DNA of 64,000 bases from Sulfurimonas sp. (GTDB taxonomy: Bacteria; Campylobacterota; Campylobacteria; Campylobacterales; Sulfurimonadaceae). The stretch lies in assembly GCF_028714975.1 (NCBI RefSeq), contig NZ_JAQTLH010000001.1, forward strand, positions 124,001-188,000, given 5' to 3'. The position numbers were made by a program, and so were the translations under genes. Below the pieces are notes generated by a model. The model saw nothing but the letters and a program-made list of their open reading frames with translations, did no database searches and was not told the DNA's origin. Numbering within the stretch: the stretch's first letter is position 1; the number at the start of each line of letters is the position of its first letter. This document shows, piece after piece, positions 1 to 64,000 of this stretch.

Positions 1-554
1 CGAAAACCGTGTCTGTCGCGCATAGCAAACATTTTTGTTCTGCTTAGAAAAACAAGTGAAAAAGCACCCTCTATTCTTTGTACGGCATCAATAATTCTAT
101 CAAGAAGTTTTCTTTTTTCACTTTTTGCTATAAGGTGTATAAGATTTTCAGTGTCCATAAATGTTTGAAAAATCGCACCTTTGTCGATTAATCTATTGCG
201 AATCTCTTCTGCATTAGTTAAATTTCCGTTATGAACGATTGCCATCTCGCCTAAATCATATCTGGCAAATACCGGCTGAGCATCTAAGATAGAGTCGTCT
301 CCCGCTGTTGAGTAGCGAGTATGCCCAATAGCACTTGAACCTTTTAGTGTTTCAAGTTTTTTCTCATCAAATACGCGCATAACTAAACCGCGCTTTTTAA
401 TCGTGTGGAGTTTTTTACCGTCTGAAGAGCTTATTCCGGCTGCTTCTTGACCACGATGCTGAAGTGCATGTAGTGAAAAATAAGCCAGTTTAGAAGCCTC
501 TTTATTGCCATAGATTCCTACAACTGCACATTTTTCATTTACATCTTCTAGCAT
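1..554 (-). CDS. purF: Amidophosphoribosyltransferase PurF (N-terminal part)
   Basis: This enzyme catalyses the first committed step of purine synthesis, moving glutamine amide nitrogen onto PRPP. The gene runs off the left edge, so only about 184 N-terminal residues are present: most of the class II glutamine amidotransferase domain. The ATG at 552-554 follows an AGGAG ribosome site. The nucleophile is Cys9 in CAVVGIYG, behind an 8-residue leader that is probably removed as a propeptide. GHTRYST and the HNGNLTN loop, typical of the family, are visible. It lies downstream of trxB and dapB on the same strand but also has its own -10-like box. The PRPP-binding half is outside the window. The identification is secure. 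Confidence 0.96.
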   Translation of the reverse strand, partial: MLEDVNEKCAVVGIYGNKEASKLAYFSLHALQHRGQEAAGISSSDGKKLHTIKKRGLVMRVFDEKKLETLKGSSAIGHTRYSTAGDDSILDAQPVFARYDLGEMAIVHNGNLTNAEEIRNRLIDKGAIFQTFMDTENLIHLIAKSEKRKLLDRIIDAVQRIEGAFSLVFLSRTKMFAMRDRHGF

Positions 555-589
555 ATTTTTCTCCTAAAGAATAGTTAAACAATTTTGGA

Positions 590-595
590 ATTATA
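590..595 (-). promoter_or_regulatory. Candidate -10 box for purF
   Basis: On the minus strand this reads TATAAT, about 35 bases upstream of the purF start, in the 93-base gap after dapB. No convincing -35 is seen, which is usual for sigma-70 promoters in this phylum. It would let purF be expressed apart from dapB. Confidence 0.5.
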
Positions 596-647
596 CAAAA
601 GAGCACCTCTAAAAACCCTTAATAGAATTTTGAAGGAGAAAATTGAT

Positions 648-1418
648 TTATATATCCAAACAGTCGCTTATTGTATAAAGTCCCGCTTCTTTATCGGCAA
701 GCCAAGATGCGGCTCTAAGAGCACCTTTACTGAATGTGTTTCTTGAAGTTGCCGTATGATTTAACTCTATAAATTCGCCGTCATTATAAAATCCGACCGT
801 ATGACGACCGACTATATCGCCGCCGCGAAGTGCCATTACGGCAATCTCATCTTTGCTTCTTGCACCGATATTGCCGTCTCTGCCGCTTATACGAACTTTG
901 TCTAAATTTAAGTCGCGACCCGCAGCTGCCGACTCTGCAAGAGTAAGAGCGGTTCCGCTAGGGGCATCTTTTTTGTGCCTATGGTGCATCTCGACTATCT
1001 CGATATCAAAGCCGCCGAGAGCAGCTGAGGCTTGATATACAAGTTTATTTAATAGTGCCACTCCCAATGACATATTTGTAGCATAAAGAACAGGCATATT
1101 TTCACTTGCTTGTTTAAGAAGATTAAGCTGATGCGTATTTAGTCCCGTCGTCCCGATAACTAGCGGTTTTGGAGTTTGAAGACATGCTTCAAGCAGAGAC
1201 TCGCAAGCCTCGGGAAGTGAAAAATCTATAACAACATCACATGCATTTAGAAATGATTTTATATCGGTAGTAACCAAAACAGAGGGGTCGATTGAAAAAT
1301 CAAGCGAATTTCTAACAAAAACCGAACTCAAACTAATGTTTTTCGTCGTTTTTAAATCATCTATAAGAAGTTTTCCGACTCTGCCGTTTGCACCGAGAAC
1401 ACCAACTTTTACTATCAT
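648..1418 (-). CDS. dapB: 4-hydroxy-tetrahydrodipicolinate reductase
   Basis: DapB makes tetrahydrodipicolinate in the lysine/diaminopimelate pathway, using NAD(P)H in the cytoplasm. The 256 residues match the usual length. The N-terminal Rossmann motif is G9-A-N-G12-R-V-G15. The catalytic and substrate-binding signature EMHHRHKKDAPSGTA covers residues 143-157 and carries the conserved His-His pair, the Lys and the PSGT loop. The gene starts 10 bases after the trxB stop, so the two are probably cotranscribed; purF follows after 93 bases. Nothing is unusual. Confidence 0.98.
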   Translation of the reverse strand: MIVKVGVLGANGRVGKLLIDDLKTTKNISLSSVFVRNSLDFSIDPSVLVTTDIKSFLNACDVVIDFSLPEACESLLEACLQTPKPLVIGTTGLNTHQLNLLKQASENMPVLYATNMSLGVALLNKLVYQASAALGGFDIEIVEMHHRHKKDAPSGTALTLAESAAAGRDLNLDKVRISGRDGNIGARSKDEIAVMALRGGDIVGRHTVGFYNDGEFIELNHTATSRNTFSKGALRAASWLADKEAGLYTISDCLDI

Positions 1419-1428
1419 TTGAATACCT

Positions 1429-2373
1429 TTAAGAATTTAATTTTTCATCAACATATGAGATTACCTGCAGTGCCGCAACTGCACCGTCACCCGCAGCACT
1501 CACAACTTGTTTTGGAGCGGACAGACGCATATCGCCTGCTGCAAAAAGCCCGGCAACGGATGTTCTCATATTGATATCTACTACGACTTCGCCATGTTTG
1601 TTAACATCACACAAAAAACTCCCGTCTTCTTGAAGAAGGATTTTATTATTTATATCATTTCCGACAAAAGTAAATACACCAAGAACTTGGATATCTCGAA
1701 CCTCTCCTGAGCTGTTTTTTATGCGAAGTCCCGTAACACCCATCGCATCACCGTAAACTTCTTCGGGAATAGAGTTTAAAATAAGTTCGATATTTGCACT
1801 TTTTTTCACTCTCTCCACAGTATTTGGAGCCGAGCGAAAACTATCTCTTCTATGAATCAGATAAACTTTAGAACATATTTTTGCCAAGTAGAGAGCTTCT
1901 TCAAGTGCCGTGTCTCCGCCGCCGATGACTGCAACCTCTTTTCCTCTGTAAAAAAAGCCGTCACATGTAGCACATGTACTCACGCCTCTTCCAAAAAGCT
2001 CATCTTCACCTGCAAATCCGGCGCGTCTGGGAGCTGAACCGGTACAAATTATAACACTGTGAGCTTGTGTAATCGTTCCGTCTTCTTTATAAATTTTAAA
2101 AATATCGCCATCTTTGCTAACCCGTGTTACTTCTACCATTTCATGTTTTAGACCAAATTTTTGGCACTGGGCAGGCCACGGCATCATAAAATCCATACCG
2201 CTTATTTCACCTACTACACCGGGATAATTTTCTATCTCTGAGCTTTGAGTGATTTGCCCTCCCGGCATACCCTTTTCAAACATAACCACATTCTCTAAAC
2301 CACCGCGTGTCGTATACATTCCGGCTGTTAATCCGGCAGGACCGCCGCCTATGATAGCGCAATCTAGTATCAT
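1429..2373 (-). CDS. trxB: Thioredoxin-disulfide reductase
   Basis: This FAD enzyme passes electrons from NADPH to thioredoxin. Its 314 residues are standard. The FAD-binding GGGPAG lies at residues 9-14, the redox pair is C134-A-T-C137 in CATCDG, and the NADPH site GGGDTA lies at 151-156. An AAGGAT ribosome site precedes the ATG. Its partner trxA is the next gene upstream on the same strand, but 243 bases and a terminator-like hairpin separate them, so the two are probably separate transcripts. It is the first gene of a likely trxB-dapB-(purF) unit. Confidence 0.97.
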
Positions 2374-2568
2374 AAATAATCCTTAATTTTATTTGACAAC
2401 CCATTTTAATTATCTAGTTTTAGTATGATACTATCTTGTTTATAAAGGTACTCTTTGTTTTTTTTAATAAAAAAATATATATGGAATTTTATGATATTTA
2501 TATTTTATGAATGTATCGCTGAAGTTTAAAGAATAGCGCCAAAAAAAAAGCAAGCAGAGTAAGATGTA

Positions 2569-2595
2569 AAGAGAAAGGATTTTTGCCTTTCTCTT
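2569..2595 (-). terminator. Hairpin terminator after trxA
   Basis: A perfect 10-bp stem (2569-2578 with 2586-2595) closes a 7-base loop about 21 bases past the trxA stop. On the minus strand the stem is followed only by a short T-rich run, with a longer T run (complement of 2541-2549) about 20 bases further on. The rest of the trxB-trxA gap is AT-rich with no gene seen. Confidence 0.6.
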
Positions 2596-2616
2596 AGGTG
2601 TTACATTGTTTTTAAG

Positions 2617-2937
2617 TTATGCTAAAAGAGCGTCTATTTTTTGTGCAAGAGCAGCTTTTGATTGTGCTCCGACAACTTGATCTACCATTTTACCATCTTT
2701 AAAAAACATAATCGTAGGGATAGAACGAATGCCGAATTTAACAGCGATATCTTGCTCTTCATCGGTATTTACTTTACAGATTTTAGCTTTACCGTCGTAA
2801 TCATTTGCCAACTCTTCAATTACGGGAGCGATCATACGACAAGGTCCACACCACGGCGCCCAGAAATCTACCAATGATACACCTTCGTTCAAAGTTGATT
2901 CAAAATCTGAACTAGTTAATTCTATATATTTACCCAT
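2617..2937 (-). CDS. trxA: Thioredoxin 1
   Basis: A 106-residue thioredoxin, the general cytoplasmic disulfide reductant; here it can also serve Bcp and the arsenate reductase encoded in the window. The active site W29-C30-G31-P32-C33 sits in a canonical DFWAPWCGPC context, and the cis-proline loop (SIPT) is present. It is recycled by TrxB encoded next on the same strand. A TATAAT -10 box lies upstream and a hairpin terminator follows, so it looks monocistronic. Confidence 0.98.
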   Translation of the reverse strand: MGKYIELTSSDFESTLNEGVSLVDFWAPWCGPCRMIAPVIEELANDYDGKAKICKVNTDEEQDIAVKFGIRSIPTIMFFKDGKMVDQVVGAQSKAALAQKIDALLA

Positions 2938-2969
2938 TGTTATTTCCTTATTTAATTTTAAGTACGACC

Positions 2970-2975
2970 ATTATA
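2970..2975 (-). promoter_or_regulatory. -10 box of trxA
   Basis: Minus-strand TATAAT (written ATTATA on the plus strand), 32 bases upstream of the trxA ATG. An AAGGAAAT ribosome site lies between. No clear -35. Confidence 0.6.
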
Positions 2976-3028
2976 CAAGTCTAACTCTTTAAAATTGCTT
3001 TATCATTTTTTTTAAACGCAAAACCCTA

Positions 3029-3043
3029 CAAAGTCCCGCTTTG
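3029..3043 (-). terminator. Possible hairpin after the PHP phosphatase gene
   Basis: A 5-bp inverted repeat (CAAAG, loop of 5, CTTTG) lies about 20 bases past the stop of the PHP gene. On the minus strand T-rich sequence follows. It is short, so only a weak call. Confidence 0.3.
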
Positions 3044-3061
3044 CTACGCTAGGCGCTGAGT

Positions 3062-3841
3062 TTAAAGCTTAATAAACTCTTTTTTTCTATTGCGATAGAT
3101 AACGCACTCTTCATATCCGGCATTTTTTGCCATCTCTATAGCTTCGTCGCTGTAGAGTCCGACCTGTTCAGGTTTGTGGGCATCTGAAGCAAAAGTAATG
3201 GGAATATCTAGTTTTTTAGCCTCTTTTAAAAGAGCCAAAGATGGGTATGCTTCGCCAATCGGTTTTCTAAATCCCGCTACATTTATCTCTATCGACATAT
3301 CTGCTTTTTTTATTGCAAGAAGTGCATTTTTTGCAATTTCAACAACCTCAATGCTAGGCATAAATTTAAAAATTTTGATAAGGTCTAGGTGAGCGACAAT
3401 GTCAAATAGTTTGCTTTGCGCCATCTCTTCTATGGCATTAAAATATTTTTGCCAAATCTCGTCTATATTTTGATCTGCATAACCGCCTATAAATTCTGGA
3501 TTGTCAAATCCCCACTCTTCTATAAAGTGTACGGAGCCTATGAGATAATCAACATCGGCATTTAAAACCCTATCATCCATATAACCTCTAAGATAGTCTA
3601 CCTCATAACCTAAAAATACCTCTATCTTCTCTTTGTACTTCTCTTTTGTACTTAAAACAGCCTTTTCATACTCTCCCATCTGCTCAAAACTTATGCGATA
3701 TTTTTCATCAAAATTCATCGGGGCATGCTCGGAAAAACCGAAATATTTTATGCCGCACTCTATCGCTTTTTCGATATATTCAAATATCTCTCCCTCTGCA
3801 TGATTGCAAAGTTTGGTATGGTTATGCAGGTCGGCTATCAT
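3062..3841 (-). CDS. PHP-domain histidinol-phosphatase (HisJ/HisK type)
   Basis: Predicted metal-dependent phosphatase of the PHP fold, 259 residues, the usual length for HisJ/HisK-type histidinol phosphatases, which remove phosphate from histidinol phosphate in histidine synthesis. The N-terminal metal ligands D-L-H6-N-H8 and H14 are visible, then SEHAPM near residue 38, GSVHF, the AHLD segment and the C-terminal SDAHKPEQVG. There are no his genes around it, so the histidine role comes from family resemblance only; it could instead act on another phosphoester. It is divergent from cheZ. Confidence 0.82.
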   Translation of the reverse strand: MIADLHNHTKLCNHAEGEIFEYIEKAIECGIKYFGFSEHAPMNFDEKYRISFEQMGEYEKAVLSTKEKYKEKIEVFLGYEVDYLRGYMDDRVLNADVDYLIGSVHFIEEWGFDNPEFIGGYADQNIDEIWQKYFNAIEEMAQSKLFDIVAHLDLIKIFKFMPSIEVVEIAKNALLAIKKADMSIEINVAGFRKPIGEAYPSLALLKEAKKLDIPITFASDAHKPEQVGLYSDEAIEMAKNAGYEECVIYRNRKKEFIKL

Positions 3842-3861
3842 TGGATTTATTCTCGTATTTA

Positions 3862-3867
3862 TATAAT
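3862..3867 (+). promoter_or_regulatory. Candidate -10 box for cheZ
   Basis: TATAAT 65 bases before the cheZ start; a second AT-rich box (TATTAT, about 3875-3880) is also possible. It lies in the 90-base divergent gap with the PHP gene. Confidence 0.4.
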
Positions 3868-3931
3868 TTTATGATATTATAGTGGTAAAAATTAAATTTA
3901 GCGAATTTTATATAAAAATGGAGAATTGGTT

Positions 3932-4654
3932 ATGACTCAAGAAGAACTTGACGCTTTAATGAGTGGTGATATTGATGATATGGAGTCTTTTGAAGATAGT
4001 GCTGATAGCTTTGCAGAGGATAATCTGTCCGCCGATGATTTCCTAGATGAAGAACCGGTAGTAAAATCAAGCGCAAAAGAACAAGATGAGCATATTTACG
4101 GCAATCAAAAAAAAGATACTATTCTCCCGATGCCGGCTACAAACGAGAACAAAATGGTTCATCAGCTGGACGATGTCACAAAAGAGTCTGAAGAGAAAGC
4201 AAGTGAGATTTTTGATATCATAGACGGTGTTTCAAATCAATTGATGGAGAGCGAAGGGGCTATGAACAGTGTTCTTGAGACATTAAATAGCAATATTGAA
4301 CTTTTTACGACTTTAAATAAAAAATTCCCTGATGTCGGAGCATTTGCGGCACAACTAGAAAAAAACAGCTCTGCATTAGAAGAAGCAAATCAAACCCTTG
4401 AAACTCTTCGCTCAAGCGGCGAATCTATAATGAGCGTTATGGATATTATGCAATATCAAGATATTCATAGACAAAAAATAGAACGCGTTATAAATGTTAT
4501 GCGTGCACTCTCTAACTATATGAATAGTCTTTTTGAGGGCAGAATCGAAGATGAAAAAAGAGTTTCGTCTGCTCACCATATAGCCGGCGACACACACAAT
4601 GATCTTGCTTCAAATGAAGATATAGAAGCGCTTTTAGCACAGTTTGTAAAATAA
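3932..4654 (+). CDS. cheZ: Remote CheZ-type chemotaxis phosphatase (HP0170 family)
   Basis: Predicted to dephosphorylate CheY-P and so set flagellar switching. I chose the ATG at 3932 (240 residues) because GGAGAA ends 6 bases before it; an in-frame TTG at 3926 has no spaced ribosome site. The catalytic signature is Q176-D177-I-H-R-Q181-K in a long helix, matching the D-x3-Q pair used by CheZ. The N-terminus MTQEELDALMSG resembles the CheY-P-binding peptide of FliM/FliY, followed by an acidic linker. The stop overlaps the next start (TAATG), and the next gene is a U32 protein, the same pairing as HP0170/HP0169 in Helicobacter pylori. Confidence 0.88.
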   Translation: MTQEELDALMSGDIDDMESFEDSADSFAEDNLSADDFLDEEPVVKSSAKEQDEHIYGNQKKDTILPMPATNENKMVHQLDDVTKESEEKASEIFDIIDGVSNQLMESEGAMNSVLETLNSNIELFTTLNKKFPDVGAFAAQLEKNSSALEEANQTLETLRSSGESIMSVMDIMQYQDIHRQKIERVINVMRALSNYMNSLFEGRIEDEKRVSSAHHIAGDTHNDLASNEDIEALLAQFVK

Positions 4655-5946
4655 TGCAAAAAGTAGAGTTACTATCTCCTGCGGGAACGCTGGAAAAATT
4701 AAAAATAGCTATTGATTTCGGTGCCGATGCCGTGTACGGGGGCGTGAGTCACTTCTCTTTGCGTATTCGTGCAGGAAAAGAGTTTAGTTTTGAAGAGTTT
4801 GCCGAAGGCATTGAATATGCACACGCAAGAGGCAAAAAAGTTTATGCAACTATTAACGGGTTTCCGTTTAATTCGCAGCTGGGTCTTTTGAAAAAGCATA
4901 TTTTAAAAATGGCGGAGTTAAAACCCGATGCTTTTATAATCGCAACTCCGGGTGTGTTAAAACTTTGTCATGAGCTGGTACCTGATATGCCTCTTCATCT
5001 CTCAACTCAAGCAAATGTTATGAATGTTCTTGATGCAAAAGTTTACTATGATATGGGTGCTACCCGCATTATTACGGCGAGAGAGATATCGCTAAGGGAT
5101 TTAGTTGAGATAAAAAAAGAGTTACCTGATTTGGAGCTGGAAGTTTTCGTTCACGGTTCTATGTGTTTTGCGTATAGCGGAAGATGTCTTATCTCAACGC
5201 TTCAAAGCGGGCGCGTACCGAATCGCGGAAGCTGTGCAAACGACTGCAGATTTCCTTATGAGATGTACGCCGCAAATCCTGAAACAGGAATGCTCTTTAG
5301 GCTGGAAGAGGATGACGGTGTCGGAACATATATAATGAACTCAAAAGATTTGAATCTGGCTTCGCATTTAAAAGAGATTTTAGATACTGGTGCGGTGGAT
5401 TCAATCAAAATTGAAGGTCGTACAAAAACCGCTTATTATGCGGCGGTAACCGCAAAAGCTTACAGAATGGCGATTGACGACTACTACAACGGCGTAAATG
5501 ATGTAGATAAGTATCAGTATGAGCTTAACTCTCTTCAAAATCGCGGCTATACGGATGCTTATCTTATTACAAGACCTTTTGAGAAGCATGATACGCAGAG
5601 TTTAGACTTTACTATGCAGCTGGGAACTCATCAGGTAAGCGGACAGGTTGAAGAAAACGGGGAGTACTTTTTATGTAAATATAAAACACTGCCGAATGAT
5701 GAGCTTGAGATTGTCGCTCCGCTTGACTCCGTTATAGAGATTGTGGATAACGAGATAGGCACGACTTATGAGAAAGACGGAAAAGTTTATATGAAGCTAA
5801 AACAACTCTTAGCAGAAAATAAAAAAGTTTGGAACGAGGTACATAGCGGAAATGTAAACCCTATAAAGCTTCCGACAAAACTCCCGCCTCATACATTTTT
5901 AAGAATTCCGTCACATCCGGATATGGGAACTTATCCAAAAGTATAA
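4654..5946 (+). CDS. trhP: U32-family protein, TrhP/PrtC type
   Basis: A 430-residue U32 family member. The family is named peptidase U32, but the TrhP branch (E. coli YegQ) acts in prephenate-dependent hydroxylation of wobble uridine in tRNA; H. pylori HP0169 was called collagenase PrtC. Typical segments are ELLSPAGTLEKL at the start, GADAVYGG, HLSTQAN and the cysteine-rich core HGSMCFAYSGRC followed by RGSCANDCRFPY, then SIKIEGRTKT and a C-terminal beta-barrel-like domain. It overlaps cheZ by one base, so it is translated together with it. Whether it is the tRNA enzyme or a secreted protease cannot be decided from sequence; no signal peptide is present, which favours the former. Confidence 0.88.
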   Translation: MQKVELLSPAGTLEKLKIAIDFGADAVYGGVSHFSLRIRAGKEFSFEEFAEGIEYAHARGKKVYATINGFPFNSQLGLLKKHILKMAELKPDAFIIATPGVLKLCHELVPDMPLHLSTQANVMNVLDAKVYYDMGATRIITAREISLRDLVEIKKELPDLELEVFVHGSMCFAYSGRCLISTLQSGRVPNRGSCANDCRFPYEMYAANPETGMLFRLEEDDGVGTYIMNSKDLNLASHLKEILDTGAVDSIKIEGRTKTAYYAAVTAKAYRMAIDDYYNGVNDVDKYQYELNSLQNRGYTDAYLITRPFEKHDTQSLDFTMQLGTHQVSGQVEENGEYFLCKYKTLPNDELEIVAPLDSVIEIVDNEIGTTYEKDGKVYMKLKQLLAENKKVWNEVHSGNVNPIKLPTKLPPHTFLRIPSHPDMGTYPKV

Positions 5947-5947
5947 T
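5942..5947 (+). promoter_or_regulatory. -10 box for purE
   Basis: TATAAT lying across the stop codon of the U32 gene, 31 bases before the purE ATG. A TTAAGGAAG ribosome site follows. It suggests purE starts a new transcript. Confidence 0.5.
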
Positions 5948-5978
5948 ATAATTTCAAAAAATTAAGGAAGACAACTAA

Positions 5979-6476
5979 ATGAAATTTGTTTCAATTGTAA
6001 TAGGCTCAAGAAGTGATTATGAGATTATGAAATCTTGTTCGGATACGCTAGAGGCTTTTGGTGTTAAGTATGAGATGATTATCTCTTCGGCTCATCGTTC
6101 ACCTGAGAGAACAAAAGAGTATATTATCACGGCTGAAAAAAAAGGTGCTCAAGTGTTTATTGCCGCTGCGGGAATGGCTGCGCATTTAGCTGGCGTTTTA
6201 TCTTCTAAAACCGTAAAACCTATTATCGGTGTTCCGATGAGTGCATCGGCTCTAAGCGGAATAGATGCACTTCTCTCAACTGTGCAGATGCCGGCGGGTA
6301 TGCCGGTTGCTACTGTTGCAATCGGAAAAGCAGGGGCGATAAACTCGGCTTATTTGGCTATGCAGATTTTAGCGCTTGATAACGAAGAGTTGACTATCAA
6401 ACTAAAAGAAGACCGCATAGCAAAAGCTAAAAAGGTTGAGATGGATTCTATGGAGATAGAGACAATCCTCTCTTAA
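5979..6476 (+). CDS. purE: N5-carboxyaminoimidazole ribonucleotide mutase
   Basis: PurE rearranges N5-CAIR to CAIR in purine synthesis. At 165 residues it is the usual class I size. The phosphate-binding GSRSDY lies at residues 9-14, the catalytic histidine is H39 in SSAHRSP, and AAAGMAAHLAGV, GVPMSASALSG and MPAGMPVATVAIG follow. No purK is next to it. Second purine gene of the window besides purF. Confidence 0.97.
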   Translation: MKFVSIVIGSRSDYEIMKSCSDTLEAFGVKYEMIISSAHRSPERTKEYIITAEKKGAQVFIAAAGMAAHLAGVLSSKTVKPIIGVPMSASALSGIDALLSTVQMPAGMPVATVAIGKAGAINSAYLAMQILALDNEELTIKLKEDRIAKAKKVEMDSMEIETILS

Positions 6477-6497
6477 AAATTTGCAATAGGGGCATAA

Positions 6498-6974
6498 ATG
6501 AAGTGGATGCGTGATGAAGAGTATATGGAACTCACAGGGCTTGAACTCTCTGCTATCGATGATTTGGCTGATAGAGGAAAACTTACTACAAAAGTAGAAA
6601 ATGGAGTTAGATACATTGACCCGTCTAAAGGCAGCGGAGAAGTAGTTCCCGTCCAACTCAGAGAGTTGTCTTTTCACAATACCAAAGAGATGTTGGTGCA
6701 GCCCCAATTTGTTGAAAAAACCATAGGTACTATAATAAATCTTCATGAAAAAGTTCTTGACGCAAAAGATGAAACCCTAAAAGCGGTCAGAGTTGAAAAT
6801 GAGTTTTTAAGAGAGGCTTTAGCTTCTCTTCAAGAGCTATATGATGAAGATAGAAAAACAATACATACGCTTCAAGAGCAGCTAAAACTTTCACAACAAG
6901 AAGTTGAATTTATGAGAAGAAAATATAAACTGATGTGGAATAAAGCTATAGAAGAACATACAGATAAACAGTAG
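6498..6974 (+). CDS. DUF3972-type protein of the Campylobacterota
   Basis: A 158-residue protein of unknown function. The N-terminal 40 residues look like a MerR/excisionase-like helix-turn-helix (EEYMELTGLELSAIDDLADRG), and the C-terminal half, from about residue 70, is a charged coiled coil (heptad-like LREALASLQELYDEDRKTI). I believe it belongs to DUF3972, a family confined to this phylum, but could not check. A spaced AGGGG ribosome site precedes the ATG. It sits 21 bases after purE and 12 bases before the DUF89 gene, so the three are probably one operon. Confidence 0.7.
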   Translation: MKWMRDEEYMELTGLELSAIDDLADRGKLTTKVENGVRYIDPSKGSGEVVPVQLRELSFHNTKEMLVQPQFVEKTIGTIINLHEKVLDAKDETLKAVRVENEFLREALASLQELYDEDRKTIHTLQEQLKLSQQEVEFMRRKYKLMWNKAIEEHTDKQ

Positions 6975-6986
6975 ATATCTCATAAT

Positions 6987-7844
6987 ATGACTATTGATGA
7001 GGCTTGTGTAAGCTGTATAATAAATCAAAGCGTTAAAGTTGCAAATGCCATACACGCAGATGATTTGCTCTCAAAGAGATTAACATCCACGGTTGAAGAG
7101 ATGAGCAAATCTTTCTCTTACAACGATGCTCCGCCTGAAATCGCCTCCTATGTCTATGAAGAGATGGCTCGCATAGCCCATAAAACAGACTTGTATGATG
7201 AGGTTAAAGAACTCTCAACAAAAAAAGCGCTCTCATTTGTTCCGTTTTTAAAAGAAAAACTTTTTACATCCCAAAATAAGCTTTTAACTGCCACAAAAAT
7301 AGCAGTAGCCGGAAATGTTATAGATTTGGCGGCAGAGGTTGAATTTGATTTGGATGAAGAGTTAGAGAAGATATTTCATACGGAGTTTGCTCACGATGAT
7401 TTTGCTCTCTTTGAACAGAAACTTTGTCGTGCAAAGAGTGTTTTAATAATCGGCGATAATGTCGGAGAACATATATTTGACTATCTGTTCATAGAGACAC
7501 TCAGAGAGTCTTATCCAAATAGTGCATTTTTGTATATGGTTAGAGGAAACCCAATCATAAACGATGTGACTATAAAAGAGGCAAAAGAGGCTGGGTTTGA
7601 TAAAATTTGTGAACTAGTTGACAGCGGAGTAAATACTCCGGGTTTTACATACAATCGAGCAAACGCATACTCAAAAGAGCTTTTTGACAGTGCAGATTTG
7701 GTTATAAGCAAAGGGATGGGAAACTATGAGTGTATGAGTCCCTCACACAGAAAAAATATCTGTTTTTTGCTAAAGGTAAAGTGCAGTGTCGTTGCAGCAT
7801 CTCTACAAAAAGAGGTCGGTGATATCATCTGTAAAATGGCGTAA
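6987..7844 (+). CDS. DUF89/ARMT1-like damage-control phosphatase
   Basis: A 285-residue DUF89 protein. Members of this family are metal-dependent phosphatases thought to remove damaged or excess phosphometabolites. The N-terminal C7-V-S-C10 motif, the GDNVGEHIFD segment at 156-165 (metal-binding Asp/Asn and Asp165) and SKGMGNYE near residue 240 are the family signatures. Prokaryotic subfamilies of this size with the N-terminal CxxC are common. The substrate is unknown. It is 12 bases after the DUF3972 gene. Confidence 0.85.
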   Translation: MTIDEACVSCIINQSVKVANAIHADDLLSKRLTSTVEEMSKSFSYNDAPPEIASYVYEEMARIAHKTDLYDEVKELSTKKALSFVPFLKEKLFTSQNKLLTATKIAVAGNVIDLAAEVEFDLDEELEKIFHTEFAHDDFALFEQKLCRAKSVLIIGDNVGEHIFDYLFIETLRESYPNSAFLYMVRGNPIINDVTIKEAKEAGFDKICELVDSGVNTPGFTYNRANAYSKELFDSADLVISKGMGNYECMSPSHRKNICFLLKVKCSVVAASLQKEVGDIICKMA

Positions 7845-7876
7845 CCTCAATAAATCTAATTTTTAACTCAGCTTGG

Positions 7877-7882
7877 TATAAT
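7877..7882 (+). promoter_or_regulatory. -10 box for glyQ
   Basis: TATAAT 28 bases before the glyQ ATG in the 66-base gap after the DUF89 gene. A CAAGGCA ribosome site lies between. Confidence 0.5.
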
Positions 7883-7910
7883 TACAAAATAATAAAATCA
7901 AGGCATATAG

Positions 7911-8792
7911 ATGATAACTTTTAGCTCCATGTTACTAAAACTACAAGAATTTTGGATGAAACAGGGGTGTAACATTGTTCAGCCTTACGATATTGCCGCA
8001 GGTGCGGGAACATTTCATCCGGCTACATTTTTGCGCTCACTGGATTCTACTCCGTGGTCGGTAGCTTATGTGGCACCTTCTCGCCGCCCGACAGACGGAA
8101 GATACGGTGAAAATCCAAACCGTCTTGGAAGCTATTATCAGTTTCAAGCGCTTATAAAACCATCACCTGACAACATTCAAGAACTTTACCTAAAGTCGTT
8201 AGAATATTTGGGTCTTGATGTAAAAAATCACGATATCCGCTTTGTTGAAGACAACTGGGAGTCGCCGACACTCGGAGCGTGGGGACTTGGCTGGGAAGTT
8301 TGGCTAAACGGAATGGAAGTTACACAGTTTACTTACTTTCAACAAGTCGGAGGGATAGAGTGCAATCCCGTTGCAGTCGAGATAACTTACGGAACAGAGC
8401 GACTTGCGATGTACTTGCAAGGAGTTGATACCGTTTTTGACATCGTTTGGGGTGAAAATGAGCATGGTAAAACGCTTTACCGTGATGTTCACAAAGAGGC
8501 AGAGATAGAGTTTAGTAAGTATAACTTTGAAGTAGCGGATACTGCAATGTTGTTTGCGGAGTTTAATGCAAAAAGTAATGAGTGTTTAAGAACTATCGAA
8601 GCAGGGCTTCCTCTTCCCGCATACGACCTATGCATGATGGCGGCAGGAACTTTCAATGTACTTGATGCCAGAAAAGCAATCAGCCAAACAGAGCGACAAA
8701 ACTACATCCTAAAAATCCGTGAACTATCAAAAGGATGCGCGGAGCTTTATAAAGCGCAGGAAGTTGATAGAAATAAGAGGGTTAAAGCGTAA
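7911..8792 (+). CDS. glyQ: Glycine-tRNA ligase alpha subunit
   Basis: GlyQ is the catalytic alpha subunit of the bacterial alpha2beta2 glycyl-tRNA synthetase. The 293 residues match the family. Class II motifs are visible: [37 protein letters not shown], and [10 protein letters not shown] with [10 protein letters not shown]. The beta subunit gene glyS is not in the window, as is common in this phylum. The last 16 bases of the gene plus the next few are imperfectly repeated at 9535-9559, which suggests the region just behind glyQ has been a point of insertion. Confidence 0.98.
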
Positions 8793-8799
8793 AATATGG
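8775..8799 (+). repeat. Direct repeat, copy 1 (glyQ 3' end)
   Basis: These 25 bases span the glyQ stop codon and the start codon of the zeta-like gene. They match 9535-9559 at 22 of 25 positions, including an unbroken core AGCGTA. The two copies bracket the zeta-like gene and its small partner. Confidence 0.7.
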
Positions 8800-9356
8800 A
8801 AGCTGAAAAAACTCTATATATTATAGCAGGTGCGAACGGAAGCGGAAAAACTACCTTCGCACTTAGTTATGTAGAGTTAAACAACCTTCATTTCATAAAT
8901 GCCGATGAAATAGCTAAAAAATATGATCCTCAAGATATTCAAAAATATAAAGTAAAAGCTGGTAAAGAGTTTTTTAGACAGCTTCATTTAAGCCTCACAA
9001 AAGAGAGTTCTTTTATGATAGAATCTACACTATCCGGAAAATATCTTGCCAATATTATAAAAGAAGCTAAAAATAAAGGATTCGTGGTAATATTGATATA
9101 CCTTTTTTTAGAAAATGATGTTGAAAATATACTAAGAGTGCGAAACAGAGTGCTCAATGGCGGGCATAATGTACCAGAGGAAGATATTAAAAGAAGATAT
9201 ATTAGAAGTAAAAAACTTTTTTACAATACATATAAAGACATGGTAGATGGGTGGATGCTATTTTTTAATGGCGATGATAATTATGAACTAGTTGCTAATA
9301 AAGAGCAGATATTTTTGGATGACTTGTATAATAAATTTTTAAAAGGGTTGATATGA
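8796..9356 (+). CDS. Zeta-toxin-like P-loop kinase
   Basis: A 186-residue P-loop protein of the zeta toxin/ABC-type ATPase-like group. Walker A is G12-A-N-G-S-G-K18-T-T; FINADEIA follows with Asp37 where zeta toxins place their catalytic Asp, then IEST (substrate side), RVRNRVLNGGHNVPEEDIKRRY (lid arginines) and SKKLFYNTY. Classical zeta toxins phosphorylate UDP-N-acetylglucosamine and block wall synthesis; chromosomal relatives of this size have unproven targets. The start is only 3 bases after the glyQ stop and has no clear ribosome site, so translation may depend on glyQ. It overlaps a 59-codon gene by ATGA. Toxin activity is inference. Confidence 0.82.
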   Translation: MEAEKTLYIIAGANGSGKTTFALSYVELNNLHFINADEIAKKYDPQDIQKYKVKAGKEFFRQLHLSLTKESSFMIESTLSGKYLANIIKEAKNKGFVVILIYLFLENDVENILRVRNRVLNGGHNVPEEDIKRRYIRSKKLFYNTYKDMVDGWMLFFNGDDNYELVANKEQIFLDDLYNKFLKGLI

Positions 9357-9532
9357 AAGATTTAAAACTTGAAATGGATATTTTAAAAATAGCTTCAAAA
9401 GCGGTTAAAGAGGCTCAAAGAAAGAGCTTGGAAAATGGGGTTGCTAATGTTTACGCCAAGAACGGAACTATCTATTTTCAACTCCCAGACGGAACAATAA
9501 CGCAGCAGATGCCAAAAGAGTATATTAGATAA
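9353..9532 (+). CDS. 59-residue partner of the zeta-like kinase, possible antitoxin
   Basis: A small ORF whose ATG overlaps the stop of the zeta-like gene (ATGA), an arrangement of translational coupling. The product has a Lys/Glu-rich amphipathic N-terminal helix (about residues 1-28), then a short beta-like part GVANVYAKNGTIYFQLPDG at 29-47. A weak GGGTTG stands in for a ribosome site. I recall similar short proteins beside chromosomal zeta-like genes, but cannot verify this. Position and size fit an antitoxin in reversed (toxin-first) order; classical epsilon antitoxin is longer and upstream. Coding potential looks real from the coupling and sensible composition. Confidence 0.6.
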   Translation: MKDLKLEMDILKIASKAVKEAQRKSLENGVANVYAKNGTIYFQLPDGTITQQMPKEYIR

Positions 9533-9534
9533 AA

Positions 9535-9559
9535 AAGAGAGTTAAAGCGTACAGTATGG
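9535..9559 (+). repeat. Direct repeat, copy 2
   Basis: Imperfect copy (22 of 25) of 8775-8799, three bases after the stop of the 59-codon gene. It holds a relic of the glyQ tail including its in-frame stop, and an ATG (9556) that here leads to a 7-codon dead end. Together with copy 1 it bounds a 760-base unit. Confidence 0.7.
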
Positions 9560-9633
9560 CAATTTGTCATACTTTGTAGATATTTAAAAATAATTTATTA
9601 GACTTTTACTGAGATAAATTTACAGGACAAAAG

Positions 9634-10515
9634 ATGACCGCACCGATAAACCAATCCAACTTTACAAAGTATCAGCCGTTTGTAAAATGGGTTGGCGGTA
9701 AAAGGGGTTTGCTTTCTCAGATTCTCCCGCTTATTCCAAAAGAGTTTAACAACTATTTTGAGCCGTTTGTCGGAGGCGGTGCACTTTTTTTTGAACTCTA
9801 CTCGCTTGGAATTTTAAAAGACAAAAAAGTTTATCTATTCGATATCAATTCAGAACTCATCAATGCTTATAATGTTGTAAAAAACAGTCCCTCAGAACTT
9901 ATAAAAAATCTAAGAGAGTTTAGAGAAAAACACTCCAAAGAATTTTACTATGAGATAAGAGCTTGGGATAGAGAAGAAAGTTTTTTAGGAAAAGGTGATG
10001 TTTTAAGAGCAACAAGATTTATCTATCTCAATAAAACCTGCTTTAACGGGCTTTATAGAGTAAATAGCAAAGGGTATCACAATGTACCGATAGGGCACTA
10101 TAAAAATCCAAATATTTGTGATGAACTCGTAATATATAACGCAAGTGAAGCCTTGCAAAAAGCCACTATTTTAAATTCTTCATACAAAGAAGTAATGCAA
10201 CACGCTTCAAAAAATGATTTCGTATATTTTGATCCTCCGTACTATCCACTGACTCCTACATCTAGCTTTACATCATATAGTGAATTTAATTTTTTAGATA
10301 AAGAGCAGATTGAACTTTTTGAAGTTTTTAAAAAGTTGGATAAAAAAGATGTTTTTGTTGTACACTCAAACTCTGATACAGAGTTTATAAAAAGTTTATA
10401 TGGTGAATTTCATATCGAAGAGATACAAGCGAATAGGTTTATAAATAGCAAAAGTAGTGGGCGAGGGAAGATAAGTGAGGTGTTAATTAAAAATATTAAA
10501 GGAATAAAAAAATGA
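9634..10515 (+). CDS. Dam-like adenine-N6 DNA methyltransferase (M.DpnII type, GATC)
   Basis: A 293-residue class alpha (D12) adenine methyltransferase. KWVGGKR at 18-24 and FEPFVGGGALFFEL around 43-56 are motifs X and I (SAM binding); catalytic motif IV is D200-P-P-Y203, followed by the TSSFTSYSEF element usual in Dam and M.DpnII. The family methylates adenine in GATC, matching the DpnII-like nuclease two genes on. AGGAC with spacing 8 marks the start. The stop overlaps the start of the AIPR gene (ATGA). It protects host DNA in this predicted restriction-modification operon. Confidence 0.9.
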   Translation: MTAPINQSNFTKYQPFVKWVGGKRGLLSQILPLIPKEFNNYFEPFVGGGALFFELYSLGILKDKKVYLFDINSELINAYNVVKNSPSELIKNLREFREKHSKEFYYEIRAWDREESFLGKGDVLRATRFIYLNKTCFNGLYRVNSKGYHNVPIGHYKNPNICDELVIYNASEALQKATILNSSYKEVMQHASKNDFVYFDPPYYPLTPTSSFTSYSEFNFLDKEQIELFEVFKKLDKKDVFVVHSNSDTEFIKSLYGEFHIEEIQANRFINSKSSGRGKISEVLIKNIKGIKK

Positions 10516-12215
10516 AAACGATTAGATCTTTTCAAGATTTTCAACTAATAGATACAAAATTAAATCTTTCTTTGAAGGAGTATGGGCAAAAGTATAAATT
10601 TACTGAAAAATCAATTGCTTATATGTTTTTTGTTCTGGAAGAGCTTTTTGAACTTCAAGATGATGAAATACATAATGCGTTAACAGATACTAGCTTTATT
10701 ACTAGACAATCTGAATACAATGACAAAGAACATTTTCCGCATGATAAGGGAATTGATGCAATTATTATTGATGAAGAAAATAAAGTTGTACACTTATTTA
10801 ATTTTAAGCATATTTCTAATTTTGAAACTGCTAAAGGCAAAAAATTTGAGAGTGGAGAGATTGATAAGATTCTAAATTTTCTTACTTCTCTTTTCGAAAG
10901 AGATCCTGACAAAAATTCCAATCCTAAAATAATAGAAAAAATGCAGGAAATATTCTTAGCTCAAGAAAACGGTGTTGTATTTACTTATAAAATATACTTT
11001 AGTGCGAACATTTACGAAGGATTTACACCTGATGAAGAAAAAAGATTAGAAGAGAAATTAAAATCATTTAGAGGAGTTACATTCGATTATATACTTATTG
11101 ATTCGATTATAAAAAAAATTACCTCTTATAATGAACAAATAAATGCCAGATTTAAAGTAATTGATAATCATTTTTTTGAAAAAAGTGAATACGGACGCAG
11201 AGCACTTATACTTGAAATGTATGTAAAAGATTTAATTAGAATAGTATCAGATGATGAAAAATTAAGAAGTGATATTGAAGCGAGTGATGAAGTGATAAAT
11301 GAAGCAAAAATTAATGAAAACGCTTTTGAAGATAATGTAAGAATTTATAAAGAACAAGGTACAAGTGTAAATAAAAATATTAAAAGTACTGCACTAGATG
11401 AAAATGAAAGTAAAAAATTCTTTTTTTATAATAATGGAATAACTATTACATGTAATGAATTAGATTATCAAGGGCATAGAAGTATGCCAATAACTTTGAA
11501 TGGGTTGCAAATTGTGAATGGAAGTCAAACTATTCATTCTTTGAAAGATGCTATGCATGAAAATAAAGAATATTTTAATGATATATCAGTATTGTGCAGA
11601 ATATATGAAACAAAAGAACAAAGTTTTAAAAGTAAAATTGCAGAATATACAAATAACCAAAATCCTGTTACAAATAGAGATATTAGATCTATTGATGTTG
11701 TGCAAATTAAATTAGAAAAAGATTTATTTGCGCACGGTTATTTTTATGAAAGAAAGAAAAATCAATATAAAAATGAAGATAAAGATAAAAGAATTGACTC
11801 TGAAAAACTTGGACAAGCTTTTTTAAGCTACTACGAAAAAATGCCGGCTGAGGCAAAAAATAAGAAAAGCATTATATTCTCAAGTAAATATAATGAAATT
11901 TTTAATGATAATATAACAGCTGAAAAAGCATTGAAAGTTTATAATCTTTATAACTTAGTAGAAAGTAAAAAACTTGAATATATGGATGAAAAACCATTTT
12001 TAGCACATGCATCATATTATATATTGTATTTTATTTTTTTAATATCTGAAGATAGAACAATAGATTCTATTGATTTTTATGACGAAGCTATTGAGAAGAT
12101 AGAATATATTCGAAATAAAGAAAAAGATAAATTGTCAGATAAATTTTCTGATGCAGTTCTATTTAAGGGAAATATACCTAAAAATTACTTATCTGAGTTA
12201 GGAATATCAAAATGA
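10512..12215 (+). CDS. AIPR (abortive phage infection) family protein
   Basis: A 567-residue protein with the AIPR domain, a family first noted for phage abortive infection and often coded inside restriction-modification operons. The diagnostic stretch is KFFFYNNGITI near residue 301-312, then NGLQIVNGSQTIHSL around 330-344 and EYTNNQNPVTNRDIRS. The N-terminal 200 residues (DKGIDAIIIDEENKVVHLFNFK) look like a PD-(D/E)XK-type nuclease fold; this is inference. The gene is translationally coupled at both ends: ATGA with the methylase and ATGA with the nuclease. It is visibly more AT-rich than its neighbours, suggesting transfer. Confidence 0.85.
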   Translation: MKTIRSFQDFQLIDTKLNLSLKEYGQKYKFTEKSIAYMFFVLEELFELQDDEIHNALTDTSFITRQSEYNDKEHFPHDKGIDAIIIDEENKVVHLFNFKHISNFETAKGKKFESGEIDKILNFLTSLFERDPDKNSNPKIIEKMQEIFLAQENGVVFTYKIYFSANIYEGFTPDEEKRLEEKLKSFRGVTFDYILIDSIIKKITSYNEQINARFKVIDNHFFEKSEYGRRALILEMYVKDLIRIVSDDEKLRSDIEASDEVINEAKINENAFEDNVRIYKEQGTSVNKNIKSTALDENESKKFFFYNNGITITCNELDYQGHRSMPITLNGLQIVNGSQTIHSLKDAMHENKEYFNDISVLCRIYETKEQSFKSKIAEYTNNQNPVTNRDIRSIDVVQIKLEKDLFAHGYFYERKKNQYKNEDKDKRIDSEKLGQAFLSYYEKMPAEAKNKKSIIFSSKYNEIFNDNITAEKALKVYNLYNLVESKKLEYMDEKPFLAHASYYILYFIFLISEDRTIDSIDFYDEAIEKIEYIRNKEKDKLSDKFSDAVLFKGNIPKNYLSELGISK

Positions 12216-13093
12216 AAAACTTTGAAATCCTAAAAAACACACTTCAAGACTCTATTTTTACATGGAATTATTTTACTGACTTTGAAAAAGTAAAAAAGAA
12301 TGTCAAAAAGATAGAAAAAGAGTTAAATCTTCTTAATTATCTCATTGGAAAAGAAAAGCTTGAGGAAGAGTTTTTATCTTTAGTCGAAGAGTATCCCAAA
12401 GTGAGAAAAATACTCCCGATACTTATAGCGATTAGAGATGACAAGCTATCTTCTACGCCTGTTATTACAAACATTGAAACTTTGATGCCTGAAAATAAAA
12501 AATATATTTTTCATGATCCGATTGATGAAAACATAAAAAAAGAGCTGCTTATATTTTTTAAAGAGAGTGGATTAAAAGATATTTTTGAAAGCAAAGCGAT
12601 TAAAAATTTAGTTGATTACTGTTTTGGTGTTGAGGTCGGTTTTGATACAAATGCTAGAAAAAACAGAACGGGCGACATTATGGAAAAACTTGTCTATAAG
12701 TTTTTAGAAGAGTTTTGTGATGAAGACAAAAACCTGCAATTTATAGAACAAGCAACGCAAAAAAGAATAAAAGAATTTTTCAACTACGATATAAAAATTG
12801 ATAAAAATAGCAGAAGATTTGACTTTGCTTTGTTCGATAAGACAAAAAACAGACTTTTTTTGATTGAGGTAAACTACTATAGCGGCGGCGGTTCTAAGCT
12901 TAAAGCAACCGCTGGCGAATATCAATACTTAAATAATTTTGTAAAATCTCAAAATATTGATTTTATCTGGGTAACAGACGGTAAAGGTTGGCTTACCGCA
13001 CTTAAACCTTTAGAGGAAACTTTTATTCATAATGATTATGTAATAAATTTAGATATGTTAAAAAATGGAGTTCTAAAACAAATCTGTTTATAG
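12212..13093 (+). CDS. DpnII-like type II restriction endonuclease (GATC)
   Basis: A 293-residue nuclease of the DpnII/MboI family, which cuts unmethylated GATC. The diagnostic segment is FGVEVGFDTNARKNRTGD at about residues 138-155. The PD-(D/E)XK-like core follows: SRRFDFALF (near 198-206) and LFLIEVNYYSGGGSKLKATAGEY (E near 217), then IWVTDGKGW. In the classical DpnII operon the nuclease follows two methylases; here an AIPR gene lies between methylase and nuclease, overlapping both. It looks intact, so the system is probably active. No promoter of its own is seen. Confidence 0.88.
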   Translation: MKNFEILKNTLQDSIFTWNYFTDFEKVKKNVKKIEKELNLLNYLIGKEKLEEEFLSLVEEYPKVRKILPILIAIRDDKLSSTPVITNIETLMPENKKYIFHDPIDENIKKELLIFFKESGLKDIFESKAIKNLVDYCFGVEVGFDTNARKNRTGDIMEKLVYKFLEEFCDEDKNLQFIEQATQKRIKEFFNYDIKIDKNSRRFDFALFDKTKNRLFLIEVNYYSGGGSKLKATAGEYQYLNNFVKSQNIDFIWVTDGKGWLTALKPLEETFIHNDYVINLDMLKNGVLKQICL

Positions 13094-13178
13094 TTAATTA
13101 TATGACAAATTGCAATATTTCTTAATTTTTGCTACTCAATTTGATATTATATATTTAATATTATTTGAGGATAAAACC

Positions 13179-13451
13179 ATGAAAAAAACATATTATGAAT
13201 CACTCTATATATTAGATGTTGATGCTTTAGAAGAGGATGAACAAAATAATTTGCTTATGTGCGGTTCACAAAATTGGGATTACTATTTTCATGTAAATTC
13301 TGAACAAGCGAATATTGAAACTTTCTCAAATGTTAGTATTGTAGAATTTGAAAATATTGATGATTTTAAAAAATTTGTAAATTCAAATCAGATTATTGAT
13401 TATTCAATTGAACATGACAATCAAATGGTATTAGTTTATGGCAAAGATTAA
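13179..13451 (+). CDS. 90-residue hypothetical protein in the restriction cluster
   Basis: I do not recognise this protein. I place the start at ATG 13179, where GAGG lies 8 bases upstream, rather than at the upstream in-frame ATG at 13110 that has no ribosome site. The product is acidic (many Asp/Glu/Asn), with no membrane segment, and alternates short beta-like and helical stretches (NVSIVEFENIDDFKKFVNS). It overlaps the second methylase by 14 bases. Position between nuclease and methylase suggests a part in the defence cluster, for instance a control or anti-restriction protein, but nothing in the sequence shows this. Confidence 0.6.
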   Translation: MKKTYYESLYILDVDALEEDEQNNLLMCGSQNWDYYFHVNSEQANIETFSNVSIVEFENIDDFKKFVNSNQIIDYSIEHDNQMVLVYGKD

Positions 13452-14184
13452 AAAGCTTCATCCCGAAGAGTTTGAACAAGAGTGTACGACGGTTTGGAGT
13501 TTTAAGCGTCGTGGTAATTGGGCTACGCATAACTCAAAATATCGAGGTAATTGGGCACCAGAAGTGGTTAGAAACTTGCTTTTAAGATACTCAAAAGAGA
13601 GAGACTGCATTCTTGACCCGATGATTGGTGGAGGAACTACTGCCGTAGAGTGTAAACTTTTAAATCGCCATCTTTTAGCCTTAGATATAAATCCGCATGC
13701 AATAGAGTTGACGAAAAAAGCACTTGAATTTGAGTGTGAATACAATCCCAAAATAAGAGTTGAGCTTAATGACGCAAGAGATTTATCGCTTCTTAAGGAC
13801 GAAAGTATCGACTTTGTTTTAAACCATCCGCCTTATGCAGACATTATAAAATACAGCGAAAAGCAGATTGAACAAGATATTTCAAATATACATGACTTAG
13901 AAAAATTTTGCGATGAGATGCAAAAAGTGGCACATGAGCTTTATAGAGTTTTGAAAAAAGATAAATACTGTGCTATTTTAATTGGAGATACAAGAAGAAA
14001 TAAGATGTATCAGCCACTTGCTTTTATGGTGATGCAGCGGTTTTTAAAAGCAGGGTTTGAACTCAAAGAGGACATTATAAAGCAGCAGCATAACTGCAAA
14101 GCTACGGGGTTTTGGGTAAAGAAAAGTAAGGAAGCAAATTTTTTACTAATAATGCATGAACATCTGTTCGTATTTAAAAAATAA
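13438..14184 (+). CDS. Second DNA methyltransferase (N4/N6 type, NHPPY motif)
   Basis: A 248-residue amino-DNA methyltransferase. WSFKRRGNWATHNSKYRGN at the N-terminus, motif I D60-PMIGGGTT68 with downstream acidic ALDINPHA, and catalytic motif IV N129-H-P-P-Y133. Order I then IV with no long target domain between them is like the gamma class, unlike DpnA, which is beta class. NHPPY departs from the common DPPY/NPPY/SPPY by its His at position 2. It overlaps the 90-residue gene. It may protect a second site or single-stranded DNA as DpnA does; the target cannot be read from sequence. Confidence 0.78.
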   Translation: MAKIKKLHPEEFEQECTTVWSFKRRGNWATHNSKYRGNWAPEVVRNLLLRYSKERDCILDPMIGGGTTAVECKLLNRHLLALDINPHAIELTKKALEFECEYNPKIRVELNDARDLSLLKDESIDFVLNHPPYADIIKYSEKQIEQDISNIHDLEKFCDEMQKVAHELYRVLKKDKYCAILIGDTRRNKMYQPLAFMVMQRFLKAGFELKEDIIKQQHNCKATGFWVKKSKEANFLLIMHEHLFVFKK

Positions 14185-14332
14185 TAGTATTTACAAAGTC
14201 TATTTGAAGCCAATTGACTATGATAATGTCGTATTATTAGGAATGGATTCCTTATTTTGGGTATAAAATATGGATTGCACTCTTTAAAAAAGTTGCTTTG
14301 TACGATGATAATAAAATAGATAGGTTTAAATA

Positions 14333-16570
14333 TTGAATGAAACCCTAATAGGTCAGATTGACAAAATCCTTTTTGAAGAGGATGGTTTTTTTATAGCAGT
14401 TTTAAAGAGCGGCGAGAAGATAAGCGGTACATATTTTGAGAGTAGCGTTTCGCACTTAAAAGATTCTGCTATCACGCTAAGGGGGTATTGGGAAGAGCAT
14501 AAAAAGTATGGAAAAACTTTTAAATTTGAGTATATAAAAGTAAATCAAAACGAGCTTTTTTTCTTTTTAAACAAAATCATAAAAGGGTTTACAAAAAAGC
14601 TTACTGCTGAGCTTATAGAGCATTTTGGAAATGATGGACTTGTTGAGATTTTGGACAATGATATTGAGCGGCTTTTGGAGTTTAACGGCATCAAAGAGAA
14701 AAAACTCAAAAAGATACAAGTTTCATGGAAGAAATTTCGTTCTATGCGTAAAATCGGGGAGTTTTTAGCTCCTTATGATGTGACTCCCGTACTTTTAACA
14801 ACAATTGCAACTGCTATGAGAGATGTTGATGAGCCGTGTGAGAGGATAAAAAACAATCCCTACATTTTAACTTCCGTAAACTCCATAGGTTTTAAAAGAG
14901 CCGATGAACTAGCACTCAAGATGGGTGTAAAAAAAGATGATGAAAATCGCATAGGCTCGGCTATGGACTATCTGCTTTTAAACTATTGCGAAGGGTACGG
15001 TAACTCATGTGTAGAAAAAAGTATACTTTTTAGCAAGCTTGATGAGTTGTTAGCTTTTAGCGATAAAAATCATCTTTACGAAGCAACGCTTATAGAAAGA
15101 GTAAGCGAGGGCAGTATTGTTTTGATGAAAAATGAGCGTGTTTCACCCTCTCGTCTTTACGATGCGGAGAAGTTTTTATATGACGAGTTTAAAAGAAGAT
15201 CAAAGTTAGATAACGGCGGGTTTGTAAAAGATTTGGACGAGTTTTTAAAAGATAATGAGCTCCAACTCGGCGAGCAGCAAAAAGAGGCAGTTTCGTACAT
15301 AAACAAGGGTGCGTCTGTACTATTTTTAGTCGGATATGCAGGAACCGGTAAAAGTACGACTTCAAGAACTATACTTGATTTGTTAAACACAAAGTATGAC
15401 AAAAAAGAGATTATTACTTGTGCACTCAGCGGTATAGCTTCACAGCGCATTGCAGATACGACGGGTTATGAGAGTGCTACTATTCAGTCTCTGCTGGTTA
15501 AATTTGAAGATAGAGATGATTTTCCATACTCCGTAGTGCTCATAGATGAAGCGTCTATGATAAACTCCTCTCTTTTTGCAAGGCTGGTTTCAAAAATCAG
15601 CAAAAACGCAATTATTATAATTGTCGGGGATGATGCACAGCTCCCTCCCATCGGTGCTGGAAATGTTCTAAGCGATGTTTTGACACTCGGACTTGCACCT
15701 ATCGTAAAGCTTACAAAGATTTACAGGCAGAGCGAAGATAAAGCCATAACGGTTATTGCAAACGATGTGCGAACGGGTGTTGTACCTGAGTATAAAAAAG
15801 AGTACGAAGATTTTGAGTTTATAGATATCTCCATACAAAACTATTATGCGCTCAAAAATCAACTCTCTCAAAAAGAGCTGCAAGATTTAAGAGAGAAGAA
15901 CTCGGCACAAATAGTTGCCGAGATTGCCCATAAAGTTGTGGAGTCTATTGAAAAAGCAAGATATAGACTAAACAATAAGCAGATAAAAGAGTACCTAAAC
16001 TATTTTCAAGTTATTACTCCGATGAAAGGCGGAACTCTGGGCGCAAATAACTTAAATGTAGTTTTGCAGGAGTATTTCAATCCAAATCCTAAAAAATGCG
16101 TAAAAAAGGGCGGCGTAGAGTTTAGGCTTATGGATAAAGTAGTTCACACAAAAAATGAAAATATGACCTCTTGGAGTAGCGAAGGGTTTAAAAACGGCGA
16201 AGATTCGGCAATTCGGCGTATATACAACGGTATGAGCGGGCTTCTTTTTAAGATAGAAGAGGATGATGAACAGGCGTTCGTTTTCTACCCAAACGAAGAT
16301 GTCGTGGTCGTTTACGATAACGAGGAGCTAAAATCTCATCTTATGCTCTCCTATGCCCTGACGATTCATAAAGTTCAAGGTATGGAGTATGACATTGTAG
16401 TAATTCCAATGAGCTTTTCTCACTACATTATGCATAACACAAAACTTATCTATACCGCTATAACAAGAGCAAAACATCGCTGCGTGGTTATCGGCGAGAG
16501 CACTGCATTTGAGAGTGCATGCAAAAAACTTGAGATAACGGCAAGAGATACGGTGCTTTTAGAGCTATAA
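14333..16570 (+). CDS. RecD2-like superfamily 1B DNA helicase
   Basis: A 745-residue 5'-3' helicase of the RecD2/TraA group, acting in DNA repair or replication. The start is TTG (14333); an in-frame stop lies six bases upstream and no ATG is available, and AGG is 8 bases away. N-terminal beta barrel (first 80 residues), helix-hairpin-helix region (about 80-220), Walker A G334-YAGTGKST, Walker B VLIDEAS near 402-408, GDDAQLPPIG, and C-terminal SF1 motifs VHTKNEN, YALTIHKVQGMEYD and YTAITRAKHRC. No RecB/RecC nearby, as expected for RecD2. The 148-base gap upstream shows nothing certain. Confidence 0.9.
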   Translation: MNETLIGQIDKILFEEDGFFIAVLKSGEKISGTYFESSVSHLKDSAITLRGYWEEHKKYGKTFKFEYIKVNQNELFFFLNKIIKGFTKKLTAELIEHFGNDGLVEILDNDIERLLEFNGIKEKKLKKIQVSWKKFRSMRKIGEFLAPYDVTPVLLTTIATAMRDVDEPCERIKNNPYILTSVNSIGFKRADELALKMGVKKDDENRIGSAMDYLLLNYCEGYGNSCVEKSILFSKLDELLAFSDKNHLYEATLIERVSEGSIVLMKNERVSPSRLYDAEKFLYDEFKRRSKLDNGGFVKDLDEFLKDNELQLGEQQKEAVSYINKGASVLFLVGYAGTGKSTTSRTILDLLNTKYDKKEIITCALSGIASQRIADTTGYESATIQSLLVKFEDRDDFPYSVVLIDEASMINSSLFARLVSKISKNAIIIIVGDDAQLPPIGAGNVLSDVLTLGLAPIVKLTKIYRQSEDKAITVIANDVRTGVVPEYKKEYEDFEFIDISIQNYYALKNQLSQKELQDLREKNSAQIVAEIAHKVVESIEKARYRLNNKQIKEYLNYFQVITPMKGGTLGANNLNVVLQEYFNPNPKKCVKKGGVEFRLMDKVVHTKNENMTSWSSEGFKNGEDSAIRRIYNGMSGLLFKIEEDDEQAFVFYPNEDVVVVYDNEELKSHLMLSYALTIHKVQGMEYDIVVIPMSFSHYIMHNTKLIYTAITRAKHRCVVIGESTAFESACKKLEITARDTVLLEL

Positions 16571-16625
16571 GCACTATTTTATAAATATAGATTTATAATG
16601 ACTCATCTAAGTCGTGGAGTTTTGC

Positions 16626-17498
16626 ATGTCGATAGGAAATAGATTGAAAATAGCTATTTGCGGTAAAAGTGGTCTGGTAGGCTCAAAACTAGAGAGACTG
16701 TTTACCTCACAACACAATGAAGTTATCGGTATAAAAATTCGTGAAGATACATCAGCCCTTGATGTTGCAAAACAGATTGAGAAGTGCGATATTTTAATCA
16801 ATTTAAGCGGAGTTACCATTTTAGCCCGATGGAGTGAGAGTTACAAAAAAAAGCTCTATAGCAGTCGTGTAGATACAACAAAAAAATTAGTTGACGCCAT
16901 AGAGATTTGTAAAGAGAAACCGAAACTTTTTTTGAGCGCTTCTGCTGTGGGTATTTATGACTCTGCTCATTCGCATGGCGATGATTCAACAAATTTTGCC
17001 GATGATTTTTTATCTATGCTTTGTAGGGATTGGGAAGCCCAAGCAAACAGAGCTAATAACTTCGGAGTTAGAACCGTTGCAATGCGTTTTGGCGTAATCT
17101 ATGCAAAAGAGGGCGGTGCAATGGAAAAAATATTACCGCCTTTTAAAATGGGAGTCGGCGGAAAGCTTGGAGACGGAGAGCAGATGGTATCGTGGATACA
17201 TATAGACGACCTCTTAAGAGCGATTTTGTTTATAATGAAGACTCCGGATATAAGCGGCAGCGTAAACTTTACTTCTCCGTTTCCTCTTACAAATAGCAAA
17301 CAGACTGAAATTTTAGGCAAGATTTTAAATCGTTCTACATTTTTAGGCGTTCCGTCATTTGCTATTAAATTGGTTTTTGGAGAGGGTTCTAGGGTTGTGC
17401 TTGACTCAAAAGAGGTTTATCCTACAAAGCTTCTAGAACACGGATTTGTTTTTGATTATGAAAAATTTGAAGATGCTTTGCTGGAAATAGTAAAGTAG
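16626..17498 (+). CDS. TIGR01777-family NAD(P)-dependent epimerase
   Basis: A 290-residue atypical short-chain dehydrogenase of the YfcH/SDR39U1 group, of unknown substrate. I chose ATG 16626, with GTGGAG 6 bases upstream, over the in-frame GTG at 16614. The dinucleotide motif is C-G-K-S-G-L-V-G at 12-19, then INLSGVTI and RWSESYKKKLYSSRVDTT, which is the family signature, with SASAVGIY, MRFGVIYAKEGGAMEKILPPFKMGVGG and the C-terminal DUF1731-like part. It is 15 bases before the AMMECR1 gene. Confidence 0.88.
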   Translation: MSIGNRLKIAICGKSGLVGSKLERLFTSQHNEVIGIKIREDTSALDVAKQIEKCDILINLSGVTILARWSESYKKKLYSSRVDTTKKLVDAIEICKEKPKLFLSASAVGIYDSAHSHGDDSTNFADDFLSMLCRDWEAQANRANNFGVRTVAMRFGVIYAKEGGAMEKILPPFKMGVGGKLGDGEQMVSWIHIDDLLRAILFIMKTPDISGSVNFTSPFPLTNSKQTEILGKILNRSTFLGVPSFAIKLVFGEGSRVVLDSKEVYPTKLLEHGFVFDYEKFEDALLEIVK

Positions 17499-17513
17499 CC
17501 AAAGGAAAACAAG

Positions 17514-18086
17514 ATGTTAGATCCAATTTTACTAAGAGTTGCAAAAAGTGCGATAATGCGTAAGTTTGATAGCTCGTACATATTTGACGAAAAAAATTTG
17601 CTTGAGGCTTATCCGCCATTAAAAAAAGAGGGCGCAGCTTTTGTGACGCTAAAATATGATCATCATTTACGCGGCTGTATAGGTTCCATCATCGCACATC
17701 GTTCATTGTACGAGGATGTAGTTAACAATGCTGTATCGGCTGCATTTAATGACCCAAGATTTCATCATCTGCATGAAAATGAACTTTCGCATATTTGGGT
17801 TGAAGTCTCCGTTCTTACCGAACCGGAAATCTTAGAGTATGAAGATTTTAATGATTTGCTTCAAAAAGTAGAGCAGGGTGTTGACGGGCTTATCATAAAA
17901 CACGATATATATCAGGGAACTTTTTTGCCTCAAGTTTGGGAGCAGTTAAAAACGCCTAAAGAGTTTTTGGAACATTTAAGTATGAAAGCGGGTTTAAGCC
18001 CGTCCGTGTATGACCTGCATCCCGCTATATATAGATATCATGTTGAAGCAATAGAAGAGAAATTTGATGATATATTGCCGCTATAG
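17514..18086 (+). CDS. amrA: AMMECR1-domain protein (AmmeMemoRadiSam system protein A)
   Basis: A 190-residue AMMECR1 domain protein with the conserved core LRGCIGSI near residue 50, NAVSAAFNDPRF, and WVEVSVLTEPE. In many prokaryotes this protein is coded beside a MEMO1 homologue (protein B, the next gene here) and a radical SAM enzyme (protein S), forming the AmmeMemoRadiSam set whose reaction is not known. No radical SAM gene is present in this neighbourhood. A spaced AAAGGAA ribosome site precedes the ATG. Confidence 0.9.
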   Translation: MLDPILLRVAKSAIMRKFDSSYIFDEKNLLEAYPPLKKEGAAFVTLKYDHHLRGCIGSIIAHRSLYEDVVNNAVSAAFNDPRFHHLHENELSHIWVEVSVLTEPEILEYEDFNDLLQKVEQGVDGLIIKHDIYQGTFLPQVWEQLKTPKEFLEHLSMKAGLSPSVYDLHPAIYRYHVEAIEEKFDDILPL

Positions 18087-18109
18087 CGATAAAATCGTAG
18101 GAGTGTAAG

Positions 18110-18898
18110 ATGAAACGAAAGATGAATGTAAGCGGTGCTTTTTATCCGGGAAGAGCCGTCGAGATTGAGAGATATTTTGAACACTTTAGTACAATCTATG
18201 ATGAAGACAGCGTTTTGCCGAATATAAAAAGCAAAATAGTCATAGTTCCCCATGCCGGTTATGTCTACTCCGGATACAGCGCAAATGTAGCTTATAGGGT
18301 ATTGCAAAAGAGCAGAGTGAAAAAGTTTGTCGTAATCGGACCGTCGCATAAAGTTGCGTTTGAGGGGATATCTCTATGTGCATTTAGCTCGTATGAAACT
18401 CCTTTTGGAGATATAGAGTGTTCGGACTTTTTACTGCAAAGCCTAAAGGAGCAGTTTGATCTTCCATGTATCTTGCAAGCGCATGTCGAACATAGTACGG
18501 AGGTTCAATTTCCTTTCATAAAACACTATATTGAAGATGCCCAGATAGTAGAGTTGGTATATTCGCAAGTTGAAGCCGAGGCGTTATCAAAAGTTATAGA
18601 TTTTGTTTTAAAACATGATGATTGCGGTGTTATCATAAGCAGCGATTTAAGCCATTTTTACACTCTTAGCAATGCAGCTAGGTTGGACAATATCTGTTTA
18701 GAAGCAATCAAAAAAATGGATACGCATACGCTTCATGAAGGGTGTGAGGCTTGCGGGATGACGGGTATTGAAGCACTGCTTATAAGTGTTAAAAAAAAGG
18801 GTTTAGCTCCTCTTTTGCTTGATTATAGAACCAGTGCGGATGCAAGCGGCGATATGCATAGAGTAGTCGGGTATGTAAGCGCATGTTTTTATGAATAA
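18110..18898 (+). CDS. amrB: MEMO1-family protein (AmmeMemoRadiSam system protein B)
   Basis: A 262-residue MEMO1 homologue, related to extradiol dioxygenase LigB. Visible signatures: SGAFYPGRA at the N-terminus, VPHAGYVYSGYSA (near 44-56), VIGPSHK, HSTEVQFPFI, SSDLSHF and CGMTGIEALL. Human MEMO1 binds metal with His/Cys residues at these places, suggesting a metal site here too. It follows the AMMECR1 gene by 23 bases and overlaps the cupin gene by 8 bases, so the three are one operon. Confidence 0.92.
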   Translation: MKRKMNVSGAFYPGRAVEIERYFEHFSTIYDEDSVLPNIKSKIVIVPHAGYVYSGYSANVAYRVLQKSRVKKFVVIGPSHKVAFEGISLCAFSSYETPFGDIECSDFLLQSLKEQFDLPCILQAHVEHSTEVQFPFIKHYIEDAQIVELVYSQVEAEALSKVIDFVLKHDDCGVIISSDLSHFYTLSNAARLDNICLEAIKKMDTHTLHEGCEACGMTGIEALLISVKKKGLAPLLLDYRTSADASGDMHRVVGYVSACFYE

Positions 18899-19205
18899 AA
18901 ATATATTTCAAAATATTCCAAAGCCTTGCGAAAATGAGTTTTTTGAAGAGCTTATTTTAAAAAATGGAGTAAAAGTAGAGAGAATTGTCTCTTTCGGGCA
19001 CACGACGACAGAGTTTGAGTGGTATGACCAAGAGAGTGATGAATGGGTAGTTTTGCTTCAGGGAGAAGCAGTACTCTCTTTTTTAGACGAAAGCGATGTA
19101 AGAATGAAAGCCGGAGATTATATAAATATACCGGCTCATAAAAAACATAGAGTATCATGGACAAAGCCGGATGAAGAGACTATCTGGTTAGCCGTGCATT
19201 ATTAA
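18891..19205 (+). CDS. Small cupin-domain protein
   Basis: A 104-residue single-domain cupin. Cupin motif 1 is around SDEWVVLLQGEAVLSF (residues 47-62, with Glu48 as a possible ligand) and motif 2 is KAGDYINIPAHKKHRV with two histidines. The fold probably binds one metal; the ligand or reaction is unknown. It overlaps the MEMO1 gene by 8 bases, pointing to joint expression. Confidence 0.85.
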   Translation: MNKNIFQNIPKPCENEFFEELILKNGVKVERIVSFGHTTTEFEWYDQESDEWVVLLQGEAVLSFLDESDVRMKAGDYINIPAHKKHRVSWTKPDEETIWLAVHY

Positions 19206-19253
19206 GATGTATAAAAATTAGGTAAAATGCCGAATTAAAAAATTAGATTATAA

Positions 19254-19301
19254 ATGACCAAAGGAAATGCCCTTGTGGTGCAAGTTTGGAATAAGGATTG
19301 A
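19254..19301 (+). other. Possible 15-codon leader ORF before the DUF475 gene
   Basis: ATG at 19254 opens a 15-codon frame ending TGA at 19299-19301, 4 bases before the TTG start I prefer for the next gene. It starts with the same codons (ATG ACC) as the leader ORF before the CNNM gene 1.1 kb on. It has no clear ribosome site, so this is weak. Confidence 0.25.
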
Positions 19302-19305
19302 TATA

Positions 19306-20340
19306 TTGAAACATTTTAGGCTCTCTTTTATTTTTACAATTATATGTTTGCTTATCGCCGGAGTGTGGGGGTATAAGTTTGGAGGTTTGGTTAACGCCGT
19401 AAATTTAATGTTTATAGCGTTGATTCTCGGACTTATGGAGGTATCTCTCTCTTTTGATAATGCCGTCGTAAATGCTTCTATCTTAAAAACTTGGGATGAG
19501 CATTGGAAAAAACTCTTCTTAACGGTCGGTATAGTGGTTGCGGTTTTTGGGATGAGACTCCTTTTTCCACTTGTGATTGTGGCTCAAACTGCTGATTTGG
19601 GACTTTTAGAAGTTTGGAACTTAGCACTTGATAATCCTGTAGAATATTCTAACAAGCTTGTTGCTCATCATGCCGAAATATCTGCTTTTGGAGGGATGTT
19701 TTTACTGCTTGTTTTTCTTAACTTTATGCTTGATGAAGAGAAGAGCGTTCATTGGTTTGAAGCGCTTGAAGAGAAGTTGGGATTGCTTGGAAAGATTGAA
19801 GCCATCTCTATTTTTATAGCGATTGTAATTTTAATGATTTTTAGCTCTTTTATTGGGCAAGAGAGCAAATTAGTCGTGCTAAGTGCGGGACTATGGGGGA
19901 TTGTTATATATGTAGGCGTTGATATTATCGGAGTTATTTTAGAGAAGGAAGAGGATGATCCTTCTCTTGCCGATGTTGTAAAAAGAGGGAGTGTAGGCAG
20001 CTTTTTATATTTAGAAGTTTTGGATGCATCTTTTTCTTTTGACGGCGTAATAGGCGCTTTTGCCATAACAAAAGATATAGTAGCCATTATGCTGGGTCTT
20101 GGAATCGGAGCAATGTTTGTGAGATCTTTGACTATATATCTGGTTGAAAAAGGAACGCTTGACGAGTATGTATATCTGGAACACGGTGCACATTATGCTA
20201 TAGGAATATTGGCTCTTATTATGCTCTTTGGTATGGAATTTCATATACCTGAAGTATTTACCGGACTTATCGGTATAGCTTTTATAGTGTTATCGTTATG
20301 GTCTTCGGTTAAAAAAATAGAGCTTGAAACAAAGCAGTAA
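19306..20340 (+). CDS. DUF475/TerC-like integral membrane protein
   Basis: A membrane protein of DUF475, related to TerC, with roughly nine hydrophobic segments. Residues such as SLSFDNAVVNAS (near 37-48 from the TTG) and LDASFSFDGVIGAF carry the acidic pairs in membrane segments typical of TerC-like metal or tellurium resistance proteins. I prefer TTG 19306 (344 residues), where AAGGAT is well spaced; an in-frame ATG at 19267 adds 13 polar residues and its ribosome site is almost touching. Substrate unknown; metal export is inference from the superfamily. Confidence 0.8.
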   Translation: MKHFRLSFIFTIICLLIAGVWGYKFGGLVNAVNLMFIALILGLMEVSLSFDNAVVNASILKTWDEHWKKLFLTVGIVVAVFGMRLLFPLVIVAQTADLGLLEVWNLALDNPVEYSNKLVAHHAEISAFGGMFLLLVFLNFMLDEEKSVHWFEALEEKLGLLGKIEAISIFIAIVILMIFSSFIGQESKLVVLSAGLWGIVIYVGVDIIGVILEKEEDDPSLADVVKRGSVGSFLYLEVLDASFSFDGVIGAFAITKDIVAIMLGLGIGAMFVRSLTIYLVEKGTLDEYVYLEHGAHYAIGILALIMLFGMEFHIPEVFTGLIGIAFIVLSLWSSVKKIELETKQ

Positions 20341-20351
20341 TTGAAATATGC

Positions 20352-20357
20352 TATAAT
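20352..20357 (+). promoter_or_regulatory. -10 box of the CNNM leader transcript
   Basis: Perfect TATAAT 30 bases before the leader ORF start, giving an expected transcript start near 20364 and a short 5' end before the leader ribosome site (AAGGA, 20374-20378). Confidence 0.6.
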
Positions 20358-20386
20358 ACTGCCATAAAAAATAAAGGAATTTTATA

Positions 20387-20449
20387 ATGACCCAAAGCGA
20401 CCCCGCCTCGCAAAGTTTTAACCATGCTGACATAGGAATGTGCCTATGA
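20387..20449 (+). CDS. 20-codon leader ORF coupled to the CNNM gene
   Basis: ATG 20387 has AAGGA 8 bases upstream and a TATAAT box before that. The frame runs 20 codons (begins MTQSDPASQS, ends ADIGMCL) and stops at TGA 20447-20449, overlapping the ATG of the membrane protein gene as ATGA. Because the SD and start of the large gene are in a hairpin, translating this leader would open it. I know no family for the peptide; its sequence may matter less than the act of translation. Confidence 0.55.
   Translation: MTQSDPASQSFNHADIGMCL
20431..20448 (+). promoter_or_regulatory. Hairpin hiding the ribosome site and start codon of the CNNM gene
   Basis: CATAGG (20431-20436) pairs perfectly with CCTATG (20443-20448) around a 6-base loop. 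The left arm holds the AGG of the ribosome site and the right arm holds the ATG at 20446. The leader ORF reads straight through it. Confidence 0.6.
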
Positions 20450-21522
20450 CACTATTGATAATTTATCTCTCAATCGCTCTCTTGATATCGTTTATGTGTT
20501 CCGGTTTGGAAGCAGTTTTACTCTCAAGCACCAATTCGTATGTTGAAAGCTTGTCTAAAGATCATAATGAAGATTTAGTCAACAAAATCAAAAGATTAAA
20601 AGCAGACATAGACAAACCAATCTCATCAATTTTAACAGTAAACACTTTTGCCCACACTATGGGTGCAGCAGGTGTAGGTGCTCAAGCTCAGATTGTTTTT
20701 GGTGATGAGTGGCAAACACTTATTGCTTTTATCGTGACGCTGCTTATATTATATTTTTCAGAGATTATTCCTAAAACATACGGTGTTTTGTATTGGAAAA
20801 AATTGCTGATTCCATCGGCTCATTTGATCTCGTTTTTAGTGGCTATTACTACGCCTTTTACATGGTTTTCTTCGTTTTTAACAAACTCTATTTCAAAAAA
20901 TAAAAAACATCAAAGCAGTTTTTCGCGAGATGAGATTATGGCAGTTGTTGCTCTGGGTGAAAAAGAGGGAACTATCCTTAGTAAAGAGAGTGACCTTATT
21001 GAAAATCTTTTAAAACTAAAAAATATTAAAGCTAAAGATATTATGACTCCAAGAAGTGTTGTTTTTGCTATGTCTGCTTCTACGACGATAGAAGATGCCA
21101 TAGAAGACGACCGAATGTATATCCATTCGCGTATACCTATTTTTAGGGAGACTCTTGATGATGTCGTCGGTATTGTTTTTAATCAGCGAATCCTTGAAGA
21201 GAGCAATGAAGATAATGACAATATTACTTTAGAGAGCATCTCGCATGAAGTGCATATGGTGTCTGAAAATCTTCCTGTTCCAAATCTTATAGACCAGTTT
21301 GTAAAACGAAAAACACACCTTTTTATAGTGTATGACAACTATGGACAAACGGTAGGCGTCGTTACTCTTGAGGATGCCATTGAGACTCTTTTGGGTGTTG
21401 AAATCGTAGATGAGATGGATGAGATCGAAGATATGCAGGTTTTTGCAAAAGATAGAAGCAAACAGTTTCAAGACCGTATGAAAATTGAGAGAAAAAAACT
21501 TGAAAAAGCTAAGCTTGCTTAG
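20446..21522 (+). CDS. CNNM/CBS-domain membrane transporter (CorC/HlyC-like)
   Basis: A 358-residue protein: CNNM transmembrane domain (about 1-170, four hydrophobic segments, SEIIPKTYG) then two CBS domains (DIMTPRSVVFAM at about 199, and a second near 265-320 with FIVYDNYGQTVGVVTLEDAIE). Relatives export or sense Mg2+ or other divalent metals. It lacks the C-terminal CorC_HlyC domain of longer members and ends in a charged helix. I chose ATG 20446 (AGGAA 7 bases upstream) over GTG 20440. It is preceded by an overlapping leader ORF and a start-sequestering hairpin, so it is probably controlled at translation. Confidence 0.88.
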   Translation: MTLLIIYLSIALLISFMCSGLEAVLLSSTNSYVESLSKDHNEDLVNKIKRLKADIDKPISSILTVNTFAHTMGAAGVGAQAQIVFGDEWQTLIAFIVTLLILYFSEIIPKTYGVLYWKKLLIPSAHLISFLVAITTPFTWFSSFLTNSISKNKKHQSSFSRDEIMAVVALGEKEGTILSKESDLIENLLKLKNIKAKDIMTPRSVVFAMSASTTIEDAIEDDRMYIHSRIPIFRETLDDVVGIVFNQRILEESNEDNDNITLESISHEVHMVSENLPVPNLIDQFVKRKTHLFIVYDNYGQTVGVVTLEDAIETLLGVEIVDEMDEIEDMQVFAKDRSKQFQDRMKIERKKLEKAKLA

Positions 21523-21533
21523 TGGAGAAGAGC

Positions 21534-22388
21534 ATGGTTAAAGTAAGCGCAATTCAGATGAGTATGAGCGAAGATAAAGTCTCAAATGTCGATAAAGCAG
21601 AAGCATTAGCAAGAGAAGCTTCAAAAAACGGCGCACAAATCATACTTTTACCTGAACTTTTTGAGGGTTTTTACTTCTGTAAAGATATGGATGAAAAATA
21701 TTTCTCGTGGGCAAAAGAGAGAGAAGGCAATAAACTTATCGAGAGATTTAGCAACTTGGCAAAAGAGTTAAAAGCCGTTATCTTGATTAGCTATTTTGAA
21801 AAGAGTGATGAGGGATACTTTAACTCTTTGGTTGTTGCGGATGCAGACGGCCGCGTTATGGACAACTACCGTAAGACTCATATTCCCGATGGTCCCGGAT
21901 ATGAAGAGAAATTTTATTTTAAACCTGGGAACAGCGGTTTTAAGGTTTATGATACCGCTTATGCCAAAATAGGCGTGGGAATTTGCTGGGATCAATGGTT
22001 TTGTGAAACGGCAAGGGCTTTGACGCTTATGGGTGCGGAGATTATTTTTTATCCCACAGCTATCGGAAGCGAGCCTGAGATAGGACTTGACTCTAAAGAG
22101 CATTGGCAAAGAGTTCAGATGGGACACGCTGCGACAAATACCGTTCCCGTTGTTGTAGCAAACCGCATAGGTGAAGAAAAAGGCGATACATGTACGCTTA
22201 ATTTTTACGGCTCATCATTTATAACGGACTATACAGGTGCAAAAATCGCCGAGGCCTCAAGAGATAAAGAGGAGATAATCTACGCCGAGTTTGACATCCA
22301 AGAGAACCAAAAACAGAGACACTACTGGGGACTTATAAGGGATAGGCAGCCAAAAGCGTATAGTAATATTTGCGATATCAATAACTGA
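21534..22388 (+). CDS. aguB: N-carbamoylputrescine amidohydrolase
   Basis: A nitrilase-superfamily enzyme that makes putrescine from N-carbamoylputrescine in the agmatine route of polyamine synthesis. The start is ATG 21534 with GGAGAAG upstream, giving 284 residues; an in-frame GTG at 21522 is less likely. The catalytic triad is E41 (LLPELFEG), K114 (YRKTHIPDGPGY) and C151 (GVGICWDQWF). The segment FYPTAIGSEP is typical of AguB. No aguA is adjacent. Confidence 0.93.
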   Translation: MVKVSAIQMSMSEDKVSNVDKAEALAREASKNGAQIILLPELFEGFYFCKDMDEKYFSWAKEREGNKLIERFSNLAKELKAVILISYFEKSDEGYFNSLVVADADGRVMDNYRKTHIPDGPGYEEKFYFKPGNSGFKVYDTAYAKIGVGICWDQWFCETARALTLMGAEIIFYPTAIGSEPEIGLDSKEHWQRVQMGHAATNTVPVVVANRIGEEKGDTCTLNFYGSSFITDYTGAKIAEASRDKEEIIYAEFDIQENQKQRHYWGLIRDRQPKAYSNICDINN

Positions 22389-22396
22389 TAATTTAC

Positions 22397-22402
22397 TATA
22401 AT
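22397..22402 (+). promoter_or_regulatory. -10 box for the DUF2780 gene
   Basis: TATAAT 28 bases before the start, with AGGGGA as ribosome site between. Confidence 0.45.
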
Positions 22403-22430
22403 CTATAAAATAGACAAAAAAGGGGAAAAT

Positions 22431-22901
22431 ATGAGAAAAATACAAATTTCGTCACTTTTGGTTTTAAGCTTGTTTGCAACACAATCTTTTGCGCTTGATA
22501 TGGGTTCGATGTTAAAGTCGGTTGCTCCTATAGCTGTAGATAGTGTTGCGCAAACTCAAAGTGTTAAAGATAGTGCTCTTTTAAACTCTTTAAGCTCTTT
22601 GGGCGTAACACCGGCTCAAGCGGCAGGCGGTACGGCAGTCCTTCTAAATAGTGCAAAAACCAAGATGGAACCGAGTCAATTTTCGACACTGACAAAACAA
22701 ACTCCTGATCTTAATGATATTTTAAGTAGTGGAACTGCCGCTTCGTCACTATTGGGCGGTGCGAGTGTTGGAGATCAATTTAAGGGTTTAGGAATGAACT
22801 CTTCAATGATTGGTCAATTTACTCCGATAATACTTAATTATGCAAAAGGGTATGTCTCTCCTGAAATAGCAGCGGCACTTTCCGCAGCACTATCTTTTTA
22901 A
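22431..22901 (+). CDS. Exported DUF2780-like protein
   Basis: A 156-residue protein with a clear signal peptide (cleavage expected after SFA, about residue 21). The mature part is Ser/Ala/Leu-rich; LGVTPAQAAGGTAVLLNSAK near 57-76 and the closing YVSPEIAAALSAAL resemble DUF2780 (VcgC/VcgE) proteins, of unknown function in the periplasm or outside. It has its own -10 box and likely forms a single-gene unit. Confidence 0.7.
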   Translation: MRKIQISSLLVLSLFATQSFALDMGSMLKSVAPIAVDSVAQTQSVKDSALLNSLSSLGVTPAQAAGGTAVLLNSAKTKMEPSQFSTLTKQTPDLNDILSSGTAASSLLGGASVGDQFKGLGMNSSMIGQFTPIILNYAKGYVSPEIAAALSAALSF

Positions 22902-22981
22902 AAGAATCTACTTTTTATCAACATAAAAATTGGAACTGTTATTGCTTTAAATAGCAAAACAGTACAAAAAAGGTTATGTTG

Positions 22982-23785
22982 ATGGAGATCGTATTAAGAA
23001 ATAATCTTATTCTTGTTACTACCGACTTTGATACATTAAATACCCAGTGGATGAAAGAATTTTTAAACAATCATTCAAGAGGTATGCTTTTTTTACCAAA
23101 AGCCGTAATGGTATTTAGAAATGAAACTTTATCAGAGTCAAGAGAAGAGTTTATAAAAGAGTTAAGCCAGTATCATGCCTCAAAACACGACTTCTCTCAC
23201 GAGTTTTTCCTGCGTTCAATGTTAAAATTTGGAAATCAGCCCATTAGAATAGAGCTAAAGAGAGATGAAGAGCCGCAAAATGTCAAAGTCAATCTTTATG
23301 CCTACAACAGCGATACGGTACTGATTACTCTTGATTATCCAAACTCATGGGTTTTAAGCTATCTTCGTTCCCAGCTTGAAGTTTATGTAGAGAGAGGAAC
23401 GGATACATCTTTGGTTCTTGATGTCTCTGATTATAGAGCAAAAGCCAGATTGGAGAGAGCTCTAAATAAACGCCATGTCCTACACTATCAAATAAGCTAT
23501 AGTTATAATAACCGTTTTATTAGCAAACTATATAGTGATTTTGCAAACTTTAGTTTTGGAACTCTTTGCAGGGATGAAGAGGATACTCAAAAAAACTATT
23601 TTTATACTGTTTTACAGTGTCCAATCGGAGCTAGCCAAGACGCTATAAAAGATAGTTATAAGAGGCTGGCAAAAGCTTATCATCCGGATAAAATCCTACA
23701 AGAATCTCCACATATGGTAAAGCGTTACACTCAAAAATTTCAACAGTTACAAGAGGCATATTCTGCACTTCGAGTAGTCAGTTAA
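22982..23785 (+). CDS. Protein with C-terminal J domain
   Basis: A 267-residue protein. The first 200 residues match no domain I know. The last 70 are a J domain with the H234-P-D236 tripeptide (KAYHPDK), so it can stimulate a DnaK-type chaperone. Three starts are close together (ATG 22976, TTG 22979, ATG 22982); AAAAGG is best spaced for 22982. J domains at the C-terminus after an unknown domain occur in Campylobacter, so this looks like a phylum-specific co-chaperone. It is convergent with, and overlaps by 8 bases, the DUF234 gene. Confidence 0.82.
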   Translation: MEIVLRNNLILVTTDFDTLNTQWMKEFLNNHSRGMLFLPKAVMVFRNETLSESREEFIKELSQYHASKHDFSHEFFLRSMLKFGNQPIRIELKRDEEPQNVKVNLYAYNSDTVLITLDYPNSWVLSYLRSQLEVYVERGTDTSLVLDVSDYRAKARLERALNKRHVLHYQISYSYNNRFISKLYSDFANFSFGTLCRDEEDTQKNYFYTVLQCPIGASQDAIKDSYKRLAKAYHPDKILQESPHMVKRYTQKFQQLQEAYSALRVVS

Positions 23786-24731
23786 ACGCATCTTTAAAAA
23801 GTTCTTCCCTCGGCTCATCTTTTTTTATATTTTTCAAAAGTGCGTTAAAATCATTTGCCGTGTATAGTGCCAATTTTTTGCCTTGGTCTTTTGATAACTC
23901 TTTTGAGAAGCCTCTTTTTGAAAATATAACAATTTGAGTCGGCTCAATCTGCAGTTTTTCGCACTTCTCTACGATTCTGTGCCACTCGCTTTTGTTTACT
24001 TTGTGGTTTGTCCACTTGCACTCCGCAACATAAATTTTTTCATCTTTTGTTATCGTAAGTATATCTATCTCGACATTCGCATCCCAGTAACTGCCTGAAC
24101 TAAGGATTTGCGAATCTCTGAGATTATAATTTAGAAGAATCTCGGATAGTTCTTCAAAAACCAGACTTGTATAACCATTTTGTCTTATCTGAAAATCTTT
24201 AAAAAACTCATCATATTCGCCTTGTTCTATTTTTTTTGCATTCGGAGCTATAAAGTAGAACCAAAATCTTATAAAAGGGTGCGTGAAAAGCACTTTATGA
24301 GATATTCTATGTCTTGCAATCTCTCTTTTTAGTTTGCCGTTTGGGTTGAGGCTGCGTGCGGGTTCTTCTCTTGAGAACTCTATTTGAATCAGCCCTTTTT
24401 GCACAAGATAGTTTAAAGCGCTTCCGCCGTTTGCATTGTTAAGACCTGCTCTGTTAAATGCTGAGAAAATCTTTCTATCACCCACCGCTAAAGCATGTAG
24501 AAGTCGTAAGCACTCCCTGTTTGCTAAGGTTAAATCTTCTATTTTCTTATTTATTGTTTTGTAATTCTTAAGTATGAGCTCTTTTATTAAAAAAGTTATC
24601 TCTTTGGTGGTATCTATCTCCCAGCCAAGTCCTCCAAACACCGCAAAGTACTCAATCTGCACTTCCATGTCATCGGGATAATTTCTTGCATAAAATGAAC
24701 GAAATTGTTCTAATAGTTTGTTTTTTAACAT
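23778..24731 (-). CDS. Stand-alone DUF234 (PD-(D/E)XK-like) protein
   Basis: A 317-residue protein whose middle is a winged-helix-like region (ALNYLVQKGLIQIEF) and whose C-terminus is DUF234 with a nuclease-like core EIDILT...EKIYVAECKW (Asp, then E-x-K). DUF234 is normally the tail of archaeal-type P-loop ATPases of about 450 residues. No Walker A motif is present here, so only the tail and linker remain. It may be a nuclease by itself or a decayed ATPase. It lies 12 bases downstream of the polymerase gene on the same strand. Confidence 0.7.
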   Translation of the reverse strand: MLKNKLLEQFRSFYARNYPDDMEVQIEYFAVFGGLGWEIDTTKEITFLIKELILKNYKTINKKIEDLTLANRECLRLLHALAVGDRKIFSAFNRAGLNNANGGSALNYLVQKGLIQIEFSREEPARSLNPNGKLKREIARHRISHKVLFTHPFIRFWFYFIAPNAKKIEQGEYDEFFKDFQIRQNGYTSLVFEELSEILLNYNLRDSQILSSGSYWDANVEIDILTITKDEKIYVAECKWTNHKVNKSEWHRIVEKCEKLQIEPTQIVIFSKRGFSKELSKDQGKKLALYTANDFNALLKNIKKDEPREELFKDAFN

Positions 24732-24743
24732 AAATTTATTTTA

Positions 24744-26015
24744 TCATAATTCACTTCCCCATTTCAACATATCGATACCGTATTTCTCTCTTATGTTTTG
24801 CGAATGTTGTGTCAGTTTGTGCATTTTTAGCTCATCATGAAATCCTATAAGCGATAACTCTTTTTTGGATTCTCTCGTAAAACTTGAACAGTTTATGCTT
24901 ATCCTGATTACATGAAGTCTTTTATAAACATCTGCTTCGTTAAAAAGAGCCAAACATAAAGAGTCAAACTTCTTTTCGGTAAAAATCTCGCATAAACTTA
25001 TGTTTGTATGGGATTTTTGATTCATCTCGTAAGCGATACTTAGATGAAAAATGGTAGGAATAACCTTTAGTTTTAAGACGGCAAAGCTTAGATGACGAGC
25101 AAGGATATGGACTCTCCTCTCCAACTCGCCTCTGTCGTATAGGGGGTCAAAAGTTCGTGATATCCCGATGGATTTTCGCCTGTGCTGGGTTTGAATCTCG
25201 TCATCGCTAATCCCGCACACTCTGGCATATAACTCTTTTGCATAAGCTCCCCATGATTCAACGGTTCCCCTTCTTTTTTTTAACTCACCAAGCGTATGAA
25301 TTTGTGCAGATTTTAATTTTTCTTTCATACTTTTACCGATTCCCGCAAACTCTTCTACGGGAATTTTCTCTATAAAACTTTCCAACTCATGCGGATATAC
25401 GACTCTGCACCCAAACGGTTTGGCGTAGGTCGTAGCAAGTTTGGCAATGTAGCGGGTTTTTGCCGAACCGATTGAGACGGGAAGTTTTATAGTCTCTTTT
25501 ATCTCATTTTTTAAATTTTTTATAAAATCTTCCACATCGCCATCTTCAACCCAGCCGCTCAAATCTCCGTAAAACTCATCAATGCTCGCTTGCTCGATTA
25601 ACGGTATCTTTGTTTGCAAAAACTCATGAAGCTCATGTGAGAGTTTTTGGTAGAGCGACATATCGGGCGCTTTTATGATTAGATGCGGACACAATTCCAA
25701 AGCCTCTTTAATGCTCATAGCGGTTTTTACTCCGTAAGCTCTTGCTTCATAGCTAGAGGTTGTAAGTATGCCTCGCACACGCCCGTCTTCATCCCTAAAA
25801 GCATCTATATCATCATCGCTTTTGTCATAAGTTTTATAAAAAGTCGGCACAAATGAGCCTGAATTTTGCAGATTTATGCTTTGGTTCTTTGCTTCTTTAG
25901 AGAAGATTTTCGTATCGCTTCTTCCGCCTATCGCAACGGGTCTTCCAAGAAGTGACGGCTCTTTAATCCGTGCGGCACTGACAAAAAAGCAGTCTATATC
26001 TATGTGTATTTTCAT
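24744..26015 (-). CDS. Y-family DNA polymerase (DinB/Pol IV-like)
   Basis: A 423-residue translesion polymerase. Catalytic residues: D6 and D8 (IDIDCFF), D146-E147 in SIDEFYGD; YEARAYGVKTAMS is the fingers signature and VEEFAGIGKSMKEKL the thumb helix-hairpin-helix. Between GRPVAIGG and RGILTTSSYE, residues about 32-79 are an insertion of nearly 50 residues absent from typical DinB, where the two parts are almost adjacent. The C-terminal little-finger domain is present without a beta-clamp motif that I can point to with certainty. No umuD or recA next to it. Confidence 0.85.
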   Translation of the reverse strand: MKIHIDIDCFFVSAARIKEPSLLGRPVAIGGRSDTKIFSKEAKNQSINLQNSGSFVPTFYKTYDKSDDDIDAFRDEDGRVRGILTTSSYEARAYGVKTAMSIKEALELCPHLIIKAPDMSLYQKLSHELHEFLQTKIPLIEQASIDEFYGDLSGWVEDGDVEDFIKNLKNEIKETIKLPVSIGSAKTRYIAKLATTYAKPFGCRVVYPHELESFIEKIPVEEFAGIGKSMKEKLKSAQIHTLGELKKRRGTVESWGAYAKELYARVCGISDDEIQTQHRRKSIGISRTFDPLYDRGELERRVHILARHLSFAVLKLKVIPTIFHLSIAYEMNQKSHTNISLCEIFTEKKFDSLCLALFNEADVYKRLHVIRISINCSSFTRESKKELSLIGFHDELKMHKLTQHSQNIREKYGIDMLKWGSEL

Positions 26016-26082
26016 AAGTTAATTATAGATAAATTTATGGATTGAAATTAAAAATATGGCAAATTGACAATAAAATTATTGC

Positions 26083-26088
26083 TATAAT
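26083..26088 (+). promoter_or_regulatory. -10 box placed for a leaderless lipoprotein transcript
   Basis: TATAAT ends 7 bases before the ATG at 26096, so transcription should start at or next to the start codon. A TTGACA at 26064-26069 is only 13 bases upstream, too close for a normal -35. Confidence 0.5.
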
Positions 26089-26095
26089 TTCGCTT

Positions 26096-26566
26096 ATGAA
26101 ATATATATTACTAATTTTTGTTCTTCTCTTTAGCGCATGCGGCACTAAAAAATATGAGCAAACACAAACAAAAATCATCACCATAAAATCACCCAAGATT
26201 AAGTTTTCCGATGTCGGATACCTGAGAAATAGCGACAAAAGTGTTGAATTGGAACTTTTTATGGCGGGCAAGTGTATAGAAAAAATTGCCGTAAATCATC
26301 TAATCTGCACCAGTACCGGATGTATGAGCAAAAGCGGATTTAACAAGGATTATCTAAATCAGATATATCCGGATGATATTATGCAAAATATGCTTCTCTC
26401 CCATGCTATCTACAACGGGAAAAACTTGGTAAAAACAGATGGCGGATTTGAACAGCAAATCAAAGATGAAACCGTAGATATATTTTACAAAGTTGACTCT
26501 CACGGCGTGCAGTTTAAAGATAAAAAAAATGACATAATTTTTAAGATTAAGGATACCGATGAGTAA
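26096..26566 (+). CDS. Small lipoprotein
   Basis: A 156-residue predicted lipoprotein; the signal is [15 protein letters not shown] with lipobox LFSAC and lipidated Cys15. The frame stays open upstream to a TTG at 26042, but that start would bury the signal peptide, so I use ATG 26096. There is no ribosome site, and the -10 box is so close that the mRNA may be leaderless. The mature protein is unrecognised, with three Cys in a short stretch (MAGKCIEK...[15 protein letters not shown]), possibly one disulfide. It overlaps nfo by 8 bases. Confidence 0.75.
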
Positions 26567-27404
26567 ATTTGTAGGAGCTCATGTAAGTGCAAGCGGGGGC
26601 GTTTTTAATGCAGTTGCAAATGCGTGCTCAATAGGCGCAAAAGCGTTCGCGCTATTTACAAAAAACCAAAGACAATGGAACGGCAAAGAGCTTGATAGTA
26701 ATACAATAGATAAGTTTAAAAAAGCATTGGATGATAGCGGAATTTTACCCAAATATGTACTTCCGCATGACTCATATCTTATAAATCTCGGACATCCGGA
26801 AGATGATCAAAGAGAGAAGTCTATGGAGGCTTTTTTAGACGAAGTAGAGAGATGCGCGCTTTTAGGTCTTGATAGACTCAATTTTCATCCCGGAAGCCAT
26901 CTAAAGAAGATAAGCGAAGATGAGTGTCTGGGTAAAATTGCAGATGCCATGAACATAACGCTGGAGAAAACAAAAGGCGTGAGTTTGGTTATTGAAAACA
27001 CCGCAGGGCAGGGGAGCAATCTTGGTTGGAAGTTTGAGCATTTAGCACAAATTATTGACAAGATTGAGGATAAAAGCCGTGTCGGAGTCTGCATAGATAC
27101 TTGTCATATGTTTAGCGCGGGTTATGACATACGAACAAGAGAAGCTTATGATAAAACATGGAGCGAATTTGACAAGATTATAGGGTTTAAATATCTTATG
27201 GGTATGCACATTAATGACTCAAAGGCAAAATTCGGCTCACATGTAGACAGACACCACTCTTTAGGCAAAGGCGAAATCGGTCTTGATGCGTTTAGATTTA
27301 TAATGAATGATGAGAGAATGAACGATATTCCGCTAATCCTTGAGACGATTGATGATAGCATCTGGAGCGAGGAGATAGCACTGCTTTACTCTTTTGTAAA
27401 TTAA
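26559..27404 (+). CDS. nfo: Deoxyribonuclease IV (endonuclease IV)
   Basis: A zinc AP endonuclease for base excision repair, 281 residues as usual. [10 protein letters not shown] at the N-terminus, [45 protein letters not shown] and HSLGKGEIG are all conserved, supplying the His/Asp/Glu ligands for three zinc ions. It overlaps the lipoprotein gene by 8 bases. Confidence 0.97.
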
Positions 27405-27452
27405 GGGCGATTTGTGTAAAATCAACCATTGTTTATTAGAAAAGGGTTGATA

Positions 27453-28661
27453 ATGAGAAATGTTTTTTTATTTTTTTTATTTGGAAGCAGCCTAATCGCA
27501 GGCGGCTATAAAATTCCTGAGACTTCGCTAAACTCGGTTGCCCTAAGTGCCGCAACCGTTGCACACTCAAATAGCGCAGACACGGCTTATTACAACCCTG
27601 CAAATATGGTTTTTATGAAAAATGAGAACGCATTAGAAGCAAATTTGATTTATATCGGACTTAGCGATGTAAACTATAAAGGCTCGTATACAAACAGTTT
27701 AGGTACGACAACAACGGGATATGATATAGAGTCAAAAAGAGAGAATTTTTTTGTTCCATCGTTTCATTATGTATCGGAAGATTTTAGCGGTGCCCGTTTT
27801 GGACTAAGTATAGTTTCTCCTGCAGGACTCTCTAAGAGATGGAACTCTGCCCCTGCAATTTACAGCGCAGAGGAGTTTACGCTCAAAACGGTTGAGGTAA
27901 ATCCGAGTGTTGCATTTCCTATCGGAGATAAAGCGGCATTTGCAGTCGGAATTAGAGCAATCTACTCCGAGGGCGTAGTTAAAAGCAGTTCATCTATGGC
28001 ATCTCGCGATATGAGCGGTGATTCTATTGATTTTGGATACAACTTGGCACTATCGTATAAGCCTACATCAGAGTTAGGGTTGGCTTTGACATATCGTTCA
28101 AAAATCGACTTGAGCGTAGAGGGTGATGCCGCACTCTCATATTTAACAAACAGTTCTACTAGCGGCGCATCGGTCAGCGTGCCTGTTCCGGCTCTGCTAA
28201 ATCTTGCACTCTCTTACACATTGCCGAGTGATACGACGATAGAGTTTGTCTATGAGAGAAACTATTGGCACGCATATAGAGAGTTGGACTTTAACTACGG
28301 TTTTGGTGTAAATCCGGTTGCAAATATCGTCTTTGGCGCGCCGATAGCAAAAAACTGGAAGGATACGGATGTTTTTCGTTTAGGTATTACCCAAAAGTTG
28401 GATAAACTTACTTTAATGGGCGGTTTTGTTATAGATAAAACACCTGCTCCAAATTCTACAATCGGGTTTGAACTGCCTGATAGCGACTCCTTGTCTGTAT
28501 CGTTTGGTGCAAGATATCAGATAAGCCAGAAGATAAACATAGGAGTAGCGGCTCTCTACTCGATGAGAGAAGATAGAGCGGTTTCAAACAGTGCGATAAA
28601 CGGGGAGTTTAAAGACTCAAATGTATTGATAATTTCGTCCGCATTAGAATATAGATTTTAA
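27453..28661 (+). CDS. FadL/TodX-family outer membrane porin
   Basis: A 402-residue outer membrane beta-barrel for hydrophobic compounds. ATG 27453 has AAAGGG upstream and starts a signal peptide (MRNVFLFFLFGSSLIAGG). The hatch-like N-terminus with SNSADTAYYNPANM (near 38-51) is the FadL signature, followed by alternating amphipathic strands and a final strand ending in ALEYRF, the C-terminal aromatic typical of barrel proteins. The substrate (fatty acids, alkanes, aromatics) is not predictable. Confidence 0.9.
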   Translation: MRNVFLFFLFGSSLIAGGYKIPETSLNSVALSAATVAHSNSADTAYYNPANMVFMKNENALEANLIYIGLSDVNYKGSYTNSLGTTTTGYDIESKRENFFVPSFHYVSEDFSGARFGLSIVSPAGLSKRWNSAPAIYSAEEFTLKTVEVNPSVAFPIGDKAAFAVGIRAIYSEGVVKSSSSMASRDMSGDSIDFGYNLALSYKPTSELGLALTYRSKIDLSVEGDAALSYLTNSSTSGASVSVPVPALLNLALSYTLPSDTTIEFVYERNYWHAYRELDFNYGFGVNPVANIVFGAPIAKNWKDTDVFRLGITQKLDKLTLMGGFVIDKTPAPNSTIGFELPDSDSLSVSFGARYQISQKINIGVAALYSMREDRAVSNSAINGEFKDSNVLIISSALEYRF

Positions 28662-28669
28662 GGAATTCT

Positions 28670-30406
28670 TTGGAAACATTAATAAATTTTTTAGAAGCAA
28701 AAAATGTAGAGAAATCTATCATTTTTGCACAACTAAAATGTAGTAAAACAGAAGCCGTATTGTTGCAAACTTTAGCAAAAAGATATATGCGCGGGGAAGA
28801 TGATGTTGTAGTTCTTGAACTTTTGCAAGAGATTTACGGCAAAGATAAATATGAGGGTATAAAGCATCTAGGAGAGGTAAAAATTCTTTTAGAACTTGGC
28901 TGGTTGCATCAGCAGAGTTTTACGCCTATAAAAATTTCTGAAGTGACACCGCTGGAACTTTTAAACAGTGCAGTCGGCTTGTCGCCCTCATTTCTAAAGA
29001 TACTCCAAGACGGTGCTATTGAGAGTGAGTTGCCCGATATCAAGCCGTATTCGGATCATCTTGAGTACTTGCAAGACCAGTTTCTTCGCATAGACCTTTA
29101 TCAAAAAATGAGTGCAATTCGTCAAAATGTTCATGAACACTCACTTGGAATTGACAGAATGCAGACCAAACTTAAGCTTTTAGAAAAACGCATAGAAGAC
29201 AGGGTTGAGCAAACGACGGGGAAACTCGTGCTTGACAAGTTTTTTAAACAAAAAAAGATGAGTTCTAAAGAGCAGGTGATTTTTTTGGCTCTTCTTCGTG
29301 AAGAGTACAGCGCAACGGACGCTTCGCTTAGAGAGATGAATGCTTTGATTGAACTCATTTCGCTTGATGAGTATGAACGCATTAAAAACCGTTCACTTTT
29401 AGAAGACGGCTCGAACCTTATAAATGACGGAATCATCGACTATGAAGAGATGTTAAATCCTTTCGGCGGGATTTCAAGAGCTTTTTACATAGTTGATGAG
29501 GTTTTACACAACATAATCCATCCTCAAAAAAACAAAAAAGTTCGTCGCATAAAACTAAATACGCTTATAGATGAGCAAGATATTTTTGAGTTGGTAGACC
29601 CTGAGACTTCGCTTGAAGATGTTGTTTTGGCAAAAGAGACGCAAGAAACGCTTAAAAATCTTATGAGACAATTGGATAAAGAGGTTATAGGTAGACTTGT
29701 AGAGTGGGGAGTGAAAGACAAAAAAAGCGGAATTGACGCAAGGATAATCTTCTACGGAGCAGCGGGAACCGGTAAAACGATGACTGCATATTCGCTTGCA
29801 AAATCGCTTAAACGACAAGTTTTGGCATTTGATTGTTCAAAAATTCTCTCTATGTATGTCGGCGAGAGCGAAAAAAATGTTCGTAAAATTTTTGACACTT
29901 TTTATGATTTGTGCGAAAAAACAAAATCAGAACCGATACTTTTGTTAAATGAGGCAGACCAGTTTTTAGGAGCTCGTTCAAGCGGAGTAAACAGCGGAGC
30001 TGATCAGATGCATAACCAGATGCAAAATATTTTTTTAGAGCAGATTGAGAAGTTCAAGGGTGTTTTGATAGCGACTACAAATCTGTTGGAAAATATAGAC
30101 AAAGCATTTTCAAGACGATTTAACTACAAGATAGAGTTTAAAAAACCAAATAAAGAGCAGAGACTCTCTCTTTGGAAAAAAATGCTTCCCTCAGGTGCTC
30201 CTTATGAGAAGAATTTTGATGTGAATGCTCTTGCCGATTATTCTCTTACGGGCGGGCAGATAAATCTGATTATAAAAAATACGGCATACAAAGTAGCCGT
30301 TAGAGAAAAGCCGCTATTTTCCTTAGAAGATTTTGAACAAGAAATCAAAAAAGAGAAAGATGCAAGTTTTGACAGTGAAAAATCTATGGGATTTTTAAAT
30401 AAATAG
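28670..30406 (+). CDS. AAA-family ATPase of unknown role
   Basis: A 578-residue protein starting at TTG (AAGGA 5 bases upstream). Residues 1-330 are a helical region with no domain I recognise; an AAA module follows: Walker A G363-AAGTGKT, the segment SMYVGESEKNVRKIF and ATTNLLENIDKAFSRRF (sensor 1 and arginine finger). Walker B reads LLLN427-E428-AD, with Asn where Asp is usual. Similar AAA proteins act on unknown protein targets. It is 9 bases after the porin gene and 1 base before the deaminase gene. Confidence 0.75.
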   Translation: METLINFLEAKNVEKSIIFAQLKCSKTEAVLLQTLAKRYMRGEDDVVVLELLQEIYGKDKYEGIKHLGEVKILLELGWLHQQSFTPIKISEVTPLELLNSAVGLSPSFLKILQDGAIESELPDIKPYSDHLEYLQDQFLRIDLYQKMSAIRQNVHEHSLGIDRMQTKLKLLEKRIEDRVEQTTGKLVLDKFFKQKKMSSKEQVIFLALLREEYSATDASLREMNALIELISLDEYERIKNRSLLEDGSNLINDGIIDYEEMLNPFGGISRAFYIVDEVLHNIIHPQKNKKVRRIKLNTLIDEQDIFELVDPETSLEDVVLAKETQETLKNLMRQLDKEVIGRLVEWGVKDKKSGIDARIIFYGAAGTGKTMTAYSLAKSLKRQVLAFDCSKILSMYVGESEKNVRKIFDTFYDLCEKTKSEPILLLNEADQFLGARSSGVNSGADQMHNQMQNIFLEQIEKFKGVLIATTNLLENIDKAFSRRFNYKIEFKKPNKEQRLSLWKKMLPSGAPYEKNFDVNALADYSLTGGQINLIIKNTAYKVAVREKPLFSLEDFEQEIKKEKDASFDSEKSMGFLNK

Positions 30407-30407
30407 T

Positions 30408-30851
30408 ATGAATGTCTATATGCACCAAGCCGTAAAAGAGGCGCTGGATGGAGTACAAAAAAATCACGGCGGACCTTTTGGCGCCGTGATAGTAAAAGAT
30501 GGCATGGTTATAGCAAAAGCTCACAACCAAGTCTTAAAATCAAATGACCCGACCTCTCACGCCGAGATAAATGCGATAAAAAAAGCCTCCAAAAAACTAG
30601 GCACATATGATCTTAGCGGGTGTGAAATCTATACGACTTGTATGCCTTGTCCAATGTGCAACGGGGCTATTAAATGGGCAAATATAAAAACTGTCTACTA
30701 CGGCGCGACAAGCGGGGATGCAGATAACATCGGATTTAGAGATAAAGAGTTTTATGAGAAAGAGTTTTTAGATATAAAAAATATTGATAGAGCGGAGTGT
30801 CTAGAACCCTTTAGGGTATGGCAGGCAAAAGAGGATAAGACAATCTACTAA
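30408..30851 (+). CDS. Guanine deaminase-like CDA-fold enzyme
   Basis: A 147-residue cytidine-deaminase-fold protein closest, as I recall, to Bacillus GuaD, which converts guanine to xanthine. GGPFGAVIVKDG, the zinc motif H51-A-E53 and P80-C81-P-M-C84, and NIGFRDKEFYEKEF are present. The longer C-terminal part with EPFRVWQAKED fits GuaD better than tRNA adenosine deaminase TadA, though the latter is the main alternative. A hairpin terminator follows. Confidence 0.8.
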   Translation: MNVYMHQAVKEALDGVQKNHGGPFGAVIVKDGMVIAKAHNQVLKSNDPTSHAEINAIKKASKKLGTYDLSGCEIYTTCMPCPMCNGAIKWANIKTVYYGATSGDADNIGFRDKEFYEKEFLDIKNIDRAECLEPFRVWQAKEDKTIY

Positions 30852-30886
30852 AACTAAATTTAGAGCCTCCCTCTAGGTAATTAGTG

Positions 30887-30912
30887 TTACAAATCTGCAT
30901 TTTGTAATTTTT
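30887..30912 (+). terminator. Rho-independent terminator after the deaminase gene
   Basis: TTACAAA (30887-30893) pairs with TTTGTAA (30901-30907) around a 7-base loop, followed by five T (30908-30912). It separates the porin-AAA-deaminase unit from the complex I operon. The remaining 30913-31033 shows no gene. Confidence 0.65.
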
Positions 30913-31033
30913 ATATCTCAAAAACTGTTTCTAAAATACTCACTAGCTATGATAGCCCAAAAAAATGTGTAGTATTTGGTAACAGTAATCACTTCAAATA
31001 TCATCATAATCTTTTATTTAATACTCTTTTTGC

Positions 31034-31039
31034 TACAAT
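31034..31039 (+). promoter_or_regulatory. Candidate -10 box for the nuo operon
   Basis: TACAAT about 100 bases before nuoA in an otherwise empty 227-base stretch after the terminator. No clear -35; other AT-rich boxes nearby are possible. Confidence 0.3.
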
Positions 31040-31139
31040 CTATGCAACTGTTTTTTCTAAAAATATGTGAAGATATTTAAGTCAAACGGCTTATGTTTTT
31101 GTGCGTTTTAAAACAATAATAATAACAAAGGTGGGTTAT

Positions 31140-31529
31140 ATGGAGCATATTAGTACTGCAAATCCGTATTTTGGGGTATTTGTACTTTTTCTTGTAACAT
31201 TCGGTGCATTTACGATAACGACGATTGTCGCTCGTTTGGCAAGTCGCGCTTTAGCAGCTAAAAATAGCGAAAAAATCAAATTATCGGTTTATGAGTGTGG
31301 ACCTGAGGTTACAAAGCAGCCAAATAGAATATCTCCGCAGTTTTATCTATTTGCACTACTTTTTTTACTCTTTGATGTAGAGATAGTTTTTATGTTTCCA
31401 TGGGCAGTTGATTTTAAACTACTTGGATGGTTTGGTTTTGCCGAGATGTTGATGTTTATACTTTTATTAACAATCGGGTTTGTATATGCATGGAAAAAAG
31501 GAGCGCTAGAATGGCACAACATAAAGTAA
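31140..31529 (+). CDS. nuoA: NADH-quinone oxidoreductase subunit A
   Basis: First gene of the complex I operon. The ATG at 31140 has AAAGGTGGG upstream, giving 129 residues; longer readings lack a ribosome site. Three membrane helices (about residues 10-32, 68-88, 95-118), with the conserved loop motif YECGPE and the FDVE ([14 protein letters not shown]) segment, place it at the quinone-site interface. It overlaps nuoB by 19 bases. Confidence 0.97.
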
Positions 31530-32020
31530 ATTATACGCAAAACGGCGGTTTGCCGGTTGCACTTACAAGTATAGATAAAATCGTAAACTGGGGTCGTTCA
31601 AACTCTCTTTGGGCGCTTACTTACGGTCTTGCTTGTTGTGGTATCGAGATGATGGCAAGCGGTGCTTCAAGATATGACTTCGATAGATTTGGGACAATCT
31701 TTAGAGCATCTCCTCGTCAAGCCGATGTTATGATAGTTGCAGGAACGCTTACGAAAAAACATGCAGAGTTCATTAAAAGACTTTATGACCAAATGACTGA
31801 GCCGAAATGGGTTATCTCTATGGGTTCATGCGCAAATACGGGCGGTATGTTTAACACTTATGCAACGGTTCAAGGCGTGGACAGAATTATTCCTGTGGAC
31901 TTGTATCTTCCGGGCTGTGCGCCAAGACCTGAAACACTTCAGTACGGCGTAATGTTACTACAAAAGAAAATTCGTGCAAATCAAGCTTCAAGAGCGCAAA
32001 AAGCTAAAAGGTTAATGTAA
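31511..32020 (+). CDS. nuoB: NADH-quinone oxidoreductase subunit B
   Basis: Carries iron-sulfur cluster N2, the last before quinone. I place the start at ATG 31511 (AAGGAG 7 bases upstream), 169 residues; the open frame upstream overlaps nuoA and is not used. Cluster ligands are visible: tandem C42-C43 in [10 protein letters not shown]107 in MGSCANTGG and C136 in LPGCAPRPE. Stop and nuoC start overlap (TAATG). Confidence 0.98.
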
Positions 32021-32826
32021 TGAGAGCTTATAAACCTAAAGACAATGTACAAGCAAAACCGTACTATACGGATAGATTTTATGTATCTCCTCAAGTTCCG
32101 AAATTTGAAGTAGAGAGCGATGAAGTTTTCGCGCACGATTTAGAGGCGATAAAAGCAAAGTTTGATGTACTTGACGCATACATTCAAGTCGGTCAAATGG
32201 TTGTTTTTATCAATCCTGAGGATAATTATAAAGTTTTAGAGCTTATGAAAAATGAGCTTGAATATGTTCAACTCACGGAGCTTAGCGCGATTGACTGGCT
32301 TGCTGCAAGAGGCGGTTTTGAAGTTTTTTATCAAATGCTAAGCATGAGCAAACGCAAACGCGTTCGTATAAAAATGTTTATCAACAAAGGTGAAGCCGTA
32401 AATTCCGTTGAAAAGCTCTTCCGCTCTGCTGATTGGTCTGAGAGAGAGATGTTTGATATGTTCGGCATAGAAGCAAACGGACATCCGTTTATGAAGAGAA
32501 TTCTTATGCCTTACGATTGGCAGGGGCATCCACTTCTAAAAACTTATCCGCTTCAAGGCGATGAGTTTGCCGCATGGTATGAAGTAGATAAAATCTACGG
32601 TAAAGAGGCAAGAGATATAATCGGACCTGAACTTCGCGATACTGCAAAAGTCGACAGATACGACAGCGAGAGATTTGCCCGTCTTGGACATGAAGTGCCT
32701 AAGGGAACAAAAATTACGGGTAACGAGCCTAAGATAGTTCAAAACTATCAAGAAGAGGGCGGTGTTTTCATGGTTAAAAAATTCGATAAAAAAGATTCGG
32801 TCGTTATTGACGATCCTCAAAGATAG
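32020..32826 (+). CDS. nuoC: NADH-quinone oxidoreductase subunit C
   Basis: A hydrophilic subunit of the complex I connecting arm, 268 residues, separate from NuoD as in most non-enteric bacteria. Family signature around ERE(M)[24 protein letters not shown] (residues about 145-175) and YPLQGDEFA. The first 50 residues and last 50 are extensions compared with short NuoC proteins. One-base overlap with nuoB. Confidence 0.95.
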
Positions 32827-32834
32827 GTAGTAAT

Positions 32835-34073
32835 ATGCAAGTAAAAAATAGATTAAACCCGTTTTTTGAAAATATCACTTTTGATAGAGAAGATAATGAG
32901 ATTATCCTAAACTTTGGTCCTCAACACCCATCGGCTCACGGACAACTTCGTTTGATGCTTCATCTTCAACAAGAGATGATTGTAAAAGCTCATCCGGATA
33001 TCGGATATCTTCACCGCGGTATGGAGAAGATGGCTGAAAATATGATTTACAATGAGTTTATGCCGACGACTGACCGTATGGACTACATCGCATCATCTTC
33101 AAACAACTACGGTTTTGCTTTGGCGGTTGAGAGACTTATCGGTCTTGAAGTTCCTCGCCGTGCAAAAGTAATCCGTATGATGCTCTTAGAGATTAACCGT
33201 CTTATGAGTCATCTTTTCTGGCTGGCAACGACTGCGCTTGATATCGGTGCTATGACGGTTTTCCTTTTTGCTTTCCGCGAGAGAGAGTATCTGATGGATA
33301 TCATCGAAGGTTATTGCGGAGCTAGACTTACGCATGCCGCTATTCGTATCGGAGGAGTTCCCTTAGATATTCAAGATAGTTTCATATCTCAGCTAAGAAC
33401 ATTCTTAGACAAACTTCCTGCAAATATTAAAGATTATGAAGATCTTCTTGACACTAACCGTATCTGGTTAATGAGAATGGAAGAGGTCGGAACTATATCA
33501 AAAGAGATGGCGCTTTCTTGGGGCTGTTCAGGTCCTATGCTTAGAGCATCAGGCGTTGCATGGGATATCCGTAAAGAAGAGCCGTACGAGCTTTATGACG
33601 AAGTAGAGTTTCGCGTTCCTTACTCTGATAAAGGTGACAACTTTGCAAGATATAGAATGTACATGGAAGAGATGAGAGAGTCTGCGAAGATTCTTTATCA
33701 AACTATCGATATGTACGAGAAATGCGTAAAAGAGGGGCAAACTGAGCTTATGGCACATGCGCCGAAATATGTTTCAGCTCCAAAACTAGACATTATGACT
33801 CAAAACTACTCTTTGATGCAGCACTTTGTTCTTGTAACGCAAGGTATGAGACCGCCTGTCGGAGAGGTTTATGTTGCAACCGAATCACCAAAAGGCGAGC
33901 TTGGTTTTTTCATAAATTCTCAAGGCGGACCGTATCCGTATAGACTAAAACTTCGCGCACCGTCATTTTGGCATACGGGAATCTTAACAGACCTTTTACC
34001 GGGACATTACATTCCCGATGTTGTTTCAATCATAGGTACTACAAATATCGTATTTGGTGAGGTTGATAGATAA
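32835..34073 (+). CDS. nuoD: NADH-quinone oxidoreductase subunit D
   Basis: A 412-residue subunit related to hydrogenase large subunits; forms the quinone pocket with Nuo[15 protein letters not shown] (near 28-41) carries the conserved quinone-binding His, followed by [34 protein letters not shown] and the C-terminal [14 protein letters not shown]. No Cys ligands remain, as in all NuoD. Stop overlaps the next start by one base. Confidence 0.98.
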
Positions 34074-34294
34074 TGAAAAGATATGATTTAAGACATTTAA
34101 AAGATGGTTTTGAGCCTCGTATGAGAGAGATTTTAGCATCTCATAAGGTTGGAGAAGTTGCAATCTTTTTATTTGAAATCGGTGATTTTACTCCAATTCA
34201 AAGATCTGCGGATTTGGTAAAAGAGTGTAGATATGAGTTACTTAACTCTTTAAAGTTTAACGAAGTCGACTGGACTATCGTAGTAAAAAAATAG
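34073..34294 (+). CDS. Small NuoE-replacement protein (HP1264/Cj1575 type)
   Basis: A 73-residue protein at the place of nuoE, overlapping nuoD by one base. Real NuoE is about 160 residues with four Cys binding a 2Fe-2S cluster; this protein has a single Cys and cannot hold that cluster. H. pylori and C. jejuni have a small protein here (HP1264, Cj1575c), and I take this as its counterpart. It ends in a beta-like segment (FNEVDWTIVVKK). Its role is unknown; perhaps it docks the flavoprotein coded next. Confidence 0.8.
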   Translation: MKRYDLRHLKDGFEPRMREILASHKVGEVAIFLFEIGDFTPIQRSADLVKECRYELLNSLKFNEVDWTIVVKK

Positions 34295-34308
34295 GCAGGA
34301 TGTAGATT

Positions 34309-36342
34309 TTGAGTAAAGTATATTTTTCTACTTGGAACGGTGAGTTTGTTAATAATATTAACACGCCGCAAGAGGAGTGGAAAGAATCAGCTTATAACTT
34401 ACCGGCACAATATGATAGCCACCGTGCGTCAAAAGCTTTTATAGGCTGGGACGGTGTTGCGCTTTTTGATAAAGATGTAGATGTTATCCGTTTAGCGATG
34501 GAATATGCCGCACAGTATCAAGAGTATTCTGAAGCATGTGGAAGATGTGCGCCCGGACGATGGGGTGGACGAATTTTATATGATTTGTTGGATAAAATTG
34601 CCCGCGGTGAGGGAAGCAAAGCTGATTTAGACCATTTAAAAGAGATTGGCAAAAGTATGCAAGTCACTTCAAAATGTGAGATTGGGAAAACCGTTCCAAA
34701 TCCTATTATTGATTTGATGGAACATTTTGAAGCTGAATTTTTAGAGTGCATAGATGAACAAAAACACTCAAAACATTACCATGAAGAGGTTGGTTATATA
34801 GCAAAAATAACTGCACCTTGTAGCGATGCTTGTCCTTCGCATGTGGATATTCCTGCGTACATCGAGGGAGTAAGAGACCTTAGAATGGACGACTCTTTGA
34901 TGGCGACTCGCCAAACAATGCCATTAGCGCATGTTTGCGGTCGTGTTTGTCCACATCCTTGCGAAGAGGCTTGCAGAAGAACAAATCTTGACGAGCCGAT
35001 TTCTATTATGTCGCTAAAGAGACTCGGTGCCGATTGGGAAACCGATCACGGATACGATTTCTTTCATCCGATGCAGAAAAAACCGAGCAACGGCAAAAGA
35101 GTTGCGGTTATCGGCGGAGGTCCTGCAGGACTTACGACGGCTTACTATCTTGCAGCCGATGGCGTAGAGGTTGATGTTTATGAAGAACTTCCAGTGCTCG
35201 GCGGTGAAGTAGCAGTCGGTGTTCCTGAGTACAGGATGCCGATAGGCAAATACAACAAAGATATCGAATGTGTTAAAGATATGGGTGTTAACTTTATAGT
35301 AAACTCTAAAATCAATGCGGACGATATGAGAAGATTTGAGCAAGAGTATGATTCTGTTATGGTTGCAACCGGTACTCGAATCTCTAAAAAAGTTTACTGC
35401 AACAACGAAAGAGCGGATATAAAAGGGTATTGGGGCGCAATAGACTTTTTAGATAAAGTAAATCTTTATGAGAAGTACGGCTATAAAATATCAAAAGAAG
35501 AACAAGAGAAAAACCTTTTAACCACCGACTTTGTTGATTTAACGGGGAAAGTCGTTGTATGTGTGGGCGGCGGTTTTACATCTATGGATGTCGTTAGATG
35601 TGCCATCAGAGCAAATGCAAAAAAAGTTTATATGATTTACCGTAGGGATGAGAAAACCATCATCAAAAATACGACATATGAAGAGTACCATGAAGCAGTA
35701 GAAGAGGGTGTAGAGTTTCTGTTTCACTCCGCTGTTGCAGAGATGGTTGATGAAGAAAATATCTTAAAATCTCTTTTAATTGATAAGTATGAGTTGGTTC
35801 CCGATCCAAACGGCGGTCGTGCAGAGCTTGTAAAAGTGGAGGGTGCTTCTTATATCATAGAGGCTGATTATCTTATCCCTGCCGTTTCTCAGTCGGCTGA
35901 CTTGAAACTTCTACCTCCTGAGTGGGAGATTGAGATGACCTCTTGGGCGACTATTAAAACAAACGGCAAGGACTATATGACATCTCGCAAGGGTATTTTT
36001 GCCTCAGGGGATTGTGAATACGGTCCTATGACGATTGTAAATGCGGTCGGTCAAGCAAAACGCGCGGCTTCGGTTATGAGCAGATATGTTTTAAGCGGTG
36101 AAGTCACCCTAAGCGATGATGAGATTATGGAAGATCATCTTAGAAAACTCAAAGTTTATGACAAAAAAGAGAAGATTACCGGTTGGTTAAAAGGCGTTGC
36201 CAGACAGCACTCAGAAGTTCTTGAAGTTGAAGATAGAAAATACAACAACAAAGAAGTGAACTTAGGCTTTACGCAAGAAGAGGCTATGAGTGAAGCAGAG
36301 AGATGTATGCGCTGTTACTATATAGCTATGGTGCAGGCGTAG
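34309..36342 (+). CDS. NuoF-replacement: N3-domain fused to GltD-like flavoprotein
   Basis: A 677-residue protein at the nuoF position, TTG start with AGGA 8 bases upstream. Residues 75-150 match the C-terminal iron-sulfur domain of NuoF (GEGSKADLDHL and TSKCEIG), but cluster ligands read C77-x2-C80-x2-G83...C123: Gly replaces the third Cys. From 165 on it resembles GltD-type NADPH oxidoreductases: Cys ligands 171-222 (HVCGRVCPHPCEEAC), FAD site GGGPAG near 269-274, second dinucleotide site GGGFTSMD. The FMN/NADH domain of NuoF is absent. The likely counterpart is Cj1574c/HP1265, but those lack this GltD part in my memory, so the relation is uncertain. Confidence 0.82.
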   Translation: MSKVYFSTWNGEFVNNINTPQEEWKESAYNLPAQYDSHRASKAFIGWDGVALFDKDVDVIRLAMEYAAQYQEYSEACGRCAPGRWGGRILYDLLDKIARGEGSKADLDHLKEIGKSMQVTSKCEIGKTVPNPIIDLMEHFEAEFLECIDEQKHSKHYHEEVGYIAKITAPCSDACPSHVDIPAYIEGVRDLRMDDSLMATRQTMPLAHVCGRVCPHPCEEACRRTNLDEPISIMSLKRLGADWETDHGYDFFHPMQKKPSNGKRVAVIGGGPAGLTTAYYLAADGVEVDVYEELPVLGGEVAVGVPEYRMPIGKYNKDIECVKDMGVNFIVNSKINADDMRRFEQEYDSVMVATGTRISKKVYCNNERADIKGYWGAIDFLDKVNLYEKYGYKISKEEQEKNLLTTDFVDLTGKVVVCVGGGFTSMDVVRCAIRANAKKVYMIYRRDEKTIIKNTTYEEYHEAVEEGVEFLFHSAVAEMVDEENILKSLLIDKYELVPDPNGGRAELVKVEGASYIIEADYLIPAVSQSADLKLLPPEWEIEMTSWATIKTNGKDYMTSRKGIFASGDCEYGPMTIVNAVGQAKRAASVMSRYVLSGEVTLSDDEIMEDHLRKLKVYDKKEKITGWLKGVARQHSEVLEVEDRKYNNKEVNLGFTQEEAMSEAERCMRCYYIAMVQA

Positions 36343-36354
36343 AGGATGGGAGAT

Positions 36355-38601
36355 ATGAATAAATTGATTAATTTTAAAATTGACGGTATCTCTGTAGAAG
36401 CACAAAGAGGCGAGACTATTTTAACAGTGGCTCGCAAAAACGGGATTTATATCCCGACTATGTGCTATATATCTAAAACTTCGCCGTGTGCGTCATGCCG
36501 TATGTGTGTCGTTGAAGCTGAGGGAGTTGAGGGTTTTATTCTTAGCTGTAACACTCCACCGACTGAGGGCGTAGAAATTACGACAAACACGGCTGCATTG
36601 CAAAATGAGCGAACGAACATAATGAAGCTTTATGATGTAAATCATCCTTTAGAGTGCGGTGTTTGCGATAAATCAGGAGAGTGTGATTTACAAAATAAAA
36701 CTTTAGAGTTTAGTGTTGAGAGACAAAGTTTCTCCGCTCGTGATCAGCTTCGCCCGCTTCAGCATTGGGGACTTATAGACTATGAACCGTCGCTATGCAT
36801 TATGTGCGAAAAGTGCGTGCATGTATGTAATGAGGTTATCGGCGATGACGCAATCGAAGTAAAATTCGGCGGATATAGTTCGACGATTATTCCAAAAAAC
36901 AGTGAAACTCTTGATTGTACTTTTTGTGGAGAGTGTATTGCAGTTTGTCCTGTCGGAGCGCTTGTCAGCAGCGGTTTTAAATATAGAGCAAATGCATGGG
37001 AGTTAGAACGAGTTCCCGCAACATGTGCTCACTGCTCGGCAGGCTGCCCTCTTGAGTATGAAACAAGACACGCTTCCCTAAACGGCGCTGATGAGATATT
37101 TAGAGTTAAAAACAATTTTGAGTTTGCTTCACTTTGCGGTGCAGGGCGATTCGGTTTTGATTTTGACAACAGAGCGCTTAAAAATGAAAACGCATTTAAC
37201 AGAGCGATTGAAGCGTTAAAAAATGCAAAAGCCATAAGATTTTCTTCTATGATTACAAATGAAGAAGCGCATATTTTAGAACTTCTAAAAGATAAATTGG
37301 GCGTAAAACTATTTAATGAAGATGCAAGAAAATTCGCCGAGTTTATGAAGTCGTATAGCTCTATAAGCTCAAAACTTCATCATAGCGGCTCTCTTGATGC
37401 AATTAAACAATCAGACGCTCTAATCGTTATAGGAAGCAGAATAGCAACGGATAATCCGGGTGTTAGATACGCTCTAACGACTGCTTCAAAACATAACGGT
37501 GCGAAAATCGTCTATGCGCACCCTATGGAAGATACTTTGATGCAGAGTGTTATAACTCAGATGATGAAGTATGAAGTAGGAACGGAAGAGGGCGTTATGG
37601 CACTTCTGGCTCATACGATTTTAAAAGATAGTGATTTGGATGAGAGCGAGAGAGCATTTTTTGATGAGCTGGATTTCGGCTACTTGTATGCCGAGACAAA
37701 TATAGGCGAAGAAGAGCTGTCTCATATGATGAAATCATTTATGCGAGCAAAAAAACGCACTCTTATCATAGGTAATGATTTGATTGCACATGATCGCTCA
37801 AGCAATATAGCTAAATTAGCTGCTCTGATAGAGAAGTACAGCGATTTTTCTTTGATAGTAGTCCCAAGAGAAGTAAATACCCTTGGCGTATCGCTTATAA
37901 ATTCACTGGATCGTGATGAGAAGATATCAGATGTCGTAGGTTATAACGCTAAAGGCGACTTTGTTATCTCTTCGCTAGAGGGTGCCGATTTGGCAATTCC
38001 TTCGCTTAACCAACAAGAGGGGACTTTTGTAAGTATCGATAACAGAGTATTGCCTACGAATGTAGCGTTAGAGTTTGACGGATATACGCTAAATGATATT
38101 GCAAATGCTCTTGGAATTTATAATAAAAACACGATTGACTATACAAAAGAGTTAAATAAAAATTCCGGATTTAAAGATATAAGCTTTGATGATTTAGAGA
38201 ATTTCTTATCGCCTCTGGGTGAAGACAACCGCGGTTATCTGCTTGATGAAGTTGAGTGTGCGGCGGACGGTAAACTTGAAGAACTTGACGATATGCCGGA
38301 GTTTAACGGAACTATTATCTATCAATGTAATCCGGTGCTTCAGTTTAACAACTATACTTTTAAAACTGCGCAACTCCCTAAAGAGAACTTTTTGCGAGGT
38401 TCAGCTCAGTTTGGGGTCGCGGCTAAGATAGCAGACGGCGATATGGTTGAGATTAGTTACAAAGAAACAAAAATTCAAAGAAAATTTAAGCTAGACAGTG
38501 AGCTTAAAGGAACTATAGCGCTAAATCCTACTTTTGATATAAGCGTAGATGCAAGCAGATATAGATTTGAAAAATCCAAAATAGAAAGAGTAATGCAATG
38601 A
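36355..38601 (+). CDS. nuoG: NADH-quinone oxidoreductase subunit G, copy 1
   Basis: A 748-residue iron-sulfur subunit. ATG 36355 has AGAGG 9 bases upstream; an ATG at 36346 would leave no spacing. 2Fe-2S Cys set MCYISKTSPCASCRMCVVE near 33-53, the N5 His-Cys motif HPLECGVCDKSGEC, two 4Fe-4S motifs (CIMCEKCVHVC and CTFCGECIAVCPVGA), and the extra N7-type set CAHCSAGC with LCGAGRFG. The C-terminal half is a molybdopterin-oxidoreductase-like domain without cofactor. A second full nuoG follows, overlapping by ATGA. Confidence 0.95.
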   Translation: MNKLINFKIDGISVEAQRGETILTVARKNGIYIPTMCYISKTSPCASCRMCVVEAEGVEGFILSCNTPPTEGVEITTNTAALQNERTNIMKLYDVNHPLECGVCDKSGECDLQNKTLEFSVERQSFSARDQLRPLQHWGLIDYEPSLCIMCEKCVHVCNEVIGDDAIEVKFGGYSSTIIPKNSETLDCTFCGECIAVCPVGALVSSGFKYRANAWELERVPATCAHCSAGCPLEYETRHASLNGADEIFRVKNNFEFASLCGAGRFGFDFDNRALKNENAFNRAIEALKNAKAIRFSSMITNEEAHILELLKDKLGVKLFNEDARKFAEFMKSYSSISSKLHHSGSLDAIKQSDALIVIGSRIATDNPGVRYALTTASKHNGAKIVYAHPMEDTLMQSVITQMMKYEVGTEEGVMALLAHTILKDSDLDESERAFFDELDFGYLYAETNIGEEELSHMMKSFMRAKKRTLIIGNDLIAHDRSSNIAKLAALIEKYSDFSLIVVPREVNTLGVSLINSLDRDEKISDVVGYNAKGDFVISSLEGADLAIPSLNQQEGTFVSIDNRVLPTNVALEFDGYTLNDIANALGIYNKNTIDYTKELNKNSGFKDISFDDLENFLSPLGEDNRGYLLDEVECAADGKLEELDDMPEFNGTIIYQCNPVLQFNNYTFKTAQLPKENFLRGSAQFGVAAKIADGDMVEISYKETKIQRKFKLDSELKGTIALNPTFDISVDASRYRFEKSKIERVMQ

Positions 38602-41084
38602 GTAAAATTACTATAAATATTGATGGAAAAGAGATAGAGACGCAAGAGGGCGAGTATATACTCAATGCCGCTCGCGCAAACAATATCTTTATACCGGCGA
38701 TTTGTTATTTAACACGATGCAGCCCTACGCTTGCGTGCAGATTGTGTCTTGTTGAGGCAGACGGAAAGCAGGTATACGCTTGTAACGCTAAATCAAAAGA
38801 CGGTATGAGTATTACGACGACGAATGAAAATATAGCAAAAGAGCGTCGTGCGATTATGGAAGTTTACGATGTAAATCATCCACTTCAGTGCGGTGTTTGT
38901 GACCAGTCAGGCGAATGTGAACTGCAAAACTATACTTTAGAGATGGGAGTTGACGCTCAAAACTATGCTATCAAAGATGTTAACAGAAAAGATAAAGATT
39001 GGGGGCATATCCACTACAATCCTGGTCTTTGTATAGTTTGTGAGAGATGTGTAACCACTTGTAAAGATATGATCGGCGATAATGCTCTAAAAACAGTAGC
39101 ACGCGGTGCAGATGCGATAGAGGCAGAGTTTAAAGATAGTATGCCAAAAGATGCTTATGCGATGTGGAATAAACTCAACAAATCTCTTATCGGTTTAACA
39201 AGCGGCGAAGAGATGCTTGATTGTACGAGCTGCGGCGAGTGTGCAGCAGTTTGTCCGGTCGGCGCGCTTGTAGATACTCACTTTATCTACACTTCAAATG
39301 CGTGGGAGTTAAAACAGATTCCTGCAACTTGCGGACACTGTTCTGCAGGATGTCAAATCTCTTATGATGTTAAACATACAAGTATCGACAATACGGATGA
39401 GAAAATCTACCGTGTTATGAATGAGTGGAACTATGTTGCACTCTGCGGTGCGGGAAGATATGGATTTGACTATCAAAATGAAGTTAAATCAAAAGACGAA
39501 GCGGCATTTGCCAAAGCAGTAGAAGCATTTAAAAAAGCAGATACTATAAAGTTTACTTCAACTATTACAAATGAAGAGGCTTACTTGCTTCAATCTTTAA
39601 AAGAGAAATTTGGATACAAACTTGTCAACAGTGAAGCAAAAGCATTTCAAACATTTTTAAATGATTACAGCGAGATTAGCGGTACTAAGCTTTACGGTTA
39701 TGACCTTGAAGCGACTCATAATGCAAACTTTGTTATTTCGGTTGGAGCGGCTCTAAAGAGCGACAACCCAAATGCAAGATATGCGTTAAATAACTCTATG
39801 AGCATAAACAAAGGTGCGGGATTATATTTTCACCCTGTAAAAGACCCTGTTATAGAGGGGCTTGGAAAAAGCATAATGACGCTATATCATGCTCCGCTTC
39901 AAGAAGAGGCTGTGCTTTACTTGATTCTTGATTTGTTTGCAAATAAAGAGAAACTGCCATCAGACATAGCAGACTATTTGGCGACATTTCACTCGCAAAA
40001 AACTATAACCGTTGAAGAGATAATCAAAGAAGAGATTATAGAGATAGTTAAAGTCGTAAAGAAAAACGAAGAGACGGGCGAAGACGAAGAGATAGAGGAA
40101 GAGAAGAAAAAGATGGTTCCTAAGAAAATCTCTAAAGAGGTTGCCGTAGATGATAACCGCCTTTTAGCTATTTTAGGAGCTGATGATAAATTTATGGAAA
40201 ATTTAGAGAAGAACTTGGCTAAAAAAGATAGTTTTGCTCTTATTGCAGGAGCAGACCTCTATACGCATCCAAACTCTAAAAATCTTGCTCGTCTTTTGGC
40301 GTTAATAGAGAAATATACGGCTTTTGAATTAACGATGATTCCAAATTTAACAAATACTCTTGGAGTATCTCTAATCTGCGAGCTTGACGATGAAGTAGGT
40401 TCATATACGATAGGCTACAACACTAAAGGAGATTTTACTCTCTCAGCTTTAGGCAACGGCGATTTGGATATGCCTGCTATCAATCAGCAAGAGGGAACTT
40501 TGACAAGTATAAACAAAAGAGTAAATCCTACAAATGCAGCAATCGGCTACAAAGGGTATGAACTTAACGATATCGCAAATGAGCTTGGTTTAAGAGCTGA
40601 ATTAGTGATTGATTATACCTCTATGTTACCGACGAACAAAGGATTTAAGAGTAAAAACTTCGATGATTTGCCGAACCATTATGAGAATGACGGAACGGAA
40701 TGCCGCGGATATCTGCTTGATAATGTAGCGGTTGCGACAAGTGGTAACGAAAGCGTTGCAAAGTTTGGCGAAGAGAAGCTTAGCGGAACTCTTATATATC
40801 TTGCAAATCCTGTAAGACAGTTTACCGATTTTACAAATAAAGCTACCAACCTTGATGAGATAAGCGGTATCTATATGAGTGAAGAGTTCTTAAGTAAATC
40901 TGATTTGAATGAGGGGGACAGCGTGAAGGTTAAAAACGAAAATGGCGAAATTATTGTTAATATCGTAAGCGATAATAAAATCAGCGGCGATATTGCACTT
41001 TTACCGACATTTGATTCTAAGATAAATTCAGAGGCTCTGTTTAGCGGATACCGTTTTGCAACAGCTTCGATTGAAAGGGTGTAG
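38598..41084 (+). CDS. nuoG: NADH-quinone oxidoreductase subunit G, copy 2
   Basis: An 828-residue second NuoG with its own complete Cys sets: 2Fe-2S (CYLTRCSPTLACRLC), N5 (HPLQCGVCDQSGEC), two 4Fe-4S (CIVCERCVTTC and CTSCGECAAVCPVGA) and the N7-type set (CGHCSAGC). It differs from copy 1 throughout and has an insertion of about 50 residues (near 468-516) that is almost only Glu, Lys, Ile and Val. Between the first and second 4Fe-4S motifs there are also about 20 more residues than in copy 1. Such paired nuoG genes are known from sulfur-oxidising Campylobacterota; their division of labour is not settled. Confidence 0.95.
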   Translation: MSKITINIDGKEIETQEGEYILNAARANNIFIPAICYLTRCSPTLACRLCLVEADGKQVYACNAKSKDGMSITTTNENIAKERRAIMEVYDVNHPLQCGVCDQSGECELQNYTLEMGVDAQNYAIKDVNRKDKDWGHIHYNPGLCIVCERCVTTCKDMIGDNALKTVARGADAIEAEFKDSMPKDAYAMWNKLNKSLIGLTSGEEMLDCTSCGECAAVCPVGALVDTHFIYTSNAWELKQIPATCGHCSAGCQISYDVKHTSIDNTDEKIYRVMNEWNYVALCGAGRYGFDYQNEVKSKDEAAFAKAVEAFKKADTIKFTSTITNEEAYLLQSLKEKFGYKLVNSEAKAFQTFLNDYSEISGTKLYGYDLEATHNANFVISVGAALKSDNPNARYALNNSMSINKGAGLYFHPVKDPVIEGLGKSIMTLYHAPLQEEAVLYLILDLFANKEKLPSDIADYLATFHSQKTITVEEIIKEEIIEIVKVVKKNEETGEDEEIEEEKKKMVPKKISKEVAVDDNRLLAILGADDKFMENLEKNLAKKDSFALIAGADLYTHPNSKNLARLLALIEKYTAFELTMIPNLTNTLGVSLICELDDEVGSYTIGYNTKGDFTLSALGNGDLDMPAINQQEGTLTSINKRVNPTNAAIGYKGYELNDIANELGLRAELVIDYTSMLPTNKGFKSKNFDDLPNHYENDGTECRGYLLDNVAVATSGNESVAKFGEEKLSGTLIYLANPVRQFTDFTNKATNLDEISGIYMSEEFLSKSDLNEGDSVKVKNENGEIIVNIVSDNKISGDIALLPTFDSKINSEALFSGYRFATASIERV

Positions 41085-41087
41085 TAG

Positions 41088-42074
41088 ATGGAAATGGCAT
41101 ATTTGATTGAAACGGTTATAAAAATCGTTGTAATTTTACTTATATTTTCTGCATTAGCGGGAATTGGAACATATTTTGAGAGAAAGGTTCTCGCATTTAT
41201 GCAACGCCGCCTTGGACCGATGAATGTCGGTCCTTTTGGGTTACTGCAAGTTGCAGCCGACGGTGTTAAGCTATTTACGAAAGAGGATATTGTTCCGACA
41301 AATGTAGTCGCTCGTGTATTTAAAATTGCACCTGTTATTACGGCGGCAACTGCATTTATGGCTGCTGCTGCAATTCCGTTTTTACCGTCGTTTACGCTCT
41401 TTGGATATGAAGTTCATCCGATAGTGGCAGATGTTAACATCGGTATTTTATATATACTCGGAATCATGGGTGTCGGTCTGTACGGTCCTCTTCTTGCAGG
41501 TATGGCTTCAGCAAATAAGTTTTCGCTTTTATCTGCTGCAAGGGGTGCTGCGGTGTTTATCTCTTATGAGGTTATCACGGGTCTCTCTATCCTAGCTCCG
41601 ATTATGATGGTCGGTTCGCTCTCACTGATTGATTTTAATGCTTATCAAGCAGGCGGCATTACAAGTTGGATACTCTGGTCTCAACCGGTAGCATTTGTGC
41701 TATTTTGGATAGCTGCATTTGCTGAAACAGGTCGTACACCGTTTCACCTTATAGCAAACGATCACGAGATTATTGATGGATTTGGAACAGAGTACTCAGG
41801 TATGAGATGGGGACTTTTCTTCATCGGTGAGTATGCAAATATGTTCTTTATCTCTTTTGTAATCTCTATCATTTTCTTAGGCGGATATGGAGACGGAAGC
41901 TTTTTAGGCGCACTCGGACTTCTTGGCAAAGTTGCATTTTTCTTCTTCTTCTTTCTATGGACAAGAGCGGCTTGGCCTGATGTTAGACCTGACCAACTTA
42001 TGTGGTTGTGTTGGAAAGTTTTAATGCCGATAGCAGTTTTAAATATTTTAATTACTGCTATAGTAATGATGTAA
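41088..42074 (+). CDS. nuoH: NADH-quinone oxidoreductase subunit H
   Basis: A 328-residue membrane subunit with about eight helices that joins the quinone pocket to the proton channels. The conserved ERKVLAFMQRRLGPMNVGPFG (near 27-47), AADGVKLFTKED, and ETGRTPFHL and EYANMFF segments are present. It starts 3 bases after nuoG copy 2, with AAAGGG 9 bases upstream. Confidence 0.97.
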   Translation: MEMAYLIETVIKIVVILLIFSALAGIGTYFERKVLAFMQRRLGPMNVGPFGLLQVAADGVKLFTKEDIVPTNVVARVFKIAPVITAATAFMAAAAIPFLPSFTLFGYEVHPIVADVNIGILYILGIMGVGLYGPLLAGMASANKFSLLSAARGAAVFISYEVITGLSILAPIMMVGSLSLIDFNAYQAGGITSWILWSQPVAFVLFWIAAFAETGRTPFHLIANDHEIIDGFGTEYSGMRWGLFFIGEYANMFFISFVISIIFLGGYGDGSFLGALGLLGKVAFFFFFFLWTRAAWPDVRPDQLMWLCWKVLMPIAVLNILITAIVMM

Positions 42075-42083
42075 GGGGTGGCT

Positions 42084-42719
42084 ATGCATATTGAACATAT
42101 TGACGAACATTTTAACAATAGAAATGTAACTGAAATGAATAGTGACTATTATTTAGTCGGTATTGAAGATTACCCTACGGACAATTGGGGTAGATTTAAG
42201 AGAGTTATAAAGAGAAGCTTTAGAGGCGAACTTTTTGTCGGTCTTTGGGTTGTAATGCGTGAAATGATTAGATTTGATATTCACACTGTTAAATACCCTG
42301 AGGAGAAGATGCCTATAGGTCCAAGATACCGTGCTATTCATCAGATGAAAAGACTTTGGGAGTCTGACGCTGAGAGATGTATCGGCTGCGGGCTTTGTGA
42401 GAAGATTTGTATCTCTAACTGTATCCGTATTGAGACAAAGCTTGATGCTTCCTCTCGAAAAGAGGTGTCTGAGTACAGTATCAATCTCGGTCGTTGTATT
42501 TTTTGCGGGTATTGTGCCGAAGTTTGTCCTGAACTTGCGATTACGCACGGCGGAGAGTATGAAAATGCGAGTGACCAAAGAGAGCATTTTACGATGTATC
42601 AAGATATGTTAACGCCGCTTGATATGATGAGAGCAGGAACACAGTTAGAGTTTGAAGGCTTTGGTTCGATTACACCACATGAAGACGAGCGTGTTAAAAA
42701 AACACCTCTAGCATATTAA
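42084..42719 (+). CDS. nuoI: NADH-quinone oxidoreductase subunit I
   Basis: A 211-residue 8Fe ferredoxin subunit with clusters N6a and N6b: CIGCGLCEKICISNC and CIFCGYCAEVCPELAI. I use ATG 42084 (AAGGGGTGG upstream) instead of the in-frame GTG 42078. An N-terminal 25-residue extension (HIEHIDEHFNNRN...) and a C-terminal tail surround the core. Confidence 0.97.
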   Translation: MHIEHIDEHFNNRNVTEMNSDYYLVGIEDYPTDNWGRFKRVIKRSFRGELFVGLWVVMREMIRFDIHTVKYPEEKMPIGPRYRAIHQMKRLWESDAERCIGCGLCEKICISNCIRIETKLDASSRKEVSEYSINLGRCIFCGYCAEVCPELAITHGGEYENASDQREHFTMYQDMLTPLDMMRAGTQLEFEGFGSITPHEDERVKKTPLAY

Positions 42720-42730
42720 GGAGTTTGGTT

Positions 42731-43306
42731 ATGTTTGAAGCAGTTGCTTTTTATCTGTTTGCTTTTTTGACAATAACGATGTTTTATATAGCGGTAACGA
42801 CTTCACAGGCGTTATACGCTTTAAGTTCATTGGCAGCAGGAATGATTTTTATATCGGCATTTTTCTTTATTTTAGGTGCCGACTTTTTAGGTGCGGTTCA
42901 AATCGTTGTTTACTCCGGTGCCGTAATGGCTCTTTATGCTTTTGGTATGATGTTTTTTGATACGACAAGAGATGTAAAAGAGAAACAGGGTAACAAAGCA
43001 ATAATTTTGGGACTAAGTATTTTATCTGCAATCTTGCTAATTGTAATAGTTTCCGCTCCGATAGTCGGTAACAATATAGAAGCACTCTATCCTGTCGGAA
43101 ATGCTGGTAATGTTCAAGAGGTCGGCAAAGTGCTTTTTACAAAGTATCTTGTTCCTTTTGAAGTTGCGGCTGTTATGCTTCTAGTTGCCATGGTAGCAGG
43201 AATCGTACTTGCAGGAAAGAAAATGGATCTCTCTCTTACTCTTATGACTGAAGCGGAGATTTTAATGATGAAAGAAGAAGATAAAAATAAAAAGGTGCTC
43301 TCATGA
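42731..43306 (+). CDS. nuoJ: NADH-quinone oxidoreductase subunit J
   Basis: A 191-residue membrane subunit with five hydrophobic helices. The third helix contains the conserved GADFLGAVQIVVYSGAVMALYAF-type region (near 50-73) with a pi-bulge. ATG 42731 with AAGGAG 7 bases upstream is chosen over TTG 42725. Overlaps nuoK by ATGATG. Confidence 0.96.
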   Translation: MFEAVAFYLFAFLTITMFYIAVTTSQALYALSSLAAGMIFISAFFFILGADFLGAVQIVVYSGAVMALYAFGMMFFDTTRDVKEKQGNKAIILGLSILSAILLIVIVSAPIVGNNIEALYPVGNAGNVQEVGKVLFTKYLVPFEVAAVMLLVAMVAGIVLAGKKMDLSLTLMTEAEILMMKEEDKNKKVLS

Positions 43307-43611
43307 TGGAAATAGGACTAAATCACTATCTTGTACTCTCAACCATCCTTTTTGCTATAGGTTTAGTCGGGGTCATGAGAAGAAAAAATTTACTTATGCT
43401 GTTTTTTGCAACGGAGATACTGTTAAACTCGGTAAATATCTCTTTTGCTGCAATTTCACACTATTACGGTGATTTAACCGGACAGATGTTTGCATTTTTC
43501 GTAATAGCGATTGCTGCATCAGAAGTTGCCGTAGGACTTGGTCTTTTGATTGTTTGGCATAAAAAACATAACAACATAGATCTTGACAATATGTCAACGA
43601 TGAGGGGATAA
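43303..43611 (+). CDS. nuoK: NADH-quinone oxidoreductase subunit K
   Basis: A 102-residue membrane subunit with three helices. Conserved acidic residues for proton transfer occur in TEILLNSVNISF and AASEVAVGLGLLI. ATG at 43303 or 43306, both inside the nuoJ stop region. One of three small antiporter-linked subunits. Confidence 0.97.
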   Translation: MMEIGLNHYLVLSTILFAIGLVGVMRRKNLLMLFFATEILLNSVNISFAAISHYYGDLTGQMFAFFVIAIAASEVAVGLGLLIVWHKKHNNIDLDNMSTMRG

Positions 43612-43614
43612 TAG

Positions 43615-45537
43615 ATGGAACTGTTTTTATATACCGCACTTTTCTCGCCGTTAGTCGGTTCTTTATTTGCCGCACTATTTGGTGCGTCGCCTAAGACAAA
43701 AATAGCAGGAATTGTTCCGAGTGCTTTGCTTGGAGTCTCATTTTTAAGCAGTCTTGTACTTCTTGTTTTGGTTATGGGCACAGGACTTACTCTTCATGTT
43801 GAGATGATGACATGGATGGCAACGGGAGATTTATACATTCCTTTTGGATTTGTCGTAGATCAGGTAAGTGTTACTATGATGATAGTCGTAACGCTTGTTT
43901 CAACCGTTGTACATGTATACGCTATCGGTTATATGGATCATGACAAAGGGTTTAATAGATTTTTCTCTTACCTTTCGGCATTCGTTTTTTCAATGATGAT
44001 ACTTGTTATGAGCGATAACTTTGCAGGTCTTTTCATCGGTTGGGAGGGAGTAGGTCTTTGTTCATGGCTTTTAATCGGCTTTTGGTACCACAAAGAGAGT
44101 GCGTCTTGGGCGGCAAACGAAGCGTTTATTATGAACCGTATTGCCGACCTTGGGATGCTAATCGGTATCTTTTTGGTTTACTGGAACACGGGTACGCTTC
44201 AATATAAAGAAGCTTTTGCAGTAATGCCGTCTTTGGATAATGCAATTTTAACTTGGATGGGAATCTTCCTTTTTATCGGTGCAATGGGTAAATCGGCTCA
44301 GTTTCCGCTTCATACTTGGCTGGCAGATGCGATGGAGGGACCGACTCCGGTTTCAGCTCTGATTCACGCTGCGACAATGGTTACTGCGGGTGTTTATCTT
44401 GTTGTTCGCGCTAATCCGCTTTACAATTTAATACCGCATGTCGGACTTTTCATAGCTTCTTTAGGCGCATTTGTAGCACTTTTTGCAGCTTCAATGGCGC
44501 TAGTAAATCGAGATATGAAGAGAGTTATTGCGTACTCGACGCTCTCTCAGCTCGGATATATGTTTGCTGCTGCAGGTTTGGGTGCATACTGGGTGGCACT
44601 TTTCCATCTTATGGCTCACGCATTCTTTAAAGCGCTTTTATTCTTGGGTGCAGGAAATGTTATGCACGCTATGCACGATGAACTAGATCCGTTTAAAATG
44701 GGAGGTCTAAGCAAGGTTATGAAGGGTACATTTTTAATGATGACTATCGCTTCGGTTGCACTTGCAGGTATCTTTCCGCTTGCGGGATTCTTCTCAAAAG
44801 ATTTAATCTTAGAGGTAGCGTTTGTAGAACATCACTATATTATCTACTCAGTATTGCTATTTACTGCCGCTTTAACAGCATTTTACTCATTTAGACTTGT
44901 TGCACTTATTTTCCACGGAGAAGAGAGATACAAACTATTCGGTATCCATCCGCACGAAGCGTACAAATTTATGCTTGTTGCTATGAGTCCGCTTCTTCTT
45001 TTGGCAATCATAGCAGGTGCATTCAAGATGAGTTACTTTGAGATGGTTTCTAAGCTTTTACCGGCTACCGAGTATCATGTTCATTCGGCTGCGACTTACT
45101 GGATAATGACAATCGGAACTCAGCTTTTAGTTATTTTGGCGATTGCTTATGCGTACAAAAAATATACAAGCAGAGATATCGCGGTGCCTGATGGAACTTC
45201 AAAAATGGAAAATAGTTTTGCATATAAACTGCTTATCAACCAATACTATATTCCATATTTTTATCAAGAGTATATCGTTAAAGCATATAGAGAACTCTCA
45301 GAGGTTTTCTGGACAAAAATTGATCAAAAAGTTGTTGATGCTACTGTTGACGGTATTGCAAATGTGTTCTATCAAACGGGTGAGCGAACAAGAGTTATGC
45401 AGAGCGGTAATCTATCGACTATGCTTAAGTGGATGGTAGCAGGAACTGTTGCCTTGTTATCATTAGCTGTGGTTTTTGGACTAGCAGCTAGATATTCTGG
45501 AGAAATAAGAGTATTTCTTTCAGGTTTAGGAGTTTAA
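43615..45537 (+). CDS. nuoL: NADH-quinone oxidoreductase subunit L
   Basis: A 640-residue antiporter-like proton-pumping subunit with about 16 helices, including the lateral helix at the C-terminus. FIGWEGVGLCSWLLIGFW, MGKSAQFPLHTWLADAMEGP, HAATMVTAGVYL and LFHLMAHAFFKALLFLGAG carry the Glu, Lys and His residues used in pumping. Three bases separate it from nuoK and three from nuoM. Confidence 0.97.
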   Translation: MELFLYTALFSPLVGSLFAALFGASPKTKIAGIVPSALLGVSFLSSLVLLVLVMGTGLTLHVEMMTWMATGDLYIPFGFVVDQVSVTMMIVVTLVSTVVHVYAIGYMDHDKGFNRFFSYLSAFVFSMMILVMSDNFAGLFIGWEGVGLCSWLLIGFWYHKESASWAANEAFIMNRIADLGMLIGIFLVYWNTGTLQYKEAFAVMPSLDNAILTWMGIFLFIGAMGKSAQFPLHTWLADAMEGPTPVSALIHAATMVTAGVYLVVRANPLYNLIPHVGLFIASLGAFVALFAASMALVNRDMKRVIAYSTLSQLGYMFAAAGLGAYWVALFHLMAHAFFKALLFLGAGNVMHAMHDELDPFKMGGLSKVMKGTFLMMTIASVALAGIFPLAGFFSKDLILEVAFVEHHYIIYSVLLFTAALTAFYSFRLVALIFHGEERYKLFGIHPHEAYKFMLVAMSPLLLLAIIAGAFKMSYFEMVSKLLPATEYHVHSAATYWIMTIGTQLLVILAIAYAYKKYTSRDIAVPDGTSKMENSFAYKLLINQYYIPYFYQEYIVKAYRELSEVFWTKIDQKVVDATVDGIANVFYQTGERTRVMQSGNLSTMLKWMVAGTVALLSLAVVFGLAARYSGEIRVFLSGLGV

Positions 45538-45540
45538 TAG

Positions 45541-47094
45541 ATGTTAGACCATATCTTATCGATTTTAATTTTCTTCCCTGCTCTTGCTGCAATGCTTGGG
45601 TTTGTAGTTCACAAAGACAGTATGCGCTCTTACGGTGTAGCGGTTGCGACTATCGAGTTTGCACTCTCTTTATGGCTTTGGTTTGCATTTGACTCAACTA
45701 TATCGGGAATGCAGTTTATGGAGCAAATTGCGCTTGTTCCGACATTTGGTATAAACTACATAGTCGGTGTTGATGGAATTTCGCTATTTATCATCATCTT
45801 AGCATCATTTTTTACTATGATAGGTATAGCATCTCTTGGTGAGACCAAAGATGTTAAAAATATGATTATAACGCTTCTGTTTTTACAGATGACTATGGCG
45901 GGTGTATTTGCCGCGCTTGATGCTATCGTGTTTTATCTGTTTTGGGAACTATCGCTTGTACCGATGTTATATATCATCGGTGCATGGGGCGGACCGCTTA
46001 GAATCTATGCATCCGTAAAGTTTTTCTTGTACACATTTGCAGGTTCGCTTGTTATGCTTGTGGGTATGCTGTTTATGGCGTACTTTTACTTTCAAGCGAC
46101 GGGACAGTGGAGTTTTGCAATTCTTGACTGGTACCGTTTGATTTTGCCGGAATCATTCCAACTTTGGTTATTTGTGGCATTTTTTCTCGGTTTTGCTATC
46201 AAAGTTCCGATGTTCCCGTTTCATACATGGCTGCCGTACGCTCACGGTCAAGCGCCGACTATCGGTTCTGTAATACTTGCGGCAATTTTGCTAAAAATGG
46301 GTACATACGCATTTATCCGTTTTTCACTGCCTCTGTTTCCGGATGCGTCGGTTTACTTTATGTATCCGATAGCGGTTTTAGCGATTATTATGATTATCTA
46401 TACTGCAATGGTTGCATATGCGCAAAAAGATATTAAGCAGGTTGTTGCTTACTCTTCAGTTTCACATATGGGTGTAATTATTCTGGGTACTTTTGCTTTA
46501 AATGTTGAGGGTATTTCAGGTTCAATTTTCCTTATGATAGCTCACGGTGTAGTCTCAGGCGCACTCTTCTTCCTTGTCGGTGTGATTTATGATAGAAGAC
46601 ATACTAAGTATATGAGTGAATTCGGGGGTTTAGCACATGTTATGCCGAGATATGCAACGATATTCGGGCTAATGATGATGGCTTCTGTCGGGTTACCTTT
46701 GACTATCAACTTCGTAGGTGAGTTTTTAAGTTTATTAGGGTTTTATAAACAGTCACATGTCTTAACGCTTTTAGCGGGAACTGCTATCATTGTTGGCGCA
46801 ATTTATATGTTATCGGCATATAAAAAGATGTTCTTTGGCGTAATCACAAAAGATGAGAACAGAAATCTTCCCGATGTAAATAAAAGAGAACTTCTTGCTC
46901 TTATTCCATTGGCGATTATAACTGTTTGGTTGGGTATATATCCTAAGCCTGTTTTAGGAACGATTGACACAAGCGTAGAAGCAGTTGTTTCGTTAATGCA
47001 TGAAAAAGCTATATCTAAAGAGGCAAAATCTAGAATTCCTAATATTGCTAACGAGACAGATATGACTAAAAATTCAGTAGAGGAGGCACACTAA
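45541..47094 (+). CDS. nuoM: NADH-quinone oxidoreductase subunit M
   Basis: A 517-residue antiporter-like subunit, about 14 helices. YLFWELSLVPMLYIIGAWGG, FAIKVPMFPFHTWLPYAHGQAP, SVSHMGVIILG and LMIAHGVVSGALFFLVG are the family signatures. Its stop overlaps nuoN by one base (TAATG). Confidence 0.97.
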   Translation: MLDHILSILIFFPALAAMLGFVVHKDSMRSYGVAVATIEFALSLWLWFAFDSTISGMQFMEQIALVPTFGINYIVGVDGISLFIIILASFFTMIGIASLGETKDVKNMIITLLFLQMTMAGVFAALDAIVFYLFWELSLVPMLYIIGAWGGPLRIYASVKFFLYTFAGSLVMLVGMLFMAYFYFQATGQWSFAILDWYRLILPESFQLWLFVAFFLGFAIKVPMFPFHTWLPYAHGQAPTIGSVILAAILLKMGTYAFIRFSLPLFPDASVYFMYPIAVLAIIMIIYTAMVAYAQKDIKQVVAYSSVSHMGVIILGTFALNVEGISGSIFLMIAHGVVSGALFFLVGVIYDRRHTKYMSEFGGLAHVMPRYATIFGLMMMASVGLPLTINFVGEFLSLLGFYKQSHVLTLLAGTAIIVGAIYMLSAYKKMFFGVITKDENRNLPDVNKRELLALIPLAIITVWLGIYPKPVLGTIDTSVEAVVSLMHEKAISKEAKSRIPNIANETDMTKNSVEEAH

Positions 47095-48602
47095 TGTTAT
47101 CATCTGTAAATGTTTCAATCGAGTCGTTAAATTTAATGACTCTGGTGCCAATGTTAATTCCAATTATCGGCGCTTTATTAATTTTAGTTATTGACCTATT
47201 TAAAAGCGAACAAGACAGGTCTTTATATGTAATGTTAAGCCTTCTTGTTTTAGGGGTTGACTTCGCTTCTTTAATGGATTCGGCCGGTGTGTTTTCTAAA
47301 AACGGTACGGTTACGGGCGTTTTTGATGTAATGCTTATAGACGGTTTGGCTATTTTATCGCAATTTATAATTGTCGGTGCATCTATGCTGTTTATTCCGT
47401 TGGCACTTACTCATAAAAGATTCCATGAGTTCTCGTATCCTGAGTTCTTTGCACTCTTTTTGTTTATGATTGGCGGTTTTCAGTTTATGGTAGCAACCGA
47501 CAATCTTATACTAGTTTTTGTAGGACTTGAAACTGCTTCATTAGCGCTCTATACACTTATAGCTATGCATAACCGCGATAAATCGTTTGAAGCTGCCGTA
47601 AAGTATTTTACGATGGGCGCATTGGCTGCAGGATTCTTTAGTTTCGGCTCGATGATATTCTACGCTCTTACGGGTTCGGTAGAGATAAGCCAAATAGCTA
47701 CGGTTCTCTCTGCTAACAATTATGCAGACATAGGGTTTGTTCTTATCGGCGTAGTATTTTTACTTGCATCGTTTGGTTTTAAACTCTCAATGGTTCCTTT
47801 TCATACATGGACGCCGGATGTTTACGAGGGTTCATCGGCAGCACTGGCAGGTTATATGTCGATTGTTCCAAAAATTGCCGCATTCGTCGTAGCTATGAGA
47901 TTTTTTGAATTTTTAATTCATAGCGGCGTTGTTTGGCTAGAAGTTATCTTATATATGGGCGTAGTTGTTACTATGACAATGGCAAATATATGGGCGTTGG
48001 TTCAAACAGATGTAAAAAGAATGTTAGCTTATAGTTCTATTTCTCATGCCGGTTTTGTTATGGCGGCAATTTTAATAGGTACGACACAATCAAACAGTGC
48101 GCTATTTTTATATTGGATACTTTTTAGTTTTACAAACTTGGGATCATTTTCTATGTTATGGATAAGCCGACAAAAAAATCTCCCTGTTCATCAGCAGTCG
48201 GATCATAGTTACAATAAATTTGCGGGAATGATTAAGACGGCTCCAGTAGCTGCGACAATTATGGCTCTTTTTATGTTAAGTTTGGCAGGTCTTCCCCCGT
48301 TTGGGTTATTTTGGGGTAAAATGTATATGATAAGTTCGGCAGTTACCGGCGGATATACGGTTTTAGCGCTTATTATGGCTCTAAACTCGGCAATTGCGGG
48401 TTATTACTACTTAAAACTTATAGTTTATATGTTTATGAGAGACCCGATTGTTGAAGATGGCGGTCATATTTATAGTGCAAATGCAACGCTTCCGTTAAAA
48501 ACTATCATCGGTATTGCCGCGATAGGAACTATTTTTGCTTTTTTAGCTATTAATAAACTTTTAGAGTTTGTTACGGCATTTGTATACAACAGCGGATACT
48601 AA
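47094..48602 (+). CDS. nuoN: NADH-quinone oxidoreductase subunit N
   Basis: A 502-residue antiporter-like subunit and last gene of the complex I operon. FVGLETASLALYTLIAMHNRD, FKLSMVPFHTWTPDVYEGS, YSSISHAGFVMAAI and LSLAGLPPFGLFWGK are typical. No terminator is seen behind it, so pflA, 37 bases on, may be read from the same transcript. Confidence 0.97.
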   Translation: MLSSVNVSIESLNLMTLVPMLIPIIGALLILVIDLFKSEQDRSLYVMLSLLVLGVDFASLMDSAGVFSKNGTVTGVFDVMLIDGLAILSQFIIVGASMLFIPLALTHKRFHEFSYPEFFALFLFMIGGFQFMVATDNLILVFVGLETASLALYTLIAMHNRDKSFEAAVKYFTMGALAAGFFSFGSMIFYALTGSVEISQIATVLSANNYADIGFVLIGVVFLLASFGFKLSMVPFHTWTPDVYEGSSAALAGYMSIVPKIAAFVVAMRFFEFLIHSGVVWLEVILYMGVVVTMTMANIWALVQTDVKRMLAYSSISHAGFVMAAILIGTTQSNSALFLYWILFSFTNLGSFSMLWISRQKNLPVHQQSDHSYNKFAGMIKTAPVAATIMALFMLSLAGLPPFGLFWGKMYMISSAVTGGYTVLALIMALNSAIAGYYYLKLIVYMFMRDPIVEDGGHIYSANATLPLKTIIGIAAIGTIFAFLAINKLLEFVTAFVYNSGY

Positions 48603-48639
48603 TTAAAATAGATTCTTATATAAAGGTAGGGGAGAGCGT

Positions 48640-51000
48640 TTGTTTAAAATAATACTCCTTGTCTTTTTGTCAATAAATGTTTTTGCCCTTGAGATTTCTC
48701 TTCAAGGAGCAAAAGAAAAACATCAAGATTACTCAACACTTCACTTAAAAGATAAAGATAAATTTTTATGCCAAGAGATAAAAGACGATTTTGGCGTTGT
48801 TGTTAAGATAGTTTGTGCATTTACAAAATCCCCGACACAAAAAATACAAAAAATACAAAACAGTTTTTTCGAAATAGATACGGAGTCAAAGAAAAAAACA
48901 TTTTTTTTGGTTATCAAGCCTTATCATAAAATGAAACTTATGCCGATAGTTTTTAATTTGACCAAAGATGATACGACTTTTAGTTCTAATGTAGAGCTAT
49001 CAAACCACTGGATGATTGTAGGATATAAAGAGGTGATTCCATATATGGATAAACGCGCAGATTCCGATGTTTCTATTAATTTCCCATTTACATCTTCAGA
49101 AGATAAATTCCCGTATGTCGGCAGTCTTGATATAAACGGTAATCCCGTATATGTAAAAAGAGTAGGAGATGTTACGGATTATATAAAAATTAAAAAGAAC
49201 TATAAAGAAAAAAATTATGAGCATACTTTAGGGTTAATTAATGACATTATGAAAGAGTATCCAAATTCGCTATTTAAAGCTGAGCTACTTTTTTATAAAA
49301 TCAGAGTTTACTCAAAACTCGGCGAGAATGAAAAGCTTATCGAGGTTGCAAAAGATTATCTTAGAGATTATTCTTCCGATGAAAATGTTCCTGAGGTCTT
49401 GTCTCTTATAGCAAGATCATGCGATAAAGCCGGTATGAGCAGCGATGCAGATTATTTTTACGATAGGCTATTTAGCGAACATGCAGATTCTGTCTATGCC
49501 AAATGGGGATACATCTATATGGCTCAAGCTCTAGAAATATCAGGAAATTCGGCAAAGGCTAAAGCTCTATATGAAAAAGTGCTTAAGGAGACTGACAATA
49601 TAGATGTTGCATTAGAAGCCTCATATAAATTGGCACAAAATAATTTAGCAAGCTCAAATTTTAAAGAGGCCGCAGAGCATATACAAAAAATAATAAAAGC
49701 CAGACCTGAGTTTTTTTCAAACGAAAATACGGACAGATCAATGGGTATGATGTATGAGTTTATAGATAATTCTGATTATATATCCGGTACTACAATAGCT
49801 AAAGCAATATTTGAGCATATGGAGCCGGATGATGACAGGTATGAGAAGCTCTCAAAAAATATCGGTATCTGGCTGAGTAAAACAGAGCAAAAAAAAGAGG
49901 CTTTAGCGGCTTTGAATGTCTATCTTGAGAAGTTTAGCGAAGGCGATTTTGTAAAAGAGGTGCAAGTTGCAAAAGATGCCCTCTTTTTTGATGTGAACGA
50001 TGAGAACGCATCTGCTAAACTTACTGCTTTTGATAAGCTGATGCAAGAGTACGGCGGAGACAGTATCGGGAATAAAGCTATATATGAAAAAGCGAAACTC
50101 TTAATGTCGGAGGGTAAGTTTAAAGCAGCACTCGATATGGAGAAACAGCTTCTTACATTGGATGCACAGGAGTATCAAGATATTCCTAAACTAATTACCG
50201 ATGCTGCAATAGGAACAATGAAAAAAGCATTGGAGGCAAAAGAGTGCAACAGTGTGCTTGTCATCTCTTCCCAACACAAAATAGAGTTATCAAACGAGTG
50301 GGATGATGGAATCTATGAGTGTGCCATGAAAGGAGCCGACTTTATGCTGGCTAAAAAAATGGCGGATAGAAACTTAAAATCAAAAGATATACAACAGAGA
50401 AAAAAATGGCTCTACAGATATATAAAAGTTGATTTTGCCACAGGAAACTATAGTAATGTTATCGAGGCATCCAAAGAGCTTATTACGCTTATAGGAAATG
50501 ACCAAAATTCAGAGTACAAAGATGTGCATAGATATATTTTTGATACCTATCATAGGTTAGAAGATGCAAACAGGATGATAGAGGCTATAACTAATCTTAT
50601 AAAAGTGTATAAAGACGACTATGTCGATGTAGATAGATATGTGGCTATTATGGTAGTCGGAAGCAATAAAAAGGATAATAATTTAGTCATTGAGTATGGT
50701 GAAAAGATTATGAAAATACAAAAGATTTCGGTATCGCATGCACAGAGCCCTTTTGTCGAATTTGCACTATATCAAGCATATATAGATAGAGAAAATTATA
50801 ACAGAGCGTACGAAGTTATAAAATCTTTAGATACTTTAGAACTAAACAAGAGTGACAGATCAAGACAAAAATACCTTTTAGGAAATATTCTTACAAAACT
50901 TTGGAAAGATAAAGATGCGCAAAAAGCTTATCAAGAGGCTATTGACGCAGATAAAAATTCAGCATGGGCTCAACTTGCAAAGAGTGCTAAAGATATGTAG
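48640..51000 (+). CDS. pflA: PflA-like flagellar motor disk protein
   Basis: A 786-residue secreted protein starting at TTG with AGGGGAG upstream. Signal peptide of about 16 residues (MFKIILLVFLSINVFA), a beta-rich N-terminal part to about residue 180, then helical TPR-like repeats to the end (for example MAQALEISGNSAKAKALYEKV). Size and place directly after nuoN match PflA of C. jejuni (Cj1565c next to NuoN Cj1566c), a periplasmic part of the medial disk around the flagellar motor, required for rotation. Identity rests on synteny, length and architecture. Confidence 0.82.
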   Translation: MFKIILLVFLSINVFALEISLQGAKEKHQDYSTLHLKDKDKFLCQEIKDDFGVVVKIVCAFTKSPTQKIQKIQNSFFEIDTESKKKTFFLVIKPYHKMKLMPIVFNLTKDDTTFSSNVELSNHWMIVGYKEVIPYMDKRADSDVSINFPFTSSEDKFPYVGSLDINGNPVYVKRVGDVTDYIKIKKNYKEKNYEHTLGLINDIMKEYPNSLFKAELLFYKIRVYSKLGENEKLIEVAKDYLRDYSSDENVPEVLSLIARSCDKAGMSSDADYFYDRLFSEHADSVYAKWGYIYMAQALEISGNSAKAKALYEKVLKETDNIDVALEASYKLAQNNLASSNFKEAAEHIQKIIKARPEFFSNENTDRSMGMMYEFIDNSDYISGTTIAKAIFEHMEPDDDRYEKLSKNIGIWLSKTEQKKEALAALNVYLEKFSEGDFVKEVQVAKDALFFDVNDENASAKLTAFDKLMQEYGGDSIGNKAIYEKAKLLMSEGKFKAALDMEKQLLTLDAQEYQDIPKLITDAAIGTMKKALEAKECNSVLVISSQHKIELSNEWDDGIYECAMKGADFMLAKKMADRNLKSKDIQQRKKWLYRYIKVDFATGNYSNVIEASKELITLIGNDQNSEYKDVHRYIFDTYHRLEDANRMIEAITNLIKVYKDDYVDVDRYVAIMVVGSNKKDNNLVIEYGEKIMKIQKISVSHAQSPFVEFALYQAYIDRENYNRAYEVIKSLDTLELNKSDRSRQKYLLGNILTKLWKDKDAQKAYQEAIDADKNSAWAQLAKSAKDM

Positions 51001-51040
51001 CTCTGCGTCAGTTTTGCTAAAAAAAGACTTTTTACAATAG

Positions 51041-51168
51041 ACTTCTTTCTATAATACCCTCAAGTAACTAAAATCTTCAAATTATATTCCAAGTGAGCTT
51101 GGAATGACGAGATTTTTGAACTTTCGTCATCCTGAACTTGATTCAGGATCTAAGTTATAGAAAGAAGT
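51041..51168. mobile_element. MITE-like element with 14-bp terminal inverted repeats
   Basis: A 128-base non-coding unit. The ends ACTTCTTTCTATAA (51041-51054) and TTATAGAAAGAAGT (51155-51168) are exact inverted copies. Inside are two perfect 8-bp palindromes (51086-51093 with 51098-51105, and 51129-51136 with 51142-51149) that are themselves framed by TGACGA/TCGTCA (51105-51110 and 51124-51129). The segment around CATCCTGAACTTGATTCAGG resembles a palindrome dispersed in many bacterial genomes. No direct target duplication is evident. Confidence 0.6.
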
Positions 51169-51177
51169 TTAATTTAT

Positions 51178-51197
51178 ATATCAATATATCTTGATAT
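51178..51197 (+). promoter_or_regulatory. ArsR operator
   Basis: ATATCAA (51178-51184) and TTGATAT (51191-51197) form a perfect inverted repeat with a 6-base spacer, the classical ATCAA-N6-TTGAT type bound by ArsR repressors. It sits where the -35 would be, so binding would block RNA polymerase until arsenite releases the repressor. Confidence 0.75.
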
Positions 51198-51202
51198 TTC
51201 GC

Positions 51203-51208
51203 TATAAT
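51203..51208 (+). promoter_or_regulatory. -10 box of the ars operon
   Basis: TATAAT 5 bases after the operator and 29 bases before the arsR start. Confidence 0.65.
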
Positions 51209-51237
51209 TTTGTAATTTGAATATTTCAAGGAGTTAT

Positions 51238-51546
51238 ATGGAACTGTTTTTGCAAACCGTCGGTTCTATCTACGACGAGACTAGAGTTAAAATTTTAAAG
51301 TTTATAAACAAAAACGGTGAGCTTTGCGTTTGTGATATAGAGAACTCCTTTGAGATGATCCAGTCTCGTATATCAAGACACCTGAAAATCCTAAAAGATG
51401 GCGGTTTCTTAAAGGTTGAGCGAAGAGGAACTTGGGCGTACTACTCTATCCGCTCGCCTCTTGATGAGTTTAGACTCTCCGTGCTTAAAGAGATTGATTT
51501 GCTAGATATTGAGATTCCGAAACTAAAAAAAGGGTGCGCTTTATGA
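51238..51546 (+). CDS. arsR: ArsR-family arsenic-responsive repressor
   Basis: A 102-residue winged-helix repressor. ATG 51238 has AAGGAG 4-5 bases upstream; the frame open further up lacks a ribosome site. The arsenic-binding motif E-L-C30-V-C32-D-I is intact and a third Cys (C100) is near the end. The recognition helix lies around SRISRHLKILKDGG. It overlaps arsB by ATGA and is expected to repress itself and the downstream genes through the operator at 51178-51197. Confidence 0.95.
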   Translation: MELFLQTVGSIYDETRVKILKFINKNGELCVCDIENSFEMIQSRISRHLKILKDGGFLKVERRGTWAYYSIRSPLDEFRLSVLKEIDLLDIEIPKLKKGCAL

Positions 51547-52799
51547 TTGCTTCAAGTTTTATTTTTTTAGCGACTCTTATCTTTGTTATATGGCAGCCAA
51601 AAGGGCTTAAAATCGGTACAACTGCGATAATAGGCGCAATAGTCTCTTTGACTCTTGGTACGGTAAGCTTTGGTGATGTGCTTATTGTAAGCAACATTGT
51701 ATGGGATGCGACTTTGGCGTTTATCGGCATTATTATAATGTCTATGATTTTGGATGAGATAGGTTTTTTTGAGTGGTGCGCTATAAAAATGGCAAAATTA
51801 AGTCATGGCAATGGGCATCTTATGTTTGTTTATGCTCTGCTTTTGGGTGCTTTTGTTTCTGCTCTTTTTGCAAACGACGGTGCCGCTCTCATACTCACAC
51901 CTATACTTTTGGCGAAGATGAGACTTCTAAAGTTAAACGCAAAAACTATCATTGCATTTTTGCTTGCAGGCGGATTTATAAGCGACTCGGCATCGCTTCC
52001 TTTTGTCTTTTCTAACCTTACAAACATAGTAACGGCTAACTACTTTAACATAGGATTCGTGGAGTATTTAAGCGTAATGTTTATGCCGTTTGTTGTAAGC
52101 GTAATTATCTCCATATTGGTTCTATGGCTTGTTTTAAATAATGATATACCAAAAACTATAGATGTAAATCTGCTTAAAAATCCCGATGATGTACTAAAGA
52201 GCAAACCGCTTTTTTACATATCATGGTTATTTTTGGCGCTTTTGCTATTTGCTTATTTTATAGGCGATGCTTATCATCTGCCGATTTCACTCTTTGCACT
52301 GGGCGGGGCAGTTCTCTTTTTAGCTATTGCATCGTACATGGGGGCTGCTCGGGCAGGACTTACTATAAAAAATGCTCCATGGCAGGTTGTATGGTTTAGT
52401 ATCGGACTCTACATTGTGGTTTATGGGCTTAAAAATGCAGGGCTAACCGACTATCTGACTCTTGTTTTAAAAGATTTGGCAACACAAGGCGATTTTATAG
52501 CGATAATGGGAACAGGCTTTATTAGTGCGATTTTGAGCGCTGTTATGAACAATATGCCAACGGTAATGATTATGGATATAGCACTCGTGGACATACCGAA
52601 TAAGGCGTTGGCTTATGCAAATATCATCGGGTGCAATTTAGGGCCGAAAATGACTCCTTTTGGCTCTTTGGCAACTCTTTTATGGCTTCATGTGTTGGCA
52701 CAAAAAGGTGTAAAAATCAGTTTTTGGGAGTACTCTAAGTTTGGACTTCTTGTTACGCCGCCTGTTTTATTTGTAGTATTGCTAGCGCTTTGGTCTTAA
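51543..52799 (+). CDS. arsB: Arsenite efflux pump ArsB
   Basis: A 418-residue inner membrane transporter of the ArsB/NhaD group with about 11-12 helices. ATG 51543 overlaps the arsR stop. Conserved parts: LFANDGAALILTPILL, DSASLPFVFSNLTNIVTA, MNNMPTVMIMDIAL and NLGPKMTPFGSLATLLWLH. It pumps arsenite out using the proton gradient; no arsA ATPase gene is present. Confidence 0.95.
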   Translation: MIASSFIFLATLIFVIWQPKGLKIGTTAIIGAIVSLTLGTVSFGDVLIVSNIVWDATLAFIGIIIMSMILDEIGFFEWCAIKMAKLSHGNGHLMFVYALLLGAFVSALFANDGAALILTPILLAKMRLLKLNAKTIIAFLLAGGFISDSASLPFVFSNLTNIVTANYFNIGFVEYLSVMFMPFVVSVIISILVLWLVLNNDIPKTIDVNLLKNPDDVLKSKPLFYISWLFLALLLFAYFIGDAYHLPISLFALGGAVLFLAIASYMGAARAGLTIKNAPWQVVWFSIGLYIVVYGLKNAGLTDYLTLVLKDLATQGDFIAIMGTGFISAILSAVMNNMPTVMIMDIALVDIPNKALAYANIIGCNLGPKMTPFGSLATLLWLHVLAQKGVKISFWEYSKFGLLVTPPVLFVVLLALWS

Positions 52800-52835
52800 A
52801 ACAAAAGTTGATTTTTTTATAAAAAGGATATAAGT

Positions 52836-53387
52836 TTGGAACTATTTTTGATTGCAATTGCATTAGCGATGGATAGTGTTGCGGTAAGTATCGCCGGCGG
52901 AGTAAAATATAAAAAGATAAATCTATTTTTAGCTCTAAAAATCGCACTCTTTTTTGGTTTTTTTCAGGGTTTTATGCCGATGATCGGTTTTTATATGGGT
53001 AATTTGTTTGCCGGTTTTGTAGATGACTATGACCATTTTATCGCTTTTTTTATATTGGTCTTTTTAGGATACAAAATGATAAAAGAAGCCAAAGAGAATG
53101 AATTTGAAGATGAAGTTACGGATTTAAAAAACAGAACTCTACTTTTTCTAGCGATTGCTACAAGTATCGATGCTTTAGCCGTAGGTATAACATTTTCATT
53201 TCAGAATGTTGATATTTTATATGCGGTCGGCTTGATAGCCATCGTTACTTTTGTGCTTTGTGCGGCAGGAGTCTATATCGGTAAATTTTTGGGTGGTTAT
53301 TTGGAAAGCAAGGCTGAGTTTTTAGGCGGGGTAATTTTGATAATTTTGGGTTTTAAGATTCTTCTTGATGGTCTAAATTTAATTTAA
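52836..53387 (+). CDS. mntP: MntP-like manganese efflux pump
   Basis: A 183-residue six-helix membrane protein, TTG start with AAAGGA 7 bases upstream. Two repeats each with an Asp motif: ALAMDSVAVSIAGG (near 9-22) and ATSIDALAVGITFSF (near 107-121), as in MntP (YebN), a Mn2+ exporter. It lies between arsB and arsC, 36 bases from arsB, so it is probably coexpressed under ArsR. No Mn riboswitch fits in the short gap. In this place it might export another ion. Confidence 0.88.
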   Translation: MELFLIAIALAMDSVAVSIAGGVKYKKINLFLALKIALFFGFFQGFMPMIGFYMGNLFAGFVDDYDHFIAFFILVFLGYKMIKEAKENEFEDEVTDLKNRTLLFLAIATSIDALAVGITFSFQNVDILYAVGLIAIVTFVLCAAGVYIGKFLGGYLESKAEFLGGVILIILGFKILLDGLNLI

Positions 53388-53402
53388 TAAAAGGGTTGTG
53401 TT

Positions 53403-54059
53403 ATGAAAAAAGTTTTAGTTTTATGTACGGGAAATAGTTGCAGAAGCATTATCGCAGAGGCGTTGATAAATGCTAAGTTAGACGGTGTGGAGGCAAAAAG
53501 CAGTGGAGTGAGAGCTAGCGGAAAAGTAAACCCAAATGCAAAAAAACTGCTGGAAGAGAAGGGAATCTGGAGAGAGGAATACCACTCAAAAACACTAGAT
53601 ACCGTGATAGATGAAGAGTTTGATTTGGTTGTTACGGTTTGCGACCACGCAAACGAGACATGCCCGATGTTTCCCCGCCCCGTAAAAAAGATACATGTGG
53701 GCTTTCTTGACCCGGACGCTAAGGGCTATGAGGCATTTGAGGCGACTTACAAAGAGATAGAGGAAGTTTTGCTTCCAAAAGTAAAAGAGGAGTTATTTGG
53801 GATGAAAAAAGAGGTAACACAACTGCGTAGCGGCGTGTCGATAAAGTTCAGCGGTGCGGTGCAAAAAGAGAGTATTGTTAAAATGGTGCAAAACTGCAAA
53901 ACAGGTGCGTGTGAGTGCATGAGTGACGACACAAAAAAGAAGATAAAAGATATGCAGGTGAGTGGGGATGACGGCGAAGTGCTGCTTGAACTCAGCGGAG
54001 AGGTTAAAAAAGAAGAGATAGAAGCGGCACTTGCCAAATCAAAAGCTTTACAACATTAA
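53403..54059 (+). CDS. arsC: Thioredoxin-linked arsenate reductase with extra C-terminal domain
   Basis: A 218-residue protein. Residues 1-132 are a low-molecular-weight phosphatase-like ArsC: the loop C8-T-G-N-S-C-R-S and the redox pair C80...C87 (VCDHANETCPMF) correspond to Cys10, Cys82, Cys89 of the S. aureus pI258 enzyme. Residues 133-218 form an added domain with CKTGACEC (C165, C170, C172) and two similar beta-turn parts (SIKFSGAV and LLELSGEV). Reduces arsenate to arsenite for ArsB. The added domain is not part of normal ArsC. Confidence 0.9.
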   Translation: MKKVLVLCTGNSCRSIIAEALINAKLDGVEAKSSGVRASGKVNPNAKKLLEEKGIWREEYHSKTLDTVIDEEFDLVVTVCDHANETCPMFPRPVKKIHVGFLDPDAKGYEAFEATYKEIEEVLLPKVKEELFGMKKEVTQLRSGVSIKFSGAVQKESIVKMVQNCKTGACECMSDDTKKKIKDMQVSGDDGEVLLELSGEVKKEEIEAALAKSKALQH

Positions 54060-54080
54060 TAAAATTTAAAGAGGGTAAAA

Positions 54081-54527
54081 ATGAAAAAATTAACAATAAT
54101 CTTATCTTTGGCAGTTTTAGCTTTTGGCGGTGATTTAAAACAAAAAGATTTTGATGCGTATCTAAAGAGCTTTAATGTTCAAGAGACCGCAGATATGAAA
54201 ATAAAATCTACTGATATGCTCGAACTTATCAAAAGCAATGAAGCAGTATTGATAGATGTGAGATTTGCCGAAGAGTTTAAAGCGTGGAATATGCCTTTTG
54301 CAAAAAATATTCCTCTAAACGAGTTGCCAAACCGCCTTGCTGAACTCCCCAAAGACAAACTTATCATCACCGCTTGCCCGCATAACGACAGGTCAAATAT
54401 GGCAAGAGTTTATCTAACTATGAAAGGGTACAATGCAAAGTACCTAAATGACGGACTTTTAAAAGTAACCGATTACCTAAAAGGCGGCACCGCAGTTGGA
54501 TTTATGCAAGAGTTAGAGAAAAAATAG
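54081..54527 (+). CDS. Exported rhodanese-like protein
   Basis: A 148-residue protein with a signal peptide (about 16 residues, ending AFG) and one rhodanese domain: LIDVRFAEEFKAWNMPFAKNIP and the active-site loop C99-P-H-N-D-R-S. It likely handles sulfane sulfur in the periplasm. It is 21 bases after arsC, so it appears to be the last gene of the ars operon; a link of sulfur transfer with arsenic (thioarsenicals) is speculation. Convergent with miaA, with only 9 bases between. Confidence 0.85.
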   Translation: MKKLTIILSLAVLAFGGDLKQKDFDAYLKSFNVQETADMKIKSTDMLELIKSNEAVLIDVRFAEEFKAWNMPFAKNIPLNELPNRLAELPKDKLIITACPHNDRSNMARVYLTMKGYNAKYLNDGLLKVTDYLKGGTAVGFMQELEKK

Positions 54528-54536
54528 AGCATAGCC

Positions 54537-55433
54537 TTAAAGTTTTATACTAGATAAAATAAGACCTTCTAGTTCCTCAAGCGGTGCATTGATAACACCC
54601 TCAAACTGAGTACGGTTAAAAGTTTGCTGTCGTTTTGCCAGTTGTGCCGTATGGGTTGAGATATTTTCACACATCTCATCTTTTGTGACTTTGCTATCAA
54701 GATACTCTAAAACTTCAACTATTCCGATTGTATTCATAGAGTGAGGAAGTCTCGTGTAGCGCTGTTCTAAGCGGCACACTTCATCTATCAGACCGCCCTC
54801 AAGCATCTTTTGTGTGCGTTTTTTTATCCGCTCTCTTAAAATATCTCTATCAACATCAATGTTATAAATAGGAAGATTCTCTATAACGGGTTTTGGCGGA
54901 TTTTGCCTAAACCATTCGCTTGGAGTAAGCTTTGAAGCTTCATAGATGAGAAGTGCTTTTTCTATCCTGTATCTGTCGTTAGTAGATATGTTTTTCATAT
55001 ACTCACTGTCTTGTGTGCATAAAAAATCATAACTCTCTTGCAGGTTAAGCAGCCTTTTTTCAACTCTTTTTTTTGTTGTATCATCAATTTTCGGGATATT
55101 AGAGAGACCCTCAATGAGAGTTTTGAGATAAAATGAAGTTCCGCCGACGATGATGAGGTTTTTAGCGTCATCTTGGCACTTTTGCAGCACCTCTTTGTAA
55201 AGCCGTATAAATATATCAACGCTAAAGTATTCATTCGGGTATAAAACATCTATGCCGAAATGCCTAACCTCTTGGAGTTCCTCATTTGAGGGTTTCGCAG
55301 AGACGATATCTATCCCTTTGTATATGCTAAGAGAATCTATTGAAAGTATATAAGCGTTGATTTTTTTAGCGATTTTGATAGCTAAATCACTTTTTCCCGA
55401 AGCTGTTGGACCGATAATGGCTAGTTGAATCAT
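54537..55433 (-). CDS. miaA: tRNA dimethylallyltransferase
   Basis: MiaA adds a dimethylallyl group to A37 of tRNAs reading UNN codons. 298 residues. P-loop GPTASGKS at 8-15, the DSLSIYKGIDI and SAKPS segments, VGGTSFYLKTLIEGL near 97-111, and the C-terminal TAQLAKRQQTFNRTQF. Single gene on the minus strand, divergent from the UbiA-family gene. Confidence 0.96.
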   Translation of the reverse strand: MIQLAIIGPTASGKSDLAIKIAKKINAYILSIDSLSIYKGIDIVSAKPSNEELQEVRHFGIDVLYPNEYFSVDIFIRLYKEVLQKCQDDAKNLIIVGGTSFYLKTLIEGLSNIPKIDDTTKKRVEKRLLNLQESYDFLCTQDSEYMKNISTNDRYRIEKALLIYEASKLTPSEWFRQNPPKPVIENLPIYNIDVDRDILRERIKKRTQKMLEGGLIDEVCRLEQRYTRLPHSMNTIGIVEVLEYLDSKVTKDEMCENISTHTAQLAKRQQTFNRTQFEGVINAPLEELEGLILSSIKL

Positions 55434-55499
55434 GACGAAATTATATCATTTTAAATCAACTTTGGGTAAAATGAAACAAAAAGTAATTTAGGGTTAAAT

Positions 55500-56360
55500 T
55501 TGCAAAAATATATAAATAAACTTAAAGATTTTAATGAACTGGTTATGTTTGAACACTCCATATTTTCACTTCCTTTTATTTTTATAGCTATGATAGTGGC
55601 GGCTGATGGATGGTTTGGCTTTACTCTGCTTATTTTAGGAGCGCTTGCGGCAGTGAGTGCTAGAAATTTTGCAATGGGATTAAACAGATTCGCAGACAGA
55701 GACATAGATGCGCAAAATCCCAGGACGATGTCGCGGCCGAATGTAGACGGCAGGCTTGATGCTTCATCTATATTAATTTTTATTGTGGTAAATGCTTTTG
55801 CTTTTGTCGGAGTGGCATATCTCATAAATTCTTTGGCATTTTATCTTAGTTTTCCGATTTTAGTCGTTCTTGGAAGTTACTCATATTTTAAAAGATTCTC
55901 ATCATTGGCGCATATAGTACTGGGGATGTCGCTCGGGCTTGCTCCGATTGCCGGTGTTGTTGCTGTGAGTGCCGAGATAACTGCTTGGTCGGTTATGCTT
56001 AGTTTGGGTGTTATATTTTGGGTTGCGGGTTTTGATCTGCTATACTCTTTGCAAGATATGGATTTTGACAGAGAAAAGGGGTTGCACTCTATTCCCTCAA
56101 AATACGGCTCCGACGCAACACTTAAAATTTCGGCTTTTTTTCATATGCTAACCGTAATTTTTTGGGTGTTGTTTGTCTGGGTTGCAGGGCTTGGAGTATT
56201 TGCTTATACTGCCGTAGCTTTGAGCACTTTTATGCTCGGCTATGAACACTATTTAGTTAGAAAAGATTTTACTAAGATAGACCGTGCTTTTTTTACGGTA
56301 AACGGTTATCTCGGTATTGCTTTTTTTATTTTAATCGTATTGGATGAGGTGATATTATGA
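55500..56360 (+). CDS. mqnP: UbiA-family prenyltransferase, probably MqnP
   Basis: A 286-residue membrane enzyme with about nine helices. The two Asp-rich motifs are NRFADRDIDAQNPRT (near 64-78) and DLLYSLQDMDFDREKGLHSIP. It attaches a polyprenyl chain to an aromatic ring; since Campylobacterota make menaquinone by the futalosine route, the best guess is MqnP. UbiA acting on 4-hydroxybenzoate would look similar. Start TTG 55500 has only weak GGG upstream. Overlaps the next gene by ATGA. Confidence 0.82.
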   Translation: MQKYINKLKDFNELVMFEHSIFSLPFIFIAMIVAADGWFGFTLLILGALAAVSARNFAMGLNRFADRDIDAQNPRTMSRPNVDGRLDASSILIFIVVNAFAFVGVAYLINSLAFYLSFPILVVLGSYSYFKRFSSLAHIVLGMSLGLAPIAGVVAVSAEITAWSVMLSLGVIFWVAGFDLLYSLQDMDFDREKGLHSIPSKYGSDATLKISAFFHMLTVIFWVLFVWVAGLGVFAYTAVALSTFMLGYEHYLVRKDFTKIDRAFFTVNGYLGIAFFILIVLDEVIL

Positions 56361-56878
56361 GTGTAAGATTAGTTAGCGCGCCGATTAATATAGTTTTTAG
56401 TAAAGTAGATGCGGACAAAGAGGCATATTTAAGAGAGTATCAGTACTTAAGCGAGAGTGAAGATGATTCAATAAATCAGTGGTTAAAACTGGCTCGCGCA
56501 AAGGGCGAAACAAACGATACTGATCCTGTTTTGTTAAATCTCATAGTAGAGCTGCACAAAAAGATAGACGCCCTAGAGCGTTTTTTAAAAAATGAAGAGC
56601 CTAAAAAATTGTCTCTGATGTATGAGATTCCCATAGAGTCTATAGGATTTGAGCACTTTAAATTATCGCAGGATATTTTAGAAGAGGGCGTGGAGTATTA
56701 CGGCAGAGTTGAAATGCCTGTTCGCCCAAGAAGAGATGTCTGCATATTTTTTACTGCAATCGATAAATCACTGGCTAAAATAACTAAAATACATGAACGA
56801 GAAAACAGAGAGTGGGCTGCATATTTAACTGCAAGAGAGAGAGTACTCATTCGTGAAGCGAGAGAGAGCAAAGAATGA
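56357..56878 (+). CDS. Hypothetical protein, perhaps PilZ-like
   Basis: A 173-residue cytoplasmic protein I do not firmly recognise. Helical N-terminal half (HKKIDALERFLKN) and a beta-rich C-terminal half (SLMYEIPIESIGFEHFKLSQ, YYGRVEMPVRPRRDVCIFF) that recalls PilZ domains, ending in helix WAAYLTARERVLIREARE. No PilZ RxxxR signature is certain. It is coupled by overlap to both neighbours, the prenyltransferase (ATGA) and the coiled-coil gene (AATGAAT). Confidence 0.55.
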   Translation: MSVRLVSAPINIVFSKVDADKEAYLREYQYLSESEDDSINQWLKLARAKGETNDTDPVLLNLIVELHKKIDALERFLKNEEPKKLSLMYEIPIESIGFEHFKLSQDILEEGVEYYGRVEMPVRPRRDVCIFFTAIDKSLAKITKIHERENREWAAYLTARERVLIREARESKE

Positions 56879-57393
56879 ATTTTGAGCATATAAACATAGA
56901 GTATTTAGTGGTTGCTATGGGAGCCATGATTTTGTATTTAATCTACTATGTTTTTACAAAAGATTCAGAGTATAATAAAAATATTCGCGCAGTTGCGACT
57001 GTGGCAGAAGAGTTAAATAAAGAGATTTTTTACCTAAAAAAAAAGCTAAACGATACACAAATCAATATTAAAAATAATAGTTCTCGTATGAACGATGAAG
57101 ATATTTATCAAGAGATAGAGAGAACGGTTTATGATATGGTTAAGCCTATTTCGCTTAGTATAAAAAGATTAGAAGAGGGTATCCAAAGAATAGATGAACA
57201 TGTTGATGCAAGAATTTCTTCACTGGAGAGCGGTGTGAAGCAGATATCTATTCCCGCTTCGATACACGGAAATGATGATGAAAAGATTATATCGCTATAT
57301 AAACAGGGAATAACACTCGAGACTATCTCAAAAGAGCTTCATATATCTAAAGCAGAAGTTGAATTTGTACTGAAAATCAACAAGATAAAGTAA
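56875..57393 (+). CDS. Membrane-anchored coiled-coil protein (DUF6115-like)
   Basis: A 172-residue protein: one N-terminal membrane helix (residues about 9-28), a long coiled coil (about 40-125) and a C-terminal helix-turn-helix-like end (SLYKQGITLETISKELHISKAEVEFVLK). The layout fits DUF6115 proteins of Campylobacterota, function unknown. It lies 5 bases before ftsW, so it may matter to cell envelope work, but that is only context. Confidence 0.65.
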   Translation: MNFEHINIEYLVVAMGAMILYLIYYVFTKDSEYNKNIRAVATVAEELNKEIFYLKKKLNDTQINIKNNSSRMNDEDIYQEIERTVYDMVKPISLSIKRLEEGIQRIDEHVDARISSLESGVKQISIPASIHGNDDEKIISLYKQGITLETISKELHISKAEVEFVLKINKIK

Positions 57394-57398
57394 CATAT

Positions 57399-58562
57399 AT
57401 GGCGGATAGAAAACTCTTTACATTTGTCTCAATGTTAATCGGCATTAGTATTTTTCTCATATATTCACTCTCCGTATATACGACTATACTTTTTGGAGTA
57501 AACGAGTTTCATTTTGCAATAAGACAAACAGCTTTTGGGTTTTTAAGCATATTAATAATTTGGCTTTTAGCTCAAGGAGATCCCGATAAACTTTTAACAC
57601 CCATAGGGTTTACACTCTTTATCGGTTCGGCAATTTTGATGATAGCTATGCCGTTTTTGCCCAGTTTTTTGGTTTCAGCAGTAGGCGGAGCAAAGAGATG
57701 GATAAAAGTTTTTGGATTTTCACTAGCACCGGTTGAGTTTTTTAAAGTCGGATTTGTATATTTTTTAGCATGGAGTTTTTCAAGAAGACTCGGACATCAC
57801 GGCGGCATGGGAGTAAAAGAGGAGTTTATCAGATTTACTCCGTACGGGATAGTTTTTATACTCTCTATGTTTATTATAGCTTTTGTTCAAAATGACTTGG
57901 GTCAGGTTGTGGTACTAGGTCTTACTCTTCTTTTTATGCTTATGTTTGCCGGAAGCAGTTTTAGGTTCTTCTTGACTCTCATGATTGGCGCGGTACTCTT
58001 TTTTCTATTTTTCATTTTTACGGCAGAGCATAGGATACTGCGTATAAAATCTTGGTGGGCGTTGGCACAAAATAGTGTTTTAGAGATTTTTCCAGAAGCC
58101 GTAGCGGCACGCTTAAGAGTTCCGACAGAGGTTGAACCGTATCAGATAGGACACTCGCTTAATGCTATTCATAATGGAGGACTCTTTGGCGTGGGAGTGT
58201 CAAACGGAACTTTTAAGTTAGGATTTTTAAGTGAAGTTCATACCGACTTTATTTTAGCAGGGCTTGCCGAGGAGTTCGGGTTTATCGGGGTTTTGGTTGT
58301 TGTAAGTATATTTATATTGATGCTTCAGAGAATTTTTAAGATTGCAAATAGAACAGATGACTCAAGAATATATCTATTTAGTTTGGGTATTGGATTTTTA
58401 CTCGCTTTTGCATTTTTAGTAAATGCGTACGGAATCAGTGGAATTACCCCGATTAAAGGAATCTCCGTTCCGTTTTTAAGTTATGGAGGATCTTCGATTT
58501 TAGCCGCTTCCGTCGGAATAGGTATGGTTCTTATGGCATCTAAAAAAATAAAAATGGATTAA
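57399..58562 (+). CDS. ftsW: FtsW-type SEDS glycosyltransferase
   Basis: A 387-residue membrane protein of the SEDS family, polymerising lipid II at the division site with a partner PBP. About ten helices; GGAKRWIKVFGFSLAPVEFFKV (near 92-113), FVQNDLGQVVVLG and the C-terminal KGISVPFLSYGGSSILAAS are diagnostic. RodA is the sister alternative; the next gene is murG, which favours FtsW. Confidence 0.92.
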   Translation: MADRKLFTFVSMLIGISIFLIYSLSVYTTILFGVNEFHFAIRQTAFGFLSILIIWLLAQGDPDKLLTPIGFTLFIGSAILMIAMPFLPSFLVSAVGGAKRWIKVFGFSLAPVEFFKVGFVYFLAWSFSRRLGHHGGMGVKEEFIRFTPYGIVFILSMFIIAFVQNDLGQVVVLGLTLLFMLMFAGSSFRFFLTLMIGAVLFFLFFIFTAEHRILRIKSWWALAQNSVLEIFPEAVAARLRVPTEVEPYQIGHSLNAIHNGGLFGVGVSNGTFKLGFLSEVHTDFILAGLAEEFGFIGVLVVVSIFILMLQRIFKIANRTDDSRIYLFSLGIGFLLAFAFLVNAYGISGITPIKGISVPFLSYGGSSILAASVGIGMVLMASKKIKMD

Positions 58563-58586
58563 TATATACATAATATGGAGAGATAG

Positions 58587-59636
58587 ATGAAGTTTTGCAT
58601 TACAGGCGGCGGCACGGGCGGACATTTGATGATTGCAGAGGCTCTGGTCGAAGCTGCGGTAAATGACGGACATGAAGCCATCTTTATAGGCTCGATGAGC
58701 GGGCAGGATAGAAAATATTTTGAATCGCACAGCCTTTTTTCACATGTATATTTTTTGGAAACGACAGGCGTCGTAAATCAAAAAGGTTTTGGTAAATTAA
58801 AAGCTCTTTGGCTTGTGTTTCGCGCATTTTTTGAGTCAAGAAAAATACTTAAAAAGCATAATATTGAGGCGACTTACAGTGTAGGCGGATTTTCGGCCGC
58901 TCCCGCATCAATTGCCACGCTAAGCAGATTTATGCCTCTTTTTATACATGAACAAAATGCGGTAGAGGGAAGATTAAATTCACTCTTAAAACCATTTAGC
59001 AAAAGATTTATAAGTGCGTATGATAAAAATTCGCCCATTAAAGGCTATCCGGTTAAAGATGAATTTTTTAAAACCGCAAGAGCAAGAAGCGAGATAAAAA
59101 CTATTATTTTCTTAGGCGGTTCACAAGGTGCAAAAGCTATAAATGATTTGGCTTTAAGTGTGGCAAAAGAGCTTCAAGAGTTAAGCATAAAGATAATCCA
59201 TCAAGCCGGCGAGAGAGATTTTGAGAGAGTAAAAAAAGAGTATGAAGAGTTGCAGGTAGAAGCAGAACTTTACTCATTTACAAAAGAGATGAGTTACCTA
59301 ATGTCTAAGGCGGATTTAGCTATAAGCCGCTCAGGTGCGAGTACGCTTTGGGAGTTGTGTGCAAACGGTTTGCCTGCACTATTTGTTCCGTTTCCTCATG
59401 CGGCATCCGATCATCAATACCATAATGCTAAGTTTATAGTTGAAAATGATTTAGGTTGGTGCAAGAGAGAAGATGAGGATTTAAAGTCAATTTTAATTTC
59501 AATTTTGCCTCAAAACTTAGAGAGTAAAAGCAGAGCTCTTTTAGACCGTTCAAGCAGAGATGTAGCAAAAAAGATGATTCAGGATGCGGTTGAGATAGTA
59601 AATAAAAAGAGTGGTATATTTAATAAAATAAAGTAG
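58587..59636 (+). CDS. murG: UDP-GlcNAc transferase MurG
   Basis: MurG adds GlcNAc to lipid I at the inner face of the membrane, forming lipid II. 349 residues, two Rossmann domains. GGGTGGH at 6-12, SVGGFSAAPA, HEQNAVEGRLN, FLGGSQGAKAIN and the UDP-binding SRSGASTLWELCANGLPALFVPFP region (near 248-271) are present. GGAGA-type ribosome site upstream. Directly follows ftsW. Confidence 0.97.
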   Translation: MKFCITGGGTGGHLMIAEALVEAAVNDGHEAIFIGSMSGQDRKYFESHSLFSHVYFLETTGVVNQKGFGKLKALWLVFRAFFESRKILKKHNIEATYSVGGFSAAPASIATLSRFMPLFIHEQNAVEGRLNSLLKPFSKRFISAYDKNSPIKGYPVKDEFFKTARARSEIKTIIFLGGSQGAKAINDLALSVAKELQELSIKIIHQAGERDFERVKKEYEELQVEAELYSFTKEMSYLMSKADLAISRSGASTLWELCANGLPALFVPFPHAASDHQYHNAKFIVENDLGWCKREDEDLKSILISILPQNLESKSRALLDRSSRDVAKKMIQDAVEIVNKKSGIFNKIK

Positions 59637-59680
59637 AATGTTAACAGGCTTAAATAAATTACAGACATAAAGGATTTTGT

Positions 59681-60262
59681 ATGAAATATACATTGAAATT
59701 TAGAATTTGGCACTGGTTAAATGCGATAGTTATTCTTGGTTTATTGGCAACCGTATTTTTGCGTAAAACATTTCTTAGTTACAAAACAAATGCAGAGATT
59801 TTAATGACTAAACTCTCGGATATGGGAGTTGAAATAACAATCGAAGATGCAAAAATATTAGCAAAAGCGATTCGTGCAGGTATGTGGGAGTGGCACATAA
59901 TATTGGGTTATGCGCTGGCATTTTTGGTGCTATACAGAATCTACCTATTTTTTACGGATAAAAGCAAAAAAGAGGATTTTAACTCGTTAACACTGCATAA
60001 AAAAGCGGTGAAAATATCATACTATGTAGTATATACGACTATTTTATTTATGGCAATAAGCGGTTTTGCCATATATTTTTATAAAGAGATAGGTATGAGC
60101 AAAGAGTTTGCAGGTGCTATTAAAAATATTCATGAATTTGCTTTTAATATTATTATGATTTTTGTACCGCTTCATATAGCCGGCGTTATCGTAGCTGATG
60201 CAAAAGAGGAACATGGGCTTATTTCAACCATGATAAACGGAAAAACAAAAGAAAATTTTTAA
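59681..60262 (+). CDS. Cytochrome b561-type membrane protein
   Basis: A 193-residue four-helix diheme cytochrome b. Heme-ligand candidates are H11 (IWHWLNA), H72 (WEWHIILGY), H151 (IHEFAFN) and H165 (PLHIAGV), one in each helix, as in Ni-Fe hydrogenase and b561-like cytochromes. It probably passes electrons between quinone and a periplasmic partner that is not coded here. AAAGGA lies upstream of the ATG. Fifteen bases before bcp. Confidence 0.87.
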   Translation: MKYTLKFRIWHWLNAIVILGLLATVFLRKTFLSYKTNAEILMTKLSDMGVEITIEDAKILAKAIRAGMWEWHIILGYALAFLVLYRIYLFFTDKSKKEDFNSLTLHKKAVKISYYVVYTTILFMAISGFAIYFYKEIGMSKEFAGAIKNIHEFAFNIIMIFVPLHIAGVIVADAKEEHGLISTMINGKTKENF

Positions 60263-60277
60263 ATTAAAGGTATAAAA

Positions 60278-60745
60278 ATGGTTAAAATTGATAGTACGGC
60301 TCCTGAGTTTTGTCTGCCAAACCAAGATGATGTCGAGATATGTTTGAGAGATTTAAAAGGTAAGTGGATAGTGCTATATTTTTATCCAAAAGATAACACT
60401 CCGGGGTGTACGACTGAAGCTTGTGATTTTAGCGATGCCGCGCCGGATTTTGGCAGTTTAAATGCTATTGTGATAGGAATTAGTGCAGATAGCACAAAAA
60501 AACATCGTGACTTTATAGAGAAAAAAGATCTCTTTATAACACTGCTTAGCGATGAAGATACTTCAATGTTGCAAGAGTACGGCGTTTGGCAGTTGAAAAA
60601 AAATTACGGAAAAGAGTATATGGGGATAGTTCGCACAACCCTGATTATAGACCCAAGCGGTGTTATAAGAGCGATTTGGGAGAAGGTAAAAGTTAAAGAT
60701 CATGCACAAGAGGTTATGAAAAAACTTCAAGAGTTGCAGGCATAA
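60278..60745 (+). CDS. bcp: Thioredoxin-dependent peroxiredoxin Bcp
   Basis: A 155-residue peroxiredoxin of the Bcp/PrxQ group. Peroxidatic Cys44 and resolving Cys49 in NTPGCTTEACDFSD, with FYPKD just before. Reduces hydroperoxides with electrons from thioredoxin. Spaced AAAGG site before the ATG. Confidence 0.95.
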   Translation: MVKIDSTAPEFCLPNQDDVEICLRDLKGKWIVLYFYPKDNTPGCTTEACDFSDAAPDFGSLNAIVIGISADSTKKHRDFIEKKDLFITLLSDEDTSMLQEYGVWQLKKNYGKEYMGIVRTTLIIDPSGVIRAIWEKVKVKDHAQEVMKKLQELQA

Positions 60746-60820
60746 CAATTACAAAATTATATAACATGAACTTGTAGAAGAAAATAGTTCCTTAAAAGCT
60801 TGGCTTAAATATTTTTTAGA

Positions 60821-60826
60821 TAAAAT
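60821..60826 (+). promoter_or_regulatory. Candidate -10 box for rpsB-tsf
   Basis: TAAAAT 155 bases before rpsB; transcription would start near 60833 and leave a leader of about 150 bases. Confidence 0.4.
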
Positions 60827-60832
60827 TCGCGG

Positions 60833-60981
60833 ATTTTCTTTGCCGCAGATAAAGCCAAAGAAATATTAACAGGTATATATCATAAAGTCAGTGCAACTCC
60901 CTCTTTAGGTGCAGATTTGCCCGATATTGCCGAAGCTAACTGACAAAAAATCTGGCTGAAAATGCCCTTAAAGGACCTTGA
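60833..60981 (+). promoter_or_regulatory. rpsB leader, possible autoregulatory RNA
   Basis: About 150 bases of higher GC than other gaps here. AGATTT (60913-60918) can pair with AAATCT (60948-60953) across a loop. The leader also has an open frame of some 39 codons (60824-60943) without ATG, GTG or TTG at its start. Control of S2 synthesis through the leader is known in other bacteria; here it is inference. Confidence 0.4.
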
Positions 60982-61761
60982 ATGGTAACTATGAAAGACT
61001 TATTAGAGTGTGGTGTACACTTCGGACACCAAACTCGTCGTTGGAATCCGAAAATGAAAAAATATATTTTCGGTGTTCGTAAAAACATCTATATTATAGA
61101 TTTACAAAAAACTCTTCGTTACTTCCGTAACACTTACCAAATCGTTGTAGATACGGCAGCTGAAGGAAAAACTGTTCTTTTCGTCGGTACTAAAAAACAA
61201 GCTCGTTCTTCTGTAAGAGATGCAGCAATCGCTTGTGGAATGCCGTATGTGGACAATAGATGGTTAGGCGGTATGCTTACAAACTTCCCGACTATTCAAA
61301 AATCTATCCGTAAACTTGATGTTATTTCTGAGATGCAAGAAAACGGTCAAATCGACCTTTTAACTAAAAAAGAAGCACTTATGCTTTCTCGCCAAAAAGA
61401 GAAACTAGAAGTATATTTCGGCGGTATCCGCAATATGAAAAAACTTCCTGATATGCTTTTCGTTATGGATGCAGTTAAAGAGCATATCGCTGTTTTAGAA
61501 GCTCGTTGTTTAGGTATCCCTGTTGTTGCTCCGCTTGACACAAACTGTGATCCTGATTTAATTACTTACCCAATTCCGGGAAATGACGATGCAATTCGTT
61601 CTATCCAACTTTTCTGTCGTGAAATGACTGAAGCTATTAACGAAGGTAAAGCGTTAAGAAGCGGCGGACGTGATGATATTCAACAAGAAGTTGCGGCAGC
61701 GCCGGTTGCTGAAGATATGGATGCTTTTGAAGTAGAAGATTTCGATACAGAGGAAGCATAA
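60982..61761 (+). CDS. rpsB: Ribosomal protein S2
   Basis: A 259-residue small-subunit protein. [19 protein letters not shown] at the N-terminus, [21 protein letters not shown] and [23 protein letters not shown] are family signatures. AAGGA lies 6 bases before ATG 60982. The acidic tail ([16 protein letters not shown]) extends past the core. Two bases separate it from tsf, the universal rpsB-tsf pair. Confidence 0.99.
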
Positions 61762-61763
61762 TC

Positions 61764-62819
61764 ATGGCAGAAATAACAGCAGCAATGGTAAAAGATCTTC
61801 GTGCATCAACTGATGCACCGATGATGGATTGTAAAAAAGCTCTTGTTGAGTGTGATGGAGATATGGAAAAAGCGACAGCGTGGCTAAAAGAGAGAGGTAT
61901 CGCACAATCTGCTAAAAAAGCAGACCGTGTTGCAGCTGAAGGTCTTGTTGGACTAAAAATTGCAGACGATTTCTCTAAAGCTACTGTTGTTGAAATTAAC
62001 TCTGAGACAGACTTTGTTGCAAAAAATGAGGGCTTCCAAAACCTAGTACTTAGAACAACAGAAGAGATTTATGAAACTTCTCCTGCAGATGTTGAGAGCC
62101 TAAAAGCTACATCATTTGGTTCTTATTTTACAGAGAGCGTTGCAAAAATCGGTGAGAAAATCGAACTTCGCCGTTTCAAAACGATTAAAGCTAGCGATGA
62201 GACCGTTGCTATTAACGGGTATGTTCACTCAAACAACCGTATCGCAGTTATCGTAGCTGCAAAGTGTGACAGCAAAAAAACTGCCGATGCACTTCGTCCT
62301 ATGCTTAAAAATGTTGCAATGCATGCATCTGCTATGAAACCAAGAACGCTATCTTTTAGAGATTTTGATATGGATTTCGTAACATCTGAAACGATAGGAA
62401 GAATTGAAGCTATCAAAAAAGAGAATGAAGAGTTAGCAAGACTTAAAAAACCTCTTAAAAATGTACCACAATATATCTCTATGGCACAGCTTACTGATGC
62501 AGTTTTAGCACAAGCTGAAGCAGAAATCAAAGAGGTTCTTAAATCTCAAGGTAAGCCTGAAGCAATCTGGGACAAAATCGTCCCGGGTCAATTAGCTCGT
62601 TTTATTGATGATAACACGACTTTAGATAAAGAACTTGCTCTTTTAGATCAGACTTATGTTTTAAATGATAAATTAACAGTTGCTCAGGCTGTTGAAGCTG
62701 CTGCTAAAGAAGCAGGCGGAAATGCTGAGATCGTTGATTTCGTTCGTCTTGAAGTAGGTGAAGGAATTGAGAAAAAAGTTGACGACTTCGCTGCTGAAGT
62801 TGCGGCTCAAATGGGTTAA
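61764..62819 (+). CDS. tsf: Elongation factor Ts
   Basis: Nucleotide exchange factor for EF-Tu. 351 residues, longer than E. coli EF-Ts (about 280). UBA-like N-terminus with [24 protein letters not shown], and [16 protein letters not shown] near 74-89. The additional length is in the middle and second half (two core subdomains with a helical insertion), as usual for this phylum. Confidence 0.98.
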
Positions 62820-62837
62820 GGATTTATCCTTACCCAT
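62811..62837 (+). terminator. Hairpin at the tsf stop codon
   Basis: ATGGGT (62811-62816) pairs with ACCCAT (62832-62837), and after one bulged T AAGGA(T) pairs with (A)TCCTT, giving 11-12 pairs. It includes the stop codon. There is no T run directly behind, so it may be a pause, stability or Rho-linked hairpin more than a simple terminator; an A5/T5 pair follows at about 62847-62861. Confidence 0.5.
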
Positions 62838-62954
62838 ACTTAGATAAAAAAACCGCTTTTTAAACTCTCTTACTCTCTTCCACCTGACTTTCTTGTAGCA
62901 TAGATGCTCTAAAAAAATGATATAATTTTTTCATATAACTCAAAGGGTTTTCTT

Positions 62955-64000
62955 TTGAAAAAAAACAGAATAATTGTTATCGGCGGTGGCTACGGCGGTC
63001 TTCGTGTTGTTGAAAAGTTGGCAAAAAATCCTCAAAATGAAATAATACTTTTTGATAAAAACCCATACCATTTTATGCAAACCGATGTGTATGACTTGAT
63101 AGCAAATGAAGATGATTTTGCACAGGTTACGGTTGATCTTTTTACTTTTTGTTCAGGATTTGAGAGCAATGTAACTTTTTTAAAGCAAGAAGTCGGCAAT
63201 ATTGATTTTAAAAACAAAAAAGTGATTACTTGCGTACAGAGATATAGTTATGATTATCTTGTGATAGCCGCCGGTGCCCGTACAAAATTTGCATCAGATG
63301 TTATCGGGCTTCGTGAGTATGCCCACGGTATAAAATCATTGCATCGCGCTATGTATTTTAAACAAAAATTCGAGATGTCGCTCTTTCGTAAAGTTGATGA
63401 GGGTGGAACAAGTTGTACACCGATTAATATCGTCGTAGCGGGTGCAGGTCTTAGCGGAGTTGAAATAGCGGCGCAAATGGCATCGTTTTCTAAAGAGTTT
63501 TATAAAAACAACAACTTTATTTGTAGAAAATTAAATATCGTCTTAGTTAATTCTTCTAAACATGTTTTAGGAGGATTTGAAGAGGAGCTCGCAGGTAAGA
63601 CGGATAAAAGATTAAGAGAGTTGGATGTAATTATCAAAAATGAGAGAAAAGTAGTCGAGGTTACGCAAAACAGCGTGAAGCTGAGCGGCGGTGAGATACT
63701 TGATATGGATTTTATGATATATACCGGCGGTATAGAGCCAAATGGTTTGGTGAATAATCTAGCGCTGGATAAAAATGAGAGAGGATATATTGTTTCAAAT
63801 AAATATCTGCAATCTCAAAATTATAGCGATGTATTTGCTATCGGTGACTGCACGACGATATACAATAATGATAAAATCGTACCTCCGACTGCCGATACTG
63901 CAGAGCAGATGGGCGAGTTGTGTGCCAAAAACATAAATAACCTTATATCAAACAAACCTTTGATAGAACATCATATCAAGTCGCGGGGTGTGCTTATTGC
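62955..64000 (+). CDS. Type II NADH dehydrogenase-like FAD oxidoreductase (N-terminal part)
   Basis: The gene is cut by the right edge; 348 residues are visible. Start TTG 62955 with AAAGGG 7 bases before. FAD motif IGGGYGGLR at about 9-17, second dinucleotide motif VVAGAGLSGVEIA near 161-173, and the AIGDCTTIY segment near 296-304 fit NDH-2-like (COG1252) enzymes that pass electrons to quinone without pumping. No CXXC or Cys pair of sulfide:quinone reductase is seen in the visible part, so NDH-2 is favoured. It would be a second route next to the unusual complex I. Confidence 0.82.
   Translation, partial: MKKNRIIVIGGGYGGLRVVEKLAKNPQNEIILFDKNPYHFMQTDVYDLIANEDDFAQVTVDLFTFCSGFESNVTFLKQEVGNIDFKNKKVITCVQRYSYDYLVIAAGARTKFASDVIGLREYAHGIKSLHRAMYFKQKFEMSLFRKVDEGGTSCTPINIVVAGAGLSGVEIAAQMASFSKEFYKNNNFICRKLNIVLVNSSKHVLGGFEEELAGKTDKRLRELDVIIKNERKVVEVTQNSVKLSGGEILDMDFMIYTGGIEPNGLVNNLALDKNERGYIVSNKYLQSQNYSDVFAIGDCTTIYNNDKIVPPTADTAEQMGELCAKNINNLISNKPLIEHHIKSRGVLI

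What the first reader, a model, noticed from the sequence alone, without database searches (positions are those of the whole stretch)
20352..20460. Leader ORF and start-hiding hairpin before a CNNM transporter gene
TATAAT, a good ribosome site and a 20-codon ORF precede the gene; the ORF ends as ATGA on the transporter start. A perfect 6-bp hairpin holds both the transporter's ribosome site (left arm) and its ATG (right arm). Translation of the leader must open the hairpin. This is a compact translational switch, possibly responding to Mg2+ or to slow leader translation. I know of no described case for this family in this phylum.
Basis: partly seen in the sequence, partly recalled or inferred. 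Interest (0 to 1): 0.65.

Follow-up and report, generated by a model that had tools for sequence, protein, structure and literature searches.

The report
Conserved leader-ORF switch before CNNM transporter
A 20-codon leader gene that overlaps the start of a CNNM metal-transporter gene, and a hairpin that hides that gene's ribosome site, are kept together across many Campylobacterota and disappear together, so the transporter is very probably made only when ribosomes read through the leader, a control element not described before in this phylum.

Summary
Window 20387-20449 is a 20-codon ORF (MTQSDPASQSFNHADIGMCL*) with its own ribosome site and TATAAT. It ends as ATGA on the ATG (20446) of a CNNM/CBS transporter gene, whose SD and ATG lie in a perfect 6-bp hairpin. 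It is not chance. Sixty-three distinct leaders of 18-28 codons (nearly all 18-22) precede CNNM orthologs in Sulfurimonas, Sulfurospirillum, Sulfurovum and part of Arcobacteraceae. All have an SD and all end ATGA on the CNNM start. The leader profile finds confident hits nowhere else in 399 genomes of the order. The CNNM start region is far more structured than other genes (z -1.7 versus 0.0) and than leaderless CNNM orthologs (+0.3). The hairpin partner differs by clade: the ATG arm, CNNM codons 2-4 (with covariation), or leader codons. So occlusion of the ribosome site is kept although the base pairs are not. Codons 2-11 are conserved and acidic (62 of 63 leaders); the C-terminal half drifts. 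Best reading: cis-acting translational coupling, probably with a conditional checkpoint in the leader's first half. Mg2+-dependent ribosome destabilisation (MgtL-like) is plausible but untested. No expression data exist here. New variant of a known kind.

The parts
20352..20357 (+). TATAAT, likely -10 box of a promoter for leader plus CNNM
   Evidence: sequence; a -10-like hexamer lies within 60 bases of the leader ATG in 59 of 63 leader loci
20373..20378 (+). Shine-Dalgarno site of the leader ORF (AAAGGA)
   Evidence: sequence; SD present in 63 of 63 leaders
20387..20449 (+). leader ORF, 20 codons, MTQSDPASQSFNHADIGMCL*; codons 2-11 conserved, the rest variable
20431..20448 (+). hairpin CATAGG-AATGTG-CCTATG holding the CNNM SD and ATG
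   Evidence: arm-swap test in 37 close relatives p=0.024
20434..20437 (+). Shine-Dalgarno site of CNNM (AGGA)
   Evidence: sequence; kept in relatives
20446..20449 (+). ATGA overlap of leader stop (TGA) and CNNM start (ATG)
   Evidence: present in 63 of 63 listed leaders (GTG in place of ATG in two, L016 and L045); TGATG in L142
20446..21522 (+). CNNM (PF01595) + CBS transporter gene; the in-frame GTG at 20440 is not the conserved start
   Evidence: Pfam; PDB relatives: CorC and CNNM metal transporters; conserved ATG
19267..20340 (+). upstream DUF475/TerC-family membrane protein gene; neighbour in most Sulfurimonas loci only
   Evidence: neighbourhood comparison

Best explanation
A cis-acting translational-coupling switch. 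The CNNM ribosome site is folded away in the mRNA. A ribosome that initiates at the strong leader site and translates the 20 codons melts that hairpin as it reaches codons 15-20, ends at the UGA of AUGA, and either reinitiates on the overlapping AUG or lets a new 30S bind. Ribosomes that never start, or that stop or drop off in the conserved acidic first half (codons 4-11, upstream of the hairpin), leave CNNM off. Shown here by comparative genomics: the leader, its frame, the overlap, and occlusion of the start by interchangeable pairings. Inferred: coupling itself and the checkpoint role of the first half. Speculative: that the checkpoint reads cytoplasmic Mg2+ by ribosome destabilisation on early acidic residues, so that a putative Mg2+ exporter is made when Mg2+ is plentiful.
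For: All Sulfurimonas CNNM orthologs of 64% identity or more whose upstream DNA is held carry the leader. Order-wide there are 63 distinct leaders, all open, all with SD, all ending ATGA, with length changes in whole codons. The leader profile has hits at E<0.01 only directly before CNNM, and the one marginal partial hit that resembles the leader start (E 0.04) is a contig end. Leader and CNNM stay together while gene neighbours change. Start-region structure: MFE -6.85 with leader, -1.0 without; z -1.7 in both clade sets versus +0.28 (no leader) and 0.04 (other genes). In diverged clades the SD pairs with CNNM codons 2-4, and the wobble base of Thr2 changes with it (ACA with GUGU, ACC with GGGU, ACG with GCGU); swapping halves among sequences weakens folding in 10000 of 10000 shuffles. 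In L116/L117/L122 a 9-10 bp stem with the leader does the same job. Codons 2-11 differ 0.088/0.140/0.260 per codon position; the last six differ 0.437/0.363/0.411. Acidic residue at positions 2-8 in 62 of 63 leaders versus 36% of 201 genes; DPD/EPD in 23 versus 0. Arg codon AGA: 0 of 62 in leaders, 56% of Arg codons in the window.
Against: No transcript, ribosome or reporter data. A null that keeps peptides and SD and redraws synonymous codons pairs the SD nearly as much (0.70 versus 0.77), and for the window's own locus whole-region MFE is no better than null, so codon choice alone is only weakly tuned. Sequences are related, so shuffle p-values are optimistic; the Sulfurimonas-type arm test is weak (p=0.024). 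Two of the leaderless CNNM orthologs (L078, L137) still show some structure, and the leaderless set is AT-rich (GC 0.20), which the shuffle z-scores correct for only in part. The window's own leader has one acidic residue in its first half (SDPAS), not the D-x-D pattern. No EttA above cut-off was found in the genome, which is neutral.
Confidence: 0.8

Rival explanations
1. Plain constitutive coupling: the leader only sets CNNM dosage or ensures that the start is open on every translated mRNA, with no signal sensed. The conserved first half reflects leader initiation efficiency.
For: Coupling architecture is clear and no signal has been shown.
Against: Codons 2-11 are conserved in peptide and partly in nucleotides (Ser8 TCG in 36 of 36 close sequences; AGG counted 25 times in the 26 diverged leaders) while the second half drifts; simple coupling does not need a particular peptide.
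Confidence: 0.3
2. Mg2+-gated leader: early acidic residues (D/E-P/x-D) destabilise the ribosome at low Mg2+ as in MgtL; drop-off leaves the hairpin shut, so the exporter is made only at high Mg2+.
For: Acidic residue at positions 2-8 in 62 of 63; D-x-D, DPD or EPD in 32 of 63 versus 6.5% of genes. MgtL destabilising motif is EPDP (PMC11282234); MgtQ acidic residues control mgtB (PMC8092293). CorC and mgpA are induced by high Mg2+ and CorC carries such a sequence (PMC12421838). CNNM relatives in the PDB are Mg2+/Co2+ transporters.
Against: Half of the leaders, including the window's, have one acidic residue only; some (SHHCGDRRY, SLNCGDRCY) are barely acidic. Substrate of this CNNM is not known. 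No metal experiment.
Confidence: 0.3
3. Leader senses slow decoding (rare Arg/Ser codons such as AGG CGY or UCG CGU), that is charged tRNA or general translation stress.
For: AGA (commonest Arg codon) is never used among 62 Arg codons; AGG 25 times in diverged clades, CGU 17 times in the close clade. LeuL of C. jejuni uses rare Leu codons (PMC3847290).
Against: Only one or two such codons per leader, unlike the runs in amino-acid attenuators; the Arg is replaced by Gln, His, Cys or Val in several. A paused ribosome there would sit before the hairpin.
Confidence: 0.15
4. The leader encodes a micropeptide that acts in trans, for example on the CNNM protein.
For: Peptide-level conservation of residues 4-11.
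Against: 18-22 residues in nearly all, soluble, variable second half, always fused by ATGA to the gene, with hairpin and leader lost together.
Confidence: 0.06

Closest known systems
YoaL-YoaE (MgpA) of E. coli/Salmonella
   Same: leader ORF overlapping the start region of a CorC-domain cation transporter gene; leader start codon needed for full translation of the gene (as reported in PMC12421838)
   Different: YoaE has a TerC, not a CNNM, membrane domain; leader not compared in sequence here; no conserved start-occluding hairpin tested there; different phylum
MgtL and MgtQ leaders (mgtA, mgtB) with intrinsic ribosome destabilisation
   Same: short leader with acidic residues in the first ten codons; in MgtQ, translation of the leader decides whether a hairpin hides the start of a Mg2+ transporter (PMC8092293, PMC11282234)
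   Different: here the leader overlaps the gene (ATGA) and complete translation, not abortion, should open the start; target is a CNNM, probably an exporter; no Rho-dependent terminator element looked for or seen
LeuL/TrpL/MetL leader peptides of Campylobacter
   Same: leader ORFs in the same phylum (PMC3847290, PMC11955535)
   Different: those have several codons of the regulated amino acid and are proposed to act on transcription termination; here no such run and coupling to the start codon
Generic termination-reinitiation coupling at ATGA overlaps
   Same: ATGA overlap, occluded downstream ribosome site
   Different: upstream ORF is a 20-codon leader specific to this gene, with a conserved first half

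Membership tests
Leader ORF with translational coupling (kind of system) | translatable short ORF with start, SD and no stops, conserved in frame | tested here: met
   63 distinct leaders
Leader ORF with translational coupling (kind of system) | overlap or near contact of leader stop and gene start | tested here: met
   ATGA in all 63, TGATG in L142
Leader ORF with translational coupling (kind of system) | gene start occluded by RNA structure within the leader's reach | tested here: met
   predicted structure:
Leader ORF with translational coupling (kind of system) | gene translation falls when leader start is mutated | not testable with these tools
   needs a reporter
MgtL-like intrinsic ribosome destabilisation leader | acidic or acidic/proline repeat within the first residues | tested here: inconclusive
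   32 of 63 have adjacent or one-apart acidic residues; window leader has one only
MgtL-like intrinsic ribosome destabilisation leader | Mg2+-dependent ribosome drop-off | not testable with these tools
   needs in vitro translation or reporters
CNNM/CorC metal transporter family | CNNM membrane domain PF01595 followed by CBS pair | tested here: met
   no CorC_HlyC C-terminal domain was found by Pfam
Known Rfam riboswitch or leader | match to a curated covariance model | tested here: not met
   no match at E up to 1 in 20200-20600
Amino-acid attenuator (LeuL type) | run of codons for the regulated amino acid | tested here: not met
   no run in any leader

The most novel reading that the evidence does not exclude
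A Campylobacterota-wide family of CNNM leaders in which the acidic first half is a ribosome-destabilising Mg2+ sensor wired to a start-occluding hairpin in the opposite sense to MgtL: complete leader translation at high Mg2+ switches an exporter on. The leader would be ancestral to the group and lost several times, with the hairpin re-made by different base pairs in each clade.
Probability: 0.25. Interest if true: 0.75.

Novelty: new variant of a known kind. Interest (0 to 1): 0.56.

Why it matters
It is an unannotated regulatory gene conserved over an order of environmentally important bacteria and tied to one transporter. It offers a compact case in which occlusion of a start codon is preserved by selection although the base pairs that do it are replaced. 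If it reads Mg2+, it would show how a CNNM exporter is switched by translation, where regulation of CorC-type exporters is stated to be unclear even in Salmonella (PMC12421838).

Tried and rejected
Known riboswitch: no Rfam match. Chance ORF: rejected by conservation. Leader before other genes: a DNA pattern over 135 genomes and the peptide profile over 399 genomes give only CNNM-upstream sites at confident scores; a marginal hit in G559 is a contig end. A fixed stem GCGA...TCGC inside leader codons 4-9 was considered: base changes in relatives break it (by eye). Pairing of leader codons 2-12 with CNNM codons 1-7 was tested by arm swapping: p=0.82 in the close clade and 0.90 in the diverged clades; leader codons 2-12 with the ribosome site gave p=0.98 and p=0.03, the latter probably carried by L116/L117/L122. 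Amino-acid attenuation rejected for lack of codon runs. A trans-acting micropeptide considered unlikely. GTG 20440 as CNNM start rejected: ATG is the conserved start.

Full report
What is there. In the window a DUF475/TerC-family gene (19267-20340) is followed by TATAAT (20352), a ribosome site AAAGGA (20373), a 20-codon ORF (20387-20449) and a CNNM/CBS transporter gene whose ATG (20446) overlaps the ORF's TGA as ATGA. CATAGG (20431-20436) and CCTATG (20443-20448) form a perfect 6-bp hairpin holding the transporter's SD and ATG. The nearest named relatives are Sulfurimonas (96% identical CNNM).

Conservation of the leader. CNNM orthologs were collected from the genus, family, order (regions) and named genomes. 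In Sulfurimonas every ortholog of 64% identity or more with upstream DNA has the leader. In the order it is found in Sulfurimonas, Sulfurospirillum, Sulfurovum, part of Arcobacteraceae and two smaller families. Sixty-three distinct leaders have a start, an SD and no stops, and end as ATGA on the CNNM start (GTGA in two); lengths are 18-22 codons apart from one of 28. A further one (L142, MSDPYSRREVKP with TTG start) overlaps as TGATG. The leader profile has hits with E<0.01 only directly before CNNM, and a DNA pattern of the core occurs at most once per genome, only there. Neighbouring genes differ between clades (TerC and nitrilase in Sulfurimonas, an msrB-like gene and others in Sulfurospirillum, others in Sulfurovum), so the leader belongs to CNNM and not to an operon.

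What selection sees in the leader. In 36 close sequences, codons 2-11 differ by 0.088, 0.140 and 0.260 per pair at codon positions 1, 2 and 3; CNNM codons 2-20 by 0.281, 0.081, 0.556; the last six leader codons by 0.437, 0.363, 0.411. So the first half is constrained both as peptide and at silent sites, and the second half only in frame and in its ribosome site. Residue 5 is acidic in 55 of 63 leaders and at least one acidic residue lies in positions 2-8 in 62 of 63, against 36% of 201 control genes; adjacent or one-apart acidic residues occur in 32 of 63 against 6.5%, DPD/EPD in 23 against none. None of 62 Arg codons is AGA although AGA is 56% of Arg codons in the window.

Occlusion of the CNNM start. 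The 36 bases around the start fold with mean -6.6 (close) and -7.2 (diverged) kcal/mol, z about -1.7 against dinucleotide shuffles, while 161 other genes give 0.04 and 16 leaderless CNNM orthologs +0.28. In diverged clades the partner of the SD is CNNM codons 2-4, and the silent base of Thr2 follows the SD arm (ACA/GUGU, ACC/GGGU, ACG/GCGU); re-pairing halves between sequences weakens the fold in all 10000 shuffles. In one Sulfurovaceae group the partner is leader codons 10-13 with 9-10 bp. In the Sulfurimonas type the arm-swap test is weaker (p=0.024). A codon-resampling null that keeps both peptides and the SD shows only a small excess of pairing (0.77 versus 0.70), which I count as a caution: part of the pairing follows from the sequence constraints themselves. 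A tree of 80 CNNM proteins places leader types in clades and needs four changes for the leaderless label, the largest group being one Arcobacter clade; in that clade the start region is unstructured.

How it most likely works. Translation of the leader opens the start and couples CNNM to it. Because the conserved first half lies just upstream of the hairpin, it is well placed as a checkpoint: a ribosome that stops or falls off there leaves the start closed. The acidic residues recall MgtL and MgtQ (PMC11282234, PMC8092293), and corC and mgpA of Salmonella are induced by high Mg2+, with YoaL needed for full MgpA translation (PMC12421838). CNNM relatives of solved structure are Mg2+/Co2+ transporters. 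The Mg2+ step is inference only, and the window's own leader has just one acidic residue in that half.

Status. The sequence finding is solid. Coupling is very likely (0.8). The signal is open. Papers searched gave no description of this leader, within a library that lacks most subscription journals.

Noticed in passing
L130, L132, L134-L136, L138-L140 (Arcobacteraceae): CNNM lacks the short leader; its ATG instead overlaps (ATGA) the end of a longer upstream ORF of about 91 codons or more, and the start-occluding structure is gone.
   Followed up: partly
L029, L030, L031 and about 95 other genomes of the same genus: A CNNM of only about 45% identity replaces the leader-type CNNM; it has no leader and, in the three loci read, follows what looks like the end of an MgtE-like gene (not tested).
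   Followed up: partly
leader codons 8-10 in diverged loci, e.g. L062, L111, L118: AGG followed mostly by YGY (Arg then Arg or Cys) is nearly invariant at nucleotide level; no pairing partner or reason was found.
   Followed up: partly
L124: Possible decayed leader: MTRYRLYNLHLFKK* ends with TAA shortly before the CNNM ATG, without overlap or hairpin.
   Followed up: no
L060 (DZAZ01000006.1) and L047 (JAGDMU010000006.1): Records titled Helicobacter cetorum and Proteobacteria bacterium fall among Sulfurimonas/Sulfurospirillum-type sequences in the CNNM tree; their names are probably wrong.
   Followed up: partly
window 17514-18898: Two neighbouring genes that look like an AMMECR1 and a MEMO-like protein stand upstream in most Sulfurimonas loci (families from memory, not tested).
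   Followed up: no
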